The notes under the pieces are model-generated. The model saw only the letters and a list, made by a program, of their open reading frames with translations. It was not told the DNA's origin and made no database searches. DNA of 64,000 nucleotides from Persephonella sp. KM09-Lau-8 (GTDB lineage Bacteria > Aquificota > Aquificia > Aquificales > Hydrogenothermaceae), in contig NZ_JNLL01000001.1 of the NCBI RefSeq assembly GCF_000703085.1, positions 1,178,001 through 1,242,000 of the forward strand, given 5' to 3'. This document shows, one piece after another, positions 1-64,000 of this stretch (its first letter is position 1; each line of letters begins with the position of its first letter). Made by a program: the position numbers and the translations under genes.

Positions 1-281
1 TCGTATGGAATTTCTGCACCGCACATCTCACATATTCCATAAGTGCCATACTCTATTTTTTGAAGGGTCATCTCTATTCTTTTTAAAACTTTTCTATCTC
101 TATCAAGGTTTCTCAGCATAACAAGTCTGCCTGCTTCTGCGTCGGCTCTATCAATCTCATCTCCACCTTCATAGGAAAGGGGCTCTCCAACATTTTCCTG
201 AGTTTCACTCAGGAGTTTTTCCCTCCATTCTAAAAGTGTCTGCTTTAGCTCTTCAATCTGTTCAGGTGTTAAATGTTTCAT
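1..281 (-). CDS. dksA: DksA/TraR-family transcription factor (3' end outside the window)
   Basis: This is a DksA-like secondary-channel regulator of RNA polymerase. The 93 visible residues start at an ATG preceded by AAGGAG. They show an N-terminal helix, then a coiled-coil tip DEIDRA matching the acidic DPVDRA tip of E. coli DksA, then LRNLDRDRKVLKRIE. The first half of a C4 zinc finger (CEMC) appears just before the window edge, and the second CxxC lies outside. It sits 2 bp after aroD on the same strand, so it is probably the last or a late gene of that transcript. Family assignment is firm; whether it is true DksA or a short paralogue cannot be told without the C-terminus. Confidence 0.85.
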   Translation of the reverse strand, partial: MKHLTPEQIEELKQTLLEWREKLLSETQENVGEPLSYEGGDEIDRADAEAGRLVMLRNLDRDRKVLKRIEMTLQKIEYGTYGICEMCGAEIPY

Positions 282-283
282 CT

Positions 284-970
284 TTAACTCCTTAATCCAT
301 AAAATTTAAGCTCTTCAATAAGCTTAGAGGCCTCAATCTGTCCAGGAGCAAAGGACTGGCCTATGTAGGTATAAGTCAGTATAGACCCAAAGAAAAATCC
401 TGCAACCCTTGTTATTTTCCCTTCTTCTCCCATTCCTATAGCAACAAGCTTTTTATCTCTATTTTTTGCAGTTACACATAATATACGGCTTACATCCTCG
501 TGGCTATTTACCTTGAAGGCATATTTGATAATATCAGGGGATAAAGCAGCTGCTTTATCTATTATTCCCTGAATTTCCTCTTCAGTTGGAGTTTTCTCAA
601 AATCATGGTAAGAAACAAGGGAAAGTTTACCTTCATCTTTTGCTATTTCTATCACTTTTTGGTTTATAGAGGTTGAGGTAAGTTCTATATCCAGTATGTC
701 AGAGTATTCAACAACTGCCTCAAATATCTTTATCCTTTCTTCATCAGGTATTGCTTTTCCACCTTCTTGCTCAGACCTGACAGTTGCTATTATCCCAAGG
801 TCGTATTTTTTTACAAATCTGGCCTTTTCCAGAATGTAATCTATCTCAAGATTAGAAAACTGGTCTATTCTAAGCTCAACCATATCTATCTTTTTATCAA
901 CTGCTACAGGAACGATATGCTCAAGATTTTCATCGCTTACAGGCAACACAACAAGTGGATAATTTCCCAT
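284..970 (-). CDS. aroD: 3-dehydroquinate dehydratase, type I
   Basis: It converts 3-dehydroquinate to 3-dehydroshikimate in the cytoplasmic shikimate pathway. The 228-aa length is typical of the type I (Schiff base) enzyme. Visible motifs are ELRIDQF near residue 33, SYHDF (general-base His) near 120, KYAFKV (Schiff-base Lys) near 150 and GMGEEGKITRV near 180. A strong AAGGAGG lies just before the ATG. It follows gspF by 48 bp on the same strand, so it may be read from the gsp operon, and dksA follows at once. No defect is seen. Confidence 0.95.
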   Translation of the reverse strand: MGNYPLVVLPVSDENLEHIVPVAVDKKIDMVELRIDQFSNLEIDYILEKARFVKKYDLGIIATVRSEQEGGKAIPDEERIKIFEAVVEYSDILDIELTSTSINQKVIEIAKDEGKLSLVSYHDFEKTPTEEEIQGIIDKAAALSPDIIKYAFKVNSHEDVSRILCVTAKNRDKKLVAIGMGEEGKITRVAGFFFGSILTYTYIGQSFAPGQIEASKLIEELKFYGLRS

Positions 971-1018
971 TTTCCCCTCCTTTCTTGGAATAGGAAAATT
1001 TTAACATGAAGGGGAAAA

Positions 1019-2224
1019 TCATTTAACACTGAGGCTGAATATTGGTAAAAGGGTTGCAAATACAAAGAAGCCGATTACAACTGAAAGGAGTATTAAAACA
1101 GCAGGCTCCAGATAACTGAGAAATATTGTGATTAATCTGTCTGTTTGTTTTCTGTATATCTGGGATATCAGACCCAGCATCTTTTCCAGCTGTCCTGTTT
1201 CTTCCCCTATTTTTATAAGCTGGATGCTATTTTCAGGTAGCAGTTTATATTTTTCAAGAAGCTGTGAAAGGGATTTTCCTTTTGTTATTTCCTTTGCGAC
1301 AGTATCAAAATCCTTTTTTAAAACAGCATTGTTTATTGTTTCATTGGCAATCTGTATAGCTCTATCAAGTGTAAGTCCTCCTTTTAGTAAAAGGGACATG
1401 GTGTTACTCCATGTGAGATAGATTGTATATAAATGAACCTTTTTGAAAAATGGAATTCTCAGTTTTAGGCTGTCTATCATCTCTTTTGTTATAAATTTTT
1501 TATAGCCTAAAAATCCAAGAATAATAAGAACTGGAGAAACCTTCAGAAAAATAGATGTGAGTTTTGATAGATAAACAACAATTTTTGTAAGGGTGGGAAG
1601 TTCTTTGCCAAACTGGGCATATATTTTGGTGATAGTTGGAACAACGAAGTTCATTATTATAATTACGGAAACAAAAGCCACAATAATGACAACAACAGGA
1701 TAAATCAGGGCGTTTAGGATTTTTCTTTTGAACTCTTCCTGTTTTTCTATAAATTCTGATGCTGATAGAAATACTTTGTCCAGTGCACCTGAGGTTTCCC
1801 CTGCCCTAATCATCTCAACAAGAAATTTCGGGAAAACACCTGTCTTATCAAAAGCATCTGCAATGCTACTTCCTTCCTGAATATACTCTCTGGCAGAAAG
1901 AAGGGTGTCCTTTAAAACAGGATTTTCCAGCTGTCTGGACAAAATATCAAATATCTGGGTAATATGGACATTTCTTTCAAGGAGAATTCCTATCTCATAT
2001 AAAAGAAGTGCCAATTCTTCCTTGCTTATCTTATTTTTTGAAAATATCTCAAGCTGGAGGATAGACTTTCTTTTTTTCTTGAGGGATGAAACCTCTTCTA
2101 TTTCATAAGGAATTAATCCCTTTTTCTTCAGAATTTCCTTTAGATGTGATACAGAGACAGCCTCTTCAACTGCTGAAATTTCCTTTCCTTCCTGATTGTA
2201 TGCTTTATATCTGAAAAATGGCAT
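1019..2224 (-). CDS. gspF: Type II secretion inner-membrane platform protein GspF
   Basis: This is a polytopic inner-membrane protein of the T2SS platform, working with the GspE ATPase and GspL/M. The 401 aa contain the two repeated GspF domains (about residues 70-190 and 270-395), with hydrophobic segments near 170-195, 220-240 and 370-395. The N-terminal start MPFFRYKAYNQEGKE is the classic GspF/PilC opening. It is the last gsp gene, 3 bp after gspE. It could in principle serve a type IV pilus, but the neighbouring gspC/D/K/L/M genes make T2SS the better reading. Confidence 0.95.
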   Translation of the reverse strand: MPFFRYKAYNQEGKEISAVEEAVSVSHLKEILKKKGLIPYEIEEVSSLKKKRKSILQLEIFSKNKISKEELALLLYEIGILLERNVHITQIFDILSRQLENPVLKDTLLSAREYIQEGSSIADAFDKTGVFPKFLVEMIRAGETSGALDKVFLSASEFIEKQEEFKRKILNALIYPVVVIIVAFVSVIIIMNFVVPTITKIYAQFGKELPTLTKIVVYLSKLTSIFLKVSPVLIILGFLGYKKFITKEMIDSLKLRIPFFKKVHLYTIYLTWSNTMSLLLKGGLTLDRAIQIANETINNAVLKKDFDTVAKEITKGKSLSQLLEKYKLLPENSIQLIKIGEETGQLEKMLGLISQIYRKQTDRLITIFLSYLEPAVLILLSVVIGFFVFATLLPIFSLSVK

Positions 2225-2227
2225 CCT

Positions 2228-3658
2228 TTACACCTGTGCAACCTGTAGAACTTCTTCAAGGGTTGTTCTGCCTTGAAGGACTTTAGAAATACCGTCCTCA
2301 ATAAGTGTTTTCATTCCTTTATCAATGGCTTTTTGTTTCAGGATTGTTGTCTCTGGGTTCTTTGATATAGTAGTTCTTAAATCTTCATCAACTTCCATTA
2401 TTTCATATATAGCCATTCTCCCTTTGTAGCCTGTTCCGAGACATTCCTGACAGCCTTCTCCTTTGTATAGATGTCTTATATCAACAGGTTCTTTGTAATG
2501 TTTTTTGATTTCCTCAACTTCTGCATCTGAAGGTGTATATTCTGTTTTACAGTTTTCACAGATAGTTCTTACAAGCCTTTGTGCTATTACCCCTTCCAGA
2601 GATGAAGCAATTAAAAACGGCTCAACTCCCATATCAACAAGCCTTGCAACAGCTGAAGGAGCATCATTCGTGTGAAGTGTTGATAAAACAAGATGTCCTG
2701 TCATTGAGGCATGGATTGCTATCTCTGCTGTTTCCAAATCCCTTATCTCACCAACCATTATGATATCAGGGTCTTGTCTGAGGATACTTCTCAATCCATT
2801 GGCAAATGTAAGGTTTATTTTGGGGTTTACCTGTATCTGACTGATACCGTCTATCTGGTATTCCACAGGGTCTTCTATGGTGATTATATTTTTACGGGGT
2901 GTTTTAAGCTCCAGAAGGGATGCATAAAGGGTTGTTGATTTACCTGAACCTGTGGGACCTGTGATTAGCACAAGTCCGTATGGTTTTTTTATAATTCTTC
3001 TGTATTTTTCAAGGTCTTCAGGTAAAAATCCCAGTTCCTCAAGGGTAAGTAATTTGTTGGATTTATCTAAAAGCCTGATAACAATTCTTTCTCCGAAAAC
3101 AGTAGGTAGGGTAGACACCCTCATATCAAGCTTTTTATCCCCAATTTTTACCTTGATTCTGCCGTCCTGTGGCAGCCTTTTTTCTGCAACATTTAGTCTG
3201 GATATTATTTTTATACGGGATACAACCTGTGGATATGTGTTCAAAGGTATTGTTGATATTTCGTGTAATACCCCATCCATTCTAAATCTGACCACAACCT
3301 TATCTGAAAATGGTTCAAAGTGAATATCACTGGCATTTGCTCTGATTGCCTTTAGAAAAAGGGAGTTTATAAGCTGTATTACAGGGGCATCTGAACCTGT
3401 TAACAGGTCTTCAAGGAAAGTTTCTTCCTTTATCTCTTCTTCTTCTATTTCATTTTCAAGGTTTGAGATATATTCTTCTAATTTTTCATTGAACTCTTCT
3501 TCCGAAATCAGTATAGTTTCAGGGGTTTTACCTGTCAGAAATCTTATATCTTCTATGGCATAAAAAGGCGTATTTTTGGTTATGTATATCCTGTTTTCAT
3601 CAACAGGTATTATCTGATTTTCTCTCAGAAAGTCAACTGTCAACTCTTTGAGGGTCAA
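2228..3658 (-). CDS. gspE: Type II secretion ATPase GspE
   Basis: This is a cytoplasmic hexameric ATPase that powers pseudopilus assembly. Of 476 aa, residues 1-80 form the N-terminal domain that contacts GspL. Walker A GPTGSGKS is at 234-241, and the Walker B/aspartate box DPDIIMVGEIRD is at 296-307, followed by STLHTND. The GspE/PilB zinc motif CxxC-x32-CxxC is complete (C367, C370, C403, C406). It lies between gspD and gspF with a 2-bp gap on each side. Length and order fit a standard gspE. Confidence 0.97.
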   Translation of the reverse strand: MTLKELTVDFLRENQIIPVDENRIYITKNTPFYAIEDIRFLTGKTPETILISEEEFNEKLEEYISNLENEIEEEEIKEETFLEDLLTGSDAPVIQLINSLFLKAIRANASDIHFEPFSDKVVVRFRMDGVLHEISTIPLNTYPQVVSRIKIISRLNVAEKRLPQDGRIKVKIGDKKLDMRVSTLPTVFGERIVIRLLDKSNKLLTLEELGFLPEDLEKYRRIIKKPYGLVLITGPTGSGKSTTLYASLLELKTPRKNIITIEDPVEYQIDGISQIQVNPKINLTFANGLRSILRQDPDIIMVGEIRDLETAEIAIHASMTGHLVLSTLHTNDAPSAVARLVDMGVEPFLIASSLEGVIAQRLVRTICENCKTEYTPSDAEVEEIKKHYKEPVDIRHLYKGEGCQECLGTGYKGRMAIYEIMEVDEDLRTTISKNPETTILKQKAIDKGMKTLIEDGISKVLQGRTTLEEVLQVAQV

Positions 3659-3660
3659 GC

Positions 3661-5667
3661 TTATCCTCCAAAGTATTTTCTCCTGTATTCTTCAAAGGTA
3701 TCTGTATTTTCCTTTTTATCAATACTTTTTTCCTGTTTTTCCTTTTTTTGTGTTTTTTTCATCAGTTCTTCGCTTAGTTTTTTATGTTCCTCTGTAATTC
3801 TTGCTAAATCTTCAGGGGTTTTGATTATATAAGGGGTAAGGAAGATAAATAAATTTGTTTTGTTCATATCCTCAGACCTGTATTTGAAAGCATTTCCAAT
3901 GATTGGAATGGAAGATAAAATGGGCACACCTTCCATTGTTTTGATTGTTTTTTTAGATACAAGTCCACCTAAGACTATTGTTTTTCCATTTGTTACTGTT
4001 ATTGTAGTATCAAGCTCTCTTTTTGATGTGATAGGAACCACATAGCTAAGCTCACCTATCTGTGGTTTTTCAAAGCCTATTACCTCATTAACTTCCTGAT
4101 GTATGTCCATTACTATATTATCATCTGATATGTGGGGAGTGACCTTCAGTATCAGGCCTACCTCTTTGTAGTCATAATTGATTATTGGATTCCCGTTAAC
4201 ATCAAATTTAACACTCTGGGCAAATGGTGTAACCTGAGAAACATTTATTGTTGCTTCTTTGTTATCCATTGTTAGCAGTTTTGGGGAAGAAACGATATTA
4301 AATCCTGTTCCTCTTTCAAGAAGTGAAAACAGGAATAATAAATCAGGGAAAAACAGGGTATTTCCTGCAATTTCTATATTTTTTCCTGAAGTGGTTAACA
4401 CCCCAGCAACAAAGTTTGAGGAACCAAGCAGGTTATAAAATCCTTCCTGAGATATTCCTCCTCTAAATGCTGCTCCTCCATGAGAACCAAATATCTGCCA
4501 TCTGACTCCTATCTCCTGCAGTGCTTTCTGGGATACTTCTGTTATTAGAGCTGTTACAAGAACCTGCCTTTTTTGCCTGTCTAATTTGCTTACTATCTCT
4601 TTTATGGCTCTAATTTCATTTTCATTTCCATAAACTATTAAAGAGTTTGAGGATTTATCTGCAACAACTTTGGGTTTTTCCTGTGAACTCTGGGAGTACC
4701 TGCTGATTGGAACTGTTTTTTTCTTCTTTCCTCCTTGCTTTGATTTATAAGAAATAAGCTGTATATTTTCAAGTAGTTTATTAATAACGTTTGCCACATC
4801 TTCTGCCTTGGAGTTTTTAAGATAAATCACATCAAATCTTCTACTGATTACATTTGAGGTCGGTTTGTCCAGCTGGGATATTATTGAGTTTATCTTATCA
4901 AAAGCATCTGCCGGTGCTTTTATCACAACAGCATTCTGGGATTTTATGTTATATACCCTTACCTGTATTCCCCTTTTTGCGTAATCTGAAAATAACGTAT
5001 TCAGGGCTGGTGCTACCTCTGAGGAATCTGCATACTGGAGTTTGTAAACTTTTATTTGTGTGTTCCCACCTGTTGTATCAATCATTGAGATAACTTTTTT
5101 CAGATTTTTCACATTTGCCTGTGTATCGGTAATAACCACAATATTGGCAGGATTGTATGTAAATATTAATCCCCGTGGAGATTTTAAACCTCTCAGGATA
5201 TTAGCTGCCTGCGTAACATCTGCATGTCTGAATTTATAAACATAGGTTATAAGGTCTTCTGAATCATCCGGTTTTGTTTTCAGAGGTGGTGTGTTATTTC
5301 TGTAGTATCCGGCAGATATGACTTCATAATAATTTCCTTTGTCTATAAGAATATAGTTTCTTGCTTTGAGAACAGAGGTATATATATTCCATGCTTCATC
5401 TATGGAAACAGGCTCAGGGAAAATTAAGGATACCTCTCCTTTAACATCTGTTCCAAGAACTATATTCCTTCCTGTTAATCCTGATATGAAATATGTAAGC
5501 AGTTTTAAGTCTATCTTTTCAAAATTAAAATAAACCTTATCTGTTTTTTTGAATTCTTCTGCCTGCTGGAGAATTTTTTGAAGATTACTTTCTGCTGCAG
5601 GCGTATTTCCATGGATAATAAGGAAAATTGCTATAAATATAGCTATTATCTTTTTACCTGATTTCAT
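3661..5667 (-). CDS. gspD: Type II secretion outer-membrane secretin GspD
   Basis: This secretin forms the outer-membrane channel. The 668-aa protein has an N-terminal signal peptide (hydrophobic to about residue 24), N0-N3 repeats over about 40-400, and a secretin domain over about 420-620 with VPITSKRELDTT and VTNGKTIVLGGLV. A charged, Lys/Glu-rich tail follows to residue 668 (S-domain-like, but no pilotin gene is evident here). A Ser/Lys-rich linker (KSKQGGKKKK) sits near residue 307, between N-domains. The start overlaps the end of gspC by 14 bp. Confidence 0.95.
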   Translation of the reverse strand: MKSGKKIIAIFIAIFLIIHGNTPAAESNLQKILQQAEEFKKTDKVYFNFEKIDLKLLTYFISGLTGRNIVLGTDVKGEVSLIFPEPVSIDEAWNIYTSVLKARNYILIDKGNYYEVISAGYYRNNTPPLKTKPDDSEDLITYVYKFRHADVTQAANILRGLKSPRGLIFTYNPANIVVITDTQANVKNLKKVISMIDTTGGNTQIKVYKLQYADSSEVAPALNTLFSDYAKRGIQVRVYNIKSQNAVVIKAPADAFDKINSIISQLDKPTSNVISRRFDVIYLKNSKAEDVANVINKLLENIQLISYKSKQGGKKKKTVPISRYSQSSQEKPKVVADKSSNSLIVYGNENEIRAIKEIVSKLDRQKRQVLVTALITEVSQKALQEIGVRWQIFGSHGGAAFRGGISQEGFYNLLGSSNFVAGVLTTSGKNIEIAGNTLFFPDLLFLFSLLERGTGFNIVSSPKLLTMDNKEATINVSQVTPFAQSVKFDVNGNPIINYDYKEVGLILKVTPHISDDNIVMDIHQEVNEVIGFEKPQIGELSYVVPITSKRELDTTITVTNGKTIVLGGLVSKKTIKTMEGVPILSSIPIIGNAFKYRSEDMNKTNLFIFLTPYIIKTPEDLARITEEHKKLSEELMKKTQKKEKQEKSIDKKENTDTFEEYRRKYFGG

Positions 5668-6505
5668 AGTTTAAGACCTTCCTCCGATTATTTCTTTCAA
5701 CTACCACTTTTATATGAGATTCATTTCGTAACATGTTATATAGCTTAAAAGCATCTTCAGCTGTTTTAACAGGCATATCATTTATGCTAACAACAAGGTC
5801 TCCTGACCTGAGCCCCAGTTTATATAGTATGCTGTTAGGCCCTATATACTTGAATCTATATCCTACTGTTTCATTATTTTTAACCACAGGGACAATCATA
5901 ACATCCTTTAAAATAGTTCCTATATCTGCTGTTTTTTCTTCTATAAATCTTTTGTCAACCTGTATTGTGTCTCCATTGTATCTGATAGGTAAATCTTTAG
6001 GTTGAGAATCTTGAGGGGTTTTTCTCAATTTTGCAACATGTGTTGTGGAAAAATTACTTTTTTCTGGTTCTATGGAAAGTTTTATTTTTCTGCCATTTTT
6101 TTCAAGGACTACTGAGAATTTTCCTATTTCTTTTAGGGTATATCCTGCTATTTTTTGACCTTCTTTCAGAAATAGAAAGTCATTTCCACTTTTGAAAAAC
6201 GCTATTTTTTCTTTATCTGAGCTGAATATTCCCACCAGTTTTATACCTGATATACTTGTTGCTGTTGATGGGGTAGTTTCTTTGCCCGTATTAGAAGCAG
6301 GTCTGGCAAATAAATAATCAAGAAATCTGTAACTGTTATTTTTTGGTTTTAGATGGTAGTAGCTTTTAGCTTCTGTTTTTACAGATGGTAATGTAAATGC
6401 TTTGTATTGCAAAATAGCATTAATTACAATTGCAGAAGAAACTCCTGCCGAAGCAACTAACACACCAAAAAGCAATTTTTCAGGATTCAGTTTTAAAGCT
6501 ACCAT
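5654..6505 (-). CDS. gspC: Type II secretion protein GspC with PDZ domain
   Basis: This inner-membrane, periplasm-facing protein links the platform to the secretin. The 283 aa show one N-terminal membrane helix (about 12-30), a homology-region-like beta domain over about 85-150 (GIKLVGIFSSDKEKIAFF), and a C-terminal PDZ domain over about 205-283 (GPNSILYKLGLRSGDLVVSINDMPV). The C-terminal PDZ separates it from the coiled-coil GspC type. Here gspC sits after gspN rather than at the head of the operon as in gammaproteobacteria. Confidence 0.88.
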   Translation of the reverse strand: MVALKLNPEKLLFGVLVASAGVSSAIVINAILQYKAFTLPSVKTEAKSYYHLKPKNNSYRFLDYLFARPASNTGKETTPSTATSISGIKLVGIFSSDKEKIAFFKSGNDFLFLKEGQKIAGYTLKEIGKFSVVLEKNGRKIKLSIEPEKSNFSTTHVAKLRKTPQDSQPKDLPIRYNGDTIQVDKRFIEEKTADIGTILKDVMIVPVVKNNETVGYRFKYIGPNSILYKLGLRSGDLVVSINDMPVKTAEDAFKLYNMLRNESHIKVVVERNNRRKVLNYEIR

Positions 6506-7149
6506 CTGATATACCTGTCAAATTTTATGTAAATATTCTGGTTTAATTTTGAATTCATAAAACTACCGCTGAACTTTCCTTTTATATGCCCATTTCTAAT
6601 ATCAAGCGGTAGATAAAGCTTTCCTGTAAATCTACCATCTAAATTTTTACCTTTTAAAGTGGCATCAATCTCATTTTTATCAAATTTGTGCTTTATATAA
6701 TCTATCTCCATAGGGAAAAAAGCTGTCTTAAACTGTGTTAAATTACCTTCCCCGCTTATCATTATCTCTTTATTTTTTATTTTTAAGTGGTATTTTCCTG
6801 AAAGTTTACCATAAACCTGAGGTTTTTTCTGCACAGAGGAAATATCAAATTTATTGCTGTTTATATCGGCTGTTTTTGATAAAGGATACACAGAAATATT
6901 TAGAGCTTTTTCTACAGAAATATCTATTCTGTAAAACCAGTTTTTTATATTAAGGCTTTTTATATAAAAGTTTTGTTTCTCAAGGTCTTTTATTTTGATA
7001 TGAAAGATATTCCCCTCTATATAACTGTAAGAAAATCCGTATTTTGATAGATAATAAGACAGATAGTTTCCAACTGGAAAAGTAAAAGCTAAAGTCAGGA
7101 TAAAAGCAACAAGGAATATAATTAGATACAAAAATATTTTTTTCATCAT
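6499..7149 (-). CDS. gspN: Type II secretion protein GspN-like
   Basis: The protein has 216 aa with one N-terminal membrane helix (about 4-24) and a beta-rich periplasmic part rich in Lys/Asn/Phe. Position between gspM and gspC, and the pattern of a short anchor followed by repeated amphipathic strands ending in NQNIYIKFDRYIRW, fit the poorly conserved GspN family. The call rests mostly on context. It overlaps gspM by 4 bp and gspC by 7 bp, so it is translationally coupled. Confidence 0.65.
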   Translation of the reverse strand: MMKKIFLYLIIFLVAFILTLAFTFPVGNYLSYYLSKYGFSYSYIEGNIFHIKIKDLEKQNFYIKSLNIKNWFYRIDISVEKALNISVYPLSKTADINSNKFDISSVQKKPQVYGKLSGKYHLKIKNKEIMISGEGNLTQFKTAFFPMEIDYIKHKFDKNEIDATLKGKNLDGRFTGKLYLPLDIRNGHIKGKFSGSFMNSKLNQNIYIKFDRYIRW

Positions 7150-7619
7150 TTTGTCCCTAAAATAACCCGCATATTATACTGGCCATTTCCTTTAGGGTCG
7201 CTGATATCTATAAACTGGGCAATATATCCATTTTCCTTTATTTTTTTTAGAAACCTGCTTATCTGGTCAGCTGAAAGTTTTTCAAAGGATATTTCTATGG
7301 ACTCTCCCTGCTGATACGGTTTTATCGAAACTATATTTGATTTTGCCCCTGCTTTCATTGCGATTTCTTCTATCTTTGTTAGGGACAAGACTGGTTTTAC
7401 AGAGGGTTTGTAATGCTTATATTCCTGAACTATTTTCTGGAGTTGAACATAATTATTTATCTCTCTGCTTAGTTTTTTTTCAAGCCTGTCAATCTTTGTT
7501 AGCATATATGAGGTTATAAAAAATATCCCTACTATGATAATAACTGCATAGATTCCACCTATTAGGATGTATCTTTCCCGTTCTTCAAGGGAGTTTATAA
7601 AAAGCAGCAGTCTTTTCAC
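7146..7619 (-). CDS. gspM: Type II secretion protein GspM-like
   Basis: This is a small inner-membrane platform protein of 157 aa with a cytoplasmic N-terminus, one membrane helix (about 20-41), a coiled-coil stretch (42-70) and a C-terminal ferredoxin-like domain (about 80-157). This is the GspM/PilO plan, and the gene follows gspL directly, as gspM does in most T2SS operons. Sequence conservation in the family is low, so the name depends on architecture and order. Confidence 0.75.
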   Translation of the reverse strand: MKRLLLFINSLEERERYILIGGIYAVIIIVGIFFITSYMLTKIDRLEKKLSREINNYVQLQKIVQEYKHYKPSVKPVLSLTKIEEIAMKAGAKSNIVSIKPYQQGESIEISFEKLSADQISRFLKKIKENGYIAQFIDISDPKGNGQYNMRVILGTK

Positions 7620-8740
7620 TTAACCTCTCCTGAGATGCTAAATCTTATTTTTCCATCAGGGGTGGATACAGTTTCATCAATTGAAGCAGGATATTTCTGG
7701 GATAGTCTATTTTTAAAGTTTTCTACGCTTTTTATGTCATGAGCAGTTCCCTGTAGAATAAATCTGCTTTCTGTGATATTAATCCTGTAAATTTTGATAT
7801 CCGGAAATGATTTTTTCTCCTTTGCTATAAAAGACAGCACATCAACGGCATCTGTTGATATGGAGGAACCTTCTTTTATTGCCTTTAGTTTACCTTTTGC
7901 CTGTTCAAGAGGGTCAAAAATTTCTCCTGTATAGTTAAAACCTTTCATAAAAATTTCTTTTTCTTTTTCCTTTACGGTCTTAAGCTGCTTTTCAAGGAGG
8001 AATAGCTTTACAAATAGAGCAATATTTATCAACACAACTGCAGTAAACAGATATATAGCACCTTTAATAAGTCTTTCTGTGTTTTTACTTTCTGCTTTAT
8101 GGAGAAAATCTACACCTGTATCGTCTATGCCTCTTAAAACAGCTCCAAAAGCAACATTTAGAACCGGATTTTCTTCGGGATTTTTCAGGATTCTTGTATT
8201 TTTTAAATCCTCTGGAATTTTACCGGATAAATAAGTTTCATTATCTATTTCTGGCACCGAGGACAAAACCCTTGCCTGCTGGATAAAATCATCCTCTATC
8301 TGAAGGTAAAGTATATAATCCTCTGAAAAATGAATAATTTTACAGCTTTTTATTCCGTAATATCTGGCAACTCTAAGCAAGGAAAATATCTCACTATCTA
8401 TTATCTCAGCATCCTTTATGGAGGATAAATCCTCTTTTCTGACTATTACACAAAAAACCTCAGATTTTCCCTTATTGTGATGGACATAATATCCATATTC
8501 CAGCTGGTCAGGTTCTACAGGAATATCCAGTTGTATCTGGGTTCGGACAGCTTTTTCTATTTTGTTTTTATCTTTAAATGGAAATGTATATTTTCTAAAA
8601 GTGGATTTTGAGGCAGGAAAGGCATAAATATTTTTAAAGTTTTTAGGCTCTTTTTTTAGTAATTTTACTTCTTTTTTTAAAGGATTAACCTCTCCAAAAA
8701 GCCATACCTGTAAGCCTAAATCTATACCTTTTATGACCAA
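7616..8740 (-). CDS. gspL: Type II secretion protein GspL-like
   Basis: A 374-aa bitopic protein. Residues 1-225 look like the actin/PilM-like cytoplasmic domain of GspL that docks GspE, one membrane helix spans about 228-250, and a periplasmic ferredoxin-like domain fills the rest. The start codon is TTG, one base before the TAA of gspK, so coupling to gspK is likely. The identification is by architecture and by the gspK-L-M order. Confidence 0.8.
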   Translation of the reverse strand: MVIKGIDLGLQVWLFGEVNPLKKEVKLLKKEPKNFKNIYAFPASKSTFRKYTFPFKDKNKIEKAVRTQIQLDIPVEPDQLEYGYYVHHNKGKSEVFCVIVRKEDLSSIKDAEIIDSEIFSLLRVARYYGIKSCKIIHFSEDYILYLQIEDDFIQQARVLSSVPEIDNETYLSGKIPEDLKNTRILKNPEENPVLNVAFGAVLRGIDDTGVDFLHKAESKNTERLIKGAIYLFTAVVLINIALFVKLFLLEKQLKTVKEKEKEIFMKGFNYTGEIFDPLEQAKGKLKAIKEGSSISTDAVDVLSFIAKEKKSFPDIKIYRINITESRFILQGTAHDIKSVENFKNRLSQKYPASIDETVSTPDGKIRFSISGEVK

Positions 8741-9631
8741 TTAATAAATTTTCTCCCAGACGGTTTTTGTTTTATTTTTTCTTTCTAATAATACAATAAA
8801 TTTATATTCCCTATCGCCTATTTTTATGTTTATATTAGCAAGGAAGTGTTCGCTTTTTACTGTTGTAAAGGGCTTTATTCTGTAGATAATATCCGAATTC
8901 ATACCATCAACATTTATAAGGTCATCAACCCTTTTAAATGGTCTTTTCTGGCGGTAAACAATTATAGAATTTGCAACTGTTTCATCTATATCCCTGTCCA
9001 ATGCCATTAAAACCCACTTAGATGCAGTATTTATATTTACTTTACCATTGGAATAAGGGGATAAAACTGCTTTTAATCCTGGCCTGAATACACCGTTAAT
9101 AACCGTTCCATTATAAATTTCTTTGGAAACTCCTTTTATTAAATAAAGCTCCTCCAGTGTGTCTAATTTTGCATTTTTTGCAGGATAATCCTGATAGTCT
9201 TCCTCTCCACCATTACTTACTTTATCAGGGTCTATCCAGTCTATTATGTTAAATAATATCTGGTCATTTATGCCTAAATTCTCACATAATCTTTCAAATA
9301 TCTGCAGGTATTTTTGATTTATAGACCTGCCGTTTATCAGGAAATTTGGATTTAAATATCTTTCCTGATCTGCGATTTCTACACTGATAGATATATCCTC
9401 AAATGTAAATGGAATAGGCTGTGCCCAGAACTCTCCCAGATGGTCAACTGTTTTATCATCATGGTCTAAGAATTGTTCAAGTGCCTGCGATATAGGTGAA
9501 GAAATTAGAATTAGTTTTTCTGTTTGTATATCATTTGCCACATAGTTGTCAAAAACAAATTTGTCCTCTGAAAAATTCAAAACCACCGAACCAAAAGCTG
9601 ATATCAAGAGAAAAACCACAATCAGTATCAT
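8741..9631 (-). CDS. gspK: Type II secretion minor pseudopilin GspK
   Basis: GspK caps the pseudopilus tip with GspI and GspJ. The 296-aa protein starts with a hydrophobic helix and has the large alpha domain of GspK, with YLNPNFL near 92-98, INTASKWVL near 200 (the INxNTA-type motif) and a helix-hairpin-helix-like FKRVDDLINVDGM near 232-244. The ATG sits directly at the hydrophobic helix. The frame is open ten further codons upstream (including RWKSS before the M) without ATG, GTG or TTG, so the leader before the helix is unusually short or uses a rare start. Confidence 0.88.
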   Translation of the reverse strand: MILIVVFLLISAFGSVVLNFSEDKFVFDNYVANDIQTEKLILISSPISQALEQFLDHDDKTVDHLGEFWAQPIPFTFEDISISVEIADQERYLNPNFLINGRSINQKYLQIFERLCENLGINDQILFNIIDWIDPDKVSNGGEEDYQDYPAKNAKLDTLEELYLIKGVSKEIYNGTVINGVFRPGLKAVLSPYSNGKVNINTASKWVLMALDRDIDETVANSIIVYRQKRPFKRVDDLINVDGMNSDIIYRIKPFTTVKSEHFLANINIKIGDREYKFIVLLERKNKTKTVWEKIY

Positions 9632-10158
9632 TGAACTTTTCCATCTGTTATATAAAATGTTTCATCATTAATTTTTAGTTTTAAAATCTGGGGAAAAATT
9701 TTTCCTGAGTAGTTTTCGTATTCTTTTCCATCATTTATTATGAAAAAATTTACCTTTTCAAATGTTCCCAGTGTTATTTTTTTAAGACCTGCTCCCCCTA
9801 AATTTCCGTCAATATAAGGAAATTCTTCATAAACAAGCCTGTATTTATCACCTTTTGTTTTTTCTATTTTATACTCTGCCCTGACAGCACCTGTAAAAAA
9901 GACAGGATAAAGGGTGTAAAATGAAATCCCATCATTACCCAGCTTAAAATTTACACCCCTATTTTCTATTTTTGAAAAAAACTGTTTTGTAAGCTGGTTT
10001 TTTACTGAAAGATATTGAATATACTGATTCATTTTTGCTGTAAGCTGGAGATTTCCTTTCATCTCAGATATGAAAACTGAGCCTACCACAGAAAAAACAA
10101 CAAGAAGGAGTATTACAACCAGAAGAAGCTCAAGTAAGGTAAAACCTTTATTTTTCAT
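9628..10158 (-). CDS. gspJ: Type II secretion minor pseudopilin, GspJ-like
   Basis: A 176-aa prepilin-like protein with leader MKNKG and cleavage motif G/FTLLELLLVV followed by a hydrophobic helix, then a beta-rich domain. Glu+5 is present. Size and position between gspI and gspK match GspJ. The four-base ATGA overlap with gspK indicates coupled translation. Confidence 0.8.
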   Translation of the reverse strand: MKNKGFTLLELLLVVILLLVVFSVVGSVFISEMKGNLQLTAKMNQYIQYLSVKNQLTKQFFSKIENRGVNFKLGNDGISFYTLYPVFFTGAVRAEYKIEKTKGDKYRLVYEEFPYIDGNLGGAGLKKITLGTFEKVNFFIINDGKEYENYSGKIFPQILKLKINDETFYITDGKVQ

Positions 10159-10456
10159 AGGTTTTTATTTCCAGAATTTTATGATTGTTTTTATCAAATA
10201 TTGTGTATTTTGTCTGCTTTATACCAAAATCTATGGTTTTTGATTCTTCTTTTAGATGAAATCTGTCTGTTAATGTTTCTGCAGGAATTTTGTAATTTTT
10301 TATTTTAAAAAATTTCATTGCTTCTAATTTTTCAAACTGGGTTTGCAGATCAGCTATATGCTGAGATTGAATTTTTATCAAAACTGTAAATGCTATTGCA
10401 AATATAGTAACAGCAGCAACAACTTCAAGAAGTGTAAAACCTGAATTAGTTTTCAT
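10148..10456 (-). CDS. gspI: Type II secretion minor pseudopilin, GspI-like
   Basis: A 102-aa prepilin-like protein with leader MKTNSG/FTLLEVVAAV. A longer reading starts 13 codons upstream, but those residues lie inside gspG and would give a leader of 18 residues. The ATG at 10456 gives the normal 6-residue prepilin leader, so I chose it. It overlaps the 3' end of gspG by 11 bp. Order and length favour GspI; GspH is the alternative, and no second small pseudopilin gene is present. Confidence 0.75.
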   Translation of the reverse strand: MKTNSGFTLLEVVAAVTIFAIAFTVLIKIQSQHIADLQTQFEKLEAMKFFKIKNYKIPAETLTDRFHLKEESKTIDFGIKQTKYTIFDKNNHKILEIKTYEK

Positions 10457-10856
10457 CCCACACGGATATATCATCTTCTGTTCCCAGCTCACCATCCGGG
10501 CCTTTGGACTTTAGCTCAAATGGATGTTTTTCTGCAGGGGAGATATAAACAAAATCATTTCCCCAGCCGTCCTTTGGAACACTATCAAGATATTTTTTCC
10601 ATTTTTTAGGCTCAGGAGGGGTTTTAGGTTTCTCAACAAGCGCTTTCAATCCTTGTTCTGTGGTTGGATACATACCGTTATCCAACTTATACATCTCCAG
10701 AGCTCTTTTTAGTTCTTTTAGCTGGACTTTTGTTGTTTCTATTTTTGCTTCATCTACTCTCCCTGTTATTCTTGGAATTACCAGAGCTGCAATAAGAGAT
10801 AAAATTACTATTACTACTAATAATTCCAGTAATGTAAAACCTCTTTTCCCTTTCAT
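10446..10856 (-). CDS. gspG: Type II secretion major pseudopilin GspG
   Basis: This is the main subunit of the pseudopilus. It has 136 aa with leader MKGKRG, cleavage before FTLLELLVV, then the conserved GspG body: LDNGMYPTTEQGLKALV (about 56-73), GWGNDFVYISP (about 94-104) and the C-terminal calcium loop GPDGELGTEDDI. It is the first gene of the gsp operon, with an extended -10 promoter just upstream. No separate prepilin peptidase gene (gspO) lies in the window. Confidence 0.97.
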   Translation of the reverse strand: MKGKRGFTLLELLVVIVILSLIAALVIPRITGRVDEAKIETTKVQLKELKRALEMYKLDNGMYPTTEQGLKALVEKPKTPPEPKKWKKYLDSVPKDGWGNDFVYISPAEKHPFELKSKGPDGELGTEDDISVWDEN

Positions 10857-10883
10857 CTGATTTACCTGTAATTTTTTTGCTTA

Positions 10884-10892
10884 ATTATAACA
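10884..10892 (-). promoter_or_regulatory. Extended -10 promoter of the gsp operon
   Basis: Read on the minus strand, TG-T-TATAAT lies here, a perfect extended -10 with no good -35. The start site would be near 10877, about 20 nt before the gspG ATG, so the leader is very short. Confidence 0.6.
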
Positions 10893-11134
10893 TATTCCTT
10901 GTTTTTCAAATTTATTCTGGATATAATCTAATAAGTTAAAGAATTAATAATATGCTATTAAAAACACTTGACTTTTTTAAAAATAGTTTTTATTCTATAA
11001 CCCAATAAACATAAAAGATAAAATTACGGGGGTAGGGGGAGACTGAATACCCTTTTAACACATTTGAGGGAGGGGGGTATCTTATCTTATATTTTATTTT
11101 TCTTGAAATTTAAATCTGTTTTTTTATCCTTATA
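10893..11134. other. Intergenic region between divergent gsp and NO-response operons, with G tracts
   Basis: No gene is seen in this 322-bp divergent spacer (10857-11178). It contains four G tracts on the plus strand at 11028-11032 (G5), 11035-11039 (G5), 11068-11070 (G3) and 11072-11077 (G6), in otherwise very AT-rich DNA. ATACCC at 11049-11054 can pair with GGGTAT at 11075-11080. The role is unknown. Confidence 0.5.
10968..10996 (+). promoter_or_regulatory. Possible sigma-70 promoter upstream of the hemerythrin operon
   Basis: TTGACT, a 17-bp spacer and TATTCT. It would give a long leader (about 175 nt) containing the G-rich tract before the first gene at 11179. A second weak -10 (TAAAAT, 11142-11147) lies nearer to the gene. 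Confidence 0.4.
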
Positions 11135-11163
11135 TTTAAGATAAAATACTCTTAAATCTTAAA
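11135..11163. promoter_or_regulatory. Inverted repeat, possible Rrf2/NsrR-type operator
   Basis: TTTAAGAT, 13 nt, ATCTTAAA form a perfect 8-bp inverted repeat that spans a TAAAAT -10 box and ends 15 bp before the ATG at 11179. The third gene downstream is an Rrf2-family regulator, so autoregulation is plausible. The match to AAGAT-type NsrR half-sites is suggestive only. Confidence 0.4.
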
Positions 11164-11178
11164 TTGAAAGGATGAATC

Positions 11179-11643
11179 ATGGGAAGCATTAATGTTCTTG
11201 TTCTGACAATACATATTCTGGCTGCCTCTTTCTGGATTGGAGGAATGTTGTTTATGGTTCTGGCTTTATCTCCTTATGTTAGAAAACTTCCGAAAGAAAT
11301 CAGTATTCAGGCCTACCAATCAGTTGGCAAAAGATATAGTTTTTGGGGAACTATAATTGGATTACCGGTTTTATTTATAACTGGTGTTTATAACATGCAT
11401 ACAATGGGAATATCCTTTTCTGAATTGATGAATTCAAATAATCCTTATGCTTCCACATTACACCTTAAGATTCACCTTTTTGCTCTTACAGCAATACTTG
11501 CTGCCATTCATGATTTTTACTTAGGGCCTCGTTCCCATTTAAACGAGAAATTTAAAGTATCTGCCAGAATAATTGGAATTGTTAATCTGATTTTAGGCCT
11601 TTTAATCATATACTTGGCCGCAAAGCTTAGATTAGGAGGATAA
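11179..11643 (+). CDS. CopD-like four-helix membrane protein
   Basis: A 154-aa integral membrane protein with four predicted helices (about 5-27, 52-70, 92-115, 127-148). His12 with the following WIGG (18-21) in helix 1, His residues at about 93 and 97 (LHLKIHLF) and His106 resemble the CopD/heme-binding four-helix families. Substrate is unknown. It is the first gene of an operon with hemerythrin and an Rrf2 regulator, which suggests a role in NO or oxygen handling rather than copper import. The TAA overlaps the following ATG. Confidence 0.55.
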   Translation: MGSINVLVLTIHILAASFWIGGMLFMVLALSPYVRKLPKEISIQAYQSVGKRYSFWGTIIGLPVLFITGVYNMHTMGISFSELMNSNNPYASTLHLKIHLFALTAILAAIHDFYLGPRSHLNEKFKVSARIIGIVNLILGLLIIYLAAKLRLGG

Positions 11644-11645
11644 TG

Positions 11646-12101
11646 ATGAGTTTCGAAAAAGTAAAAGAGATACTCAGCCAGTTGACTAAAGAGCATACAA
11701 TACTCTTAAAAAAAGCGGAAGAAATTGAGGAGCAGCTCCAAAATAATTTTTCACAGGAGGCAGTAGAACAGGCAATTAAATTTATTAAAGAGGATATTGG
11801 CGAGCATGCAAGAGTTGAGGAAGAAGATTTAGATGAAGCCTTGCAGGAGGCAGGTATTACAGACTTTGATATTGAAGCTCTTAATTTTGGACACAGGACT
11901 TTAGATGAAATTGCTGAGCATTTTGAGTATCTCGTGGAGTTATACAAAAAAGGGGAAAAGGAATACAGAGGAAAAGATATAAAAGAAGAAATAATCAAAA
12001 CTTTTCATGAATTTTTCCAGACACTAAAAGACCATTTTGTAGAGGAAGAACACTTTTTCTTCCCTGATATCCTGAAATATGACCTTGAGAGGTTCGAGTA
12101 A
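11646..12101 (+). CDS. Hemerythrin-like (HHE cation-binding) protein
   Basis: A cytoplasmic di-iron four-helix protein of about 151 aa. Candidate iron ligands include the His of KEH (about 17), HARVEEE (54-60), GHRTLDEIAEH (83-92) and DHFVEEEH (130-136). Such proteins bind O2 or NO, or act in Fe-S repair (YtfE/RIC type). Two adjacent ATGs exist. The second is 6 nt from AGGAGG and is preferred over the first at 3 nt. It is coupled to the Rrf2 regulator by a one-base overlap, which supports a nitrosative-stress function. Confidence 0.85.
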   Translation: MSFEKVKEILSQLTKEHTILLKKAEEIEEQLQNNFSQEAVEQAIKFIKEDIGEHARVEEEDLDEALQEAGITDFDIEALNFGHRTLDEIAEHFEYLVELYKKGEKEYRGKDIKEEIIKTFHEFFQTLKDHFVEEEHFFFPDILKYDLERFE

Positions 12102-12541
12102 TGCTGTCAGCAGCATGTAAAGACGCTATAAGAGCAATGATATATATATCAAACTTATCAAGAAAAAAGGAACATGCAGGGAAATTTATATCTATTCATA
12201 AAGTAGCAAAAGACCTTGGAATTTCTTTTTATTTTCTGTCAAAAAATCTACAAAAGCTGGTAAAGGCAGGTTTATTAGAATCACACAGAGGCCCTACAGG
12301 AGGAGTTAAGCTTGCCAGAGAACCTTCCAAAATAAAACTTATAGATATAATTGCAGTTATTGATGGTATGGATTTTTTCTCTACATGTATTCTTGGATTT
12401 GAAGAATGTTCAGACGAAAACCCATGTACAGTTCATAATCTATGGGCATCTAAAAGACAGGAGATATATGAACTTTTTAAAAATACCACATTGATGGATG
12501 CTGCTGAAAATATAGAAAAGTTTGAAAATATAAAAGTTTAG
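12101..12541 (+). CDS. Rrf2-family Fe-S regulator (NsrR-like)
   Basis: A 146-aa winged-helix regulator with opening LSAACKDAIRAMIYIS, an HTH over about 30-60, the wing SHRGPTGGVKLAR, and a cysteine cluster C96-x6-C103-x5-C109 for a likely Fe-S cluster. IscR has C-x5-C-x5-C and E. coli NsrR C-x7-C-x5-C, so this spacing is intermediate. The hemerythrin neighbour and the NO reductase 1 kb downstream favour an NsrR-type NO sensor. It may act on the inverted repeat at 11135-11163. Confidence 0.8.
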   Translation: MLSAACKDAIRAMIYISNLSRKKEHAGKFISIHKVAKDLGISFYFLSKNLQKLVKAGLLESHRGPTGGVKLAREPSKIKLIDIIAVIDGMDFFSTCILGFEECSDENPCTVHNLWASKRQEIYELFKNTTLMDAAENIEKFENIKV

Positions 12542-12550
12542 GAGGAGAAA

Positions 12551-12871
12551 ATGGCTTTAAAAATCTATCCTGTATCAGAAAAATTTAATCCTGAAAGACC
12601 TCTTTCAGAAAAACTTATAGCTACAGATAATCTCGTTGTTGTTCATTTTTATCTTAAATCCGGTCAGAAAATTCCGCTACATGTATCTAAATCCGAAGTG
12701 TTTGTAACGGTCTTGAAAGGAAAGGGTAAATTTTACTATGGAGATGAAAACAGTTATGAAATATTACAAGAAGAGGAAAGCCTTTATTACCAGTCAGAGG
12801 AACCACATGGTTTTGAAGCTGAAGAAGATATGATAGTGCAGGCAATTATAACTCCAAATCCACAGAAATAG
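12551..12871 (+). CDS. Small cupin-domain protein
   Basis: A single-domain cupin of 106 aa. The first motif reads GQKIPLHVSKSEVFVTVLKGKGKFYYG (about 36-62) and the second EEPHGFEAEEDMIVQAI (about 82-99), giving His residues at about 43 and 85 and Glu at about 47 as possible metal ligands. The reaction is unknown. AGGAGG precedes the ATG, and the gene is the last of the hemerythrin/Rrf2 operon. Confidence 0.75.
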   Translation: MALKIYPVSEKFNPERPLSEKLIATDNLVVVHFYLKSGQKIPLHVSKSEVFVTVLKGKGKFYYGDENSYEILQEEESLYYQSEEPHGFEAEEDMIVQAIITPNPQK

Positions 12872-12881
12872 TTCAGTCTCC

Positions 12882-12895
12882 TTGATTCAGGTCAA
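12882..12895 (+). promoter_or_regulatory. FNR/DNR-type operator of the NO reductase operon
   Basis: TTGAT-TCAG-GTCAA matches the TTGAT-N4-ATCAA consensus at nine of ten positions. A -10-like TTTAAT at 12916-12921 places the site about 40 bp before the start, the class II activator position. The likely activator is the Crp/Fnr protein at 34494. Confidence 0.75.
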
Positions 12896-12963
12896 TGCAA
12901 TATAGGTCTAACCAATTTAATTTAAGACAAAAAAGTATGAAATACTCGCAATGAGGAAATTGA

Positions 12964-13086
12964 TTGAAAGAATGGACTTCGAAACAATGGGCAATAGTAA
13001 TATCGCTGGCCATTTTTCTTGCAGCTTCTTTCCTTGCTCTGGCGGGACCTTGTGTAATTGCAATCATAAGAATGTTAGGAGGATGA
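12964..13086 (+). CDS. 40-aa single-helix membrane peptide of the nor operon
   Basis: A short ORF starts at TTG, 7 nt after GAGG, and an in-frame TGA lies directly before it. The product has a charged start (MKEWTSKQW), one strong membrane helix (about 10-36, AIVISLAIFLAASFLALAG) and a C-terminal IIRMLGG. It is the first gene after the FNR-type operator and ends 7 bp before the next ORF, whose AGGAGG is made by its own last codons. It may be a small subunit or assembly peptide of the NO reductase. No family was recognised. Confidence 0.6.
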   Translation: MKEWTSKQWAIVISLAIFLAASFLALAGPCVIAIIRMLGG

Positions 13087-13093
13087 CGTTTTA

Positions 13094-13504
13094 ATGCTGG
13101 AAGTAGGTTCATGGTTATGGAAACTGTCTTACATGATTCATGTAATTTCAAATGCAGGTTTTTTCGGAATAGCCCTTGTTTTCACAATGGGAAATGAAGA
13201 AATATTAAAAGAACATATTGTCAAAAAATACTTAAAAATAGCTTTTACCCTTGTTTTATTAACAGGTGCCACAGGTATTCTTCTTCTTTCAATACTGACA
13301 ATGACAGGAATGGATGATTTAACTTCCAATCCTATGGGACAAAGTGCTCTTGCTATGATTGCTGGTTATGTTGTGGTTCTTTTTGTCATATCACTTGCTC
13401 TTATTTATAAAGGAGGTGAAGCAAGGATATACAAAAATCTCTTTGGGATTATGTTTTTCAGTTATTTAGTTGTGTATTTGATAAGAGTTTATTTAACTAC
13501 ATAG
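13094..13504 (+). CDS. Small membrane protein of the NO reductase operon
   Basis: A 136-aa protein with four predicted membrane helices (about 12-30, 46-68, 82-105, 113-133). His16 sits in the first helix (MIHVISNAGFFG). I do not recognise the family with certainty; it resembles small subunits found near heme-copper oxidases. It lies 7 bp after the 40-aa peptide and 13 bp before norZ, so an accessory role to the NO reductase is inferred from context only. Confidence 0.6.
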   Translation: MLEVGSWLWKLSYMIHVISNAGFFGIALVFTMGNEEILKEHIVKKYLKIAFTLVLLTGATGILLLSILTMTGMDDLTSNPMGQSALAMIAGYVVVLFVISLALIYKGGEARIYKNLFGIMFFSYLVVYLIRVYLTT

Positions 13505-13517
13505 GAGGGTTTAGGAG

Positions 13518-15821
13518 ATGAGTAACCTAACAGATGCAGCTGCAAAGAAATGGTTCCTGATTTTCGTTCTATCCACTATAGCGGCTGTAGGTATTTTCCT
13601 GTATCTCACAGTCGACCAGATTAAAAATGTTCCACCTATTCCGAAGGAGGTGAAGGGTACCCAGACACTTTACACGTATGATGACATTGTTCAAGGTAAA
13701 GCTTATTTCCAGAAATACGTTATTATGAACCATGGAACTCTCCTTGGTAACGGTGCTTATATGGGCCCTGATTACACAGCATGGATACTACATGAAAAGA
13801 TAGTTCACCTCCAGAATATCTACGCACAGAAAAAGTATGGAAAAGACTACAACAGTCTTTCCAAAGAGGAAAAGGCACAGATTGATTATCTGGTGACAGA
13901 AGATGTCCGTCAGAAATCTATACTCAAGGATGGTGTTACACAGGTAACTCCTGAACATGAGCAGGCATATCTTGCAGCCAAGAAAAAACTGGTCGAGTTT
14001 CTTGTAAAAGGAAATCCAAATTATGCATGGGTTGGTGGAATCATTAAACCTGAAGAAGCTGATAAGATTGCTGATTTCGTAGACTGGACTACACTTGTTG
14101 CTGTAACACCAAGACCTGGAATGGAACCTAAAGAGGATGTATCTGTTATTAAATCACTGGGAGGCTCTCTAAATGTTTATAAAGCACTGAATATGCATCC
14201 TACTTATACTAATAACTGGCCTCCTGAACCTGCAATTGGTCTGGATGTTGGATACTCTTCCTTATTCTGGTCATTAGTTGCATTTATGGCATGTTGGGCA
14301 TTAACAATCGTTGTAATGTGGGCTTTCTATGACTACTTCCTGAAGTTTGATACAGAAAAAGAATACTCTGAAGCTCTAAAAATAACAAAACTCACTCCAA
14401 TGCAACAAAAAGTTATCAAATACGTTCCTCTTGTTCCATTATTCTTCGTGCTTCAAACATTGATGGGTGGTTATATGGCTCACCTGTTTGCAGACCCAAG
14501 CCATAACTGGATTATACCTCAGGCTCTCTTTCCATTTAACGTAGCAAGGGAGTTCCACCTTAACCTTGCTGTTCTGTGGATTGCAATAGGATGGCTTGCT
14601 GGAGGATTATTCGTGGCACCTCTTGCATCTGGAGGAAAAGACTTCAAATTCCCAATAGCTGTTGATATCTTATGGGTAGCTCTTCTTATTGTTGGTGGTG
14701 GTGGTCTGATAGGTCTTTGGCTTGGTGCCCTTGGAAAACTTCCAGATGACTTGTGGTTCTGGCTTGGTTCAGAAGGTAGAGAATATATTGAATTGGGTAG
14801 AGTATGGGATATTGGTCTTGTTATAGGTCTGGTTCTGTGGTTTACGATAGTCTTTTTCACCGTCAGACAGGCTGAAAAAGTTACTCCACCGCTTCAAATG
14901 ATGATATGGTCTGCATTTGCCATCGCTGTTCTGTATATGGCTGGAATGGCACCTCTTCACAAAATAATGCCAAACTTTACAATTGATGACTACTTTAGAT
15001 GGTGGGTTGTTCACCTCTGGGTTGAAAATACATTTGAGTTATTTGCAGCTGGAACTCTGGCATTCCTGACAGTTGCACTGGGACTTGTAAGTGCAAGATT
15101 TGCGACAATTATGATGTTCTTCGAGGCATTCCTGATTGTTGCTGCAGGAACAATAGGAACTGGTCACCACTACTTCTGGATGGGTGAGAATGAATACTGG
15201 ATTGCATGGGGTGGTGTTCTATCATCTCTTGAACCATTACCACTGGTTATCCTTATGATTGAAGCTACAAAAGAGTATCTTCATATCAAGAAAAAAGGAG
15301 AAGCATTCCCATTCAGAATGGCATTCCTCTGGCTTGCAGGTTCAGCATTCCTTAACTGGCTTGGTGCTGGTTTCTACGGAATGTTAATTAACCTGCCAAT
15401 TGTTAACTACTATGAACACGGAACATATTTTGGAATGGCTCATGGACACGTGGCACTCCTTGGTGCATTCGGATATATCTCAATAGCATTCCTGTACCTT
15501 ATTGCCAGAGCAAATGCACTGGCTAAAGGTCTCCACTGGGATGAAAAAGTTTCAAATCTGGCGTTCTGGCTTACAACAGGTGGCATATTCATCTTTGCAT
15601 TCCCTGTTCTTGTAATTGGTGAAAAACAAATGGAATGGGCTTTCAACTACGGATATTGGGTAGCAAGAACAAGAGAAGTTCTCGAAGGAATGGGATTCTG
15701 GCTCTGGGTAAGATTACTACCTGACCTTATGATAATAGCTGGTGCAGTTCTGCTTCTGGTAGATCTGGTATACAAACTCTATCTATCTAAAAAAGAAGCT
15801 ACAGCTACTGCAACAGCATAA
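13518..15821 (+). CDS. norZ: Quinol-dependent nitric oxide reductase (qNor)
   Basis: It reduces 2 NO to N2O using quinol at the inner membrane. The 767 aa combine a NorC-like N-terminal periplasmic part without a c-heme motif (about 30-230, with GKAYFQKYVIMNHGTLLGNGAYMGPDYT) and a NorB-like 12-helix core. Core motifs are VVHLWVENTFEL (about 496-508), GTGHHYFWMGENEYW (about 548) and HGHVALLGAFG (about 641), which hold the heme b, heme b3 and FeB ligands. The lack of CxxCH in the N-terminal part marks the quinol type. Expression probably depends on the operator at 12882. A strong terminator follows. Confidence 0.96.
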   Translation: MSNLTDAAAKKWFLIFVLSTIAAVGIFLYLTVDQIKNVPPIPKEVKGTQTLYTYDDIVQGKAYFQKYVIMNHGTLLGNGAYMGPDYTAWILHEKIVHLQNIYAQKKYGKDYNSLSKEEKAQIDYLVTEDVRQKSILKDGVTQVTPEHEQAYLAAKKKLVEFLVKGNPNYAWVGGIIKPEEADKIADFVDWTTLVAVTPRPGMEPKEDVSVIKSLGGSLNVYKALNMHPTYTNNWPPEPAIGLDVGYSSLFWSLVAFMACWALTIVVMWAFYDYFLKFDTEKEYSEALKITKLTPMQQKVIKYVPLVPLFFVLQTLMGGYMAHLFADPSHNWIIPQALFPFNVAREFHLNLAVLWIAIGWLAGGLFVAPLASGGKDFKFPIAVDILWVALLIVGGGGLIGLWLGALGKLPDDLWFWLGSEGREYIELGRVWDIGLVIGLVLWFTIVFFTVRQAEKVTPPLQMMIWSAFAIAVLYMAGMAPLHKIMPNFTIDDYFRWWVVHLWVENTFELFAAGTLAFLTVALGLVSARFATIMMFFEAFLIVAAGTIGTGHHYFWMGENEYWIAWGGVLSSLEPLPLVILMIEATKEYLHIKKKGEAFPFRMAFLWLAGSAFLNWLGAGFYGMLINLPIVNYYEHGTYFGMAHGHVALLGAFGYISIAFLYLIARANALAKGLHWDEKVSNLAFWLTTGGIFIFAFPVLVIGEKQMEWAFNYGYWVARTREVLEGMGFWLWVRLLPDLMIIAGAVLLLVDLVYKLYLSKKEATATATA

Positions 15822-15824
15822 ACT

Positions 15825-15850
15825 AAAAAGCCCCCGAAAGGGGGCTTTTT
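15825..15850. terminator. Bidirectional Rho-independent terminator
   Basis: An 11-bp perfect stem (AAAAAGCCCCC / GGGGGCTTTTT) around a GAAA loop. Both strands carry U runs, so it can end norZ transcription on plus and nir operon transcription on minus. Confidence 0.95.
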
Positions 15851-15909
15851 TAATATTCATAAAAAAAATTCACTTTAAGCTATTTAAATTTAATCTGCTA
15901 AATTAACTT

Positions 15910-16926
15910 TTAATCTGAATACTTACTTTCCCAGTTATAAAACTCATCTGAAAAATACTTAATTCTTCTTTTCTTGAATTCTGTAGTTGAGTAGAGGATT
16001 AGATAGTCCTGTATTCCTTCTTCCTGGGCAATATCTTTAACAAATTCTTCCAGTTCTTCTTTTGTCTGGGCATGTATCATGGAAAAAAGAGGATATCTCC
16101 AGTGTTCATTGGTTGTTCTTTTGTAGCAATGGGTTACGGCTTTGTAAGATGCCAGTTTATATCCAAGTTCATCAATTTTTTCTTCTGGAACATTCCATAC
16201 AGTCATTCCATTAGCTTTAAAGCCTACTTTCCTGTGATACAGGATTGCTGCAAATCTCCTCATAAGCCCTGCTTTCAGATATAAATTCAGTTTTTCCAGT
16301 AAATAGTCCTGGGCTATCCCCAATTGTCTGGCATATTCCTCAAATGGATTTTCTACAAGGGGGATATCTTCCTGAGATATCTTTATAATCTCTTTGTCTT
16401 CTTCTTGAAGCTGATAATCAATTTTTGTTCTGGTTTTCTTTATTTTTTCTTTTTTCTTTGTTCCTTCTGTGTCCAGTTTAACTCCTATCTTATACAGTTT
16501 TTCTGTTCTTAAAATTGCATACTGTTTGATATTATTTTTTTCGGCAATTAATTGAACAATTTTTTCAAGCCCAAGACTACTGTCTGGTGGAACTGCTATG
16601 GTAAACCACAGGTTAAATTCATGGGTTCTTTCATAGTTGTGGCTTACTCCCGGATGGGAATTAACAAATTGGGCAACTTTTTCAATATCATCTTCCACTT
16701 TGAAAGCCACAAGTGAACTGTCATATCCAAGGGATTTTGTATCATAAATGGGAGAAATCTGTCTTATGATTTTTCCTTCTTTTAAATTTCTGACTACATC
16801 CAGATATTCTGATTGTGAAATACCAATCTCAGATGCCAATTTTTCAAAAGGTCTTTCTACTATTGGAATTCCTTCCTGTAATTGAGAAATTACCTTTTTT
16901 TCTATATCTGATAGTGTAGCTATCAT
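15910..16926 (-). CDS. nirDL: Two-domain siroheme decarboxylase (NirDL type)
   Basis: It decarboxylates siroheme to 12,18-didecarboxysiroheme in heme d1 synthesis. The 338-aa protein is a tandem of two Lrp/AsnC-like units (about 1-155 and 175-338), each with a helix-turn-helix-like start (PIVERPFEKLASEIGIS; PLVENPFEEYARQLGIA) and a ferredoxin-like half. The second unit has RRFAAILYHRKVGFKANGM, typical of NirL/NirG/AhbB. In Pseudomonas these are separate nirD, L, G and H genes; here one fused gene does the job. It overlaps cobA by 4 bp. Confidence 0.9.
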   Translation of the reverse strand: MIATLSDIEKKVISQLQEGIPIVERPFEKLASEIGISQSEYLDVVRNLKEGKIIRQISPIYDTKSLGYDSSLVAFKVEDDIEKVAQFVNSHPGVSHNYERTHEFNLWFTIAVPPDSSLGLEKIVQLIAEKNNIKQYAILRTEKLYKIGVKLDTEGTKKKEKIKKTRTKIDYQLQEEDKEIIKISQEDIPLVENPFEEYARQLGIAQDYLLEKLNLYLKAGLMRRFAAILYHRKVGFKANGMTVWNVPEEKIDELGYKLASYKAVTHCYKRTTNEHWRYPLFSMIHAQTKEELEEFVKDIAQEEGIQDYLILYSTTEFKKRRIKYFSDEFYNWESKYSD

Positions 16927-17675
16927 ATCTCCACCTTTTTTAAGTTTTCTTCAAACCAGCTTATTTTGTCTTTTAGGTTAACCACTTCTCCAACAAGGAA
17001 AATAGCAGGTGGATAAACTTTCACCTTTCCTTCGGCCACTTCTTTTAATGTTGCTGTGATTTCTTTTTGTTCCTTGGTTGTACCTTTTTCTATAAAGATA
17101 ACAGGTGTTTCAGGAGATCTTCCTGCTTCTATTAGATACTGGGCTATCTTTTCCCTATTTGCAACTCCCATCAGGAAGATAACAGTATCAATTTTTGATA
17201 AGGCATCCCAGTTAATATCCGGAAACTGGCCTTTTGAGCCATGTCCTGTCACAACTGCAAAAGAAGAAGCAACTCCACGATGGGTAACAGGAACCCCTGC
17301 ATATTCAGGGACAGAAATGGCAGAGGTTATTCCTGGAACTATTTCATAAGGAATTCCTTTTTCTTTTAGAAAAATAGCCTCTTCACCACCTCTACCAAAT
17401 ACAAAAGGGTCTCCACCTTTAAGGCGAACAACAATATCATTTTTAGTGGCGAACTCGTATATCAGAAAATTTATTTTATCCTGCTCTAAGATATGCTTTC
17501 CATCTTCTTTGCCTACATATATAAGCTCACAACCGGGTTTTGCATAAAATAGGATTTCTGGATTAACAAGTCTGTCATAAAGTATCACATCCGCTTCTTT
17601 CAAAACCCTTACAGCCTTTACCGTTAAAAGCTCCGGGTCTCCTGGTCCTGCTCCGACAATATAAACCTTACCCAT
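16923..17675 (-). CDS. cobA: Uroporphyrinogen-III C-methyltransferase (CobA/NirE)
   Basis: It transfers two methyl groups from SAM to uroporphyrinogen III, giving precorrin-2 for siroheme and heme d1. The 250-aa single-domain form shows VYIVGAGPGDPELLTVKA at the start, YDRLVNPEIL (about 33), RLKGGDPFVFGRGGEE (about 84-99) and PGITSAISVPEYAGVPVTHRG (about 113-133). It has no CysG dehydrogenase domain, so precorrin-2 dehydrogenase must come from elsewhere. Within the nir operon it acts as NirE. Confidence 0.95.
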   Translation of the reverse strand: MGKVYIVGAGPGDPELLTVKAVRVLKEADVILYDRLVNPEILFYAKPGCELIYVGKEDGKHILEQDKINFLIYEFATKNDIVVRLKGGDPFVFGRGGEEAIFLKEKGIPYEIVPGITSAISVPEYAGVPVTHRGVASSFAVVTGHGSKGQFPDINWDALSKIDTVIFLMGVANREKIAQYLIEAGRSPETPVIFIEKGTTKEQKEITATLKEVAEGKVKVYPPAIFLVGEVVNLKDKISWFEENLKKVEI

Positions 17676-17689
17676 GACAGTATCCCCCT

Positions 17690-18748
17690 TTATCTAACAA
17701 TAAAAATACCTGATGGATTTGGAACAGTAATTTCCTTCAGCTTTTTCCAGTTTTTTGTATCAAAGATTTTCACAGAGTTATCAAAGTATGAGGATACATA
17801 TAGTTTTTTACCATCTTTTGAAAATCTAACATGCATTACTCTTTTACCTGCAGGGAAGGTTTTGATAACCTTGAGTTTTTTCAGGTCTATAATAGACAAT
17901 AAATGGTCTTTATCTCCGCTGTAATTAACAACTGCTATTTTTTTATCAGGGGATACTGTTATAAAAACAGGTAAACCTGCAAGGTCTATATGGTCAATAA
18001 CTGCCATTTTGTTTATATCAACCACATAAGCCCTTTTTTCTCCAACTGCTGGAATAAGTGCTACATTGCCAGCAACACCCCACATTCCAAAGTGGGGAAT
18101 TTTAAAGACAATTTCCTGTTTGTTTTTGGAGAAGAATTTTGCTTTTTTGTATATAAATTTATCTAAATCCAGAATCCCAACACCTCTTTCTTTGAAAAAG
18201 CCTACTATATACCTGTTTTTATCAATCAAAGCATCAAAGGGCATTTTACCTGCATTTTCAACTTTGTATACCCTTTGAAAATCTTTTTTTGCATCAAGCA
18301 CCCATATTTCATCTTTATCCATAAGGGCAAATGTGAGAAGGTTTTTGTATGGTTTTATTCCTACATTTCTTGAGCCTGTCTGGATTTCTTTGTGGATATC
18401 AAGGTCTTTTGTGAGAATGGTTACCTTCTTTGGGTCATAATGTGCAATTGCTATATATTTATCAATAAATGTAAATCCTATTCCGCTGTTTCCAGGTTTT
18501 ATTTTTTTAAGTAGTTTGTCGTTTCTGTTATCTATTTTTGAAAAATATCCATTTCTGGCTATACAATAGCTGTAATCCCCGTCGGTTTTTACTATTGCAT
18601 GGTTCAGATTTCCAAGGTCGTGGATTTCTCCAACAAGTCTGTCATTTTCTATCACTGCAAGGGAACCTCTTTCCCTTTCCACAACATAAAGTTTTTCAGC
18701 AAGAGAAATATTAACCAGTATAAGCAGTAGAAGTAGTGCTTTTCTCAT
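17690..18748 (-). CDS. nirF: Heme d1 biosynthesis protein NirF
   Basis: NirF is a beta-propeller protein acting late in heme d1 synthesis. I start it at the ATG at 18748 because AAGGAGAGG lies just before it and the next residues (MRKALLLLLILVNISLA) form a signal peptide; the longer reading extends 40 codons into nirJ. The mature part (about 335 aa) resembles the d1 domain of NirS, including VAIIDGxxx-like propeller repeats. The signal peptide suggests periplasmic location, as in some but not all NirF proteins. The start lies inside the 3' end of nirJ. Confidence 0.88.
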   Translation of the reverse strand: MRKALLLLLILVNISLAEKLYVVERERGSLAVIENDRLVGEIHDLGNLNHAIVKTDGDYSYCIARNGYFSKIDNRNDKLLKKIKPGNSGIGFTFIDKYIAIAHYDPKKVTILTKDLDIHKEIQTGSRNVGIKPYKNLLTFALMDKDEIWVLDAKKDFQRVYKVENAGKMPFDALIDKNRYIVGFFKERGVGILDLDKFIYKKAKFFSKNKQEIVFKIPHFGMWGVAGNVALIPAVGEKRAYVVDINKMAVIDHIDLAGLPVFITVSPDKKIAVVNYSGDKDHLLSIIDLKKLKVIKTFPAGKRVMHVRFSKDGKKLYVSSYFDNSVKIFDTKNWKKLKEITVPNPSGIFIVR

Positions 18749-19853
18749 TACCCTCTCCTTCTTCTGATATATAGCAGTCTGGGTCTTCAGCGAATATATC
18801 TCCGTAAACTGCATAAGCTCGTGAACGGGAATTACCATTACATATCTCAAGATATCTACAGCTTGCACATCTTCCTTTAACTGGACGTGGATGCTGACGG
18901 AGTTTAGTCATAAGTCCATTTGAATTCACTATATCATAAAAGTTTTTTTCGTAGATGTTTCCAATTTTGTATGGGAAATATGTATCTGGCTTTACATATC
19001 CCCTGTAATCAATATCAAAAATCCTGACACCTGCCTGATTTCCACCCCATCTTTTGAGATTCTGGTATAAAAGCTCAGCTTTTTCTGGATATTTTTCCTT
19101 AAATTTGTGGTATAAAACAACTGCATCTGCTTCATTATTTCCTGTTACAACATCTATAGAAATACCTTTTTTCACATACTCAAAGGATTTGTCTATTATG
19201 AATTCAACATGCTTTCTGTATCTTTCTTTTTCTGCCTGTGATAGATGTTTTCCTCTTCCTGAATAAACCAGATGGGATATATAGACCTTTGGGATATTTT
19301 CTTTTTCTGCAAGTGAGAAGATAAAGGGCAGAGCTTTTTCTGTCATTGAAGACAGGGTAAATCTTATGCCTACTTTTATGCCGCTATCCCTTACCAACCT
19401 GATAGATTCCATTGAACGTCTAAAGGCTCCTTTCATTCCTCTAAATCTGTCGTGGGTTTCTTCATCCCCGTCTATGCTTATTCCCACATAGGAAAACTGC
19501 TTTTTTATCTGGTCTATATTTTTTTCATTTATTAAAAGGCCGTTTGTTGAAAGTGTTGTTACAAAACCATTTTCATTAAAGAGCTGGGCAATATCAAATA
19601 TATCTTCTCTTATAAGGGGTTCTCCACCTGAAAGAATGAGAACCTTTACACCAGCTTCTTTAAGATATGGGATTTGTTTTTTTATTTCATCAATTGAAAT
19701 CTCGCCATTTCTTGAGGTGTTTGCTGCTGAATAGCAGTGCTGACAGAAAAGGTTGCAGGCATTTGTAAGGTTCCAGATTAGGATTTTTCCATTAAAGGGT
19801 CTGATTTCCTTTCCATCTAAAGTCTTTTTAATATACTCAGTTATTCTTAGCAT
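18711..19853 (-). CDS. nirJ: Heme d1 biosynthesis radical SAM protein NirJ
   Basis: This radical SAM enzyme removes the propionate side chains of didecarboxysiroheme in heme d1 synthesis. In the 380 aa, the CxxxCxxC cluster motif is C33-C37-C40 (NACNLFCQHC), GGEP follows near 77, and the C-terminal SPASM-like cysteines appear in GRCASCRYLEICNGNSRSRAY, with DPDCY near the end. It sits in the usual nirN-nirJ-nirF setting and overlaps nirN by 17 bp. A heme-processing AhbC/D homologue is the alternative, but the operon argues for NirJ. Confidence 0.92.
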   Translation of the reverse strand: MLRITEYIKKTLDGKEIRPFNGKILIWNLTNACNLFCQHCYSAANTSRNGEISIDEIKKQIPYLKEAGVKVLILSGGEPLIREDIFDIAQLFNENGFVTTLSTNGLLINEKNIDQIKKQFSYVGISIDGDEETHDRFRGMKGAFRRSMESIRLVRDSGIKVGIRFTLSSMTEKALPFIFSLAEKENIPKVYISHLVYSGRGKHLSQAEKERYRKHVEFIIDKSFEYVKKGISIDVVTGNNEADAVVLYHKFKEKYPEKAELLYQNLKRWGGNQAGVRIFDIDYRGYVKPDTYFPYKIGNIYEKNFYDIVNSNGLMTKLRQHPRPVKGRCASCRYLEICNGNSRSRAYAVYGDIFAEDPDCYISEEGEGNEKSTTSTAYTG

Positions 19854-21513
19854 CTTTTTTATCCTTAAATTGCATCATATAAGACATTATAGCCCTTAGT
19901 TCGTAAGATGAAAGGTTTAGCTTTGGCATTGCATTTCTTTCATAACCCAGTTTTTTATACATAACTTCAGGATTTGCTATCTGGGCTGCGATTTCTTCAG
20001 GTTTTCTGTGGTTTACTATCCATTTAAATGATGGGGCAAATGCTTCTTGAGTTTGATGATGACAGCCCCAGCATTTTTCCATAAATACCTGTTTACCCAG
20101 CAAGACAGGCTGATATTTTCTGGATTTATTGACAATATTGTATTTTCCAATAGGAATACTTGCAGGTATATCTTTTAAAAGTTTAAGGGTTATGCTGTCG
20201 TAGATAAGAAGGTCTCCATCTTTGTTATAAAGGCTGACATAAGCCAGATTTCCATCCCCGTTAAATTCTGTATGTATAACTCTTTTTCCCTTTTTGGTTT
20301 CTATTGTTTTAACTGAAAAATCATCCCTGTTTATAAGAACTATTTTGTCTTTTCCATTGTCTGTCCACAGATAAGGGGTTGTTGGATGAGTTCTGACAAA
20401 AAATCCATTTCCTCCAATATCTACCTTTTTAACAAATTTCCAGTTATAAAGGTTCCAGACGGTAATAAAAGGTTTTGTTATATGGGGGGTTGCAAAGTAG
20501 AATTTACCTTTTTTATACCATATTGATGCTGAGGCTAAATGGGGCATACCCTCCATTTTTGAAGAAAAAACTTCTTTGTTCTCAGAAAGACTGTAAACGG
20601 ATAATCTTGTGCCTTTTCGTGAGCTTCCTATTACATACTCTTCAAATGGATCTATAAAGAAATCTTCATAAGGTTCAGGAATATTTTCGTAGGTTATATT
20701 AAATGTTTTGGTATCTAAAAATCCTATTTTGGCTTTATCTCTGTAAGTAAAAATTGCTTTATCTTTTGAATAAAGCTCATAAATAGCAGATATCAGCCCA
20801 TCCTGTTTTATATATTTCACAGGCTTAAAGCTTTCCGCATCAAGAATAACTATGGATTTTGGTAGCCAGCAGGAAACAAGGAGATATCTTCCTGTTCTGT
20901 CAAGGGATACATTTCTTAGATAGACGCAGGCTCTTACTTTTCCATAAAAGGAACCTTTATCTATATCATATCTTCCTACCCAGCCGTCCCTTGATGGAAT
21001 ATAGATTTTCCATCCTGATGGAGAAAACTTTAAGCCTCCATGGACATTTTTGAAATCAAATTTATCTAAAATATTTAAATCTTCCATTATCCATACTTTC
21101 TGATGACCTCTTTCAACAACGGCTACAATGTTTTTTATATTTTTTACAGGAAGTTTTTTTGTTTTGGGATTTTTATTAATCTGTATGGATTTTACAATCC
21201 TGTCTTCTGACCAGTTAATTTTGGCTGGAGATTTGATATACGCTATTATTTCTTTAATTTGTTGGTCTGTAAGTTGTGGAAAAGCGGGCATTTGTGTAGC
21301 AGGAAGACCATTTTTGATGATTTTAATCAGTTTTTTTTCAGGAATTTTTTTTAAAAATAAAGGTAAAAGAGGGGGAGCCACTGTACCGGCTCTGTCCACC
21401 CCATGACAAGAGGCACAATATTTCTGGTACAGCTGGCTCCCTTTAGCCAACTCCCCTGCAAAGGCACCAAACACTATCAGGAGGGTTAGCGGCAGCAGGA
21501 CTATTTTTTTCAT
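19837..21513 (-). CDS. nirN: NirN-like d1-type cytochrome with a second, C-terminal heme c domain
   Basis: A periplasmic protein of 558 aa with signal peptide (1-20), an N-terminal cytochrome c domain (C33-x2-C36-H37), a d1-type beta propeller (about 120-465, likely proximal His158 in NVHGG) and an extra C-terminal cytochrome c domain (C481-x2-C484-H485, possible axial Met529 in NAMPKL). NirN finishes heme d1 (dihydro-d1 dehydrogenation) and hands it to NirS. The NirS active-site His (H295 there) is not conserved here. The third domain may be a fused NirC. The gene starts on the last base of nirS. Confidence 0.85.
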   Translation of the reverse strand: MKKIVLLPLTLLIVFGAFAGELAKGSQLYQKYCASCHGVDRAGTVAPPLLPLFLKKIPEKKLIKIIKNGLPATQMPAFPQLTDQQIKEIIAYIKSPAKINWSEDRIVKSIQINKNPKTKKLPVKNIKNIVAVVERGHQKVWIMEDLNILDKFDFKNVHGGLKFSPSGWKIYIPSRDGWVGRYDIDKGSFYGKVRACVYLRNVSLDRTGRYLLVSCWLPKSIVILDAESFKPVKYIKQDGLISAIYELYSKDKAIFTYRDKAKIGFLDTKTFNITYENIPEPYEDFFIDPFEEYVIGSSRKGTRLSVYSLSENKEVFSSKMEGMPHLASASIWYKKGKFYFATPHITKPFITVWNLYNWKFVKKVDIGGNGFFVRTHPTTPYLWTDNGKDKIVLINRDDFSVKTIETKKGKRVIHTEFNGDGNLAYVSLYNKDGDLLIYDSITLKLLKDIPASIPIGKYNIVNKSRKYQPVLLGKQVFMEKCWGCHHQTQEAFAPSFKWIVNHRKPEEIAAQIANPEVMYKKLGYERNAMPKLNLSSYELRAIMSYMMQFKDKKDAKNN

Positions 21514-23156
21514 TAGTAAATATCCTTCATTGTGTTGTATACGTTAAACTTACCTGTTGGTGTTCTTACCCAATCACCTTTAATAACCTTCTTCAGTTTA
21601 AGTGTGTTCGCATCATAAACCAGTATAGCAGATGGCTGGTCTTTTCTTGCCCATACTGAAATCCAGAATTCTGAACCATCTTTACTAAACTCTGGGTGAA
21701 CAGCTCTTCCTGGAATGTCATCAGGCACTTTCAGAGTTTTAACAAGTTTGAAGGAGTTCTTATCAAACACGAATATGCTTCTTTGGAGGTTCTTATCTGG
21801 GTTTAGAGGTCTGTCTGCAATCAGATATTTTGACTTAGGATGTGTCTTAATAAATAGGTTTCCACCACCTTCTCCAGGCATTTCTATCCATTTAGCAACT
21901 TTCCATGCATATTTTTTGTGTTTCTCAGGGTCTGTTCCAATACATGCAATTCTCTTTTCACCTATATGACCTGTACACCATATTGGTCCATATTTTGGAT
22001 GGTCAATATTAGCTCCTCTTCCTGGGTGTGGTTTTGTTCCAACTTCAACAATGGATGCTAATTTTTTCTCTTTAGTATCAATAACTACTATTTTGTTTCT
22101 CATGTTAGCAGCAACGAGGAAATATCTCTTAGATAAGTCCCAACCACCATCGTGGAGGTATCTTTCCGAATCAATCATGTCAATGCTAACTGTTCCTTTA
22201 TCAACATTTGAATAGTCTACGAGCCATACCTGTCCAGCTTCCTTGATATTAAGTATCCATAATGGGTCGTAGTGGGACGCAACGATTGAAGCAACACGTG
22301 CTTCTCTAACAAAGTCTTTTGTGTCATAGTAGTAATCACTTGTTGCATGTCTTGTAATTGGTTTCAGGTTTTTACCATCCAGGATTACAAATGATGGTGG
22401 CCAGTAACAACCTACAACTGCGTATTTATCTTCATATCCATGATATTTACTTGTATCTATAGAACGTGCGTCATAACATACTTTGATTTCAGCTACTTTG
22501 TCAGGTTTTTTCATCCACATATCAATAACGGTAGCTTTACCATCCCTACCGATTGAATACATATATCTTCCAGAAGCAGATGTTCTGAGAATATGAACAG
22601 CAAATCCAGTATCAACTATGTTAAGAAGTTTTTTAGTTGTTCCATCAATAATAGCAACCTTACCTACATCCCTGAGGATTACACCAAAGAAGTTTTGCCA
22701 GTTTGGATTTGCAGCCTTTTTAGGTCTTTTTTCTACAGGAACATATACTTTCCAGGATTCTTTGATTTTTTCCCATGAAAGTAATGGTGGATTTGGTGGT
22801 GGATTAAGCAGGAATCTTGCCATCAAATCAATTTCATCTTTTGTGAGAACTCCCTGTTTACCCCAGTCTGGCATTCCACCTGGTGTTCCGTTGTAAATAA
22901 ATGCCTTGATTGCTTCAACGTTTAGACCACGTTTTTTCAGTCTTTCTGGAGTAAGACCAGGACCTGTAGCTCCTTTTCTGAGCATTCCGTGACAACCAGC
23001 ACATCTGTCAAAGTAAATCTGAGATGCTTTTTTCATCTCCTCTTTTGTAAGAGGAGGTGCTCCTTCTTCTGCTGAGGCGGTGTTAACTGTTAATGCTACT
23101 GTTCCAGTAAGGAGAGCAGCACTTATAAGCCCGCCTGCAAGTTTTCTTGCCCTCAT
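21513..23156 (-). CDS. nirS: Cytochrome cd1 nitrite reductase NirS
   Basis: It reduces nitrite to NO in the periplasm. The 547 aa comprise a signal peptide (1-29, TASA cleavage), a cytochrome c domain with C52-x2-C55-H56, and an eight-bladed d1 propeller. The d1 iron ligand is H188 (GFAVHILRTSASGRY), and the two catalytic histidines are H295 (ASHYDP) and H335 (YLHDGGWD). All key residues of the Pseudomonas enzyme are kept. It is the first redox enzyme of the operon, 32 bp after the porin gene. Confidence 0.97.
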   Translation of the reverse strand: MRARKLAGGLISAALLTGTVALTVNTASAEEGAPPLTKEEMKKASQIYFDRCAGCHGMLRKGATGPGLTPERLKKRGLNVEAIKAFIYNGTPGGMPDWGKQGVLTKDEIDLMARFLLNPPPNPPLLSWEKIKESWKVYVPVEKRPKKAANPNWQNFFGVILRDVGKVAIIDGTTKKLLNIVDTGFAVHILRTSASGRYMYSIGRDGKATVIDMWMKKPDKVAEIKVCYDARSIDTSKYHGYEDKYAVVGCYWPPSFVILDGKNLKPITRHATSDYYYDTKDFVREARVASIVASHYDPLWILNIKEAGQVWLVDYSNVDKGTVSIDMIDSERYLHDGGWDLSKRYFLVAANMRNKIVVIDTKEKKLASIVEVGTKPHPGRGANIDHPKYGPIWCTGHIGEKRIACIGTDPEKHKKYAWKVAKWIEMPGEGGGNLFIKTHPKSKYLIADRPLNPDKNLQRSIFVFDKNSFKLVKTLKVPDDIPGRAVHPEFSKDGSEFWISVWARKDQPSAILVYDANTLKLKKVIKGDWVRTPTGKFNVYNTMKDIY

Positions 23157-23188
23157 AGTATCCCTCCTTTCAGGATTTGATTGAAAAA

Positions 23189-24499
23189 TTAATATTTGTA
23201 ATCAAGTTGTAACCAGTATTTTGTTACGTCTTTATCTCCTTTTAAGTTTCCACCTGTGTAATATCCGTTATCCGCATCATACCATGCTGCTTTAGCAAGG
23301 AATGAAAGTCTTTTTGTTAGTTTTTTGGCATAAAGTGCATCTATTTCTGAACCTATGCTTTTTCCTATTGTGCCAGGGTCTTTATCTGAGTCGAATGTAA
23401 GATAGGCTATCATAAGTTTCCCGATTGTTGGATTTTTGTATCCTGCAGATATACACCATTCTTTCATACCATAGTCAAATCCTCCGGCAGCACCAGCAAG
23501 CAACTGGTCTGACCAACCATCAAATTTGTGAAGTGTTGCGAGTGGTGTAGAGAAACCTGGTTCTTTTTTATTGACATCTCCATCTCCAAAATATGTATAC
23601 ATGACATTTGCAAAAAATCCCATAGCTGAAGCACCAACTTTCAATCTATAATAATCTGTATCTACATCAGGTTTCTCATCTCTGTTATCGTTTTCATAAG
23701 GATCTGTTTGTTTTGCATACTCACCAAGATAAGAAACTTTTATACCGCCAAGGTCAACTTTACCTGATGCTTTAATTCCATAGGTGTTATGAATATCTGT
23801 TAAAAGATATGCGAAACCTTTGATCCTAAGCTGAGGAATAACTTTATAGTTAACATCTAAAATAATAGGCATTTTATCAAGCTGCCAGTCTGCATTTAAC
23901 ACTTTTCCTCTACTCCAATCTTCAGGAGTATCTGTAATTCCTTTTCTTTCATAGATTCCTGCCAGTAAGAAATCAAGTCCCTGTATAGGTTTACCTGCAA
24001 TAGCTAATACTCCAAATGATTGAGGCATTTGTCTCCAGCCAACTGTTCCGATAAATCTGTGGTCATCAATAGCAACATACTTTCTACCCGCTATGAATGC
24101 ATAGTTTCCAAGGGAATAAGCAATATATGCCTGTGTAAGACGGGTATTATCTGGATCTAAAACCGTTTCATATCCAGCTTTTTGTGGTGCATAATCATCA
24201 ACGAGTGCAGAAACATCAATAGCTTCTAAAACTGCTGATAATCCCTGAACTCCAAGAACTGTTCCGATTTTTACACCAACTTTAGTTCTAATAGTCAGAG
24301 CATTAGCCTCTTTGTTTCCTGATTTGTCAACATCTACATACTCATACCTTGGTCTAAACTCAAGATAAGGTTTGACATTATCAATAAATGAAACTCCAAG
24401 TAAGTCCTGAGCATTTGCTGAGTTTGTTTGACCTGAAAGCAGGAATGCTCCACCTGCTAACAGGGCTGCTGCTCCTAAGCTTAGCACTTTTCCCTTCAT
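23189..24499 (-). CDS. Outer-membrane porin, alginate-export-like beta barrel
   Basis: A 436-aa protein with a signal peptide (about 1-30, ending SANA). Alternating beta strands run throughout, with PYLEFRPRYEYVDV near the start and a C-terminal aromatic end (WLQLDYKY), as in outer-membrane barrels. The LEFRPRYEY and GRKYVAIDDHRFIGTVGWRQMPQSF segments recall alginate-export/porin families often found beside nitrate or nitrite genes. It lies between the PAS gene and nirS, so passage of nitrite or nitrate across the outer membrane is a reasonable guess. Confidence 0.8.
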   Translation of the reverse strand: MKGKVLSLGAAALLAGGAFLLSGQTNSANAQDLLGVSFIDNVKPYLEFRPRYEYVDVDKSGNKEANALTIRTKVGVKIGTVLGVQGLSAVLEAIDVSALVDDYAPQKAGYETVLDPDNTRLTQAYIAYSLGNYAFIAGRKYVAIDDHRFIGTVGWRQMPQSFGVLAIAGKPIQGLDFLLAGIYERKGITDTPEDWSRGKVLNADWQLDKMPIILDVNYKVIPQLRIKGFAYLLTDIHNTYGIKASGKVDLGGIKVSYLGEYAKQTDPYENDNRDEKPDVDTDYYRLKVGASAMGFFANVMYTYFGDGDVNKKEPGFSTPLATLHKFDGWSDQLLAGAAGGFDYGMKEWCISAGYKNPTIGKLMIAYLTFDSDKDPGTIGKSIGSEIDALYAKKLTKRLSFLAKAAWYDADNGYYTGGNLKGDKDVTKYWLQLDYKY

Positions 24500-24513
24500 A
24501 ACTAAACCTCCTT

Positions 24514-25050
24514 TTATGTTTGCCAGTTTTCTAAGAGTTTTTCTACTACTTCTTCTCCTGATATGCCTAATTCCTGAGATATTTCTTCAAGACGGTCATA
24601 GACTTTTTTAGGCAAATACATAACCACTCTAACTGGCCCTCCTTCCTCTTCTCTCATTTTGTCATAAAGATTTTGCATCTCTTTCCTTTTTTCTTTAGGA
24701 ACTGGTGCCCTCATTGATTTGAATTCAACAAGTTCTCCGTTTTTGTAGACTCCAGAAATGGTTGCATGCACCCAGTAATATCCTCTATCTTTACGAAGAT
24801 TCTTAACATAACCTTGCCAGGTTTTGCCTTGTTTTATGGTTTCCCATAATTCCTTGAAAACAGACTTAGGCATATCAGGATGTCTTATTATGCTATGAGG
24901 TTTTCCTATGAGCTCCTCAGGTTTATATCCAGAGATCTCAGCGAAGGTTTCATTAACATAGGTAATAATTCCCCTCAGGTCTGTTCTGGAAATTATCAGC
25001 TGGTTTTCAGGAACCTCTGTTTCCCAGAACATATCAAAAGTCTTATCCAT
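24514..25050 (-). CDS. PAS-domain protein with C-terminal ribbon-helix-helix-like tail
   Basis: A 178-aa cytoplasmic protein. Residues 15-115 form an Aer-like PAS domain (IISRTDLRGIITYVNETF, GYKPEELIGKPHSIIRHPDMP, GYYWVHATISGVY), a type that often binds FAD or heme and senses redox. Residues 138-178 (VRVVMYLPKKVYDRLEEIS, GISGEEVVEKLLENW) resemble a ribbon-helix-helix DNA-binding unit. No kinase or methyl-accepting part is present. As first gene of the nir operon it may be a one-component regulator. The DNA-binding reading is my inference. Confidence 0.75.
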   Translation of the reverse strand: MDKTFDMFWETEVPENQLIISRTDLRGIITYVNETFAEISGYKPEELIGKPHSIIRHPDMPKSVFKELWETIKQGKTWQGYVKNLRKDRGYYWVHATISGVYKNGELVEFKSMRAPVPKEKRKEMQNLYDKMREEEGGPVRVVMYLPKKVYDRLEEISQELGISGEEVVEKLLENWQT

Positions 25051-25108
25051 AACTCCCTCTCAAAGCCTCCTTATTAGTTTATTGTTAAATCAGACTTTTC
25101 TATTTTCA

Positions 25109-25122
25109 TTGTCCTAAGTCAA
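25109..25122 (-). promoter_or_regulatory. FNR/DNR-type operator of the nir operon
   Basis: Read on minus it is TTGAC-TTAG-GACAA, with one mismatch from a perfect TTGAC-N4-GTCAA palindrome. It is centred about 65 bp before the PAS gene start. A start site 41.5 bp downstream would fall near 25074, with AACAAT as a weak -10 at 25081-25086. It lies directly after the stop codon of napD. Confidence 0.65.
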
Positions 25123-25128
25123 TATTTA

Positions 25129-25485
25129 CTAACTGATATATCCCTTTATATGTCCTTTGTAAACAATATTTTCAGCTCTAACGTTTTCGTCATTCAGGAT
25201 TTCAGGGACATCATTGCTTAGTTTCTGTAAATATTCTGCAGCACTCTCCCACTCTTCTTCTGAATAGGAATAAACCATATTTGCTGATAAGACATGAGGA
25301 AGCATCTGTATTTGCTTTAACTTAAATGTTTCTTCATTAACATCTTCACCTTCTATGATGATTATGATTTTTCCCTTTTCTTTGTCATGAAAATAAACTT
25401 CGCAAAGTCCGCTGTCTTCTAATTCTTTAATAACCTCCTCCACATGTTCTGGTTCTGTTATTACTACTGCACTTGAAATGTTCAT
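25129..25485 (-). CDS. napD: NapA maturation chaperone NapD
   Basis: NapD binds the Tat signal of NapA and aids its maturation. The ATG at 25485 is chosen because GGAGG lies 8 nt before it; a longer reading would begin at a TTG inside that ribosome site. The 118-aa product opens MNISSAVVITEPEHVEEVIKEL, the typical NapD start, followed by a ferredoxin-like fold and an acidic tail longer than usual. It is the last gene of the nap operon and overlaps napL by 4 bp. Confidence 0.88.
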   Translation of the reverse strand: MNISSAVVITEPEHVEEVIKELEDSGLCEVYFHDKEKGKIIIIIEGEDVNEETFKLKQIQMLPHVLSANMVYSYSEEEWESAAEYLQKLSNDVPEILNDENVRAENIVYKGHIKGYIS

Positions 25486-26447
25486 TTCTTTAACCTCCAA
25501 AAAAATATTTTTCCATCATCACAACCAACAATAATTTTATCTTCAGTTATAAATTTAATAGCTCCTGGGGTTGATTTATGACCTCTAAGATAAGTAATTG
25601 TGCTTCCTTCTTCTGTATATACCACTTTAATATCAAACTTATCATTATAGATGTAGGCTCCCTTTTTTCCAGACGGACTCAAAGCAACAGAGAAGACCAT
25701 AAAATCATCAGATTCGAAAACCCTATATTTATCAGTGCTAAGATTATAATAAACAGCCTTTTTATCTCTTCCTCCAGTAAAGGTTCTATTATTTCTAAAA
25801 TCAACATCAAAAGCTTTATCTTTGTTCAGTTCCTCTATTATTTTTACAATTTTTCCTGTTTTAACGTCTATTATTCTTGTATCTCCGCTTTCATCTGTGA
25901 TGGCTATTTTTGTTTTGTCTTCATTTATCTCCATATCTGAGAAAAATGACATTCCAACAGAGTTTCTATAAATAACTTTTTTGTTATTAATGTCGAACAA
26001 TACGACTTCGTCTCCACTTAGTCCTAAAATAAGATGTTGATTATCAACAAACCGAACTTTTACAACAGGGAGATGCATTTTTCGGCTAATTATTTTGGTA
26101 AGCTTTCCATCTTTATATATGTAAACTTCTCTACCTCCCCTACTGGCTTGAATCGCAGCTGCTATTATTTGATGGTCTGGGGACACATCAACAGAGAAAA
26201 CTTTTGGAAGTTGCAAATCTCCCATAAAGTCTTCAAATTTTGGATATAAAATTTCATCAATGACTTCATGTGTTTTTAAGTCTACTATCTGAACTTTTCC
26301 TCTCTCTGTGGCAACAAAGGCTTTTCCACCAGAAATAGATATTTCACTTATAGCACCATCTAACTGAAGTGTATCCTCCAGCTCTGCTGTAGTTGCAAAA
26401 ACAACTCCTATTATTAGAAAAAAGCTAAGAACTATTTTTTTCATCAT
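25482..26447 (-). CDS. napL: NapL, periplasmic beta-propeller protein of the nap operon
   Basis: A 321-aa protein with a signal peptide (about 1-20) and WD40-like repeats (VQIVDLKTHEVIDEILYP, LVLFDINNKKVIYRNS-like units, FFWRLKK end). NapL is known from epsilonproteobacterial nap operons (napAGHBFLD), where its exact role is unsettled. Position between napF and napD is the same here. Two adjacent Met codons start it. It overlaps napF by 23 bp. Confidence 0.85.
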   Translation of the reverse strand: MMKKIVLSFFLIIGVVFATTAELEDTLQLDGAISEISISGGKAFVATERGKVQIVDLKTHEVIDEILYPKFEDFMGDLQLPKVFSVDVSPDHQIIAAAIQASRGGREVYIYKDGKLTKIISRKMHLPVVKVRFVDNQHLILGLSGDEVVLFDINNKKVIYRNSVGMSFFSDMEINEDKTKIAITDESGDTRIIDVKTGKIVKIIEELNKDKAFDVDFRNNRTFTGGRDKKAVYYNLSTDKYRVFESDDFMVFSVALSPSGKKGAYIYNDKFDIKVVYTEEGSTITYLRGHKSTPGAIKFITEDKIIVGCDDGKIFFWRLKK

Positions 26448-26976
26448 TTTCTACTTCCAGTGGATAAACCTTTATTGCTCCTACTGGACATGAATTTAAA
26501 CAAAATCCACATCCTGAGCATTGATTTAAGTTAATTTCTGGATTAAATAATCCATGGAATACTATTGCATTATCAAGGCAGGGTTCTTTGCAGGAAAAGC
26601 ACATTGTTCCATGCCATGCAAGGCATGCGTTTTTCTCTATAGCAAAAAATGCATGAATTCTTTCGGGATTCTCTAAAGATAAAACATCATATTCGCAGCT
26701 TTCTGCACATTTTTTGCAAAATGTGCAACCTGTGGTTGAAAAAACTATATGGGGAGAACCATCCTGTAATCTGTACAGGATTTTTTCTTCACAGGCCAGA
26801 ACACACTTTCCATCACACTGGGAACATGCTGAAAAATCTGTATCAGGCAGAGTATAAGGGGGTCTTATAATATCTTTTTTTTCTTCTGTAGATGGACTTT
26901 TTATTTCCTCTACAGTTGCTTTAGGAATAAAAGGAAGGGCTTTTAAGAAGCCCCTCCTGTCCATTTTTTTGGACAT
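26425..26976 (-). CDS. napF: Ferredoxin-type protein NapF
   Basis: A 183-aa cytoplasmic-type iron-sulfur protein thought to help load NapA. It carries clustered cysteines for several 4Fe-4S sites: CSQCDGKCVLAC (about 51-62), CTFCKKCAESC (about 83-93), CFSCKEPC (about 125-132) and the classic CSGCGFCLNSCP (about 153-164). The N-terminus has MDRRGFLKA, a twin-arginine-like sequence that NapF proteins often keep although they act in the cytoplasm. AAGGAG precedes the ATG, which overlaps the last base of napB. Confidence 0.88.
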   Translation of the reverse strand: MSKKMDRRGFLKALPFIPKATVEEIKSPSTEEKKDIIRPPYTLPDTDFSACSQCDGKCVLACEEKILYRLQDGSPHIVFSTTGCTFCKKCAESCEYDVLSLENPERIHAFFAIEKNACLAWHGTMCFSCKEPCLDNAIVFHGLFNPEINLNQCSGCGFCLNSCPVGAIKVYPLEVENDEKNSS

Positions 26977-27542
26977 TAATAAACTCCTTCCATAATCTTT
27001 TGGTGGAATAGAGATTTTTTCTTCGCTTCTGGAGAAGTGTATTCTGGTCTGAATGTATTTTTAACAAGGGGTTTTGCGTTAGCTTGAGGAGCATGACATT
27101 GTGAACAGTTCCACCTTGCTGGATCAAGTCTGTTAAGTTTAACTGTTTTCCCTTTTATCAGCTGGAAGAAATCTATAAAGTGTGTAGGTGGTATAGGTGT
27201 AGCTCCAACACTCTTTGCAACCTTTGGATCATGGCATCCAAGACATGCATTGTTATTTTTGGTTATTGGAAGTAGCCCTTCTACACTATGCGGAATCATT
27301 GGAGGAGCATTTTCATAAGCTCTTTCGAATCTCTGAGATTGTCCTGGAGGTGTTTTAGGGAATTCTACCGGTGGTGGAGTTGCATTTACATCTAAAGGAA
27401 TATTCCTGTAGGATAGTTCCTCTTCAGATATTACTTTATCTGAAACTCCTGTTGTTGTTCCTTTTGTTTGACAACCAACAAGGGCTATAGATATTCCCAT
27501 TGCTGGGATAGCCATCAATATTCCTATTTTTTTCCTAAGCAT
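26976..27542 (-). CDS. napB: Diheme cytochrome c subunit NapB, predicted lipoprotein
   Basis: NapB passes electrons to NapA. I start at ATG 27542, after AAGGAGG; a longer frame runs 38 codons into napH. The 188-aa product has two heme c sites, CLGCH (about 99-103) and CSQCH (about 144-148), and the NapB features MIPHSVEGLLPIT and PPTHF. The signal peptide ends in LVGC, which fits a lipobox, so it may be lipid-anchored, whereas most NapB proteins are soluble. Confidence 0.92.
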   Translation of the reverse strand: MLRKKIGILMAIPAMGISIALVGCQTKGTTTGVSDKVISEEELSYRNIPLDVNATPPPVEFPKTPPGQSQRFERAYENAPPMIPHSVEGLLPITKNNNACLGCHDPKVAKSVGATPIPPTHFIDFFQLIKGKTVKLNRLDPARWNCSQCHAPQANAKPLVKNTFRPEYTSPEAKKKSLFHQKIMEGVY

Positions 27543-28368
27543 TGTTCTTCTCCTCCTTATTTGGTTTGTATCTAAAACCAAAATTAAGTGCATCATCATT
27601 ACATACTTCAATGCACCTTCCACAGTTAGTACATTCTCCTGAAGATACAAAAACACTTTCTTTTCCTACCATCCAGAGAACCTGCTTTTCTGGGCATATA
27701 TTTTTGCAGTTCATACAGAGAGTACATTTATCTGCATCATGTTTAACTCTAACTGCAGAAGGTTTTGTTACCAGTGAGAAAAATCCACCTAAAGGGCATA
27801 CATGACCACACCAACCATTTTTTGTTACAAATAGGTCAAACAGGAATACCCCTAAGACAGCAACCCATCCAAATCCCATTCCAAAAATAAGTCCTCTATG
27901 GAGCATTGATATTGGACTTATAAGCTCAAATGCAGGTGCAGCAATAATAAAAGAAACAACCAGACTTAATCCAAGAACCCAATATCTTACTTTTCTGGAT
28001 AATCTTAGTTGCCATTCTTCTCTATGTATCCCTGTTTTGACCCTTATCCAGTTGGCAAGGTCAGTAACCATATTGATAGGGCATACCCAGCTACAAAAAG
28101 CCCTTCCTCCAATAAACATATAAAAGAATAGAACTATTAAGGCTCCAATTATTACGTCTGTTGCCAGTAGTGCTCCTGTAGCGAACAACTGCAGTGTAGC
28201 ATAGGGGTCGGCAAGAGGTATCACATCAAACAGTTTGGAAGAGCTCAGATTTCCCTGTAGGATTTTCCAGCCATACACGTTTCCTGCTATATACAAGAGG
28301 AGTATAGATATCTGGACGATTCTTCTTGCTATTAAAAATCTGTGCTTGTAAATGATGTTATTCTTCAT
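27535..28368 (-). CDS. napH: NapH, membrane quinol dehydrogenase component
   Basis: An integral membrane iron-sulfur protein that with NapG passes quinol electrons to NapB. The 277 aa have four helices (about 12-32, 60-85, 125-145, 155-180), the CxxxCP signatures CSWVCPI and CGHVCPLGG, and C-terminal ferredoxin sites CTLCMNCKNICP and CTNCGRCIEVC. It takes the place of NapC, which is absent here, as in epsilonproteobacteria. It overlaps napG by 11 bp. Confidence 0.93.
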   Translation of the reverse strand: MKNNIIYKHRFLIARRIVQISILLLYIAGNVYGWKILQGNLSSSKLFDVIPLADPYATLQLFATGALLATDVIIGALIVLFFYMFIGGRAFCSWVCPINMVTDLANWIRVKTGIHREEWQLRLSRKVRYWVLGLSLVVSFIIAAPAFELISPISMLHRGLIFGMGFGWVAVLGVFLFDLFVTKNGWCGHVCPLGGFFSLVTKPSAVRVKHDADKCTLCMNCKNICPEKQVLWMVGKESVFVSSGECTNCGRCIEVCNDDALNFGFRYKPNKEEKNNA

Positions 28369-29245
28369 CGAGCAAATCCTCTATGTTCAGGTATTCTTCA
28401 GGTTTTTTCTCACTTCTTGGTGTTATCGTCTTCTCGACACCCTTGGAGCCTTTTAATCTCTGTTCATCTTTTCTTTCCCATCCTTTAACATAGTGTTTTC
28501 CAACCCTACCTAATGCTATATCCCTTGGAAGCACATATATAGCTGGTTTTTCTGTAACGCATGCTCTTTCACACAGTCCGCATCCTGTACAGGCATCAGG
28601 ATAAACAACAGGAAGGAGGAACGCATGTCTTCCTGTTCTTGGATTTCTTCTACGTTCAAGTTTAATAGCTTCGTCTATCAGAGGACATGCTCTATAACAG
28701 GCATCACATTGGAGTCCCCAGAATGCAATGCAGTTTTCATCATCTACTACAGCAACACCCATACGAGCTTTGTTAATATCCAGTACTTTCTTACCGTTTA
28801 CAACTGAAGAAACAAGATCAGGATCAAGTGCTCCTGTTGGACAAGGTGGAACACAGGGTATATCCTCACACATATAACATGGAATTTCCCGTGGAACAAA
28901 ATATGGTGTTCCTACAGGAACTTCCTTTGGATAGTTATATTTATCTTTTTCTACTGGTCTGTGGTCTCCTGGAGCTGCCAGTCTAAGAGTAGCTGTCTGT
29001 TTAGTAGTGTCTGGGTTGTTTTCTCTGTTTTTGCAGGCTTCAACACACAATCCGCATCTTATACATTTTTTTATAAATTCTTCTTCAGGTACAGCTCCGG
29101 GAGGTCTTAAAACCAGTGCATCATACTTTGCTTCTGCAACGTATCCACCCCAGATAGAACCTCCAAGGGCTGCAAGACCCAGCCCCTGGAGCATCTGGAT
29201 AAAGAATTTACGCCTTCCTTTGTCCACCTTTTTTCCTTCAGCCAA
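28358..29245 (-). CDS. napG: NapG, periplasmic ferredoxin-type quinol dehydrogenase component
   Basis: A 295-aa Tat-exported iron-sulfur protein (GRRKFFIQ followed by a hydrophobic stretch at about 16-35). Four 4Fe-4S motifs are visible: CIRCGLCVEAC (about 61), CYMCEDIPCVPPCP (about 123), CDACYRACP (about 180) and CTGCGLCERAC (about 219). It works with NapH. The C-terminal 40 residues are charged and extend past the last cluster. It lies 12 bp after napA. Confidence 0.93.
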   Translation of the reverse strand: MAEGKKVDKGRRKFFIQMLQGLGLAALGGSIWGGYVAEAKYDALVLRPPGAVPEEEFIKKCIRCGLCVEACKNRENNPDTTKQTATLRLAAPGDHRPVEKDKYNYPKEVPVGTPYFVPREIPCYMCEDIPCVPPCPTGALDPDLVSSVVNGKKVLDINKARMGVAVVDDENCIAFWGLQCDACYRACPLIDEAIKLERRRNPRTGRHAFLLPVVYPDACTGCGLCERACVTEKPAIYVLPRDIALGRVGKHYVKGWERKDEQRLKGSKGVEKTITPRSEKKPEEYLNIEDLLDEE

Positions 29246-29257
29246 CTTATCTCACCC

Positions 29258-32149
29258 TTATGCTTTGTAGATTTTAACAGCACATTTTTTGTAGTCAGTT
29301 TGCTTGGATATTGGACATGTAGCATCAAGAGTAACTTTATTGATATAAACCCTTTCATCGAACCATGGAACGAATACAAGACCTCTTGGAGGTCTGTTTC
29401 TTCCTCTGGTTTTAACACGGGCTTTGACTTTTCCACGTCTGGACTCAATCCATACAAGGTCGTTTTCTTTAACTCCAAGTTTTTCTGCATCTTTTGGATG
29501 CATGTAACAGTAAGCTTCAGGAACAGCTCTGTAAAGCTCTGGAACTCTCATTGTCATTGTTCCAGAGTGCCAGTGTTCAAGAACCCTACCTGTTGCCAGC
29601 CAGAATGGATATTCGTTATCTGGTGGCTCTGGTGGATCCATATAAGGTCTGAAGAATATTTTGGTTTTGTTTGTAAGGTCTACTTTTTGAGGATCTGTTA
29701 CATCAAAGAGATTACCTTTTGGCAATTTCTTGAGAGCTGGTCCGTAGAATGCAAACTTACCATCTCTTGGAGCTCTTCCAGCTTCGATTTCTTTTCTTGC
29801 ATATGGGTCATAGTCTGCATTGAATCTCCATGGAGTTTCTTTTCCATCTACTACAGGCCATCTGAGACCTCTTACTTTGTGGTATGTATCAAAGTCTGCA
29901 AGGTCGTGTCCATGTCCAAGGCCGAACAGTCTATACTCTTCCCAGAGAGCTTTTTCTATGAAGAATCCATATCCTTTCCATGGTTTTCCATCTACACCAA
30001 TAACATTTCTCTTATCTCCAACTGCACAGGTGTTTGGATGGATTTCTCCTGTATTAGGGTTCTTAGCAACAGGTTGTGGATAGCTTATATCAACATCTGG
30101 GATTGTTCTCTTGAATGCTTTTTCTGAGAACAGAACATCGAAGAGTGTATCATTTTCTGGGTCATAACCCATTTCCTTAGCTTTATCTAATACGTTTGGA
30201 AGAACTGTTCCATCAGAAAGTTTCCATTCTTTCCATACTTCTTTAAGCTTGAAGAATTTGGAGAACTCAACAATATGGTAGATATCTGGCATTGCTTCTC
30301 CTGGAGGTGTTACCTGCTGTCTCCAGTGCTGTGTTCTTCTTTCTGCGTTTCCATAAGCTCCCCATTTTTCGTAAATCATAGCTGCTGGGAGAATAAGGTC
30401 TGCAACTTTTGCTGATATACCTGGATAAGAATCAGATACAACAATAAAGTTGTCCATCTTTCTTGCAGCTTTAATCCAGTGGTTAGCATTAGCTGTATCT
30501 TGCCATGGGTTACATACCTGAACCCAAGCAAATTTAATTTTTCCATCTTCAAGGTCTCTCATAATCTTAACGATATGAGAACCTACTTTTGGATTTATTG
30601 TTCCATGAGGTATATTCCAGATTTTCTCAGATACTTTTCTGTGTTTTGGATTGAATACAACCATGTCAGCAGGTAATCTGTGTGCAAATGTTCCAACTTC
30701 CCTTGCTGTTCCACAAGCAGAAGGCTGACCTGTGATAGAGAATGCACCATTACCAGGTTGAGCCTGTTTTCCAAGTAAGTGGTGCAGCATATAAGCCTGT
30801 TCGTTTACCCATGTTCCCCTTGTGTGCTGGTTGAATCCCATTGTCCAGAATGTAACAGCTTTTCTATTCTTGTCTATATAGAGCTCTGCCATTTTTTTCA
30901 GTTTTTCTTTGAACTGCTCTAATGGTTCATCAGGGTCACCTTTTGCAATTCTTGCTACATAGTCAAGGGTGTATGGTGCAAGAGCTTTTTTGAAGTCTTC
31001 AAATGAGATAATCCAGTGCTTACCAGCTTGTTTAGCATGTTTCATTTTGATTGTATCGCCTTCCTTGTATCCATAGATACTTAAAGCTGGTGCTTCAAGG
31101 GCTGATACTTTTTTAACAGCCTGTTTCATTATTACCTGTAATTCTTTATCACTGTATCCCAGTTTTTTAGCATGTTCTGGATTTCTCATTCCGTATCCAG
31201 TATCAATATAACCTGTTGTAAATACGCAGTATTTGTTTACAAAGTCCCAGTCAATTGCTTCTGGATGGTTGTAAACAATTTCTCTTGCAATGTAGTTCAT
31301 TATTGCAAGGTCAGTTTGAGGTCTAAATACTATATCTATATCTGCCAGGTCCATTGTTCTGTGTCTGAATGTTGACAGAACAACTACTTTAACTCTGTCT
31401 GGGTCTGAAAGCTTTCTGTCTGTAACCCTTGCCCACAGGATTGGGTGCATTTCTGCCATGTTTGAGCCCCAGACAAATATTGTGTCTGTAAGCTCAATAT
31501 CGTCATAACATCCTGGTGGTTCATCTATTCCGTAAGTCTGGATAAACGCTGCAACCGCAGATGCCATACAGTGTCTTGCGTTAGGGTCTATGTTGTTGGA
31601 ACGAAATCCAGCTTTCATAAGTTTTGCAGCTGCATAACCTTCCATAATTGTGTACTGACCAGAACCAAAGATAGCTACACCTTCAGGTCCCAGCTCGTTA
31701 TAAGCTTTTTTGAACTGTTCAGCCATTACTTCATAAGCTTTTTTCCAGCTTACAGGTCTAAATTTACCTTTCTTATCAAATTCTCCTTTCTCATTTACCC
31801 TGAGAAGTGGTTTTGTCAGACGGTCAGCACCGTACATGATTTTAGCAGTGAAATACCCCTTGATACAGTTGAGACCTTTGTTAACTGGAGCTTTTGGGTC
31901 ACCTTTTACCGCAACAATACGGTCATCTTTAACCGCAATCATAATTCCACAACCTGTTCCACAGAAACGACAGACTGCCTTATCCCACCTCCATCCTGCC
32001 TCAGCCTTTGAAGCCGCAGCAAGAGCTTCTTCTGGAACTTCCACTCCCACTGCAGCAGCAGCTGCAACAGCAGCAGTGGTCTTCAGGAAGTCCCTACGGG
32101 ACATTTCAAATCCCGAGGTTTGCTGCTTTTTCTCTTCCTTAACCTCCAT
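29258..32149 (-). CDS. napA: Periplasmic nitrate reductase catalytic subunit NapA
   Basis: It reduces nitrate to nitrite in the periplasm. The 963 aa carry a Tat signal (SRRDFLK at 17-23), a 4Fe-4S site C60-x2-C63-x3-C67-x27-C95, and bis-MGD molybdenum domains with the Mo-ligand C194 in ARHCMAS. It is longer than E. coli NapA (828 aa) and has the insert typical of the epsilonproteobacterial form. AGGAGAGGAG precedes the ATG. It heads the known part of the operon napAGHBFLD; a 58-aa ORF lies upstream in the same transcript. Confidence 0.97.
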
Positions 32150-32173
32150 CTTCTACTCCTCTCCTGTAAGGCT

Positions 32174-32350
32174 CTATTTTTTCAGAACCTCACAGGGCTG
32201 GGCTATTTCTATTCCGCCATTTAAACAGGATAGACCAACCCAGCAGGCGGTAATTTTGTCTATCCTGTGGAATAAAAAAAGGGATTGTTCTCTATCTGAG
32301 ATTTGGAGAACTCTTCTGTCTGGTGCCTTTGTTTGTGTTATAGTTTTCAT
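32174..32350 (-). CDS. 58-aa cysteine-containing small protein in the nap leader
   Basis: A short frame between the nap operator and napA: ATG at 32350, TAG 24 bp before the napA start. The product begins MKTITQTKAPDRRVLQIS, has a central FLFHRIDKITACWVGLSC, and ends IAQPCEVLKK; three cysteines are present. The ribosome site is weak (GGATATGAG). It is too short for common gene-calling limits. Part of the coding region also forms a perfect 11-bp hairpin (32225-32268), so the segment could act as RNA as well. No family recognised. Confidence 0.5.
   Translation of the reverse strand: MKTITQTKAPDRRVLQISDREQSLFLFHRIDKITACWVGLSCLNGGIEIAQPCEVLKK
32225..32268. repeat. 11-bp perfect inverted repeat in the nap leader
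   Basis: ACAGGATAGAC (32225-32235) and GTCTATCCTGT (32258-32268) are perfect complements around a 22-nt loop, inside the 58-aa ORF. In mRNA the hairpin sits about 76-119 nt before the napA ATG. No U run follows, so it is not a simple terminator. Confidence 0.7.
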
Positions 32351-32410
32351 CTCATATCCATTGTTTATATTTTCTACACTCTAAATTAAGAACTTGATAA
32401 CAATTAAGCA

Positions 32411-32424
32411 TTGACATAGGTCAA
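32411..32424 (-). promoter_or_regulatory. FNR/DNR-type operator of the nap operon
   Basis: TTGAC-ATAG-GTCAA on plus is a perfect palindrome in its arms. The nearest downstream gene on minus is the 58-aa ORF (start 32350). A class II start would lie near 32376, giving a leader of about 25 nt to that ORF and about 225 nt to napA. Confidence 0.75.
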
Positions 32425-32425
32425 T

Positions 32426-32441
32426 TAAATAGGCCTATTTA
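32426..32441. promoter_or_regulatory. 16-bp perfect palindrome beside the nap operator
   Basis: TAAATAGGCCTATTTA lies one base from the FNR-type site, on its upstream side relative to nap. It ends 13 bp before the stop end of the sufT-like gene. It may be a second operator; no T run makes it a terminator. Confidence 0.5.
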
Positions 32442-32453
32442 CATTTTAAATAC

Positions 32454-32756
32454 TTAACCCATACCAAGGGCTTTTTTAACCTCATCACTTGCCCTTTCTA
32501 TAGTCCATGGTGGATCCCATACAAGCTCAATATCTACATTTTCCACCCCTTCTATATTTCGAACTGCACTTTCCACCCAGCTGAGAATTGTCCCAGATAA
32601 AGGACATGAAGGGGATGATAAAGTCATTTTGATTTTTACATTTCCATCCTGAATATCCACATCATAAACAAGTCCCAAATCTACAATATTAAAACCTATC
32701 TCTGGGTCTATAACATTTTTGAGGGCTTTATAAACCTCTTCCTTTGTGACAGCCAT
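32454..32756 (-). CDS. SufT/MIP18-family (DUF59) iron-sulfur assembly protein
   Basis: A 100-aa DUF59 protein: VIDPEIGFNIVDLGLVYDVDI (about 14-34) and the SPSCPLSGTI motif with its reactive Cys (about 49-58), then WDPPWT near 80. Such proteins (SufT, PaaD, MIP18) help place Fe-S clusters. The ATG at 32756 is 7 nt after GGAGG; an upstream TTG would overlap the preceding stop. It is the last gene of a three-gene operon and probably serves Fe-S or metal loading of the denitrification enzymes. Confidence 0.88.
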   Translation of the reverse strand: MAVTKEEVYKALKNVIDPEIGFNIVDLGLVYDVDIQDGNVKIKMTLSSPSCPLSGTILSWVESAVRNIEGVENVDIELVWDPPWTIERASDEVKKALGMG

Positions 32757-32758
32757 TT

Positions 32759-34018
32759 TCAATCCTCCACCTTAAAATTTAGGATGTAATAAATCAGATA
32801 AACAAAAATCAGAACAGCTATTAGCATCAATACTGTTCCCAGAATAGAAATAACAGGAATATGTAGAAACGTTCCTACGAAAAGAACACAAAAGCCCAGA
32901 GAGTATACAACTACCTGAATATCAGGTATTTTCTGAGGTAACATATCCACAAGCATTGGAACTTTTTTCTTTCCAACAAGATTTGAAAATCTGTGGAACC
33001 ACGTTAAGAAAGGAACAATTTTAAACATACTGCCATATATCAAAATCGGAAAAAATCCAAAAATAAGGGAGATACCAAATAGGTATACAGATTCTTCCAT
33101 AAACGGAATGAACAATCCTGCGATAACAGATAATATCAACACAAAATGGCTATAAAACATAGTATCCATTCCGATATCTTTTGTTCGTCGAGGTCTTTTA
33201 GAATAAATTTCATAAACCTGAAGAAGATAAAAAACCATTCCAAGCAAAATAAGATAAATACCCGATACCAAGATATAATTACTACCTGTAAAAAGAAAAC
33301 CTGATCCAAATACAAAAACAGCAATTACCATAAGGTAAAAAGCAATATTTATATATTTGTCATTAAACTTATGGGCAAGGCTGAACATAGGAAGTAAAAC
33401 CATAGATACGCCCATAACAACCATAGGAATAAATCCAAGCAGTGTAAAAATAATATGGGTAACTACCAGCCTGAAAATATCAGATACCCAACCTGTGAAA
33501 AAATTTATAGAAAGGAAAATACCTAAAGAAATTCCTATAAATAGAGATATATTTGCTGCAATGAGAAATTTTGAAGTGATATCAAATTTTTCCAGATGTT
33601 TTAAACTCATAAAAAAGTTAAAAATAAAAATTGCCATAGATATATAAAGAAGTAAGGCTCCAACAGGCAACAGAAAAAACAGATTTCCATAGATTAGGGA
33701 GATCACAAATATTATTATTCCTGCCAAATAGATATAAAACTGTAAATAACCTAATCGAAAAGAAAAGACAGGGACTTCCAGAGCAACGGGAATTAGCTGA
33801 TACAATGCCCCAAATATAATCATCATCACAAAACCCAGAAGTTGGATATGAACAATAGCTGCATTTTGAAGATTATAAAAAGGCTGGGCAAACTGTGAAC
33901 CAAACAACAGTAAAACTATAAGAGCAATCAGATTTAAGGCAGCCCCTCCAATAAAATAATGTAAAACCAGTGAAAAAGGAGGGGCAAATTTTGTAGCCAG
34001 ACTTCCTACTATTCTCAT
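32759..34018 (-). CDS. Twelve-helix membrane protein, heme-copper oxidase subunit I-like
   Basis: A 419-aa polytopic protein with about 12 helices. HIQLLGFVMMIIFGALYQLIPV (from about residue 57) and HIIFTLLGFIPMVVMGVSMVLLPMF (from about 188) resemble the heme-binding helices of cbb3/NorB subunits and NnrS-type proteins. The HH and HxxxxY residues of a heme-copper active site are not seen, so it is probably not a catalytic oxidase. Context (an FNR-type operator, DUF2249 and SufT) points to a denitrification accessory or NO-tolerance role. Function unknown. Confidence 0.6.
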   Translation of the reverse strand: MRIVGSLATKFAPPFSLVLHYFIGGAALNLIALIVLLLFGSQFAQPFYNLQNAAIVHIQLLGFVMMIIFGALYQLIPVALEVPVFSFRLGYLQFYIYLAGIIIFVISLIYGNLFFLLPVGALLLYISMAIFIFNFFMSLKHLEKFDITSKFLIAANISLFIGISLGIFLSINFFTGWVSDIFRLVVTHIIFTLLGFIPMVVMGVSMVLLPMFSLAHKFNDKYINIAFYLMVIAVFVFGSGFLFTGSNYILVSGIYLILLGMVFYLLQVYEIYSKRPRRTKDIGMDTMFYSHFVLILSVIAGLFIPFMEESVYLFGISLIFGFFPILIYGSMFKIVPFLTWFHRFSNLVGKKKVPMLVDMLPQKIPDIQVVVYSLGFCVLFVGTFLHIPVISILGTVLMLIAVLIFVYLIYYILNFKVED

Positions 34019-34308
34019 TATTCTTTCAACTTAAATACTATTTTGTATCTGCCGTCTTCTAACTCTTCAACTTCATAATCAAACCTGTCTTCAATTTTTT
34101 CAAACAATCCCATAGGTTTTTTGTGATTAATCATCACAGCCCTTTTGTTTGGACTATCTATGAGAGAAAGCACTGCAAGGGCATTCACCATTGGTTCTGG
34201 GGGTCCCAGTTTTGAAGTGTCAAATTCATAATAAATAATTCCATCCTCCTCATACTGGTAAACTGGAACTGTTGCTCCTTCTACCTGAATTTCTTTTTTT
34301 TCTGCCAT
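34018..34308 (-). CDS. DUF2249-domain protein
   Basis: A 96-aa cytoplasmic protein. ATG 34308 is preferred because GGAGGG lies just before it; the longer frame runs into the operator region. Residues about 32-95 hold the DUF2249 pattern LGPPEPMVNALAVLSLI ... NHKKPMGLFEKIEDRFDYEVEEL. DUF2249 genes are common next to NO and nitrous oxide genes, but the molecular role is not known. It starts the operon controlled by the site at 34366. Confidence 0.8.
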   Translation of the reverse strand: MAEKKEIQVEGATVPVYQYEEDGIIYYEFDTSKLGPPEPMVNALAVLSLIDSPNKRAVMINHKKPMGLFEKIEDRFDYEVEELEDGRYKIVFKLKE

Positions 34309-34365
34309 TTTTCCCTCCTGAAAATCTTTTGGTTTTATTGTTATATATCTAAAAGATAAAAGGCA

Positions 34366-34379
34366 TTGACTTAAATCAA
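34366..34379 (-). promoter_or_regulatory. FNR/DNR-type operator of the DUF2249 operon
   Basis: TTGAC-TTAA-ATCAA, a near-ideal FNR-type palindrome, centred 64 bp before the DUF2249 start. TATAAC on minus at 34340-34345 is a good -10 about 30 bp away, fitting class II activation. Confidence 0.8.
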
Positions 34380-34382
34380 AAA

Positions 34383-34400
34383 AGTTAGTATATACTAACT
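34383..34400. promoter_or_regulatory. 18-bp perfect palindrome between DUF2249 operon and crp/fnr gene
   Basis: AGTTAGTATATACTAACT is fully self-complementary and lies 3 bp from the FNR-type operator, between divergent promoters. It probably binds a different dimeric regulator. It is not repeated elsewhere in the window as far as I could see. Confidence 0.55.
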
Positions 34401-34456
34401 CTAAAGAGAGCAAATAATATTAACACTCATTTAATAATTTATATTTTTGTATATTA

Positions 34457-34465
34457 TGTTATAAT
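34457..34465 (+). promoter_or_regulatory. Extended -10 promoter of the crp/fnr gene
   Basis: TG-T-TATAAT, perfect, ending 28 bp before the ATG at 34494, with AGAGGGG as ribosome site. No convincing -35. Confidence 0.6.
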
Positions 34466-34493
34466 TTCCTTTAATACATTTAGAGGGGACGCG

Positions 34494-35126
34494 ATGTTTA
34501 GGGCTCGGGATATATTTTTATTCAAACATCTAAATGACCAACAGCTTGAAAGAATTCAACAGATATCCTTCTTGAAAGAACTAAATAGAGGAGAGACACT
34601 TTTCTGGGAAGGGGACAAACCAGAATATCTTTATATCTTACTGGATGGAACAATCAGAGTTTTTAAAACAGACAACAAAGGTAATGAAATTACCCTCCAC
34701 TATTTTTATCCTATAAATATGATTGCTGAAGTGGCAAATTTTGAGAATATTCCATATCCTGCTTCAGCAGAAGCTGAAACAGATAGTATAGTATTGGCAA
34801 TAGATTTTGAAAAATTTAAACAGGAATTACTGACAGACCCAGAAATATCATTTAATATAATCAAATCCCTTTCTGACAAAATAAGAATTTTGAATGACTT
34901 TATTGTCCAGAATATGATGATGGATGCCATCACAAGGGTGGCTAAATTTCTATATGAGCACGAAGATTTATTCCATCAGCTTAAACATAACAAGATAGCT
35001 TCTCTGCTAAATATAACTCCTGAAACATTCTCCAGAATTCTAAAAAAATTCAAACAACAGGGAATAATAGAAAAAAAAGGAAAAGAGCTTATCATCCATA
35101 GAGATAAGCTCAAAAACCTTATCTAA
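34494..35126 (+). CDS. Crp/Fnr-family regulator without cysteines (DNR/NnrR-like)
   Basis: A 210-aa activator with an N-terminal cNMP-binding-like barrel (about 10-115), a dimer helix (about 118-145) and a winged helix-turn-helix (about 150-205). The recognition helix TPETFSRILKKF contains E177, S180 and R181, the E-x-x-S-R residues with which FNR reads TTGAT. There is no cysteine in the whole protein, so it cannot carry an FNR Fe-S cluster; DNR/NnrR proteins that sense NO through heme fit better. Four matching operators lie in this window. It converges on ccsBA with a 4-bp overlap of stops. Confidence 0.88.
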   Translation: MFRARDIFLFKHLNDQQLERIQQISFLKELNRGETLFWEGDKPEYLYILLDGTIRVFKTDNKGNEITLHYFYPINMIAEVANFENIPYPASAEAETDSIVLAIDFEKFKQELLTDPEISFNIIKSLSDKIRILNDFIVQNMMMDAITRVAKFLYEHEDLFHQLKHNKIASLLNITPETFSRILKKFKQQGIIEKKGKELIIHRDKLKNLI

Positions 35127-38100
35127 AAACTTCTTATCTTTCTGTTTCTAAAAGCAAGGATTATAACTATGCCAACAATTGCAACTGCCCAGTAAACCCA
35201 TGTTGGAATTGGAACTGGGTCTCCTGCTGCATAAGAGTGTAGTCCTGATAAATAGAAATTAACCCCAAAATATGTCATCAAAACAGAAGAAAACGCCAAA
35301 ACTGACATCACAGCAAAGGCGTAAGTTGAACGCATCCAGGGAACGAGCTTTGTATGTAAAACAGCTGTATAAACCAGTATGGTAACCAGTGCCCATGTTT
35401 CCTTAGGGTCCCATCCCCAGTATCTTCCCCAACTTTCGTTTGCCCATACACCACCCAGAAAGTTTCCTACAGTAAGTAGTGATAATCCAATAATCATAGA
35501 CATCTCATTTATTCTTGTAGCTTCCAGAATAGACAGTTCAATCTGTCTTTGTTTTTCGTCCTGAACTTTCGGATTTCTGATAATAAATAGAATTAATGTT
35601 ATAAATCCAAGTAAAGCCGACAGGCCTAAAAATCCATAACTGGCTGTTATTACAGAAACGTGTATTGTAAGCCAGTAAGATTTCAGAACAGGCACTATAT
35701 TAGTTATCTGGGGATCCATCCAGCTAAGGTGCGCAACAAATAATGTTAATCCAGCAAGAATTCCTGTTGAGGCAACAGCAAAAGGAGACTGTCTTGCAAA
35801 AACAATACCTGCAAGGGCAATAGTCCATGCTATATAAATCATTGATTCATAACCATTACTCCATGGGGCATGTTCAGCTATATACCATCTAAGCCCCAGA
35901 TTAAATGTATGGGCTATAAACCCAAGTATCATTATCCCCAGAACAACTCTGGTTGGCAGTTCCAACCTTAAAGAAGGTTTAATAAGTTTCGCAAATATGA
36001 GAAGTAATAAGGCTAATCCAGAGAATAGATACACAAATATTAATCTTTCAAAGATATTTAACCTGTTGTATAAAATCTCTGCCTTTATTTTTGTTTCTGA
36101 TGGATAGATATCCTTTCCATTTATCTTCTGGTAATCCTTTATCTCAGCAAGAACTTTGTCTGCTAAATCCCATTTGTTTTCTTTTATCCCCCTTTCAACA
36201 GCGGCAAAATAAGCAATTAAAAGCATTCTTACCTTTTCAGCCTCTTCTTTCGGAAAATGTTCAACGGCAGCTTTGGGACTATACCATGTATGGTTAGGGT
36301 CGTCCTTTTTAGGGAATATTCTAAATAATTCTCCTGTAAATACCATATATAAGATATTCATTCTCTCATCTATTTTTAAAAGCTCCTTATCAAACTGGTT
36401 TCTCTCAGCAGGTCTTTTCCTTCTTGCATAATCAACTGCATCTGCAAGTTTGTAATTCCCATCTTTATCAAAAGCATCTATAAATGCAAAATATTTGGCA
36501 TCTTGAGAAATACCCAGCATTTTTTTGATAGCTGGATGGGAAACCTTGATTATAGGAATCTGCTGCCAGTAAGATGGCATTACAAGCATTCCCAGAATTA
36601 TCTGGTTATGATCAAGACCAAAAAATGACCTTCTTTTTGAAACTTTATTTAAAACATCAATGGCAAGTGTATCTATAGGCTCTAATCTTCCATCTGAAGA
36701 CTGGGTAAGTAATGTTCCAAAATTATCTGCATGTTCTTTATTTATTTTTTTAACTTCTTGAATTGCTTCTTTAAGGTCTATCTTATGAGGATTTTCTGCA
36801 GCAACTACATTTCCCCAAAAACCTAAAAATGCAAAGACAAGAGCAACTTTCAACAGATTTTCAACCTTTAATCTTGCAAGTCTTCCAAATCTGGAATAAG
36901 GATTAAACAGATTTAAAAACAGTCCCAGTGCAAGCATAGCATATCCTATATAAGTTGGTATTTTTCCAGGGTCATGATTAACGGATAAAATTGTTCCTTT
37001 TTCGTCAGGGTCATAAGAGGATTGGAAAAATTTGTATCCTCCATACTCTAATGTGTGATTCATATATATTCTGTATTCAAACTCCCTATTATGCTGAGGG
37101 TCTTTTACAATAACAAGACTTTCGTAAGAAGAAGGGCTCATTGAACCTGGATATCTTTCCAAAATAAAATCCTTCAGATATATATAAAATGGTAGATATA
37201 TCTCTTTGGAACCCCATTGGAGAGTGACTTTAATATCACCTATCTGTATAGTTTCAGGTTCTCCAACAATATTTGACCTCATTCCCCCACCAAGCAGCTT
37301 TACTATTTTTTTCTGACCATCATAATCAACCTCAACAACAAGACCAGACTCTCCCTGACCAACCTTTAGAGAAGAATCCCTTTTAGGAACAACATCAACT
37401 TTTGCAGAAGGTAAAGCCTGACGAACGACAAACTGAATACCATGGACAACATACATACGCTTAGGAATAAGCTCCCCTTCTTTGTCTATTTCTCCTGATT
37501 TTTGAGTAGCCATCTCAAAATATCTTATTTTTTCATCTGATTTTATATAAAATCTTCCATCTTTAACGTAAATATAAAGGTAAGATTTTTTAGTATTTGC
37601 AGGAATTTCTTTACCAAAAGAAAGAATAAAATCTCCAAGGTCATAGTAATCCCCATACTTAAGAATTTTTTGCGTAGGCTGTCCATCAAGCATGAAAACA
37701 ACACTCATCATAGGAATACCGTTTTTAGCAGAAACAATTTTTTTCTCAGCATGGGGATAATAAGCTACATATCTGACAATAAGGTCTTTCCCATCAATAT
37801 CCAGTTTTTCTGTAAATCTATTAGTCCAATCGTTAATAGCAGAAAACAGAACCTTCTTTTCTTTTTTTACTGTTTTGTCTCCCTTTTGTGCAGTTATGCT
37901 TAAAAATGCATCTGAGGATAAAATCTGATTACTCTGATGACCTTCTCTGATATGCATTAATCCTTCATATCCCAAATATCTGGTCAGAGCAGCACCCAGA
38001 AATATCATTAGAAAGGAAAGGTGAAACATAAGGGCAGGCAGTTTCTTAAGCTGCCACATACGGTATTTGAAAATATTTCCAATTAGATTAATAGCCAGCA

Positions 38101-38275
38101 GTATCCACAGTATTTCAAACCATCTGGCACCATACACCAGTGCCCATGCCGTCTCGCTACCAAAATCATTTTCCACAAAGGTGGCAAACCCAATAGATAT
38201 AGCGAAAATAAGAGTTAGAAAAATCATAAATTCTATAGAAATAAGGCCATTCCAGACCTTTTTTATCATACTCAA
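35123..38275 (-). CDS. ccsBA: Fused system II cytochrome c synthase CcsBA (ResB-ResC)
   Basis: It exports heme and attaches it to CxxCH proteins at the outer face of the inner membrane. The 1050 aa join a ResB/CcsB part (about 1-470, four helices with a large periplasmic domain) to a CcsA/ResC part (about 730-1050). The tryptophan-rich heme motif WANESWGRYWGWDPKETWAL is near 945-965. The likely start is a TTG 9 nt after AGGAGG; ATG is two codons later. It probably matures NirS, NirN and NapB. The single-gene form is known from epsilonproteobacteria. Confidence 0.93.
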   Translation of the reverse strand: MSMIKKVWNGLISIEFMIFLTLIFAISIGFATFVENDFGSETAWALVYGARWFEILWILLAINLIGNIFKYRMWQLKKLPALMFHLSFLMIFLGAALTRYLGYEGLMHIREGHQSNQILSSDAFLSITAQKGDKTVKKEKKVLFSAINDWTNRFTEKLDIDGKDLIVRYVAYYPHAEKKIVSAKNGIPMMSVVFMLDGQPTQKILKYGDYYDLGDFILSFGKEIPANTKKSYLYIYVKDGRFYIKSDEKIRYFEMATQKSGEIDKEGELIPKRMYVVHGIQFVVRQALPSAKVDVVPKRDSSLKVGQGESGLVVEVDYDGQKKIVKLLGGGMRSNIVGEPETIQIGDIKVTLQWGSKEIYLPFYIYLKDFILERYPGSMSPSSYESLVIVKDPQHNREFEYRIYMNHTLEYGGYKFFQSSYDPDEKGTILSVNHDPGKIPTYIGYAMLALGLFLNLFNPYSRFGRLARLKVENLLKVALVFAFLGFWGNVVAAENPHKIDLKEAIQEVKKINKEHADNFGTLLTQSSDGRLEPIDTLAIDVLNKVSKRRSFFGLDHNQIILGMLVMPSYWQQIPIIKVSHPAIKKMLGISQDAKYFAFIDAFDKDGNYKLADAVDYARRKRPAERNQFDKELLKIDERMNILYMVFTGELFRIFPKKDDPNHTWYSPKAAVEHFPKEEAEKVRMLLIAYFAAVERGIKENKWDLADKVLAEIKDYQKINGKDIYPSETKIKAEILYNRLNIFERLIFVYLFSGLALLLLIFAKLIKPSLRLELPTRVVLGIMILGFIAHTFNLGLRWYIAEHAPWSNGYESMIYIAWTIALAGIVFARQSPFAVASTGILAGLTLFVAHLSWMDPQITNIVPVLKSYWLTIHVSVITASYGFLGLSALLGFITLILFIIRNPKVQDEKQRQIELSILEATRINEMSMIIGLSLLTVGNFLGGVWANESWGRYWGWDPKETWALVTILVYTAVLHTKLVPWMRSTYAFAVMSVLAFSSVLMTYFGVNFYLSGLHSYAAGDPVPIPTWVYWAVAIVGIVIILAFRNRKIRSF

Positions 38276-38362
38276 CAGCTTAAACCTCCTTTAAGGTAAG
38301 ACAAAATCTTATTCCTCATATATGAAAAATCCGTGAAAACAATAAATTAAACCTTTTTCCTA

Positions 38363-38390
38363 TAGACTTCAAATCAAAATCGGATAAAAT
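38363..38390 (+). promoter_or_regulatory. Sigma-70-type promoter of the MTH1187-like/rad50-like operon
   Basis: TAGACT, 16 bp, TAAAAT. The start would be near 38397, close to the AAGGAG at 38403-38408 and the ATG at 38416. Confidence 0.5.
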
Positions 38391-38415
38391 GTTTATAAAA
38401 AAAAGGAGATATATC

Positions 38416-38730
38416 ATGTCGGTATTAGTAGAGTTTGCCATGTTCCCGACAGACAAAGGCGAAAGTGTTAGTGCCTATGTTTCCCGTATTATAAAAATGA
38501 TAGATGAATCAGGAATTCCATATAAACTCACACCTATGGGAACGGTCTTTGAAACAGAAACAATGGAAGAAGCTCTTGATATAATAAACAAAGCTTATAA
38601 ACAACTGGAAAAGGATTGTAACAGGGTTTATTCTGTTGTTAAGTTTGATATCAGAAAAGGCAAATCAAACAGACTTGTCCAGAAGATCCAGTCTGTAGAA
38701 AAGAAGTTAGGCAAACAGGTTAGTAAATGA
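38416..38730 (+). CDS. MTH1187/YkoF-like (UPF0045) protein
   Basis: A 104-aa protein with the UPF0045 signature MSVLVEFAMFPTDKGESVSAYVSRI, then PYKLTPMGTVFETETMEEALDII, a ferredoxin-like fold that binds thiamine-like ligands in some members. The ATG at 38416 follows AAGGAG at 7 nt; a frame nine codons longer has no ribosome site. Its stop overlaps the start of the SbcC-like gene. Function in this organism is unknown. Confidence 0.85.
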   Translation: MSVLVEFAMFPTDKGESVSAYVSRIIKMIDESGIPYKLTPMGTVFETETMEEALDIINKAYKQLEKDCNRVYSVVKFDIRKGKSNRLVQKIQSVEKKLGKQVSK

Positions 38731-41408
38731 TTTTAAAAAGAGTTCGTCTCAAAAATTTCCTTGCTCATGATGATACAGAGATAGAATTTTCCCCTTCAGG
38801 AATAACTGTATTTATTGGAGAGAACGGAGCAGGAAAAAGCTCAATAATAGAAGGAATAGTTTACGGGATATTTGGAAAAACAGACAGGGGGAAATTAGAA
38901 GACCTTGTAAAATGGGGAAAAAGAGAAGCTATTGTAGAAGTTGAATTCCAGAAAGGAAACTCAGAATACAAAGTAGAAAGAGCAATAACTATTCGGGGCA
39001 ACAAAGGAAGTTCAACAGGAATTATTTATAAAAAGGAAAAAGGAAAATACAGACCCTACTATCAAAAGCATATATCAAGAGAAATTCCTAAAATAACAGG
39101 CATAAGCTACAAAACATTCCTATCCTCTGTTCTGGTAAAACAGGGGGATATAGAAGGTCTAATAGAACTGTCCCCAAAAGACAGGGCAAAAATATTTGAA
39201 GACCTTCTGGATATGTCCCTTTACCAGCTAATAGCCGAAAACATAGCCACAAAAAGAAGAGTTCTTCAGGAACAGGTAAAATGGCTTGAAAAGGAAACAG
39301 AGCAGCTGAAAGAACTGGAAAAACAGACAGAAGAACTACAAAAACAGCTTGAAAGCTTAAGAACCCAGCAGGAAAAAAAACAAAAAGAGTTGCAGCAATT
39401 AAACGAAGAACAGACAAAACTCCAGAAACAGATAGACCTCCTTCAATCAGAAAAAGAAAAACTAATTAAAACAAGAGCCCACATAGAAAAACTACAGGAA
39501 GTAATAAACATCAGCCAGAAAAACTTGAAATCCCTTGAAGAAAAAATCCAGCATATAAACAGAGAAAAAGAAAAACTTCCACAGCTAAAAAAACAGGTGA
39601 AAAAACTTAAACAACTGGAAGAAGAACTATCAAAACTTCAGGAGCTTAAACTATTACAGGAAAAAGAGAAAAATATTCAGGAAAAAATAGAAGAGTATAA
39701 CCAGAAATCTCAGAAATTAAGCCAGATAAAAGAAATCGGCGAGAGATACGAGCAAACAGAAAAAAACCTGAAACAACTACAGGAAGAATTTACAAAACTT
39801 CAAAAAATACAGGCAGAAAAACAGACCCTTGAAAAACAGCTCACAACTATACAGAAAAAACAACAGCAAATATTAGATAAACTCTCAGAGCTGTTACAAT
39901 CACTGCTAAAACTGAAAAAAAGCTATTTAATTCTCAAAGACAACCCCCTAACCATTGAGCAGTTTATAAAAAATAATCAGGATAAACTTGAAGAACTCAC
40001 AAAAATAAAGGAAGAACTCACAGAAAAAAAAGCAAAAATACAGGCAACAGGAGAAGAACTAAAGAAAAAACTAAAAAATATATCCTCAATAGAAGGAAAA
40101 TGCCCAACCTGTGATAGACCACTGGAAAAACATACCCAACAAGAGCTTATTCAGGAATTGGAAGAACAACTAAAAAAACTAAGGGCAGAATATAAAGAGC
40201 TAAACAAAAAAGATAAAGAAATCAGCCAGCAATTAAAAATAGAAAAGGAAGTTGAACCACTTTTACAAAAATTTAAGGATTTATTTGATAAATACTCTGA
40301 ACTGGAAAAAGAAAAAACAGACCTGAAAGCGAGAATATCAGTTCTTAATTCTCAGATAAAAGCAGTAGCAGACATAGAAAAGGACAAGCAGGAATTAGAA
40401 AAATTTCTCACAGAAAATAAAAATACATATCACACCTTTGTGGAACTATCCAGATACCTGAAAAACACAGATATGGATAGTCTAAAAAAACAACTTAAAA
40501 CCATCAAAAATGAGATACAAAAACTTACCCAGAAAATAAAAATCACAGACCAAAACCAGATAAAACAGGAGATAGAAGAACTAAAAAAAGCAGAAAAAGA
40601 ATATATTCAAATACTATCCCTTGTGGAAGAAAAGGAAAAAATATCACAGGAAATAGAAAATCTCCAGAGAACCATTAAGGAAAACACCCAAAAAATAGAA
40701 GAACTTAAACCAATGCTTGTTGATGAAGAAAAAATAGACAACCAACTAAAAGAATTAAAAGAAAAAAATAACCAGCTACAACAACAGCTAAAAGAGAAAA
40801 ATGAGCAACTAAGCCAGATACAGCAGGAATTAGGAAAAATAACCGGTCAGTTTGAAACCCTCCAAAAAGAAATCACAAAAACAAAAGAAGCCATTGAAAC
40901 TGCACAAAAAATAGAAGAAAAAATCAAAAAATACAAAAAGGTTGAAGAAGCTCTGGGACCCAAAGGAATACAGAAGATAATCAGAGATAATGCTTTATAT
41001 GAGTTACCAAGAATAACAAATATAATCTTTTCTGCCTTTGATTTTCCATTCCAGCAGGTTAAATTTTCTGAAAATTTTGATATATCCCTTCTTGCACCTA
41101 CAGTTGAAAAAACAGACAGATATGTATCAGCCTCGGCAATCAGTGGAGGGCAAAGGGTAGCCCTTGGCCTTGCCCTCAGACTTGCAATAGGAAAGTTTTT
41201 ATCAAATAAAGCAGAATTTTTAATTTTAGATGAACCTACAGTCCATTTAGACCAGCAAAGGAGAAATGAGCTTATAAATATTCTGATTAATTTAAAGGAA
41301 AGAAAATTTGTAAGGCAGCTTATCATTGTAACCCATGATACAGAAGTGGAAGACGCCGCAGATAGTATTTACTATGTCGAGCGGGGAGTCGTAAAACCAG
41401 TTGGATAA
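38727..41408 (+). CDS. SbcC/Rad50-like SMC-type ATPase
   Basis: A DNA double-strand-break repair ATPase of 893 aa. Walker A FIGENGAGKSS is at about 30-40, long Lys/Glu/Gln coiled coils span about 170-455 and 470-740, and the zinc hook CPTC is at about 458. The C-terminal lobe has the ABC signature SAISGGQRVALGLAL, Walker B FLILDEPTVHLD and the H-loop VTHD. The size is nearer archaeal Rad50 (about 880 aa) than E. coli SbcC (1048 aa). The partner nuclease Mre11/SbcD is not adjacent. Confidence 0.92.
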   Translation: MILKRVRLKNFLAHDDTEIEFSPSGITVFIGENGAGKSSIIEGIVYGIFGKTDRGKLEDLVKWGKREAIVEVEFQKGNSEYKVERAITIRGNKGSSTGIIYKKEKGKYRPYYQKHISREIPKITGISYKTFLSSVLVKQGDIEGLIELSPKDRAKIFEDLLDMSLYQLIAENIATKRRVLQEQVKWLEKETEQLKELEKQTEELQKQLESLRTQQEKKQKELQQLNEEQTKLQKQIDLLQSEKEKLIKTRAHIEKLQEVINISQKNLKSLEEKIQHINREKEKLPQLKKQVKKLKQLEEELSKLQELKLLQEKEKNIQEKIEEYNQKSQKLSQIKEIGERYEQTEKNLKQLQEEFTKLQKIQAEKQTLEKQLTTIQKKQQQILDKLSELLQSLLKLKKSYLILKDNPLTIEQFIKNNQDKLEELTKIKEELTEKKAKIQATGEELKKKLKNISSIEGKCPTCDRPLEKHTQQELIQELEEQLKKLRAEYKELNKKDKEISQQLKIEKEVEPLLQKFKDLFDKYSELEKEKTDLKARISVLNSQIKAVADIEKDKQELEKFLTENKNTYHTFVELSRYLKNTDMDSLKKQLKTIKNEIQKLTQKIKITDQNQIKQEIEELKKAEKEYIQILSLVEEKEKISQEIENLQRTIKENTQKIEELKPMLVDEEKIDNQLKELKEKNNQLQQQLKEKNEQLSQIQQELGKITGQFETLQKEITKTKEAIETAQKIEEKIKKYKKVEEALGPKGIQKIIRDNALYELPRITNIIFSAFDFPFQQVKFSENFDISLLAPTVEKTDRYVSASAISGGQRVALGLALRLAIGKFLSNKAEFLILDEPTVHLDQQRRNELINILINLKERKFVRQLIIVTHDTEVEDAADSIYYVERGVVKPVG

Positions 41409-41449
41409 ACGAAATTGCATCTAATTATTGAAAATAAATAACAAAACAC

Positions 41450-41477
41450 TTGACACCCTGAAAATACTTAATATAAA
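41450..41477 (+). promoter_or_regulatory. Strong sigma-70 promoter of the HU gene
   Basis: TTGACA, 16 bp, TATAAA. The transcript would start near 41484, giving a 75-nt leader with a hairpin (41498-41527). Confidence 0.75.
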
Positions 41478-41497
41478 TTTAAAGTGTTAAGTATTTG

Positions 41498-41527
41498 CCC
41501 CGAAAAATTTAAAGGTAAATTTTGGGG
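41498..41527 (+). repeat. Hairpin in the 5' leader of the HU mRNA
   Basis: CCCCGAAAAATTT (41498-41510) pairs with AAATTTTGGGG (41517-41527): 11 bp with a two-base bulge and a 6-nt loop. It lies near the 5' end of the leader, 31 nt before the ATG, leaving the AAGGAGG free. It may stabilise the mRNA or take part in autoregulation. Confidence 0.55.
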
Positions 41528-41558
41528 AAAGAAAAATCTTTTTTAAGGAGGGTCAGAT

Positions 41559-41831
41559 ATGACAAAAGCAGAATTAGTAGCAAAGGTAGCAGCTCAGGCG
41601 GGGACAACAAAAGCTGCTGCTGAAAGATGTGTTAACGCATTCGTTGCAGCTCTCACAGAAGCTCTCGAAAAGGGTGAAAGAGTTGCTCTTCCAGGACTTG
41701 GCGTATTCAACGTAAAAGAAAGAAAAGCAAGAAAAGGAAGAAACCCAAGAACTGGTGAAGTTATCAAAATTCCTGCAAGAAAAGTTGTTACTTTCCACCC
41801 AGCTAAGTCTCTCAAAGAAAGAGTAAAGTAA
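41559..41831 (+). CDS. hup: HU-family DNA-binding protein
   Basis: A nucleoid protein that bends and coats DNA as a dimer. The 90 aa have the full HU signature [28 protein letters not shown] (about 46-73), with the DNA-intercalating Pro in the RNPRTG arm, and the standard N-terminal [11 protein letters not shown] strong promoter and AAGGAGG suggest high expression. It could be an IHF-like subunit, but the arm sequence is typical HU. Confidence 0.97.
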
Positions 41832-41844
41832 GACTTTAATAAAT

Positions 41845-41868
41845 AGGGGGAGCTATTCCCCCTGTTTT
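41845..41868 (+). terminator. Terminator after the HU gene
   Basis: AGGGGGA / TCCCCCT stem with a GCTAT loop, then GTTTT. The short T run ends only 14 bp before the next gene's ATT start, so read-through into it is possible. Confidence 0.7.
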
Positions 41869-41882
41869 AAAAGGTAAGTAAA

Positions 41883-42614
41883 ATTAGATTAGACAAATTT
41901 CTTTCAAACTTAGGCTTTGGCAGTCGTAAAGAGGTCAAAAAATTAATTAAACAAAAACGGGTTAGAGTTAACGATAATATCATCAATAATCCGTCTGCTC
42001 ATATCAATCCTGAAAAAGATATCGTCTATGTGGACGAAGAACCGGTAACATATCAAAAGCATTATTACTTTATGTTCAATAAACCTTCCGGATATATTAC
42101 TGCTACAGAAGACAAAGACTATCCTACGGTAATGGAATTTTTTGAGGAAGTTCCTGTTTATAAAAGACTATTTCCTATAGGCAGGCTTGATATAGATACG
42201 GAAGGATTGCTTATAATCACTGATGATGGCCAGCTTGGGCACAGGCTTGCCCATCCCAAATGGGAAATTGAAAAGGAATACTACGCTGTTGTTAAAGGTG
42301 ATGTATTAGACATTGATTTTTCAAAATATGAAGAATCAGGAATAAAACTGAAAGACTACCAGACAAAACCATTCAAGGTAAAAGTTATTTCTACAAGCCC
42401 TGAAAAATCCGAGATACTCATTACAGTAAAAGAAGGTAAATACCATATAGTAAAAAGAATAATGGAAGCCCTCGGTCATCCTGTTTTGTATCTTAAAAGG
42501 GTTAGAATAGGAAATCTGAAACTTGACCCCTACTTAAAAGAAGGAGAATTTAGGGAACTCACCCCTGAAGAAATTAAAAATCTAAAAAGGCTTGTTAATC
42601 TTGAGCAAGATTAG
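41883..42614 (+). CDS. rsuA: RsuA/RluB-family rRNA pseudouridine synthase, ATT start
   Basis: It converts a uridine of ribosomal RNA to pseudouridine. The 243 aa begin IRLDKFLSNLGFGSRKEVKKL, a complete S4 RNA-binding domain (1-60), followed by the catalytic domain with GRLDIDTEGLLIITDDGQ (catalytic Asp near 104). Between the in-frame stop at 41868 and the S4 domain there is no ATG, GTG or TTG; the only plausible start is ATT at 41883, 8 nt after AAGG. A GTG start at 42030 would lose the S4 domain. RluB or RluE/F specificity cannot be excluded. Confidence 0.82.
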   Translation: MRLDKFLSNLGFGSRKEVKKLIKQKRVRVNDNIINNPSAHINPEKDIVYVDEEPVTYQKHYYFMFNKPSGYITATEDKDYPTVMEFFEEVPVYKRLFPIGRLDIDTEGLLIITDDGQLGHRLAHPKWEIEKEYYAVVKGDVLDIDFSKYEESGIKLKDYQTKPFKVKVISTSPEKSEILITVKEGKYHIVKRIMEALGHPVLYLKRVRIGNLKLDPYLKEGEFRELTPEEIKNLKRLVNLEQD

Positions 42615-43767
42615 AGTTCTGTCTTGGACTCTTTTTGATTTTGCAGAAACAATCTTTTCAGCTAATATTATTTCGGTCTTCTTTCCTTTATGGATAGTTT
42701 CTTCCCTTGGGGGAAGTTCATATCATTACTCATTTACCTATGCAATTTCCATATTTGTTTCAATAATCGCCGGAATTTTTCTGGGAAAAATAGCAGATGA
42801 AAAGGGTATAAAAGATAAGCTGTTTAAAATTTTTGTGGTCTTGATAATTATCTTGCTGCCGGCTTTTTATTTTACGGGTTCATTATGGAATGCCCTTATT
42901 CTTTTTTTCTTCCTTAATCTGATATACCAGCAAAGTCTTGTGTTTTATAATTCCTTATTATTTGATGTGTCTGATAACTCTTTAATCAGTGTTGTTTCTG
43001 GAATTGGAGTGGGTATAGGCTATATAGGAGCTATTGTAGGTCTGCTTATAACAAATTTTTTATCTGAAAATCCCCAGCAAAGTTTTTTAATTACTGCTAC
43101 TATTTTTGCGATATTTGCTCTGCCTTCTGTTATTTTTTTGAGAACGAAAAGGAATAAATTTAAAAAAATTCATCTAAAAGGTATTTTTACAGAAAAAGGG
43201 TTTTTGTTATTTCTGATTTCTATTTTGCTTTTAACTGATGCGGCACATGGTTTGATTGTATTTATGTCAATTTATTTAAAAAAGGTTTTCGGATTTTCAC
43301 AGGATAAGGTTATTTATACGATTGCTTTTGCTGCTATTTTTGCTGTAATTTCTGCTCCTGTTTCCGGATATGTTATGAAAAAGATTAAACCTGAGAAATT
43401 TTTAATTTTTGTTTTTTCAGGCTGGATATTGGGAATTGCAATGCTTTATTTTTCTAATAGCTGGTTTATTTATATAACTGCTGCATGGTTTGGGGTTATG
43501 ATTTCTGCATTGTGGACAACTTTAAGGGTTGTTCTTATCAGGATTTCTCCTGAGGAAGAACTTACAACAAGATTTGCTTTTATGTCTATATCTGAGAGAA
43601 TGGCCAGTGTTTTGTCCCCTTTAACATGGGGAGTTATAACCTATATTCTTGGTGAAACAATTTTTTCTTACAGAGTAGCTGCCGGAGTTATTGGATTATT
43701 TCCTTTGATTGGCTTAATTGTTTATTTTTATTTTCTGAAAAGGCATTTTTCAATTTTAGTATCCTAA
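42592..43767 (+). CDS. Major facilitator transporter, UMF1/Atg22-like
   Basis: A 391-aa membrane protein with about 12 helices. The opening SWTLFDFAETIFSANIISVFFPLW matches the DFAxSxF(s/a) start of the UMF1/Atg22-like MFS group, and GxLADxxG-like GKIADEKGIKDK follows helix 2. Substrate unknown. The start is a TTG inside the end of rsuA (23-bp overlap); another TTG is three codons further. Codon use is more T-rich than in neighbouring genes because of the hydrophobic content. Confidence 0.75.
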   Translation: MLILSKIRVLSWTLFDFAETIFSANIISVFFPLWIVSSLGGSSYHYSFTYAISIFVSIIAGIFLGKIADEKGIKDKLFKIFVVLIIILLPAFYFTGSLWNALILFFFLNLIYQQSLVFYNSLLFDVSDNSLISVVSGIGVGIGYIGAIVGLLITNFLSENPQQSFLITATIFAIFALPSVIFLRTKRNKFKKIHLKGIFTEKGFLLFLISILLLTDAAHGLIVFMSIYLKKVFGFSQDKVIYTIAFAAIFAVISAPVSGYVMKKIKPEKFLIFVFSGWILGIAMLYFSNSWFIYITAAWFGVMISALWTTLRVVLIRISPEEELTTRFAFMSISERMASVLSPLTWGVITYILGETIFSYRVAAGVIGLFPLIGLIVYFYFLKRHFSILVS

Positions 43768-43793
43768 AAAAGAAAGCCCTCTTCCGAGGGCTT
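43766..43793 (-). terminator. Terminator of the hydrolase/lipoprotein operon
   Basis: AAGCCCTC / GAGGGCTT 8-bp stem with a 4-nt loop. On minus it is followed by TTCTTTTTT, so it ends the minus-strand operon; on plus there is no T run and it would be a weak stop for the MFS gene. Confidence 0.8.
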
Positions 43794-43799
43794 CCCAGA

Positions 43800-45242
43800 T
43801 TAATTACAGGATAAAGAAAATGTCCACCCCGTACCTGGAACTTCACCAACAACAATTACTACAACCTTATTTGCTAAAGGACTCATATCTCTATAAGTAT
43901 TAACTTTAAAATAAGAGTGTAAAGGTAAATTTTTTGTTCCCGCTCTTCTTCCTATTTTTATTTCTCTTACTTGTTCTTCACCTGGTGGGTGGCTTATACA
44001 TATTGAATCAGGAATACCATAGGGCTCAAATATGCTATGTAATGTTGTATTTTTAGGTAGTTCTGAGACATCTACAATTAGTGTAGTCACCTGATAAGCA
44101 CCACTTGCCTCTATAGTGGAATCACAGGTTAATTTCTCAAAACGTGGTGGGTCTATCTGTCTGCCTCCTATAGCTCTTGGGTCTATGCCACATATAGGAC
44201 ACTGGTCATTTAGAGCCAGTTTGTTAAATTCGTAGAATGGGTCTCCTGATGGTGCTCCTATAATATTTGTATACCACTCATTTATAGCTTCTTTAGTAAA
44301 TGTTTCTATGTTGCTTTTTACTATTTGTAAAAATGAGTTACCTACCGGATAATTCTGATTTAAATATACTTTGGTAAAATTATGAACAAGCCAATCACCT
44401 AATTCCGAACCACAATCATTACATCCAAGTTGAACATTGGGTTGTAAAATATTAATGCCTAAACCATTTTTCGCTGCAAAATTGACAAATTTTGCTATTA
44501 CTTTATCTTCTACTGCGGTGTAATAAGGAGACCTGTTATCTCCTAAAGCTGTTTTGGTAGCTGGTGTTGCAAGATGGATTACTCTTATTACTGCTGGAGG
44601 AGCACTGTTATCTGTAGGCTTTAGCCATCCCTTATCGCTGTATGCATTAACAAAAAAGTTTCCCTGTGAGTGTGATATAAAGATTATTGGATATCCTTTG
44701 TTTAGCCATCCTTGAATTTTTTGTTTATGTTCCTCATAATTTTGGGTTAATAAATCAGGTTGGCTCTGGTATATATCCGCAAGTTTTGATGCCATCCAGA
44801 TTCTAATAAGTTCTGCAATGGTTTTAGCTATAGGTGAACCACTTAAAGTATTCGTTGCTGCTCCCGATATTATCATATACCACAAAAATAAAGTTTTTCT
44901 GGCTTCTTCATAGGACATTCCAGCTTCCTGTGTAAGCTGGATATAAGCTTCTACTGAGTCTCTAACTATAGAGTGATGATAGTTATACAACAATTTCAAG
45001 TCATATCCTGAAAAATAGTTTTTCAGGAAAAAGTCTTTTAGTTTGTTTGTTTCATAAATTACAACTTTTTTTCTTAGTTTATTTAGATTACGTGATGCTT
45101 CAATCGGAGCTACCAACATACCATTAACATGAGCAACGACAACTTTTCTATCGGTGCACCATGGATATGAGGTGTTGGCATAAGTTTTTATAGGTATCAA
45201 GGCAAACAGCATAAAAAATATAGGAAAAATTATTTTTCTCAT
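43800..45242 (-). CDS. Secreted putative alpha/beta hydrolase with SHSQG nucleophile motif
   Basis: A 480-aa exported protein of unknown substrate. Residues 1-22 form a signal peptide (cleavage near YANTS). PIIFISHSQGNFFVNAY places Ser192 in an SHSQG nucleophile elbow; LATPATKT follows, and Asp246 (VEDKV) and His287 (LVHNF) could complete a triad. Several cysteines (CNDC, CPIC) suggest disulfides. The last 110 residues look like a separate beta-rich domain. It overlaps the next lipoprotein gene by 4 bp. It might be a substrate of the T2SS, which is an inference. Confidence 0.65.
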   Translation of the reverse strand: MRKIIFPIFFMLFALIPIKTYANTSYPWCTDRKVVVAHVNGMLVAPIEASRNLNKLRKKVVIYETNKLKDFFLKNYFSGYDLKLLYNYHHSIVRDSVEAYIQLTQEAGMSYEEARKTLFLWYMIISGAATNTLSGSPIAKTIAELIRIWMASKLADIYQSQPDLLTQNYEEHKQKIQGWLNKGYPIIFISHSQGNFFVNAYSDKGWLKPTDNSAPPAVIRVIHLATPATKTALGDNRSPYYTAVEDKVIAKFVNFAAKNGLGINILQPNVQLGCNDCGSELGDWLVHNFTKVYLNQNYPVGNSFLQIVKSNIETFTKEAINEWYTNIIGAPSGDPFYEFNKLALNDQCPICGIDPRAIGGRQIDPPRFEKLTCDSTIEASGAYQVTTLIVDVSELPKNTTLHSIFEPYGIPDSICISHPPGEEQVREIKIGRRAGTKNLPLHSYFKVNTYRDMSPLANKVVVIVVGEVPGTGWTFSLSCN

Positions 45243-46000
45243 TTTTGCCCCTCCCTTTCTTTTTTCATTCGTTCAATTAACTTGTAAAAATCAATTTTTG
45301 TTATATTTCCTGCTTTTTTCCATTCTTTTTTGATTCTCTCCATAAACTCGCAAGCTCCTATATCTGCCTGATTCAATTTTTCATCTATATCTGAACTTAC
45401 AGTTCCTGATAAAGTCTGACTGAATTTATCATAAAATTTTGCTCTTTCGTAAGTATTAAACGTTATAGCTTCTATATAGATATCATTATCTAATACTTCA
45501 TCTAAACCCTTATTGTATTCTTTTTCAGCATTTTTAATATTCAGAAAATCAGGATATTTAATTCCATACTTTTTTTCTAAATATGGAATTGCATATTTAT
45601 CATAAGCTTGTGTAGTGCATTCTGCTGAAACTTCTATTAACTTAAAAACATGTTTTACCTGTTCTCTATCTTTAGGATCAGCATCAAATATTCTTTGGGC
45701 TTGCCATGCTGATAAAATTAAAGCTCTATAAATGCCGGGTTTATCCTTGTATTTTTCCTTGAACTTTCTTTCAATTTCTTTCAGAACATCTTCTCGAATG
45801 CCGTCTACTTCCTTTCCTCTTAAACTTGTGCTGGTGTCAAGTTTTGGTAATTTACCTTCATCAATGAGTTTTTGGATTTCTTGATATGCTTCACTTGAAC
45901 CACCTGAAGAAGGTGAATTAGACCCTCCACTATCATCATTAATACAGGAACTAAACAACGGTAAAAAAATAGCCAAAAGCAATAAAAGTAATCTCTTCAT
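45239..46000 (-). CDS. Lipoprotein of unknown function, paralogue 1
   Basis: A 253-aa predicted lipoprotein: signal peptide with lipobox LFSSC (Cys19), a Ser/Gly-rich linker, then an alpha-rich domain. The block LDTSTSLRGKEVDGIRED ... PGIYRALILSAW and ITFNTYERAKFYDKF is nearly identical in the next gene upstream. It is coupled to the hydrolase gene by a 4-bp overlap. I do not recognise the family. A protective or chaperone role for the hydrolase is possible. Confidence 0.7.
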   Translation of the reverse strand: MKRLLLLLLAIFLPLFSSCINDDSGGSNSPSSGGSSEAYQEIQKLIDEGKLPKLDTSTSLRGKEVDGIREDVLKEIERKFKEKYKDKPGIYRALILSAWQAQRIFDADPKDREQVKHVFKLIEVSAECTTQAYDKYAIPYLEKKYGIKYPDFLNIKNAEKEYNKGLDEVLDNDIYIEAITFNTYERAKFYDKFSQTLSGTVSSDIDEKLNQADIGACEFMERIKKEWKKAGNITKIDFYKLIERMKKEREGQK

Positions 46001-46065
46001 TACACTCCCTCCCTATTAATTTATTATTAAGTGATAAATATATAAATTAAATTTGTATCTGTCAA

Positions 46066-46776
46066 CTATTTTTTAGTTTTTTCTCTTTTCATTCGTTCAA
46101 GGAGTTGATAAAAGTCTATTTTTGTGATGTTTCCAGTTTTTTCCCATTCTTTTTTGATTCTCTCCATGAATTCACATGCACCTATTCCGGCTCTATTTAA
46201 TCTATCATCTATATCTGAACTTACTGTTCCTGATAGTGACTGATTAAACTTATCGTAAAACTTTGCTCTTTCGTATGTATTAAATGTTATTGATTCTATA
46301 TAACGATTAGCATCATATATTTCATCTATCCCTTTATCATATTCAAGTTCAGCTTTCTGATCTTCATTAAGAACTCGTGGAAACTTAACTCCATATTTTT
46401 TCTCCAAATACGGAATCATATAGTCATCATAAGATTGAAAAACACACTCTGAAGCTATCTCAATTAATTTGGCAACATGTTTCGCCTGATTTCTATCAGT
46501 AGGGTCAATATCAAATATTCTTTGTGACTCCCATGCTGATAATATCAACGCCCTATAAATGCCTGGTTTGTCTTTATACTTTTCTTTGAACTTTCTTTCA
46601 ATTTCTTTCAGAATATCTTCACGGATACCATCTACTTCTTTCCCTCTTAAGCTTGTGCTGGTATCTAATCTGGGTAGTTTACCGTTAATTTGGGAACTTT
46701 TAGAATTTGAATTATCCTGACAAGAGAAAAATAAAAATTGAATTAATATGAAAAGCAGAAAGATATATTTCCCCAT
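46066..46776 (-). CDS. Lipoprotein of unknown function, paralogue 2
   Basis: A 236-aa predicted lipoprotein (lipobox LFFSC, Cys19), homologous along its whole length to the gene at 45239, with a shorter linker. The two share long identical stretches (around LRGKEVDGIRED, FKEKYKDKPGIYRAL, GACEFMERIKKEW), also clear at DNA level, showing a tandem duplication. It is the first gene of the three-gene unit, 65 bp before its paralogue. Function unknown. Confidence 0.7.
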   Translation of the reverse strand: MGKYIFLLFILIQFLFFSCQDNSNSKSSQINGKLPRLDTSTSLRGKEVDGIREDILKEIERKFKEKYKDKPGIYRALILSAWESQRIFDIDPTDRNQAKHVAKLIEIASECVFQSYDDYMIPYLEKKYGVKFPRVLNEDQKAELEYDKGIDEIYDANRYIESITFNTYERAKFYDKFNQSLSGTVSSDIDDRLNRAGIGACEFMERIKKEWEKTGNITKIDFYQLLERMKREKTKK

Positions 46777-46838
46777 TTGTCCTCTCCCTCAAAACAATAA
46801 GTAATAAAAATATATCTATTATTGATAAGAAGACAAGA

Positions 46839-47213
46839 CTACTTCACGTGGAGTTCACCATTGGTTGGGAAAACACCTGAACAGTAAGGACATGTAAATA
46901 TGAAATCCCCTGGATAAATCATCTTTACTTTTACTTCTTTTGTCTGGCCTTTACGTATATTCTTCACCATCACATCATAAGGAGGCAAGATATAAAAACA
47001 ATGACCGAAGCTCTGGCCGTATCCTGCAGGAATACCATCATCAAGGGCTGTAATACGGAATAGAACGACTTTTCCTCTGGGAACAGTGATTTCAGAAGGG
47101 GAATAACCATCTTTTGAAACTTTTATTTCAATGACCATATCAGGTTTTTCTTCTGTTTTTGTGCAGGAAAAAACAAAAAATAAACTAACCAGTAATAGAA
47201 GTAGCTTTTTCAT
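46839..47213 (-). CDS. Cupredoxin-like lipoprotein with CxxC
   Basis: A 124-aa exported protein: lipobox VFSC (Cys17), then a cupredoxin-type beta sandwich. VSKDGYSPSEITVPRGKVVLFRITALDDG, SFGHCFYILPPYD and GDFIFTCPYCSGVFPTNGELHVK show the plan, with His/Cys in GHC and CPYC as possible metal ligands. The usual His and Met after the last Cys of a blue copper site are missing, so this may be a CuA-like, copper-carrier or disulfide protein. It overlaps the preceding gene by 29 bp. Confidence 0.65.
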   Translation of the reverse strand: MKKLLLLLVSLFFVFSCTKTEEKPDMVIEIKVSKDGYSPSEITVPRGKVVLFRITALDDGIPAGYGQSFGHCFYILPPYDVMVKNIRKGQTKEVKVKMIYPGDFIFTCPYCSGVFPTNGELHVK

Positions 47214-47463
47214 ATTGCTTCAGCTTTTCCTCTAACTTCTTTATTTTCTCCTGAATTAGTTTTATATGCTGTTTTATCAGCTTTTTCTCATCTTCATCTT
47301 TTGTCTGTTTATACATATCTTTCAAATTTTTTAGCTTGGCCTGATATGTCTTTATCTGGGAAAATATTTCCAGCCTGACATCTGAGTTTATTGTAGGCTG
47401 GGCTCCAGCACCGGCAAAAAATAAAAAATTAATTATTAGCAGCCATCTTTTTAAGTTTTTCAT
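47185..47463 (-). CDS. Small exported coiled-coil protein
   Basis: A 92-aa protein with a signal peptide (about 1-21, AGAGA) and a Lys/Glu-rich helical remainder (about 30-88) likely to form a coiled coil. No family recognised. It overlaps coaE by 35 bp and the cupredoxin gene by 29 bp, so the three are probably read together. A periplasmic partner of the cupredoxin is a guess. Confidence 0.55.
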   Translation of the reverse strand: MKNLKRWLLIINFLFFAGAGAQPTINSDVRLEIFSQIKTYQAKLKNLKDMYKQTKDEDEKKLIKQHIKLIQEKIKKLEEKLKQYEKATSITG

Positions 47464-48031
47464 AAACTTCCTCTACCTTTTTTCTTAAATCCTGTAAACT
47501 CCCTGTGTTGTCTATCACAATATCAGCATATTTTACCTTTTCTTCAATAGGCATCTGGGATTTTATTCTTCTAAGGGCATCTTCTTTATCCATTCCCCGT
47601 TTGATAAGTCTTTCCAGCTGGACTTCCGGGGGAGCATAAACAACAATTACAGGATAATAATTTTTATAGCTGCCTGTTTCTATCATGAGAGGGACATCTG
47701 CTATGGCAACTGCGTTAGGGTCTTTTTCTTCAACCTGTTTGAAAAATTTTTCTATCTCTTTGAAAACTTCAGGATGGAGTATCTGCTCTAATTTTTTCTT
47801 TTTTTCTGGATTATTAAAAACTATTGAGGCAAGCTTTTTTCTATCTATCTCACCTTCTGGTGTAAAAACGTCTCCGAACTCTTTTCTGATTTTTTCCTTG
47901 ATATCTTTTCTTTTTAAGAGTTTGTGGACAACTTCATCTGCATCTATCACATAAGCCCCCAGTTCTTTAAAAATTGATGCAACTGTAGATTTTCCTGTTC
48001 CGATTGAGCCTGTGAGTCCTACTTTTAGCAT
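47429..48031 (-). CDS. coaE: Dephospho-CoA kinase
   Basis: It phosphorylates dephospho-CoA in the last step of CoA synthesis. The 200-aa length is standard. Walker A is GLTGSIGTGKST (about 5-16), DADEVVH follows near 34, LHPEVF near 86 and DVPLMIETG near 112; RLIKRGMDKEDALRRIKSQMP forms the lid. The ATG follows SAM synthetase and a weak terminator. The 3' end overlaps the small coiled-coil gene by 35 bp. Confidence 0.96.
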   Translation of the reverse strand: MLKVGLTGSIGTGKSTVASIFKELGAYVIDADEVVHKLLKRKDIKEKIRKEFGDVFTPEGEIDRKKLASIVFNNPEKKKKLEQILHPEVFKEIEKFFKQVEEKDPNAVAIADVPLMIETGSYKNYYPVIVVYAPPEVQLERLIKRGMDKEDALRRIKSQMPIEEKVKYADIVIDNTGSLQDLRKKVEEVYEKLKKMAANN

Positions 48032-48041
48032 GATTTATATG

Positions 48042-48064
48042 AAAAGGGGAGAAAAGCTCCCCCT
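48042..48064 (-). terminator. Weak terminator between SAM synthetase and coaE
   Basis: On minus, GGGGAG-CTTTT-CTCCCC followed by TTTTC. The stem is six pairs with a short T run, so partial read-through into coaE is likely. Confidence 0.5.
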
Positions 48065-48068
48065 GTTA

Positions 48069-49271
48069 TTAATAGAGTCTGAATTTCCTTTCAAGGAATT
48101 TTTGCCATGTGTTTGGCAGATTATTTATTTCCTCTTCAGCTATCTGTCTGACTTTGTCTTTTATTTTGTTGATATCTCCGTTTACCCTTAATTTAACATC
48201 ACATACCTGTGGCTCAGTAATAGGTTTTCCAATCTGGCTAACCAGATATACATAAACCTCTTCAACTTCCTCTATTTCAGAAACTATTCTCTCAGCCATA
48301 TCTGTTGCCGCTGTATTGTAGATTTTACCTATATGGGAAACAGGGTTTTTACCTGCAGCAGCCTCAAGACTCATAGGTCTATAAGGTGTTATCAGACCAT
48401 TTACCCTGTTACCTCTTCCTATCTGTCCATCATCTCCAGCCTCAGCTGATGTCCCTGTTACTGTGATATAAACTGATTCATTCTCAGGGTCGTCTGCTGT
48501 GTTTACAAATATATCCACATGCCTGTCAGTCAGATTTTGAGCAATAGAGTACGCATAATTTGATACTATCTCCTTTTTCTCAAGGTAATCCTTTACATCT
48601 TTTACATATTTATCAACAAAAGCTGCTGCAATTGTAATTCTGATATTATCACCGTTTCTAACACCCATTACCTTGATATCTTCTCCAAGGTATGGATTGT
48701 CTTTTTTGAATTCTTTGCTGTTTAAAGCTCTTTCTACTTCATAAACAATTGTTTCTATATCATCAAATGGTGCATGTCCTACACCAAAAGATGTATCATT
48801 TGCCAGAGGAATTTCACCTTTAAGCTGAAATCTTTCAAAGAGCTCAACAAGGTCTTTACTTCCGGGTTTAAGTTTTGGATGGATAATAACATGTTTTGTA
48901 ACATCAAGGTTTGGAATATTTTCTTTAAGCCATTTATGTGCTGTTTCTATAGCAAGCTCTTCAACTGGAAGTCTTTTTCCATTTATTTCATTAATTGCTC
49001 TACCTGTAAGATATATCTCAATAGGAGAAATCATTGAACCACCGCCAAATTTCGGCTCTGCAATTCCTCCAATAAGAAGTGCCTTATCAACATTATGGTG
49101 CATTATGGCTCCACATTCCTTTCTGTAAAGCTCAGATAGAGCAATTGATAACTCTTCACCAAGGGCATCACATATAGTATCAGGGTGTCCGGTTCCTTTT
49201 CTTTCTACGATTTCTACTGGTTGTTCAGATACTTTTGGAAAATCAAGGGTTCCGATAGCAATATTTGCCAA
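48069..49271 (-). CDS. mat: S-adenosylmethionine synthetase, archaeal type
   Basis: It makes SAM from methionine and ATP. The 400-aa sequence belongs to the archaeal MAT family, not bacterial MetK: VEIVERKGTGHPDTICDALGEELS (about 20-43), GGIAEPKFGGGSMISPIEIYLTGRA, DTSFGVGHAPFDDIE, and TGTSAEAGDDGQIGRGNRVNGLITPYRPMSLEAAAGKNP. The start is taken as TTG 49271, 6 nt after GGAGGT; ten codons upstream lack a ribosome site. Archaeal-type MAT in a bacterium indicates old transfer or an Aquificales trait. Confidence 0.93.
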   Translation of the reverse strand: MANIAIGTLDFPKVSEQPVEIVERKGTGHPDTICDALGEELSIALSELYRKECGAIMHHNVDKALLIGGIAEPKFGGGSMISPIEIYLTGRAINEINGKRLPVEELAIETAHKWLKENIPNLDVTKHVIIHPKLKPGSKDLVELFERFQLKGEIPLANDTSFGVGHAPFDDIETIVYEVERALNSKEFKKDNPYLGEDIKVMGVRNGDNIRITIAAAFVDKYVKDVKDYLEKKEIVSNYAYSIAQNLTDRHVDIFVNTADDPENESVYITVTGTSAEAGDDGQIGRGNRVNGLITPYRPMSLEAAAGKNPVSHIGKIYNTAATDMAERIVSEIEEVEEVYVYLVSQIGKPITEPQVCDVKLRVNGDINKIKDKVRQIAEEEINNLPNTWQKFLERKFRLY

Positions 49272-49302
49272 TTTCTTACCTCCATTAATTATTGAAAACA
49301 TT

Positions 49303-49331
49303 AGAATAATATAATTCCAGCAGGTTTACAA
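49303..49331 (-). promoter_or_regulatory. Possible promoter of SAM synthetase
   Basis: On minus, TTGTAA, 17 bp, TATTCT; the start would be near 49296, about 25 nt before the TTG start codon. Confidence 0.4.
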
Positions 49332-49422
49332 TATGCAGATTATCATATATAATACATATCTTGATTTTTCAGTATGGTTATTATAAATTATTAAATCCTT
49401 AAAAGACTAACAGGAGGTTTAA

Positions 49423-49701
49423 ATGGCTCACACACGCTCCGCGAGGAAGAGAATAAGACAGGCAGAAAAAAGAAGACAGTTGAACAGATACCACATATCC
49501 AGAATGAAAACAGCTATAAAAAGAATTAATGAAGCTCTGAAAAACAAGGATATAGAAACTGCAGAAAAACTGCTTCCACTTGCACAAAAACTTGCTTACA
49601 GAGCAGCTGCTAAAGGTGCTATTCACAAAAATGAAGCTGCAAGAAGAGTTTCAAGAGTAGCAAGAAAAATCAACGCAGCAAAACAAGCATTATCAGCCTG
49701 A
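49423..49701 (+). CDS. rpsT: 30S ribosomal protein S20
   Basis: S20 binds 16S rRNA. It has 92 aa with the typical start AHTRSARKRIRQAEKRR and Lys/Arg-rich helices, ending NAAKQALSA. AGGAGG precedes the ATG. TATAAA at 49382-49387 may be its -10. The tRNA gene begins 12 bp after its stop, so the two are probably co-transcribed. Confidence 0.97.
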   Translation: MAHTRSARKRIRQAEKRRQLNRYHISRMKTAIKRINEALKNKDIETAEKLLPLAQKLAYRAAAKGAIHKNEAARRVSRVARKINAAKQALSA

Positions 49702-49713
49702 TAATATAACAGT

Positions 49714-49790
49714 GGCGGTGTAGCTCAGCTGGTTAGAGCACGCGGCTCATATCCGCGGAGTCGCAGGTTCGAGTCCTGCCACCGCCACCA
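49714..49790 (+). tRNA. tRNA with CAT anticodon (Met or Ile2)
   Basis: A complete 77-nt cloverleaf: acceptor GGCGGTG/CACCGCC, D arm GCTC/GAGC, anticodon stem CGCGG/CCGCG with loop CTCATAT, T stem GCAGG/CCTGC with TTCGAGT, and encoded ACCA. The anticodon is CAT. It is not an initiator type, since the first acceptor pair is G-C. It could be elongator Met or Ile2 whose C34 is changed to lysidine; the tilS gene starts 10 bp downstream, which makes Ile2 worth testing. Confidence 0.93.
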
Positions 49791-49799
49791 TTTAAAACT

Positions 49800-51158
49800 G
49801 TGGTTGAAAAAAAATTCTTAGAAACTGTCAAAAAATTCAGGCTTATTGAACCAGAAGACAAAATCCTTGTTGCCTTTTCATCAGGTGTAGATTCTGTTAT
49901 TCTTACAACCCTTCTCTTAAAGTTCAAAGAATATCTCCACATTTCAACCATTGCTATTGCACATCTCAACCATATGCTCCGTGGAGAAAGTTCAGACCTT
50001 GATGAGCAGTTTGCTGTTGATTTTGCACAGGCAAACAATCTTGAGATTTTTATTAAAAGAGTGGACATAAAAAAACTGGCAAAAGAAAAAAAAGCATCAA
50101 TAGAAGAGATAGCAAGAAATGAAAGATACAACTTTTTTAGAGAAATTCTTCAAGAAAAAGAATTTAACAAAATCGCAACAGGGCACCATCTATCAGACCT
50201 TATTGAAACTATGCTACTGTGGTTTATTCAAGGAAACAGAAAAGGGATCAAAGGTTTTAAACCCAGAGAAAAAGATATCATCCGACCTCTTTATACTATA
50301 ACAAAGGATGAACTACTCCAATATGCCCATAAAAACTCCATTGAATACAGAATTGATGAAAGTAATTTTGAAACAGATTATCTCAGGAATAAACTTAGAA
50401 TTCATGTAATTCCACTGCTAAAACAGATAAATCCTTCACTGGAAAAATCCATGCTAACCGAATCATTCCTTTTGCAATACGATGATGATTTTCTGGACGG
50501 CTATGCCACAGAAATTTCACAAAAATTTCCTAATACAGGCATACAATTATCTCAGCTTTTAAACTTGCCTGAAGCTATTATTTACAGGGTTTTGATAAAT
50601 TGGATTTATAAAAACACTGGAGTATATCCATCATACTCGCTGGTGCTGGATATTATGGAATTGTTACATAAAGAAGGTGAAAAAAGCTTTGATATAGGAG
50701 ACGGATTTGTCCTTATCAAAACTTATGACAGGTTATTGATAAAAGAAAAAAGCGAAAAAATAAGTTTTGAATATAGAATTAAAGTTGGTGAGGAAGCATT
50801 TATCAAAGAAGCAGAGATAAAACTGAAAAGCTACTTTGCAGATAAAGTGGATATGGAAAAACTCAAAGATGAGAAAAAAATAGCTTGTTTCGAAATAGAT
50901 GATTTTAGTCCTGAGGAATACTTTATAATTAGAAGTAGAAAAGAAGGAGATAGATTTTTACCGTTTGGTAAAAAGACTGAAAAAAAACTGAAGGATATTT
51001 TGATAGATTTGAAAGTGCCAAAGCACATGAGAGATAGCATACCAATTTTGGAATTCAGGAATAAAATATTATGGATAGTAGGCCTGAAAAGGTCAGGTTA
51101 TTATCCCATAAAAAATGAAACAGGAAAAAAAATTTGTTTTGAGATAGAGGAGGTTTGA
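49800..51158 (+). CDS. tilS: tRNA(Ile)-lysidine synthase
   Basis: It converts C34 of tRNA-Ile(CAT) to lysidine so that it reads AUA. The 452 aa hold an N-type ATP pyrophosphatase loop written SSGVDS (about 24-29, usual form SGGxDS), [17 protein letters not shown] (about 56-72), the ATGHHLSD motif (about 125) and the C-terminal TilS domains (about 370-450, [10 protein letters not shown] and [11 protein letters not shown]). Start is GTG. The full-length form with C-terminal domain matches E. coli TilS. It lies directly after a CAT tRNA. Confidence 0.94.
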
Positions 51159-51163
51159 AAAAG

Positions 51164-53047
51164 GTGCAATTCTCAAGAAGCATACTTATATGGTTCCTTA
51201 TAGGAGCTTTAATGATATTCGCATTTAATTTGATAGGCTCAAGGCAAATCATTGATAATAAAGTCTCTTTTACCGAATTTGTTGAAATGGTAAATGATGG
51301 CAAAGTAGAGAAAGCCACTGTAAGAGGTGAAGAAATAGTAGCCATCACAAAGGATGGTAAAAAGGTTGAAACTGTAATTCCAGAAGGATATAGCAAAATA
51401 TACGATATACTTCAGGAAAATGGCGTAAAAGTTGACGTTGTCCCTGCAGAAAAATCAGGATGGCTTACAACACTCCTGATTTCATGGCTTCCTATATTGC
51501 TGTTTATTGGTTTATGGATATTTATGATGAGGCAGATGTCTGGAGGTTCAAACAGGGCATTCTCATTTGCAAAATCAAAGGCAAAAGTATATCTGGAAGA
51601 AAAGCCTAATGTTAAGCTTGATGATGTTGCTGGAATGGATGAAGTTAAAGAAGAAGTAAAAGAAATTATAGACTATCTGAAAGACCCTCAAAGATTCCAG
51701 AAATTAGGTGGTAGGGCTCCAAAAGGTATTCTTCTGTATGGAGACCCAGGGGTAGGTAAAACGCTATTAGCCAAAGCTATTGCAGGAGAAGCAAGTGTTC
51801 CATTTATCTCCATATCAGGTTCAGACTTTGTTGAGATGTTCGTCGGTGTAGGTGCTGCAAGGGTAAGAGATCTGTTTGAAACTGCAAAAAAACATGCTCC
51901 ATGCCTTGTTTTTATAGATGAGATTGATGCTGTAGGTAGGGCAAGAAGCGGTGTTGGTTTTGGTGGAGGACATGATGAAAGAGAGCAGACACTTAACCAG
52001 CTTCTTGTTGAACTTGATGGATTTGATTCTGGAGAAGGAATTATTGTAATTGCTGCAACAAACAGACCTGATATTCTTGACCCTGCTCTTTTAAGACCAG
52101 GTAGATTTGACAGACAGATATCTGTTCCAAAACCTGATGTTAAAGGCAGATATGAGATATTAAAAGTTCATGTCAAAAAGAAAAATATTCCTCTTGATGA
52201 TGATGTAGATTTAATGGTTATTGCCAGAGGAACCCCTGGATTTTCAGGAGCCGACCTTGCAAACATAGTTAACGAAGCTGCACTGCTTGCTGCCAGGAAG
52301 AGAAAAGAAAAGGTCGGCATGAAAGAGTTTGAAGAAGCAATGGACAGAATAATGATGGGTCTTGAAAGAAAAGGAATGGCAATAACCCCTGACGAAAAAG
52401 AAAAAATAGCCTACCACGAGGTTGGCCACGCTATAGTCAGCTTAATGTTCAAAGAAGCAGACCCATTACATAAAGTTTCTATCATTCCAAGGGGAATGGC
52501 ACTCGGGGTAACTGTAAACCTACCTGAAGAAGATAGACATATTTACTCTAAAAAAGACCTTCTTGCGAGACTTCACCAGCTATTTGGTGGTAGAGCTGCT
52601 GAAGAGGTATTCTACGGAAAAGATGGTATTACAACAGGAGCAGAAAACGACCTTATGAGAGCAACAGAACTTGCATACAGAATTGTTGCCTCATGGGGTA
52701 TGACAGATGAACTGGGACCAATCCATGTAAGCACAGCAAGAAATAATCCGTTCATGCCACAACAGGGACCAGAAATAAGTGAAGCAACAGCAAGAAAAAT
52801 AGATGAAGAAGTAAACAAACTCCTAAGAGAAACATACCAGAGAACAAAAGAGATAGTAGAAAGCTACAAAGATGCCATAACAGCGGTGGTTGAACTCCTT
52901 CTGGACAAAGAAACAATATCCTGTGATGAGATGGTTGCGATATTAGAAGAATACGGAGTTCCAGTTGTAAATAAATGCAGAAAATCTATAGTTGAGGTTA
53001 TATCCGATAGTTCAGCCCCAGAAGCACCTGCAGGAGCAATAGAATGA
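51164..53047 (+). CDS. ftsH: ATP-dependent zinc metalloprotease FtsH
   Basis: This is a membrane-anchored AAA protease for quality control. The 627 aa show two helices (about 6-25 and 100-120), Walker A GDPGVGKT (about 192-199), [10 protein letters not shown], the second region of homology [20 protein letters not shown], and the zinc site HEVGH (about 417-421). I prefer GTG at 51164, 10 nt after AGGAGG; the TTG at 51155 is only 1 nt from it. It overlaps tatD by 4 bp. Confidence 0.97.
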
Positions 53048-53811
53048 TAGATACCCATGCACATCTTGATATGCTGAAAACAGAAGAAGATTTAATGGAG
53101 AGTATAAACAGCCTTGATTGTATTATCACAATTGGTTGTGATAAAGAAGAGATATACAAAGCTATTGATATAGCCAATAAATATGAGAATGTTTATGCAT
53201 CTATTGGATATCATCCATATGATATAAAAGGCCTTACTGAAGAGGATATAAAGCAACTGAAAAGACTGGCATTGGAAAATGAAAAAGTAGTTGCTATTGG
53301 CGAAGCAGGACTTGATTACTACAGGGATATAACTCCCAAGAATTTACAATGGGAATTTTTTGAAAAACAGATAGCACTGGCAAAGGAGCTGAATCTGCCT
53401 TTAATAGTCCATTCCAGAAGTGCTAATGAAGATACAGTAAAAATTCTGCAGGAAAATGCCCCATATCCTGCCTCTGGAATAATCCACTGTTTTGGTGGAG
53501 ATATTCCAATGATGGAAAAATGCGTGGATATGGGATTTTATATTTCTTTTGCTGGAAATATAACATATCCAAAAGCGGATAATCTTAGGGAAGTTTTAAA
53601 GAGAACTCCCCTTGATAGATTACTCCTTGAAACAGACAGTCCATTTTTATCTCCACAGAAAAAAAGAGGAAAACCAAACAAACCCTCAAATATCTTTTAT
53701 ACTCTGGAATTTGCAGCTGATTTTTTAAATATTGATAAGGAAGAACTTGAGAAAATTACAGACCAGAATGCCCAGAGATTATTCAAAAAAATAAAACAAC
53801 CTATCCATTAA
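53044..53811 (+). CDS. tatD: TatD-family metal-dependent nuclease
   Basis: A 255-aa TIM-barrel hydrolase acting as a DNase or RNase. Motifs are IDTHAHLD at the start, SIGYHPYD (about 56), [10 protein letters not shown] (about 81), PLIVHSRSA (about 120), IIHCFGGD (about 146) and [13 protein letters not shown] (about 198). All metal ligands are present. It is coupled to ftsH by ATGA overlap. Confidence 0.95.
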
Positions 53812-53865
53812 ACCCTTGTTAACAAAATTTATATCTGTATATTCAAAAGTAAGAGGTTAAATAAA

Positions 53866-54060
53866 ATGCTTTATATAATTTTGATAATGGTTTTAATATT
53901 TCTGATTATTGTAGGTGTCCAGTATAAACTTGCCACAGATGAAGGAGAAGTAAACTGGACACATATTATAGAAACTTCCCTTATCTGGAGCACTATATCC
54001 TATATAATTATTGGTCTTATAGTTCTGGGTATTTCCTTTCTTGTTTCCCTTGAAAGTTAA
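53866..54060 (+). CDS. Small two-helix membrane protein
   Basis: A 64-aa protein with two hydrophobic helices (about 2-19 and 38-60) and a short polar loop DEGEVNWTH between them. AGAGG lies 7 nt before the ATG. No family recognised. It converges on the DNA ligase gene with a 4-bp overlap of stop regions. Confidence 0.55.
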   Translation: MLYIILIMVLIFLIIVGVQYKLATDEGEVNWTHIIETSLIWSTISYIIIGLIVLGISFLVSLES

Positions 54061-55805
54061 ACCCTTATCTGAATCTGATTTTTATACATCTCAATAATCT
54101 CTGCTTCTGTTGTTGCGTCTTCAGGCCTTTTATCAAATCTATATCTTCCTGTAAATCGTGGAAATCTAAGACCAAGTCCTCTATTAAGTTTTATTTTATC
54201 CCAGCCACAGGTATGAACAGGAGATAATGTCAGTTCAGCTCCAGTTATTTCAAGGACAAGATAAGGCTCATACCATATATCAGCTGTAAGAATTGAGTTA
54301 ACCCGTGGATGTTTATGGTCTATCTGGTGAGGTGCAAGGAGTTCTTCTAATTTGTTAAAATCATCCTCCGTAAAACCTGTCCCGACTTTACATACAGTTT
54401 TGAACTGGTCAGTTTCAGGGTCATAACAGGCCATAAGCAGAGAACCGAATTTACCTGCCCTCTGGCCTTTTCCATAAAAGGCTCCAACAACAACAAGGTC
54501 TAATGTATCTGCAAGATGGGATTTATAATCCCTTTTATATTTAATCCAGAGGAAGCCTCTTTTACCTGCCTGATAGATTGAGTCTGGCTGCAATGATTTA
54601 CATACAAGGCCTTCACACCCATTCTCAATAGCTTCAAGGAAAAAGCTTTCCAGCTCATCTACATTATCAACAATCTTTCTTGTAGCCAGATTTATACGGT
54701 CTGTTGTTTTGACCACCTCTTCAAGTATTTTTCTTCTTTCAGGATAGGGTTTAAGGGTAAGGTCTTCTCCGTTTAGATACATAATATCGAACAAAAATCC
54801 TGCTATTGGATACATCATTATATGAAAGCGGGTTACATACTTAACCCTTCTGTTCATTAAGTCCTGAAACGGCCTGATAGCACCTGAAGATGGGTCTATA
54901 ACAACAGCTTCCAATTCAAGTATATACTCCTCAGGGGTTGATTCTTTCAAGAACTCAATAAGGTCAGGAAACTGATGGGTTATATTTTCAAGTCTTCTGG
55001 AAAATAGATGAAACTCATCCCCCTTCCTATGAACCTGTATTCTTTCTCCATCATATTTATACTCTGCCCCTGCCTTTCCACCTAATTTTTTCAAAATAAA
55101 AGATGGAATTGCCATCCTCTCGGCAAGCATTGGTCTTATAGGTCTTCCTATCTGTATTTTGATATTTTTAACTCCTTCTAATCCCTCTTTAACCAGAATT
55201 GAAGCAACATAACCCAAATCTGAAGTTATGTTATAAGCTCTCTCTATTATTGCTCTGTTTTCTTTGCTTCCTGTAAATGCGATGGCAAGGGCATCCATTA
55301 TTGTGTTATCTCCTATACCAAGCCTGAGCCTTTCAGTTATAGTTCTGAGAAGAAATTTAACTTCAAGGGGAGATGCATTTTTTAGCAGAGAAATAAAAAG
55401 TTCCATCTTTTTCTTAGAAGAGCCGTAACCTGTTGTTTCAGCAATTTTTCTGAGGGTATCATATACTTCTTCAACTGTTAGCTTTTTCTGTGGTTTTATT
55501 CCTTTCTCTTCATATAAGATTTTTCCTGCATCCCCCAAATCCCCTGTTTCTATAATTTTATGTTGTATATCATGCTCGGATATCCCCAGAACCTGTGAAA
55601 GTGCTTTTATAGCAGATTTTTCACTGAAGTTATAATCAAGCCCTATGTATTCAGGTGCTACCTTTCCTATAGAAAGGTAAACAACCTTATCTATTAGATT
55701 TTTAGGTGTTTCTTTAAAAAGCTCTACAAGGGCATTGGTCATCTCTATTCTACTTGTTGTTTTCTCCAGAAAATCATAAAATTTAGCCAGTCTTAAATAT
55801 TCCAT
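54057..55805 (-). CDS. lig: ATP-dependent DNA ligase, archaeal type
   Basis: It seals DNA nicks with ATP. The 582-aa length and domain order (DNA-binding domain about 1-225, adenylation about 226-410, OB fold about 411-582) match archaeal/eukaryotic ligase I. The adenylated Lys lies in EYKYDGERIQVH (about 253). ELEAVV, LFDIMYLNG, EGLVCKS and WIKYKRDY are motifs III to V. The ATG at 55805 follows GGAGGGG; six codons upstream are less likely. Bacteria normally use the NAD-dependent LigA; this enzyme is reported in Aquificales. Confidence 0.94.
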   Translation of the reverse strand: MEYLRLAKFYDFLEKTTSRIEMTNALVELFKETPKNLIDKVVYLSIGKVAPEYIGLDYNFSEKSAIKALSQVLGISEHDIQHKIIETGDLGDAGKILYEEKGIKPQKKLTVEEVYDTLRKIAETTGYGSSKKKMELFISLLKNASPLEVKFLLRTITERLRLGIGDNTIMDALAIAFTGSKENRAIIERAYNITSDLGYVASILVKEGLEGVKNIKIQIGRPIRPMLAERMAIPSFILKKLGGKAGAEYKYDGERIQVHRKGDEFHLFSRRLENITHQFPDLIEFLKESTPEEYILELEAVVIDPSSGAIRPFQDLMNRRVKYVTRFHIMMYPIAGFLFDIMYLNGEDLTLKPYPERRKILEEVVKTTDRINLATRKIVDNVDELESFFLEAIENGCEGLVCKSLQPDSIYQAGKRGFLWIKYKRDYKSHLADTLDLVVVGAFYGKGQRAGKFGSLLMACYDPETDQFKTVCKVGTGFTEDDFNKLEELLAPHQIDHKHPRVNSILTADIWYEPYLVLEITGAELTLSPVHTCGWDKIKLNRGLGLRFPRFTGRYRFDKRPEDATTEAEIIEMYKNQIQIRV

Positions 55806-55907
55806 AATCCCCTCCATAAACAAATCTTAATATTAAGATAAGTATTAAATAAATCATCTTCAAATGTTTTCCAAAGGAATATAATTGTAAAAAAAAGGAG
55901 GTAGCAG

Positions 55908-56510
55908 ATGGAAAAATACGATGTAATCATAATAGGTGGAGGTCCGGCAGGATTAACATGTGCTTTAACTCTGGCATCTGCAAATGGCAAATTTCCTTTT
56001 GTTGAAGGGAAAAAATATCTTGTTTTGTATGATGAATATTCTGATTTAGATAAAGCGTTTCTCAGAAATGTTCCAGGGGTTGAGGCTATAGAAGGTAAAA
56101 AATTTCTACAAAAAATCAGGGAGCAGCTCAAACAATACTATAATGTCACTCAATCTCAAGAAAAAGTTATAAAAGCCTATGGAGAAAAAGGAAATTTTGT
56201 TGTTGAAACTGAAAAAGGAAACAAATATTCAGGGGATTATCTTGTTATTGCTACAGGATTTCATAAATTTGAGATAGAAGGTCTTGATGTGGAAGTAGTC
56301 ACACACAGAAAATCTCCAAGACCTGGAAAAATAATGATCAAAAATAATGATGGAAAGGTAAAAGAAGGCTTATTTGTGGCTGGTCTGGTTGCTGGTGCAC
56401 TTACAATGTTTGCCTCAGCTTCAGGTTCAGGTGCAGAGGTAGCATGTGATATCTTATCAGAATGGGCAGGTAAAACAGTTGTGGTTCATGACGTTCCTGA
56501 AAGTGATTAG
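55908..56510 (+). CDS. Minimal FAD-binding oxidoreductase, thioredoxin-reductase-like
   Basis: A 200-aa flavoprotein with the FAD motif IIIGGGPAGLTCALTLA (about 7-24), DYLVIATGFHKFEIEG (about 107-122) and the C-terminal FAD segment EGLFVAGLVAG (about 155-165). The NADPH-binding domain that normally sits between these parts, and its CxxC active site, are missing. It is therefore either a reduced TrxR-like protein or one working with another electron partner. AAGGAGG precedes the ATG. No frameshift was seen. Confidence 0.7.
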   Translation: MEKYDVIIIGGGPAGLTCALTLASANGKFPFVEGKKYLVLYDEYSDLDKAFLRNVPGVEAIEGKKFLQKIREQLKQYYNVTQSQEKVIKAYGEKGNFVVETEKGNKYSGDYLVIATGFHKFEIEGLDVEVVTHRKSPRPGKIMIKNNDGKVKEGLFVAGLVAGALTMFASASGSGAEVACDILSEWAGKTVVVHDVPESD

Positions 56511-56616
56511 TATAGCTTTGATAGCAATGATTTTCTCCTCATGTGCAATAAATACGGTCTTTGATGGAAATTTTAAGTTTGACAACATCCATATAAGAAT
56601 AAACAAGGGGCGTTAA
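56488..56616 (+). CDS. 42-aa predicted lipoprotein
   Basis: A short ORF starting inside the end of the FAD gene (ATG 56488). It encodes a full lipoprotein signal, MTFLKVISIALIAMIFSSC (lipid Cys19), and a 24-residue mature peptide ending HIRINKGR. Its stop codon lies in the loop of the following terminator hairpin. It is too short for usual gene-calling limits. No ribosome site is obvious, so it may depend on coupling to the upstream gene. Confidence 0.5.
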   Translation: MTFLKVISIALIAMIFSSCAINTVFDGNFKFDNIHIRINKGR

Positions 56617-56632
56617 AGCCCCTTATATTTTA
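56605..56632 (+). terminator. Terminator after the FAD/lipoprotein unit
   Basis: AAGGGGC / GCCCCTT seven-pair stem with a 6-nt loop, then ATATTTTAT. It ends just left of the IS element. Confidence 0.8.
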
Positions 56633-56644
56633 TAGAAAATTTTT

Positions 56645-56719
56645 GCTTTCTAAAACCCATTCTGGCTCACCTTCGGTTTGCCTAATTCAAAGAATTAGTA
56701 GAAATGGGATATAGAAAGC
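56645..56719. repeat. Nested hairpins at the left end of the IS element
   Basis: GCTTTCTA-AAA-CCCATT (56645-56661) pairs with AATGGG-ATA-TAGAAAGC (56703-56719). Inside it CTAATTC-AAA-GAATTAG (56682-56698) forms a second stem. A third small hairpin, ACGGC-GTAA-GCCGT, follows at 56720-56733. Such imperfect hairpins are recognised as single-stranded DNA by HUH (Y1) transposases. Confidence 0.7.
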
Positions 56720-56816
56720 ACGGCGTAAGCCGTAAAAACCCTTCAAGCGTTAAACTTCCTAATTTTTCTTAAAAGGCTTGCCTTTTTCATTAGTTTACCA
56801 TAGGATAAAGGAAAAA

Positions 56817-58073
56817 ATGAGTAGCAAGAAAGTAAAAAGAAGCTTAAGAATAGAGCTTAACAATGCAGACCCAACCACAAACATAGTATTAGGCTATCTA
56901 ACTTACCACGCAGGAAAACTATGGAATGAGGCAAACTACCTTGTAAAAAACAAACTGGCAAAACCAAACAAGTTTGACCTATACAACAAACTAAAAGACA
57001 CTTCCATACATAAAAAATCCCTACAAAGCAGAACAGCACAAATTGTTTTAGATGAACTTTCAAGAAGCTGGCAAAACTTTTTTGACTATCTACAGACACC
57101 AGAAAAATATCCATCACCAGTAAAACCACCAAAATTCAATAAGAAGAAATCACCACATAGACCAGTAATTTACGATAAAACAGGATTTAAGATAGAAGGA
57201 AACACAATAAGACTGTCTCTATCAAAAGAGCTGAAACAACACCTAAAAGAAAAACACAGTATAGACATAGATTACTTGAGAATTGAAACAGGATTAGACC
57301 TAAGTCAGTTAAATGTGTTAAATATACAAATCACACCATACAAAGCATACGGCAATATAACATACAGGCTAAATATAGTATATGAGAAAGAAATAAAGGA
57401 AACCAAACCACAAACAGATAAAGTATTAGCAACAGACTATGGAGTATCAAACTTTGCGACGATTGTGATAGAGAACCAGCCAATAAGCTATATAGTAGAT
57501 GGAAAAGGAATACAATCCCTATTAAGAAAATACCTAAAGAAATTAGCTAAATGGCAAAAGAAAAGAGATAATCTACTAAACAAAGGACTACCAACAAGTA
57601 GAGTGGATAATATACTCCACAGAATACAAAAGAGAATAAACAACCTGATAAGAGACTTTAGCCATAAAGTTTCAAATCTAATAGTAGAACTTGCAAAAAA
57701 ATATAAAGTGTCTCACATAGTAATAGGAAAACTACAAGAAAGCAAAAACAAAGGAAGCAGACTATCAAGCATAATAGACCAGATGCTTAGCTTACTATCA
57801 CACGGTAGAGTATCAAAGCAGGTAGAATACAAAGCAAGTGAATACGGAATAAAAGTAGTCTTAGTAGATGAGAGCTATACTTCAGGTGTGGACAGCTTAA
57901 AAGATGTAGCTGTCAGCAAAGAAAATTACACACCTGAAGCAAGGAAACACAGGGAACTATTTAAAAGCATATTAGGATTAGTAAATGCAGATGTAAACGG
58001 AGCGAGAAACATACTTAAAAAGTTTAAAAAGAGTTTTTACGATTGCATTACAGGATTAAAGAAAACAATCTGA
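56817..58073 (+). CDS. tnpB: TnpB (IS605 OrfB family), RNA-guided nuclease ancestor of Cas12
   Basis: The 418-aa protein has an N-terminal helical/wedge part, a RuvC-like domain with D207 (ATDYGVSN), E308 (IGKLQES) and D392 (NADVNGARNI), so the catalytic acids are intact. The zinc-ribbon cysteines of common TnpB proteins are absent; ESYTSGVDSLKD fills that place, as in a zinc-less lineage. ATG 56817 after AAAGGA is preferred to a TTG 13 codons upstream. It lies in pepA-lig intergenic DNA on plus. Known TnpB proteins cut DNA guided by an RNA from the element's right end. Confidence 0.92.
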   Translation: MSSKKVKRSLRIELNNADPTTNIVLGYLTYHAGKLWNEANYLVKNKLAKPNKFDLYNKLKDTSIHKKSLQSRTAQIVLDELSRSWQNFFDYLQTPEKYPSPVKPPKFNKKKSPHRPVIYDKTGFKIEGNTIRLSLSKELKQHLKEKHSIDIDYLRIETGLDLSQLNVLNIQITPYKAYGNITYRLNIVYEKEIKETKPQTDKVLATDYGVSNFATIVIENQPISYIVDGKGIQSLLRKYLKKLAKWQKKRDNLLNKGLPTSRVDNILHRIQKRINNLIRDFSHKVSNLIVELAKKYKVSHIVIGKLQESKNKGSRLSSIIDQMLSLLSHGRVSKQVEYKASEYGIKVVLVDESYTSGVDSLKDVAVSKENYTPEARKHRELFKSILGLVNADVNGARNILKKFKKSFYDCITGLKKTI

Positions 58074-58231
58074 ATAAGGGTATTCAGTAAATTAAAAAGT
58101 AGCCCCAAGTCTGTCCGAGTATATGGGCAGATAGGGGTAGCAAGGTGTGGTGACTACCTGTCAGGGATAAGGCTTGCATTAAGTAAGCAAACTCCCTGTG
58201 AAGCCCTTGAATTTATTCAAGGGTAGTTCAC
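58074..58231 (+). ncRNA. Candidate omega RNA (TnpB guide RNA scaffold)
   Basis: The 158-nt non-coding right end of the element folds into several stems: TAGCCCC with GGGGTA, enclosing TCTGTCC/GGGCAGA; CAGGGA/TCCCTG enclosing GCTT/AAGC; and the terminal CCCTTGAAT-TT-ATTCAAGGG. TnpB guide RNAs usually derive from this region, with the guide taken from the flank just past the end, here the pepA 3' end. The 5' limit may lie inside tnpB. Confidence 0.5.
58204..58223. repeat. Right-end hairpin of the IS element
   Basis: CCCTTGAAT and ATTCAAGGG form a perfect 9-bp stem with a TT loop, followed by TAGTTCAC. GAAGCCC ... GGG-TAGTTCAC is the common right end of many IS200/IS605 elements. Confidence 0.8.
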
Positions 58232-59721
58232 TTGGAATTTTCCATTAAAAATGTTGTTATTGTTCTAACAGGAAATCCTGTCGCTCCTTTCGGATGATAA
58301 TACCAGCCTTTCGTATTATGGGCAGGTCCCGCAATATCTATATGAACCCATGGGATATTTTTATCAACAAATTTCTCAAGGAATAATCCTGCTGTTATAG
58401 CACCACCATACCTTGTTGTTCCAATGTTGTAAACATCTGCATTAGGAGCTTTTATATGCTCTCTAAGCATATCGTTAAATGGCAGTTGCCACATCCATTC
58501 CCCTGTTTTTTCAGATGTTTCAAGAATCTGATTGATTAATCGCTGGTTATTACCCATTACACCTGCAGTGTATTCACCAAGGGCAACTATACATGCACCT
58601 GTAAGTGTTGCCATATCTATAATTGCATCTGGTTTAAGTTCAGATACATAACAGAGTGCATCTGCAAGGGTTAATCTTCCTTCTGCATCGGTATTTCCAA
58701 TCTCTATACTTACACCATTTTTTGCAACAATAATATCATCTGGTCTATAGGATTTACCATCAGGCATATTTTCTGCTGCAGCGATAACACCATGAACAGC
58801 CACGTCAGGTTTAAGCTCACCAATTGCTTTGAATATTCCCAGAACGGCACATGCTCCGGCTTTGTCAGATTTCATCCATCTCATATAATCTCCAGGCTTT
58901 ATATTAAGACCACCACTATCAAATGTTAAGCCTTTACCAACAAGGGCTATCTCCTTTTTAGCCTTTTTTGGTCTGTATGTCAGATGAATAAATCTTGGAG
59001 GATTTGCACTTCCTCTGGCAACTGCCAGATAGGCATTCATACCCATTTTTTCTATCTCATCTTCATCATAGATCTTGACTTCAAATCCATATTCTTTTGC
59101 CAGTTCTTCTGCGATTTCTGCCAGTTTTTGAGGATTTATGACGTTTCCTGGCTCATTTACAAGGTCTCTGGTAAAGTTCTGAGCCTCTGCCAGTATTTTT
59201 CCTATTCTTACCTTTTCTTCTGCAGCATTTTTGTATTTTCTTTTTACTCTGATTTGAACTTCTTTAGGCTCAAATTCATCTTTTTTAGAGATATATTTAT
59301 CAAATCTATAATTACCGAGTATTACTCCCTCTGTAATTGCCTGTGCTACATCAGGGTCTTCATCCTTAATTGAAAGAGCTTCAGCATCAATCATTGCTTT
59401 GTCTATTTTCATACCTCTCATTTTTCTAACAGCTGCAGCACCAAGCCTTCTTGCTTTGTCAAGGTCAAAATCCCTTTTTGAACCTGCACCTATAAGAATT
59501 ATGAAATCAGCTTTTCCTTTCCCAAGAGATGGAACAGTCAGAATTTTCCCAAAATCTCCACTGAATTTTGTTTCCTTTTTTAGTGCTGATATAGCCCCTT
59601 CTAAAATTTCATCAAGCTGTGCTATTTCCTCAGGAAGTTTTTTCTGTTCCTTGAAAATAAAGGAAATTACTGCTTTTGTTCTGGCATTTTTTAGATGCCC
59701 ACTTGTTATTTTAAACTTCAT
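58228..59721 (-). CDS. pepA: Leucyl aminopeptidase PepA
   Basis: This is a cytosolic M17 metallopeptidase removing N-terminal residues. The 497 aa include LVGKGLTFDSGGLNIKP (about 263-279, metal Lys and Asp), AAENMPDGKSYRPDDI (about 323) and the family signature NTDAEGRLTL (about 347-356). The stop codon TGA lies inside the right end of the IS element. The C-terminus (TTFLMENSK) is about where M17 enzymes end, so at most a few residues were changed. The insertion has displaced any original terminator. Confidence 0.95.
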   Translation of the reverse strand: MKFKITSGHLKNARTKAVISFIFKEQKKLPEEIAQLDEILEGAISALKKETKFSGDFGKILTVPSLGKGKADFIILIGAGSKRDFDLDKARRLGAAAVRKMRGMKIDKAMIDAEALSIKDEDPDVAQAITEGVILGNYRFDKYISKKDEFEPKEVQIRVKRKYKNAAEEKVRIGKILAEAQNFTRDLVNEPGNVINPQKLAEIAEELAKEYGFEVKIYDEDEIEKMGMNAYLAVARGSANPPRFIHLTYRPKKAKKEIALVGKGLTFDSGGLNIKPGDYMRWMKSDKAGACAVLGIFKAIGELKPDVAVHGVIAAAENMPDGKSYRPDDIIVAKNGVSIEIGNTDAEGRLTLADALCYVSELKPDAIIDMATLTGACIVALGEYTAGVMGNNQRLINQILETSEKTGEWMWQLPFNDMLREHIKAPNADVYNIGTTRYGGAITAGLFLEKFVDKNIPWVHIDIAGPAHNTKGWYYHPKGATGFPVRTITTFLMENSK

Positions 59722-59797
59722 CCTTCTTCTCCTTGCCTTTGTTGTAATTGAAATTTATTTTAACAAAAGAATAGATATGAAGGGAGGACAAGATTCT

Positions 59798-60856
59798 ATG
59801 AAGGTTTACATTGCAAGAATTAAAAAGATTTTACCCCCATCCTATGATCTTGATTATATCTCAGAAAAAATTTATCCAAAGGAACTGGCTGGAGAAAAAA
59901 TAACAAAATTGGTTAAAAAATTTGCAAAAAATATGCATATTAAACAGAAACCTACAGCCATAGATCTGGATAGTATTCCAGAAATAAAACTTAAAAGAAA
60001 AGAAGATCACCCAAAAGAATGGGGAAAAAAGATTGTAAAAGAATTATCAGAAAAAATAGGAATTGAAAATATAGGCTTTCTATCTGTAGCTTATAATGTA
60101 ACTTATAACAAGGATTTTTTACCAAATCTTACAAGTCAAATTGTTATGGAAACAGGTTTAAAAACAGATATTCCCCCTGAAGAGTTAGCATATTATGGAT
60201 GTGCTGCTGGCGTAATTTCATTAAAAAATGCAGCAGAATTTTGTAAAAAATTCAACAAAGCAGCAATATCATTTACATTTGATCAATGCTCAAATATTGC
60301 AAGTTTTATATATGACCCCAAAAACCCTATGTTTAAAGAGGCTATAAAATCAAATCTATTATTTTCAGATGGAGGCGTTGGTATCTTATTAATTCCAGAA
60401 AGTATGAAAAGCAAATTTGATCATCCTTTAATTGAACTTATAGAGTTTAAAATAGATCATGTTCCTGGGAACACTATAAGAATGGAGAATGGAGTATTTG
60501 TTTTAGAAAACAGCCTAAAGGATGAAATTCCTCCTATCGTTTCTGAGAAAGTTATAAAACCTATTTTGTCTGAAAAGGATATTCCCTTATCAGACATAAA
60601 AGAATGGGCTTTACATCAGGGAGGACCTGCAATTCTTGAAGAATTTAAAAAACCAGAAATTCTTGGTCTCTCAGAAGAACAGCTTTCAACCTCGTATGAA
60701 ATGTTCAATATATATGGAAATATGAGTGCTCCAAGCTGTCTACTTGTGTTGGATAAATATTTTTCAAACAAAGAGAATAAATCAGGCACTAAAGGTATGA
60801 TTGTGGGTTTTGGAGCAGGATATTATATGGCTTCTGCACTTTATAAGTGGGAATAA
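59798..60856 (+). CDS. Type III polyketide synthase-like (thiolase-fold) enzyme
   Basis: A 352-aa condensing enzyme resembling chalcone/stilbene synthases and KAS III. The catalytic triad is visible: Cys135 (YYGCAAGV), His273 (ALHQGGP) and Asn308 (YGNMSAPS), with C-terminal GFGAGYYMASA as the family's closing GFGPG-like loop. It probably extends an acyl-CoA starter with malonyl-CoA, possibly toward alkylresorcinol-type lipids; the substrate is unknown. ATG 59798 has GGGAGG 10 nt upstream. It stands alone, divergent from pepA. Confidence 0.8.
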   Translation: MKVYIARIKKILPPSYDLDYISEKIYPKELAGEKITKLVKKFAKNMHIKQKPTAIDLDSIPEIKLKRKEDHPKEWGKKIVKELSEKIGIENIGFLSVAYNVTYNKDFLPNLTSQIVMETGLKTDIPPEELAYYGCAAGVISLKNAAEFCKKFNKAAISFTFDQCSNIASFIYDPKNPMFKEAIKSNLLFSDGGVGILLIPESMKSKFDHPLIELIEFKIDHVPGNTIRMENGVFVLENSLKDEIPPIVSEKVIKPILSEKDIPLSDIKEWALHQGGPAILEEFKKPEILGLSEEQLSTSYEMFNIYGNMSAPSCLLVLDKYFSNKENKSGTKGMIVGFGAGYYMASALYKWE

Positions 60857-60934
60857 GATATGACAATTCTCATTTTAGATTTTGTTTTCAGAGCTTAATA
60901 TATATCTCAAAATAAAAAACAGGAGGTATCAAAG

Positions 60935-61342
60935 ATGCCAAAAATAAACAATTACGTGGACATTTCTCAGATTGACAAAGAAGCAAAAAGAGACTACATT
61001 GACAGACACTCTCCATTTGTTCATGTAGAAGGTGAAGCTGTAAAAGGACAAAAACTCAAAGTTAAAGTAAAAGTTGGTGAAGAATACTGCCACCCAGATG
61101 ACTTTGACCACTATATTGCATGGGTTCAACTCTGGGACGGAGACACATTCCTTGGACAGGCTACATTTGTTCCAGGAGTTCAAGGAAACCAATGTTCACA
61201 AGCAGAAGTAGATTTCTACATTGTTCCAACTAAAAACAAACTCAAACTCCAGGCTATGAGCTACTGCACAAAGCACGGTCTCTGGCAAGGCCCAGAAGTA
61301 GAAGTAGAAGTCAAAGAAGCTGAAGCACCTGCCGGTGTTTAA
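60935..61342 (+). CDS. Superoxide reductase (neelaredoxin type)
   Basis: It reduces superoxide to peroxide without making O2. In the 135 aa the Fe(His)4Cys ligands are H25, H53, H59, C111 and H114 (RHSPF, CHPDDFDHYIAW, YCTKHGLWQG), spaced as in Pyrococcus SOR. No N-terminal desulforedoxin CxxC domain is present. The usual Glu-Lys before the first His is Asp-Arg here. AGGAGG precedes the ATG, codons are strongly biased, and a good terminator follows, so high expression is likely. Confidence 0.88.
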   Translation: MPKINNYVDISQIDKEAKRDYIDRHSPFVHVEGEAVKGQKLKVKVKVGEEYCHPDDFDHYIAWVQLWDGDTFLGQATFVPGVQGNQCSQAEVDFYIVPTKNKLKLQAMSYCTKHGLWQGPEVEVEVKEAEAPAGV

Positions 61343-61360
61343 TCAATAAACTCCCTCCCA

Positions 61361-61387
61361 AGTCCCTACTCCGTAGGGGCTTTTTTG
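61361..61387 (+). terminator. Terminator of the superoxide reductase gene
   Basis: AGTCCCTAC / GTAGGGGCT nine-pair stem (one G-T) with a TCC loop and a run of T7. Confidence 0.93.
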
Positions 61388-61461
61388 TTTGTTATTGAAT
61401 TTAGAACAAAAAACTCATATCTTTAAATGTATATCTGAAGGTTATACTCTAAGGTGTAATT

Positions 61462-61662
61462 ATGGGTAAAGTAATAATAGAAACCACAGATAAAGAAGAA
61501 TTAAAATTAAAAACCTCTTTAACTTCAGAACAGATAAAAAATCTGATAAAAAAATTAGAAAAAAAAGAAAAAGCCAAAAAGCTCATTAAATCCACATTCG
61601 GGACAATCAAAGGAAATAAAGAATTAGAGGAAAAAGTTAAGTATCAATGGTATGAACAATAA
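61462..61662 (+). CDS. vapB: Putative VapB-like antitoxin
   Basis: A 66-aa, Lys/Glu-rich small protein preceding a PIN-domain toxin and overlapping it by 11 bp, the usual antitoxin-toxin layout. No DNA-binding fold is clear from the N-terminus (MGKVIIETTDKEELKLK); the C-terminal KYQWYEQ may wrap the toxin. TATACT at 61443-61448 is a possible -10. The name depends on context. Confidence 0.6.
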   Translation: MGKVIIETTDKEELKLKTSLTSEQIKNLIKKLEKKEKAKKLIKSTFGTIKGNKELEEKVKYQWYEQ

Positions 61663-62107
61663 AATATTTATTGATATCTCAATTTTTATTGAAAGTTTTA
61701 AAGGAAATCCTATTGCAAAAGAAATATTAGAAAAATCAATAGATAAATTTGATATCTGTATAAATGGTATTGTATTCTCTGAAGTAATATTTAGGCTAAT
61801 TTCTTTGGAATCCGGAAAGTCAGCATTAACACTTAAAAGTCAGAAAGAAATGTCCCCTGTAATTAATAAAATAAAGGACTACTCAGAATTACTCTTAATA
61901 TTTGATGTATTGGGAGAAAACAAAAATATTTTGGAAATGTCTCTTAGATTAATGAAAAAATATAATCTGTTAACTAATGATGCTATTATCTTAGCTACTT
62001 GCAAATATTACAGTATAGATAAGTTAGCATCCTTAGATAAGGATTTTGAGGATGTCACCCAAAGTGAAGGAATTAAACTAATTCAGAATGTAAGCGACAT
62101 AGAATAA
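61652..62107 (+). CDS. vapC: PIN-domain ribonuclease toxin, VapC-like
   Basis: A 151-aa PIN-domain protein. KIFIDISIFIESF gives the first acidic residue (Asp8), FSEVIFRL the conserved Glu (about 44), TNDAIILATC the Asp near 109 and LASLDKDF the Asp near 130, so the nuclease site is complete. VapC toxins cut tRNA or rRNA. It is coupled to the small antitoxin-like gene upstream. Confidence 0.82.
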   Translation: MNNKIFIDISIFIESFKGNPIAKEILEKSIDKFDICINGIVFSEVIFRLISLESGKSALTLKSQKEMSPVINKIKDYSELLLIFDVLGENKNILEMSLRLMKKYNLLTNDAIILATCKYYSIDKLASLDKDFEDVTQSEGIKLIQNVSDIE

Positions 62108-62157
62108 ACGTTGTTTTATGATACAATTAGTAAAAATCCAGCAGGCAGGTGATTATT

Positions 62158-62607
62158 ATGGATATGAATGAAAAAGACCTTATGAAAAATCCTTTTATGA
62201 CAAATATGAAATTTCTCCAGCAAGCCGAGGAGGAAACAGAATTCCAGAGAATCCTAAAAATTCTTACAGTCCCTTCCAAAAGCGGTATCTATATATCAAG
62301 ATACGACCTGAGAAAAATGGGGGCACTACTTGGTGTTAATCTCCCAATCAGAGAAAGAAAAGAGATGCTTAAAGACCTGTTTATCTATGCAAAGCAGATG
62401 GATAAACTAAAGGATTTCCTTGATATTATCATTAATTTTATAGATTACAGAATTTCCCAGTATAATGAAATCACAGACCAGTTTCCCAAAACCCAAAAAC
62501 TCACTTCCCAGTGGGTCAAAAAAGCTAATGCTCTAAAACAATTTCTTGAAAACATGAAAAAAGAAGTTGATATTTATAAAGATGTTAAACCAAATCCTCC
62601 GTTTTGA
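62158..62607 (+). CDS. Conserved-looking protein of unknown function
   Basis: A 149-aa soluble, mainly helical protein (MDMNEKDLMKNPFMTNMKF start; GIYISRYDLRKMGALLGVNLPIRERKEMLKDLF in the middle). The ATG at 62158 lies 6 nt after AGGTG; a GTG three codons earlier overlaps that site. No membrane segment, signal peptide or known motif. Its 3' end overlaps convergent ribD by 23 bp. Confidence 0.6.
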   Translation: MDMNEKDLMKNPFMTNMKFLQQAEEETEFQRILKILTVPSKSGIYISRYDLRKMGALLGVNLPIRERKEMLKDLFIYAKQMDKLKDFLDIIINFIDYRISQYNEITDQFPKTQKLTSQWVKKANALKQFLENMKKEVDIYKDVKPNPPF

Positions 62608-63703
62608 CAGGATATAACTCAAAATAGATATCCGGTGGAAGCCTTTTTATTCCTTCCACCCTTAATTTTAAGGCATCCTGTATATCTTCTACTCCTAATT
62701 TTCCAACTGCAGATATACCGTCTTCTCCTATAAGTTTAGGGGCAACAAACAGAGAAATTTTGTCATAAACTCCTGAAGTTATAAACTCGGTTATTATTGA
62801 TTTCCCCCCTTCAACAAGCAGATGCATAACCTCAAGTTCATAAAGCTTTTTCAAAATATCATTAATATCAAATCTACCTTCTTTTAGAGGAAGTTTAATT
62901 ATTTGTATATTTTCTCTATTTTCAAAAGGTTTTAATTGTTTCTCAGGAATATCCTCTGCCACGAAAACAATAGTTTTTGCATTTCTGTCAAATATGTTGT
63001 AATCAGGAGAGGTTTGTAGATACTTATCTACAAGCACCCTTAAAGGCTGTTTTTTTGATGGATAGTTTCGCACAGTTAATTGAGGATTATCTGATAGGGC
63101 TGTTCCAGCACCAACTAAAACTGCTGTAGCTTCTTTCCTTAACCTGTGGGCAAACTTTCGGGCTTTTTCCCCTGTAATCCATTTAGATGAACCTGTTTTC
63201 GTAGCTATTTTTCCATCTAAAGTCTGGGCTATTTTTAGATGAACAAAAGGTCTTTTTTCCCTTATATAAACAAAAAAATCTTCATTAAGCTTTCTGGCTT
63301 CCTTTTCCAGAATACCAGTTTCCACCTGAATACCCTGTTTTCTTAAAATCTCTATCCCTTTACCTGCCACCTGAGGATTAGGGTCTAAAGTAGCAACTAC
63401 GACTCTTTTTATACGATTATCAATTATTGCCTCTGTGCAGGGTGGAGTTCTTCCATAATGGCAGCATGGCTCAAGGGTTACATACATTGTAGAACCGGTT
63501 ATATCAAAGCCTTTTGAGAGGGCATCCTTTATAGCCTCCCTTTCTGCATGGGGCATTCCAGCCTTTTTATGATAACCTTTCCCTATAATTTTTCTATCTT
63601 TAACTATAACGGCTCCTACTGCAGGATTTGGATGGGTATATCCTTTGCCCTTTTTTGCTTCTTGTAGAGCTATTCTCATAAATTTTTCATCTATATTTTT
63701 CAT
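62585..63703 (-). CDS. ribD: Bifunctional riboflavin biosynthesis deaminase/reductase RibD
   Basis: Two steps of riboflavin synthesis. The N-terminal deaminase (about 1-145) has HPNPAVGAVIV, PHAEREAI and the zinc motif PCCHYGRTPPCT. The C-terminal NADPH reductase (about 146-372) has KIAQTLDGKIAT, SKWITGEKAR, LRVLVD and LLVEGGKSI. Start codon is uncertain: ATG at 63703 (6 nt after GGTG), ATG 63706 or GTG 63712. The rest of the rib genes are not in the window. Confidence 0.95.
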   Translation of the reverse strand: MKNIDEKFMRIALQEAKKGKGYTHPNPAVGAVIVKDRKIIGKGYHKKAGMPHAEREAIKDALSKGFDITGSTMYVTLEPCCHYGRTPPCTEAIIDNRIKRVVVATLDPNPQVAGKGIEILRKQGIQVETGILEKEARKLNEDFFVYIREKRPFVHLKIAQTLDGKIATKTGSSKWITGEKARKFAHRLRKEATAVLVGAGTALSDNPQLTVRNYPSKKQPLRVLVDKYLQTSPDYNIFDRNAKTIVFVAEDIPEKQLKPFENRENIQIIKLPLKEGRFDINDILKKLYELEVMHLLVEGGKSIITEFITSGVYDKISLFVAPKLIGEDGISAVGKLGVEDIQDALKLRVEGIKRLPPDIYFELYPVKTEDLV

Positions 63704-63767
63704 CATTTGCACCAGATTTTCATTAGAGCTATCTTAATTTTATCTAAAAAATAAACAGGGAGAAAAA

Positions 63768-64000
63768 ATGTATAACATCAACAAAGACCTTGCAAATATT
63801 TTCAAAAAAATGGCCGCAATTTATGAGTTTTTAGATGATAGATTCAGGGCTATGGCATATCAGAGGGCAGCCCACATAATAGAAGACCTTCCAGACGATG
63901 TCAGAAACTACATAGCCACAGGTAAACTATACACTATCAGGGGAATAGGTCCATCTATCGCCTCAAAAATAGAAGAGTATGTCCAGACAGGAAAAATCCA
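63768..64000 (+). CDS. polX: PolX-family DNA polymerase/PHP protein, N-terminal part
   Basis: The first 77 residues run off the window. MYNINKDLANIFKKMAAIYEFL, FRAMAYQRAAHIIEDLP and the helix-hairpin-helix LYTIRGIGPSIASKIEEYVQTGKI are the DNA-binding 8-kDa domain of family X polymerases, which in bacteria usually continue into a palm and a C-terminal PHP exonuclease. GGGAG precedes the ATG. It is divergent from ribD. Confidence 0.85.
   Translation, partial: MYNINKDLANIFKKMAAIYEFLDDRFRAMAYQRAAHIIEDLPDDVRNYIATGKLYTIRGIGPSIASKIEEYVQTGKI

Follow-up and report, generated by a model that had tools for sequence, protein, structure and literature searches.

An exported hydrolase and its adjoining lipoproteins in Persephonella: a candidate two-gene system recurring from Aquificota to CPR bacteria

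Several exported or secreted lipases are encoded next to a dedicated partner protein. For the lipase/foldase pairs LipA/Lif and LipA/LipH, an exported alpha/beta hydrolase and a membrane-anchored partner encoded alongside are described, with folding in the periplasm (PMC3352829, PMC13381987). CpaB and LipB, the T2SS membrane chaperones of Acinetobacter, are encoded by genes that adjoin those of their clients and carry an N-terminal membrane anchor; CpaB has a predicted SRPBCC domain (PMC4713064). In the case of Tle3/Tli3, a T6SS lipase effector lies beside a lipoprotein partner, and immunity can be conferred by a lipoprotein of the outer membrane (PMC9860674). Here, we analyze a hydrolase gene (H) and two lipoprotein genes (P_A and P_B, members of a family termed P) in the window, i.e., the whole 64,000-nucleotide stretch of Persephonella sp. 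KM09-Lau-8 DNA under study. An earlier note, made from this DNA alone, knew of no described system with this layout. Our search of the largely open-access literature on the motifs and on lipase/lipoprotein gene pairs yielded no description either.

Organization of the locus and features of the hydrolase

The three genes are transcribed from the minus strand in the order P_B, P_A, H (Table 1). The overlap between P_A and H, already reported in the earlier note, amounts to 4 bp, with the start of H located inside the stop of P_A (ATGA, 45239-45242). Over 250 aa, P_A and P_B share 67% identity, including the near-identical stretch GKLPxLDTSTSLRGKEVDGIRED. P_B shares 96% amino acid identity with the single P of the sister genome G001, which overlaps H in the same way as P_A does in the window. 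A cupredoxin-like lipoprotein (Cupredoxin_1, E 2.3e-14; window 46839-47213, minus strand) is encoded directly upstream of P_B and is kept in G001. The promoter- and terminator-like sites in Table 1 are hints only, as the total number of such sites in the window is not above that in shuffled sequence.

Table 1. Features of the hydrolase/lipoprotein locus, given as positions in the window.
Feature	Position	Strand	Description and basis
H	43800..45242	-	480 aa; signal peptide, catalytic domain and C-terminal domain; alpha/beta-hydrolase-like (ORF, family alignment, fusion model, PDB fold matches)
P_A, lipoprotein partner	45239..46000	-	253 aa, lipobox FSSC (ORF, lipobox, P family profile, model)
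P_B, second lipoprotein partner	46066..46776	-	236 aa, lipobox FFSC; orthologue of the single P in sister genome G001
Ser192 of H, predicted nucleophile in SHSQGN	44667..44669	-	invariant in 30 sequences
Asp246 of H, predicted acid	44505..44507	-	invariant in 30 sequences
His287 of H, predicted base	44382..44384	-	invariant in 30 sequences
Asn40-Gly41 motif of H, after the first strand	45120..45125	-	invariant in 30 sequences
C-terminal domain of H, residues 331-480	43803..44252	-	not in Pfam
Variable block of H, codons 45-70	45033..45110	-	three-way DNA alignment of window, G001 and G256
Promoter-like site TTGACA-17-TATATT in the P_B/P_A gap	46037..46065	-	11/12 matches; consensus match alone
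Terminator-like hairpin 3' of H, before a convergent MFS gene	43771..43796	-	consensus match alone

None of the three proteins matches a Pfam or NCBIfam family above the cut-off. The PADLOC models of anti-phage defence gave no match among the seven proteins searched, PDB sequence searches returned nothing credible and tblastn against phage genomes gave no matches. P_B does match phrog_12318 (E 3.7e-5), a phage family to which no function is assigned in PHROGs, and H has a marginal PHROG match. A match of P_B to Imm70 (E 0.034) fell below the cut-off and was set aside.

The exported hydrolase with a Ser192-Asp246-His287 triad that the earlier note proposed is borne out: a Sec signal peptide is predicted from the sequence of H, and the triad (S192, D246, H287) is invariant across 30 diverse H in the family alignment, together with N40, G41, Q193, G194, N195 and Y293. 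In a wider census of alignable sequences, the Ser is retained in 90/91, the Asp in 90/90 and the His in 88/88. In a model of a naturally occurring P-H fusion (L019, see below), Ser285 lies between strand 278-284 and helix 287-298, which corresponds to a strand-turn-helix elbow. When the fold of this model was searched against the PDB, the top matches were mostly alpha/beta hydrolases (probability up to 0.98, E about 0.01-0.1), all of them distant, with a best E of about 0.01 and a query-normalised TM of at most 0.32 among the matches listed. A viral DUF676-like fold was matched with an E of 3e-4 and a probability of 1.00. At the level of sequence families, a few H members weakly match Abhydrolase_6 or DUF676; four families are hit in total, each by one of the 30 members. 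As judged from sequence and model, H is a remote member of the alpha/beta-hydrolase superfamily, and it is probably a serine hydrolase with an ester or lipid substrate (esterase or lipase). The nucleophile elbow, the Ser-Asp-His order and the fold are common to H and the superfamily (DUF676, Abhydrolase_6, DDHD and PlaB-like folds), whereas the SQGN motif and the early NG motif are specific to the H family. Asn40-Gly41 could possibly provide the oxyanion-hole loop. The C-terminal domain occurs in G001 and in the own-phylum genomes G256, G320 and G324, and is missing from the short H of sister genera. At CPR loci (L043, L050, L068 and others), H-family hydrolases reach 700-1350 aa and in some cases contain Ig-like or LVIVD repeat domains; REP-associated transposase-like genes are found near several of these loci.

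Pairing of the hydrolase and its partner across genomes

A single pattern scan of about 85,000 species genomes recovered at least 232 confirmed relatives of H, and the best 80 of these 232 were read; a viral contig adds one. Despite this number of relatives, the core of neither H nor P is represented in Pfam or NCBIfam. The relatives are found in Pseudomonadota, Patescibacteria, Nitrospirota, Planctomycetes, Bacteroidetes and others, and also on plasmids of Deinococcus, Aeromonas and others, while the complete pair is present on plasmids of Comamonas, Cupriavidus and Paraburkholderia. On the viral contig (IMG/VR, L094, 4454-6257), both genes are present and the hydrolase carries a lipobox.

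Using profiles built from the P and H alignments, P was detected at all H loci read (81/81), preceding H in 68, following it in 11 and sharing one ORF with it in two. P thus lies beside H on the same strand in 79/81 loci, is fused to it in the other two and never occupies the opposite strand. In 72/79 unfused pairs, both genes overlap or are separated by at most 60 bp. While these 81 loci were picked by H, the counts in the own phylum and in a Comamonas-centred family were made without that choice. Among 136 genomes of the own phylum, the nine with H are also the nine with P. Among 151 genomes of the Comamonas-centred family, seven carry H, always adjoining P, and nine carry P; of the two surplus P, one is situated at most 0.2 kb from the end of its contig and the other matches weakly. 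The 40 genomes reached through the loci contain one P beside a degraded H and two clear orphan P, located in Acinetobacter pollinis near an integrase-like gene (L155, 2107-2679) and in Lautropia dentalis right after IS21-type transposition genes (L156, 2363-3016). As the genomes are related, none of these pairing counts represents independent events. P homologues are thus not regularly found away from the hydrolase, and the refuting observation named in the earlier note was not made. Across the loci, no other gene (T6SS or VgrG/adaptor genes included) is widely recurrent near the pair, save chromosomal context in CPR.

The form of the pair varies. Four genomes from other genera of the same family encode a short H (about 270 aa) with a lipobox, preceded by a small exported P. 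The fusion L019 is a single lipoprotein, P followed by H, with no internal signal peptide. L083 and L159 were considered as clean fusions as well, but parts of P or H are missing and these may be deletions; L019 alone was used. Homologues of both proteins recur side by side across phyla, which agrees with the dedicated hydrolase/lipoprotein pair of the earlier note and makes the pairing far broader than a reader of the sequence alone could see. At the sequence level, these data support a widespread, dedicated two-gene system that would extend from Aquificota to CPR.

The partner, the predicted complex and the history of the locus

From CPR to Pseudomonadota, P is characterized by a DxDxNGxRDD-like loop and two cysteines. 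The loop is the best-conserved part of the protein and is acidic with an EF-hand-like spacing, but degraded forms occur in L006 and L008, and the window proteins have a shortened version (EVDGIRED). P is under purifying selection (omega 0.13-0.23). AlphaFold predicts P_A alone as a helical domain (pLDDT 93.7) that has no match among PDB folds (best E 0.93; no foldase among 49 hits), and on this model P appears to have a fold that no solved structure shares. A simple pattern test classes about half of the P proteins as lipoproteins; those of CPR have an N-terminal transmembrane-like helix, and the others carry a plain signal peptide. At nearly every locus, H bears either a signal peptide or a lipobox. 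The lipobox is on the hydrolase rather than on P in four sister-family genomes and one viral contig, and Desulfuromonadales-like loci usually lack one on either protein. Such switching of the lipobox between partners is expected where one anchor serves a complex. In G324 (C14, 76266-76787; L185), a second P copy with four stop codons adjoins an intact P-H pair.

The fusion L019 was modeled with AlphaFold as P plus the catalytic domain, based on 53 alignment rows from which plasmid-record sequences were left out; 15 of these rows were paired by reading adjacent P and H genes across the stop codon. The model has a mean pLDDT of 87.4 and a pTM of 0.87. P consists of helices and a single short strand; the linker is poorly ordered. 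If the domains were placed at random, a pTM nearer to the fraction of the larger domain (246/396 residues) would be expected; the pTM, though an indirect indicator, therefore probably reflects a confidently predicted packing. P is predicted to pack on the catalytic domain of H, and a lasting H-P complex is the best-supported reading.

According to the earlier note, the lipoprotein gene is duplicated next door. An adjoining paralogue is indeed present, but a recent tandem duplication is ruled out by the synonymous divergence: dS is about 1.55 between P_A and P_B, 0.47 between P_A and the P of G256, to which P_A is closer, and 0.11 between P_B and the P of G001. G256 belongs to another family of the order and is a fragmented assembly, in which H is frameshifted and was not mended. 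In a DNA alignment of the window, G001 and G256, all three agree almost completely in H codons 1-44 and 71-95, while the window resembles G256 in codons 45-70 and G001 is very different there, with sharp edges. Over codons 46-72, amino acid identity is 52% and omega reaches 0.91, compared to 0.04-0.11 in the flanking parts. One form of the block is common to the P_A-type genomes and another occurs in the P_B-only genome. From its divergence, P_A looks imported, and the comparison of these three genomes suggests that P was exchanged together with a matching H block while P_B was retained. Contrasts resembling this block are seen in L082/L086 and L024/L032. A scan of 219 locus pairs for co-divergence of H segments with P did not single out codons 45-70 and does not support them as a family-wide specificity determinant; in the three genomes compared, the H block may still determine partner specificity.

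Possible roles of the partner and comparison with known systems

We favour, with moderate confidence, P as a dedicated membrane-anchored folding, holding or tethering partner of H. H, the putative esterase or lipase, would be exported by Sec. P would be exported too, usually lipid-anchored or, in CPR, held by an N-terminal transmembrane helix. Its helical domain would pack against the catalytic domain of H, bring H to its active state and retain H on the membrane or the surface. In an analogous way, lipase foldases and T2SS membrane chaperones serve their clients, with folds unrelated to that of P. In the window, a P_A-type partner and a matching early H segment would have been added to a resident P_B-H pair or have taken the place of part of it, leaving P_B behind. 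This folding or holding role is favoured because of the near-obligate pairing, the natural fusion and the long-term conservation of P. The retention of its motif and cysteines from CPR to Pseudomonadota suggests that P keeps one function instead of taking part in an arms race.

Some features fit immunity better. Tandem copies of P occur in the window and in L029, L042, L064, L157, L160 and L164 (49-75% identical where measured), tandem H was not seen at any of the loci examined, and the two orphan P lie near integrase-like or IS21-type genes. H would then be an antibacterial envelope hydrolase (e.g., a phospholipase) that the lipid-anchored P blocks in the producer, and P_B would be an older, retained immunity gene. 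Lipoprotein immunity to lipase toxins is known (Tle3/Tli3, PMC9860674), and the two sharply different H-block alleles track the type of P in the three genomes. Yet, H carries a Sec signal peptide of its own and conserved delivery genes are missing from its surroundings; an immunity protein fused to its toxin, as in L019, would keep that toxin permanently blocked; the same P motif is kept across phyla and P is almost never found without H. We consider immunity the less likely role but a serious alternative. Somewhat less likely still is its extension to a cross-phylum system in which the exported hydrolase attacks the envelopes of other cells, the new-fold, lipid-anchored helical P gives cognate protection, an exchangeable H block sets the partner match and superseded partners such as P_B are kept. 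The idea of a paired system is supported, with a folding partner the likelier and an immunity protein the less likely form of it.

The earlier note also pointed to a T2SS, and the window does encode the secretin GspD (3793-5529, minus strand; TIGR02517, 454 bits). P could be a T2SS-specific membrane chaperone of the CpaB/LipB class, needed for secretion of H across the outer membrane, as its gene adjoins that of H, its anchor is N-terminal as in LipB/CpaB (PMC4713064) and GspD is above the cut-off in 43/48 module-carrying genomes. However, the own-phylum background is already 74/92 genomes at least 90% complete, GspD was not found in three CPR genomes carrying the module, and P has neither an SRPBCC or Lif fold nor a family match. 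Given the CPR carriers and the commonness of GspD in the phylum, a T2SS role is possible in diderms and not general, and a special link of the pair to the T2SS is not supported; as an account of P, the chaperone reading is improbable. A regulatory or substrate-handling subunit, e.g., calcium-dependent through the DxDxNGxRDD loop and no chaperone, is of similarly low probability: this EF-hand-like acidic loop is the best-conserved part of P, but its degraded and shortened forms indicate that metal binding is not general. Linkage alone can maintain operons, but that H and P are mere neighbours is barely credible: the pairing spans phyla in unrelated neighbourhoods, both gene orders and a fusion, and the counts in the own phylum and the Comamonas-centred family refute it.

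H and P thus offer a compact and testable case of an enzyme and its partner, for which the Aquificota loci supply natural variants (P_A, P_B and two H-block alleles) for partner-specificity tests. Like the lipases of LipA/Lif and LipA/LipH, H is an exported alpha/beta hydrolase with a dedicated, usually membrane-anchored partner encoded next to it. In contrast to these pairs, P is usually a lipoprotein, the lipase models miss H, the pair extends to CPR bacteria, and neither the window P nor its relatives match a foldase family model in Pfam or NCBIfam. As for CpaB/LipB, the P gene adjoins that of its putative client and the membrane anchor is N-terminal; unlike CpaB, P is all-helical in the models and the module exists in genomes in which GspD was not found. 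The arrangement of a lipase-like H beside a lipoprotein P also resembles Tle3/Tli3, whereas H is equipped with a Sec signal peptide and lacks conserved secretion-system neighbours, it is always the same two families that pair, and a fusion exists. Since P fails the sequence and fold tests for foldases and the module lacks T6SS features, we do not file it under foldases, CpaA/CpaB or Tle/Tli; H itself belongs to the alpha/beta-hydrolase superfamily.
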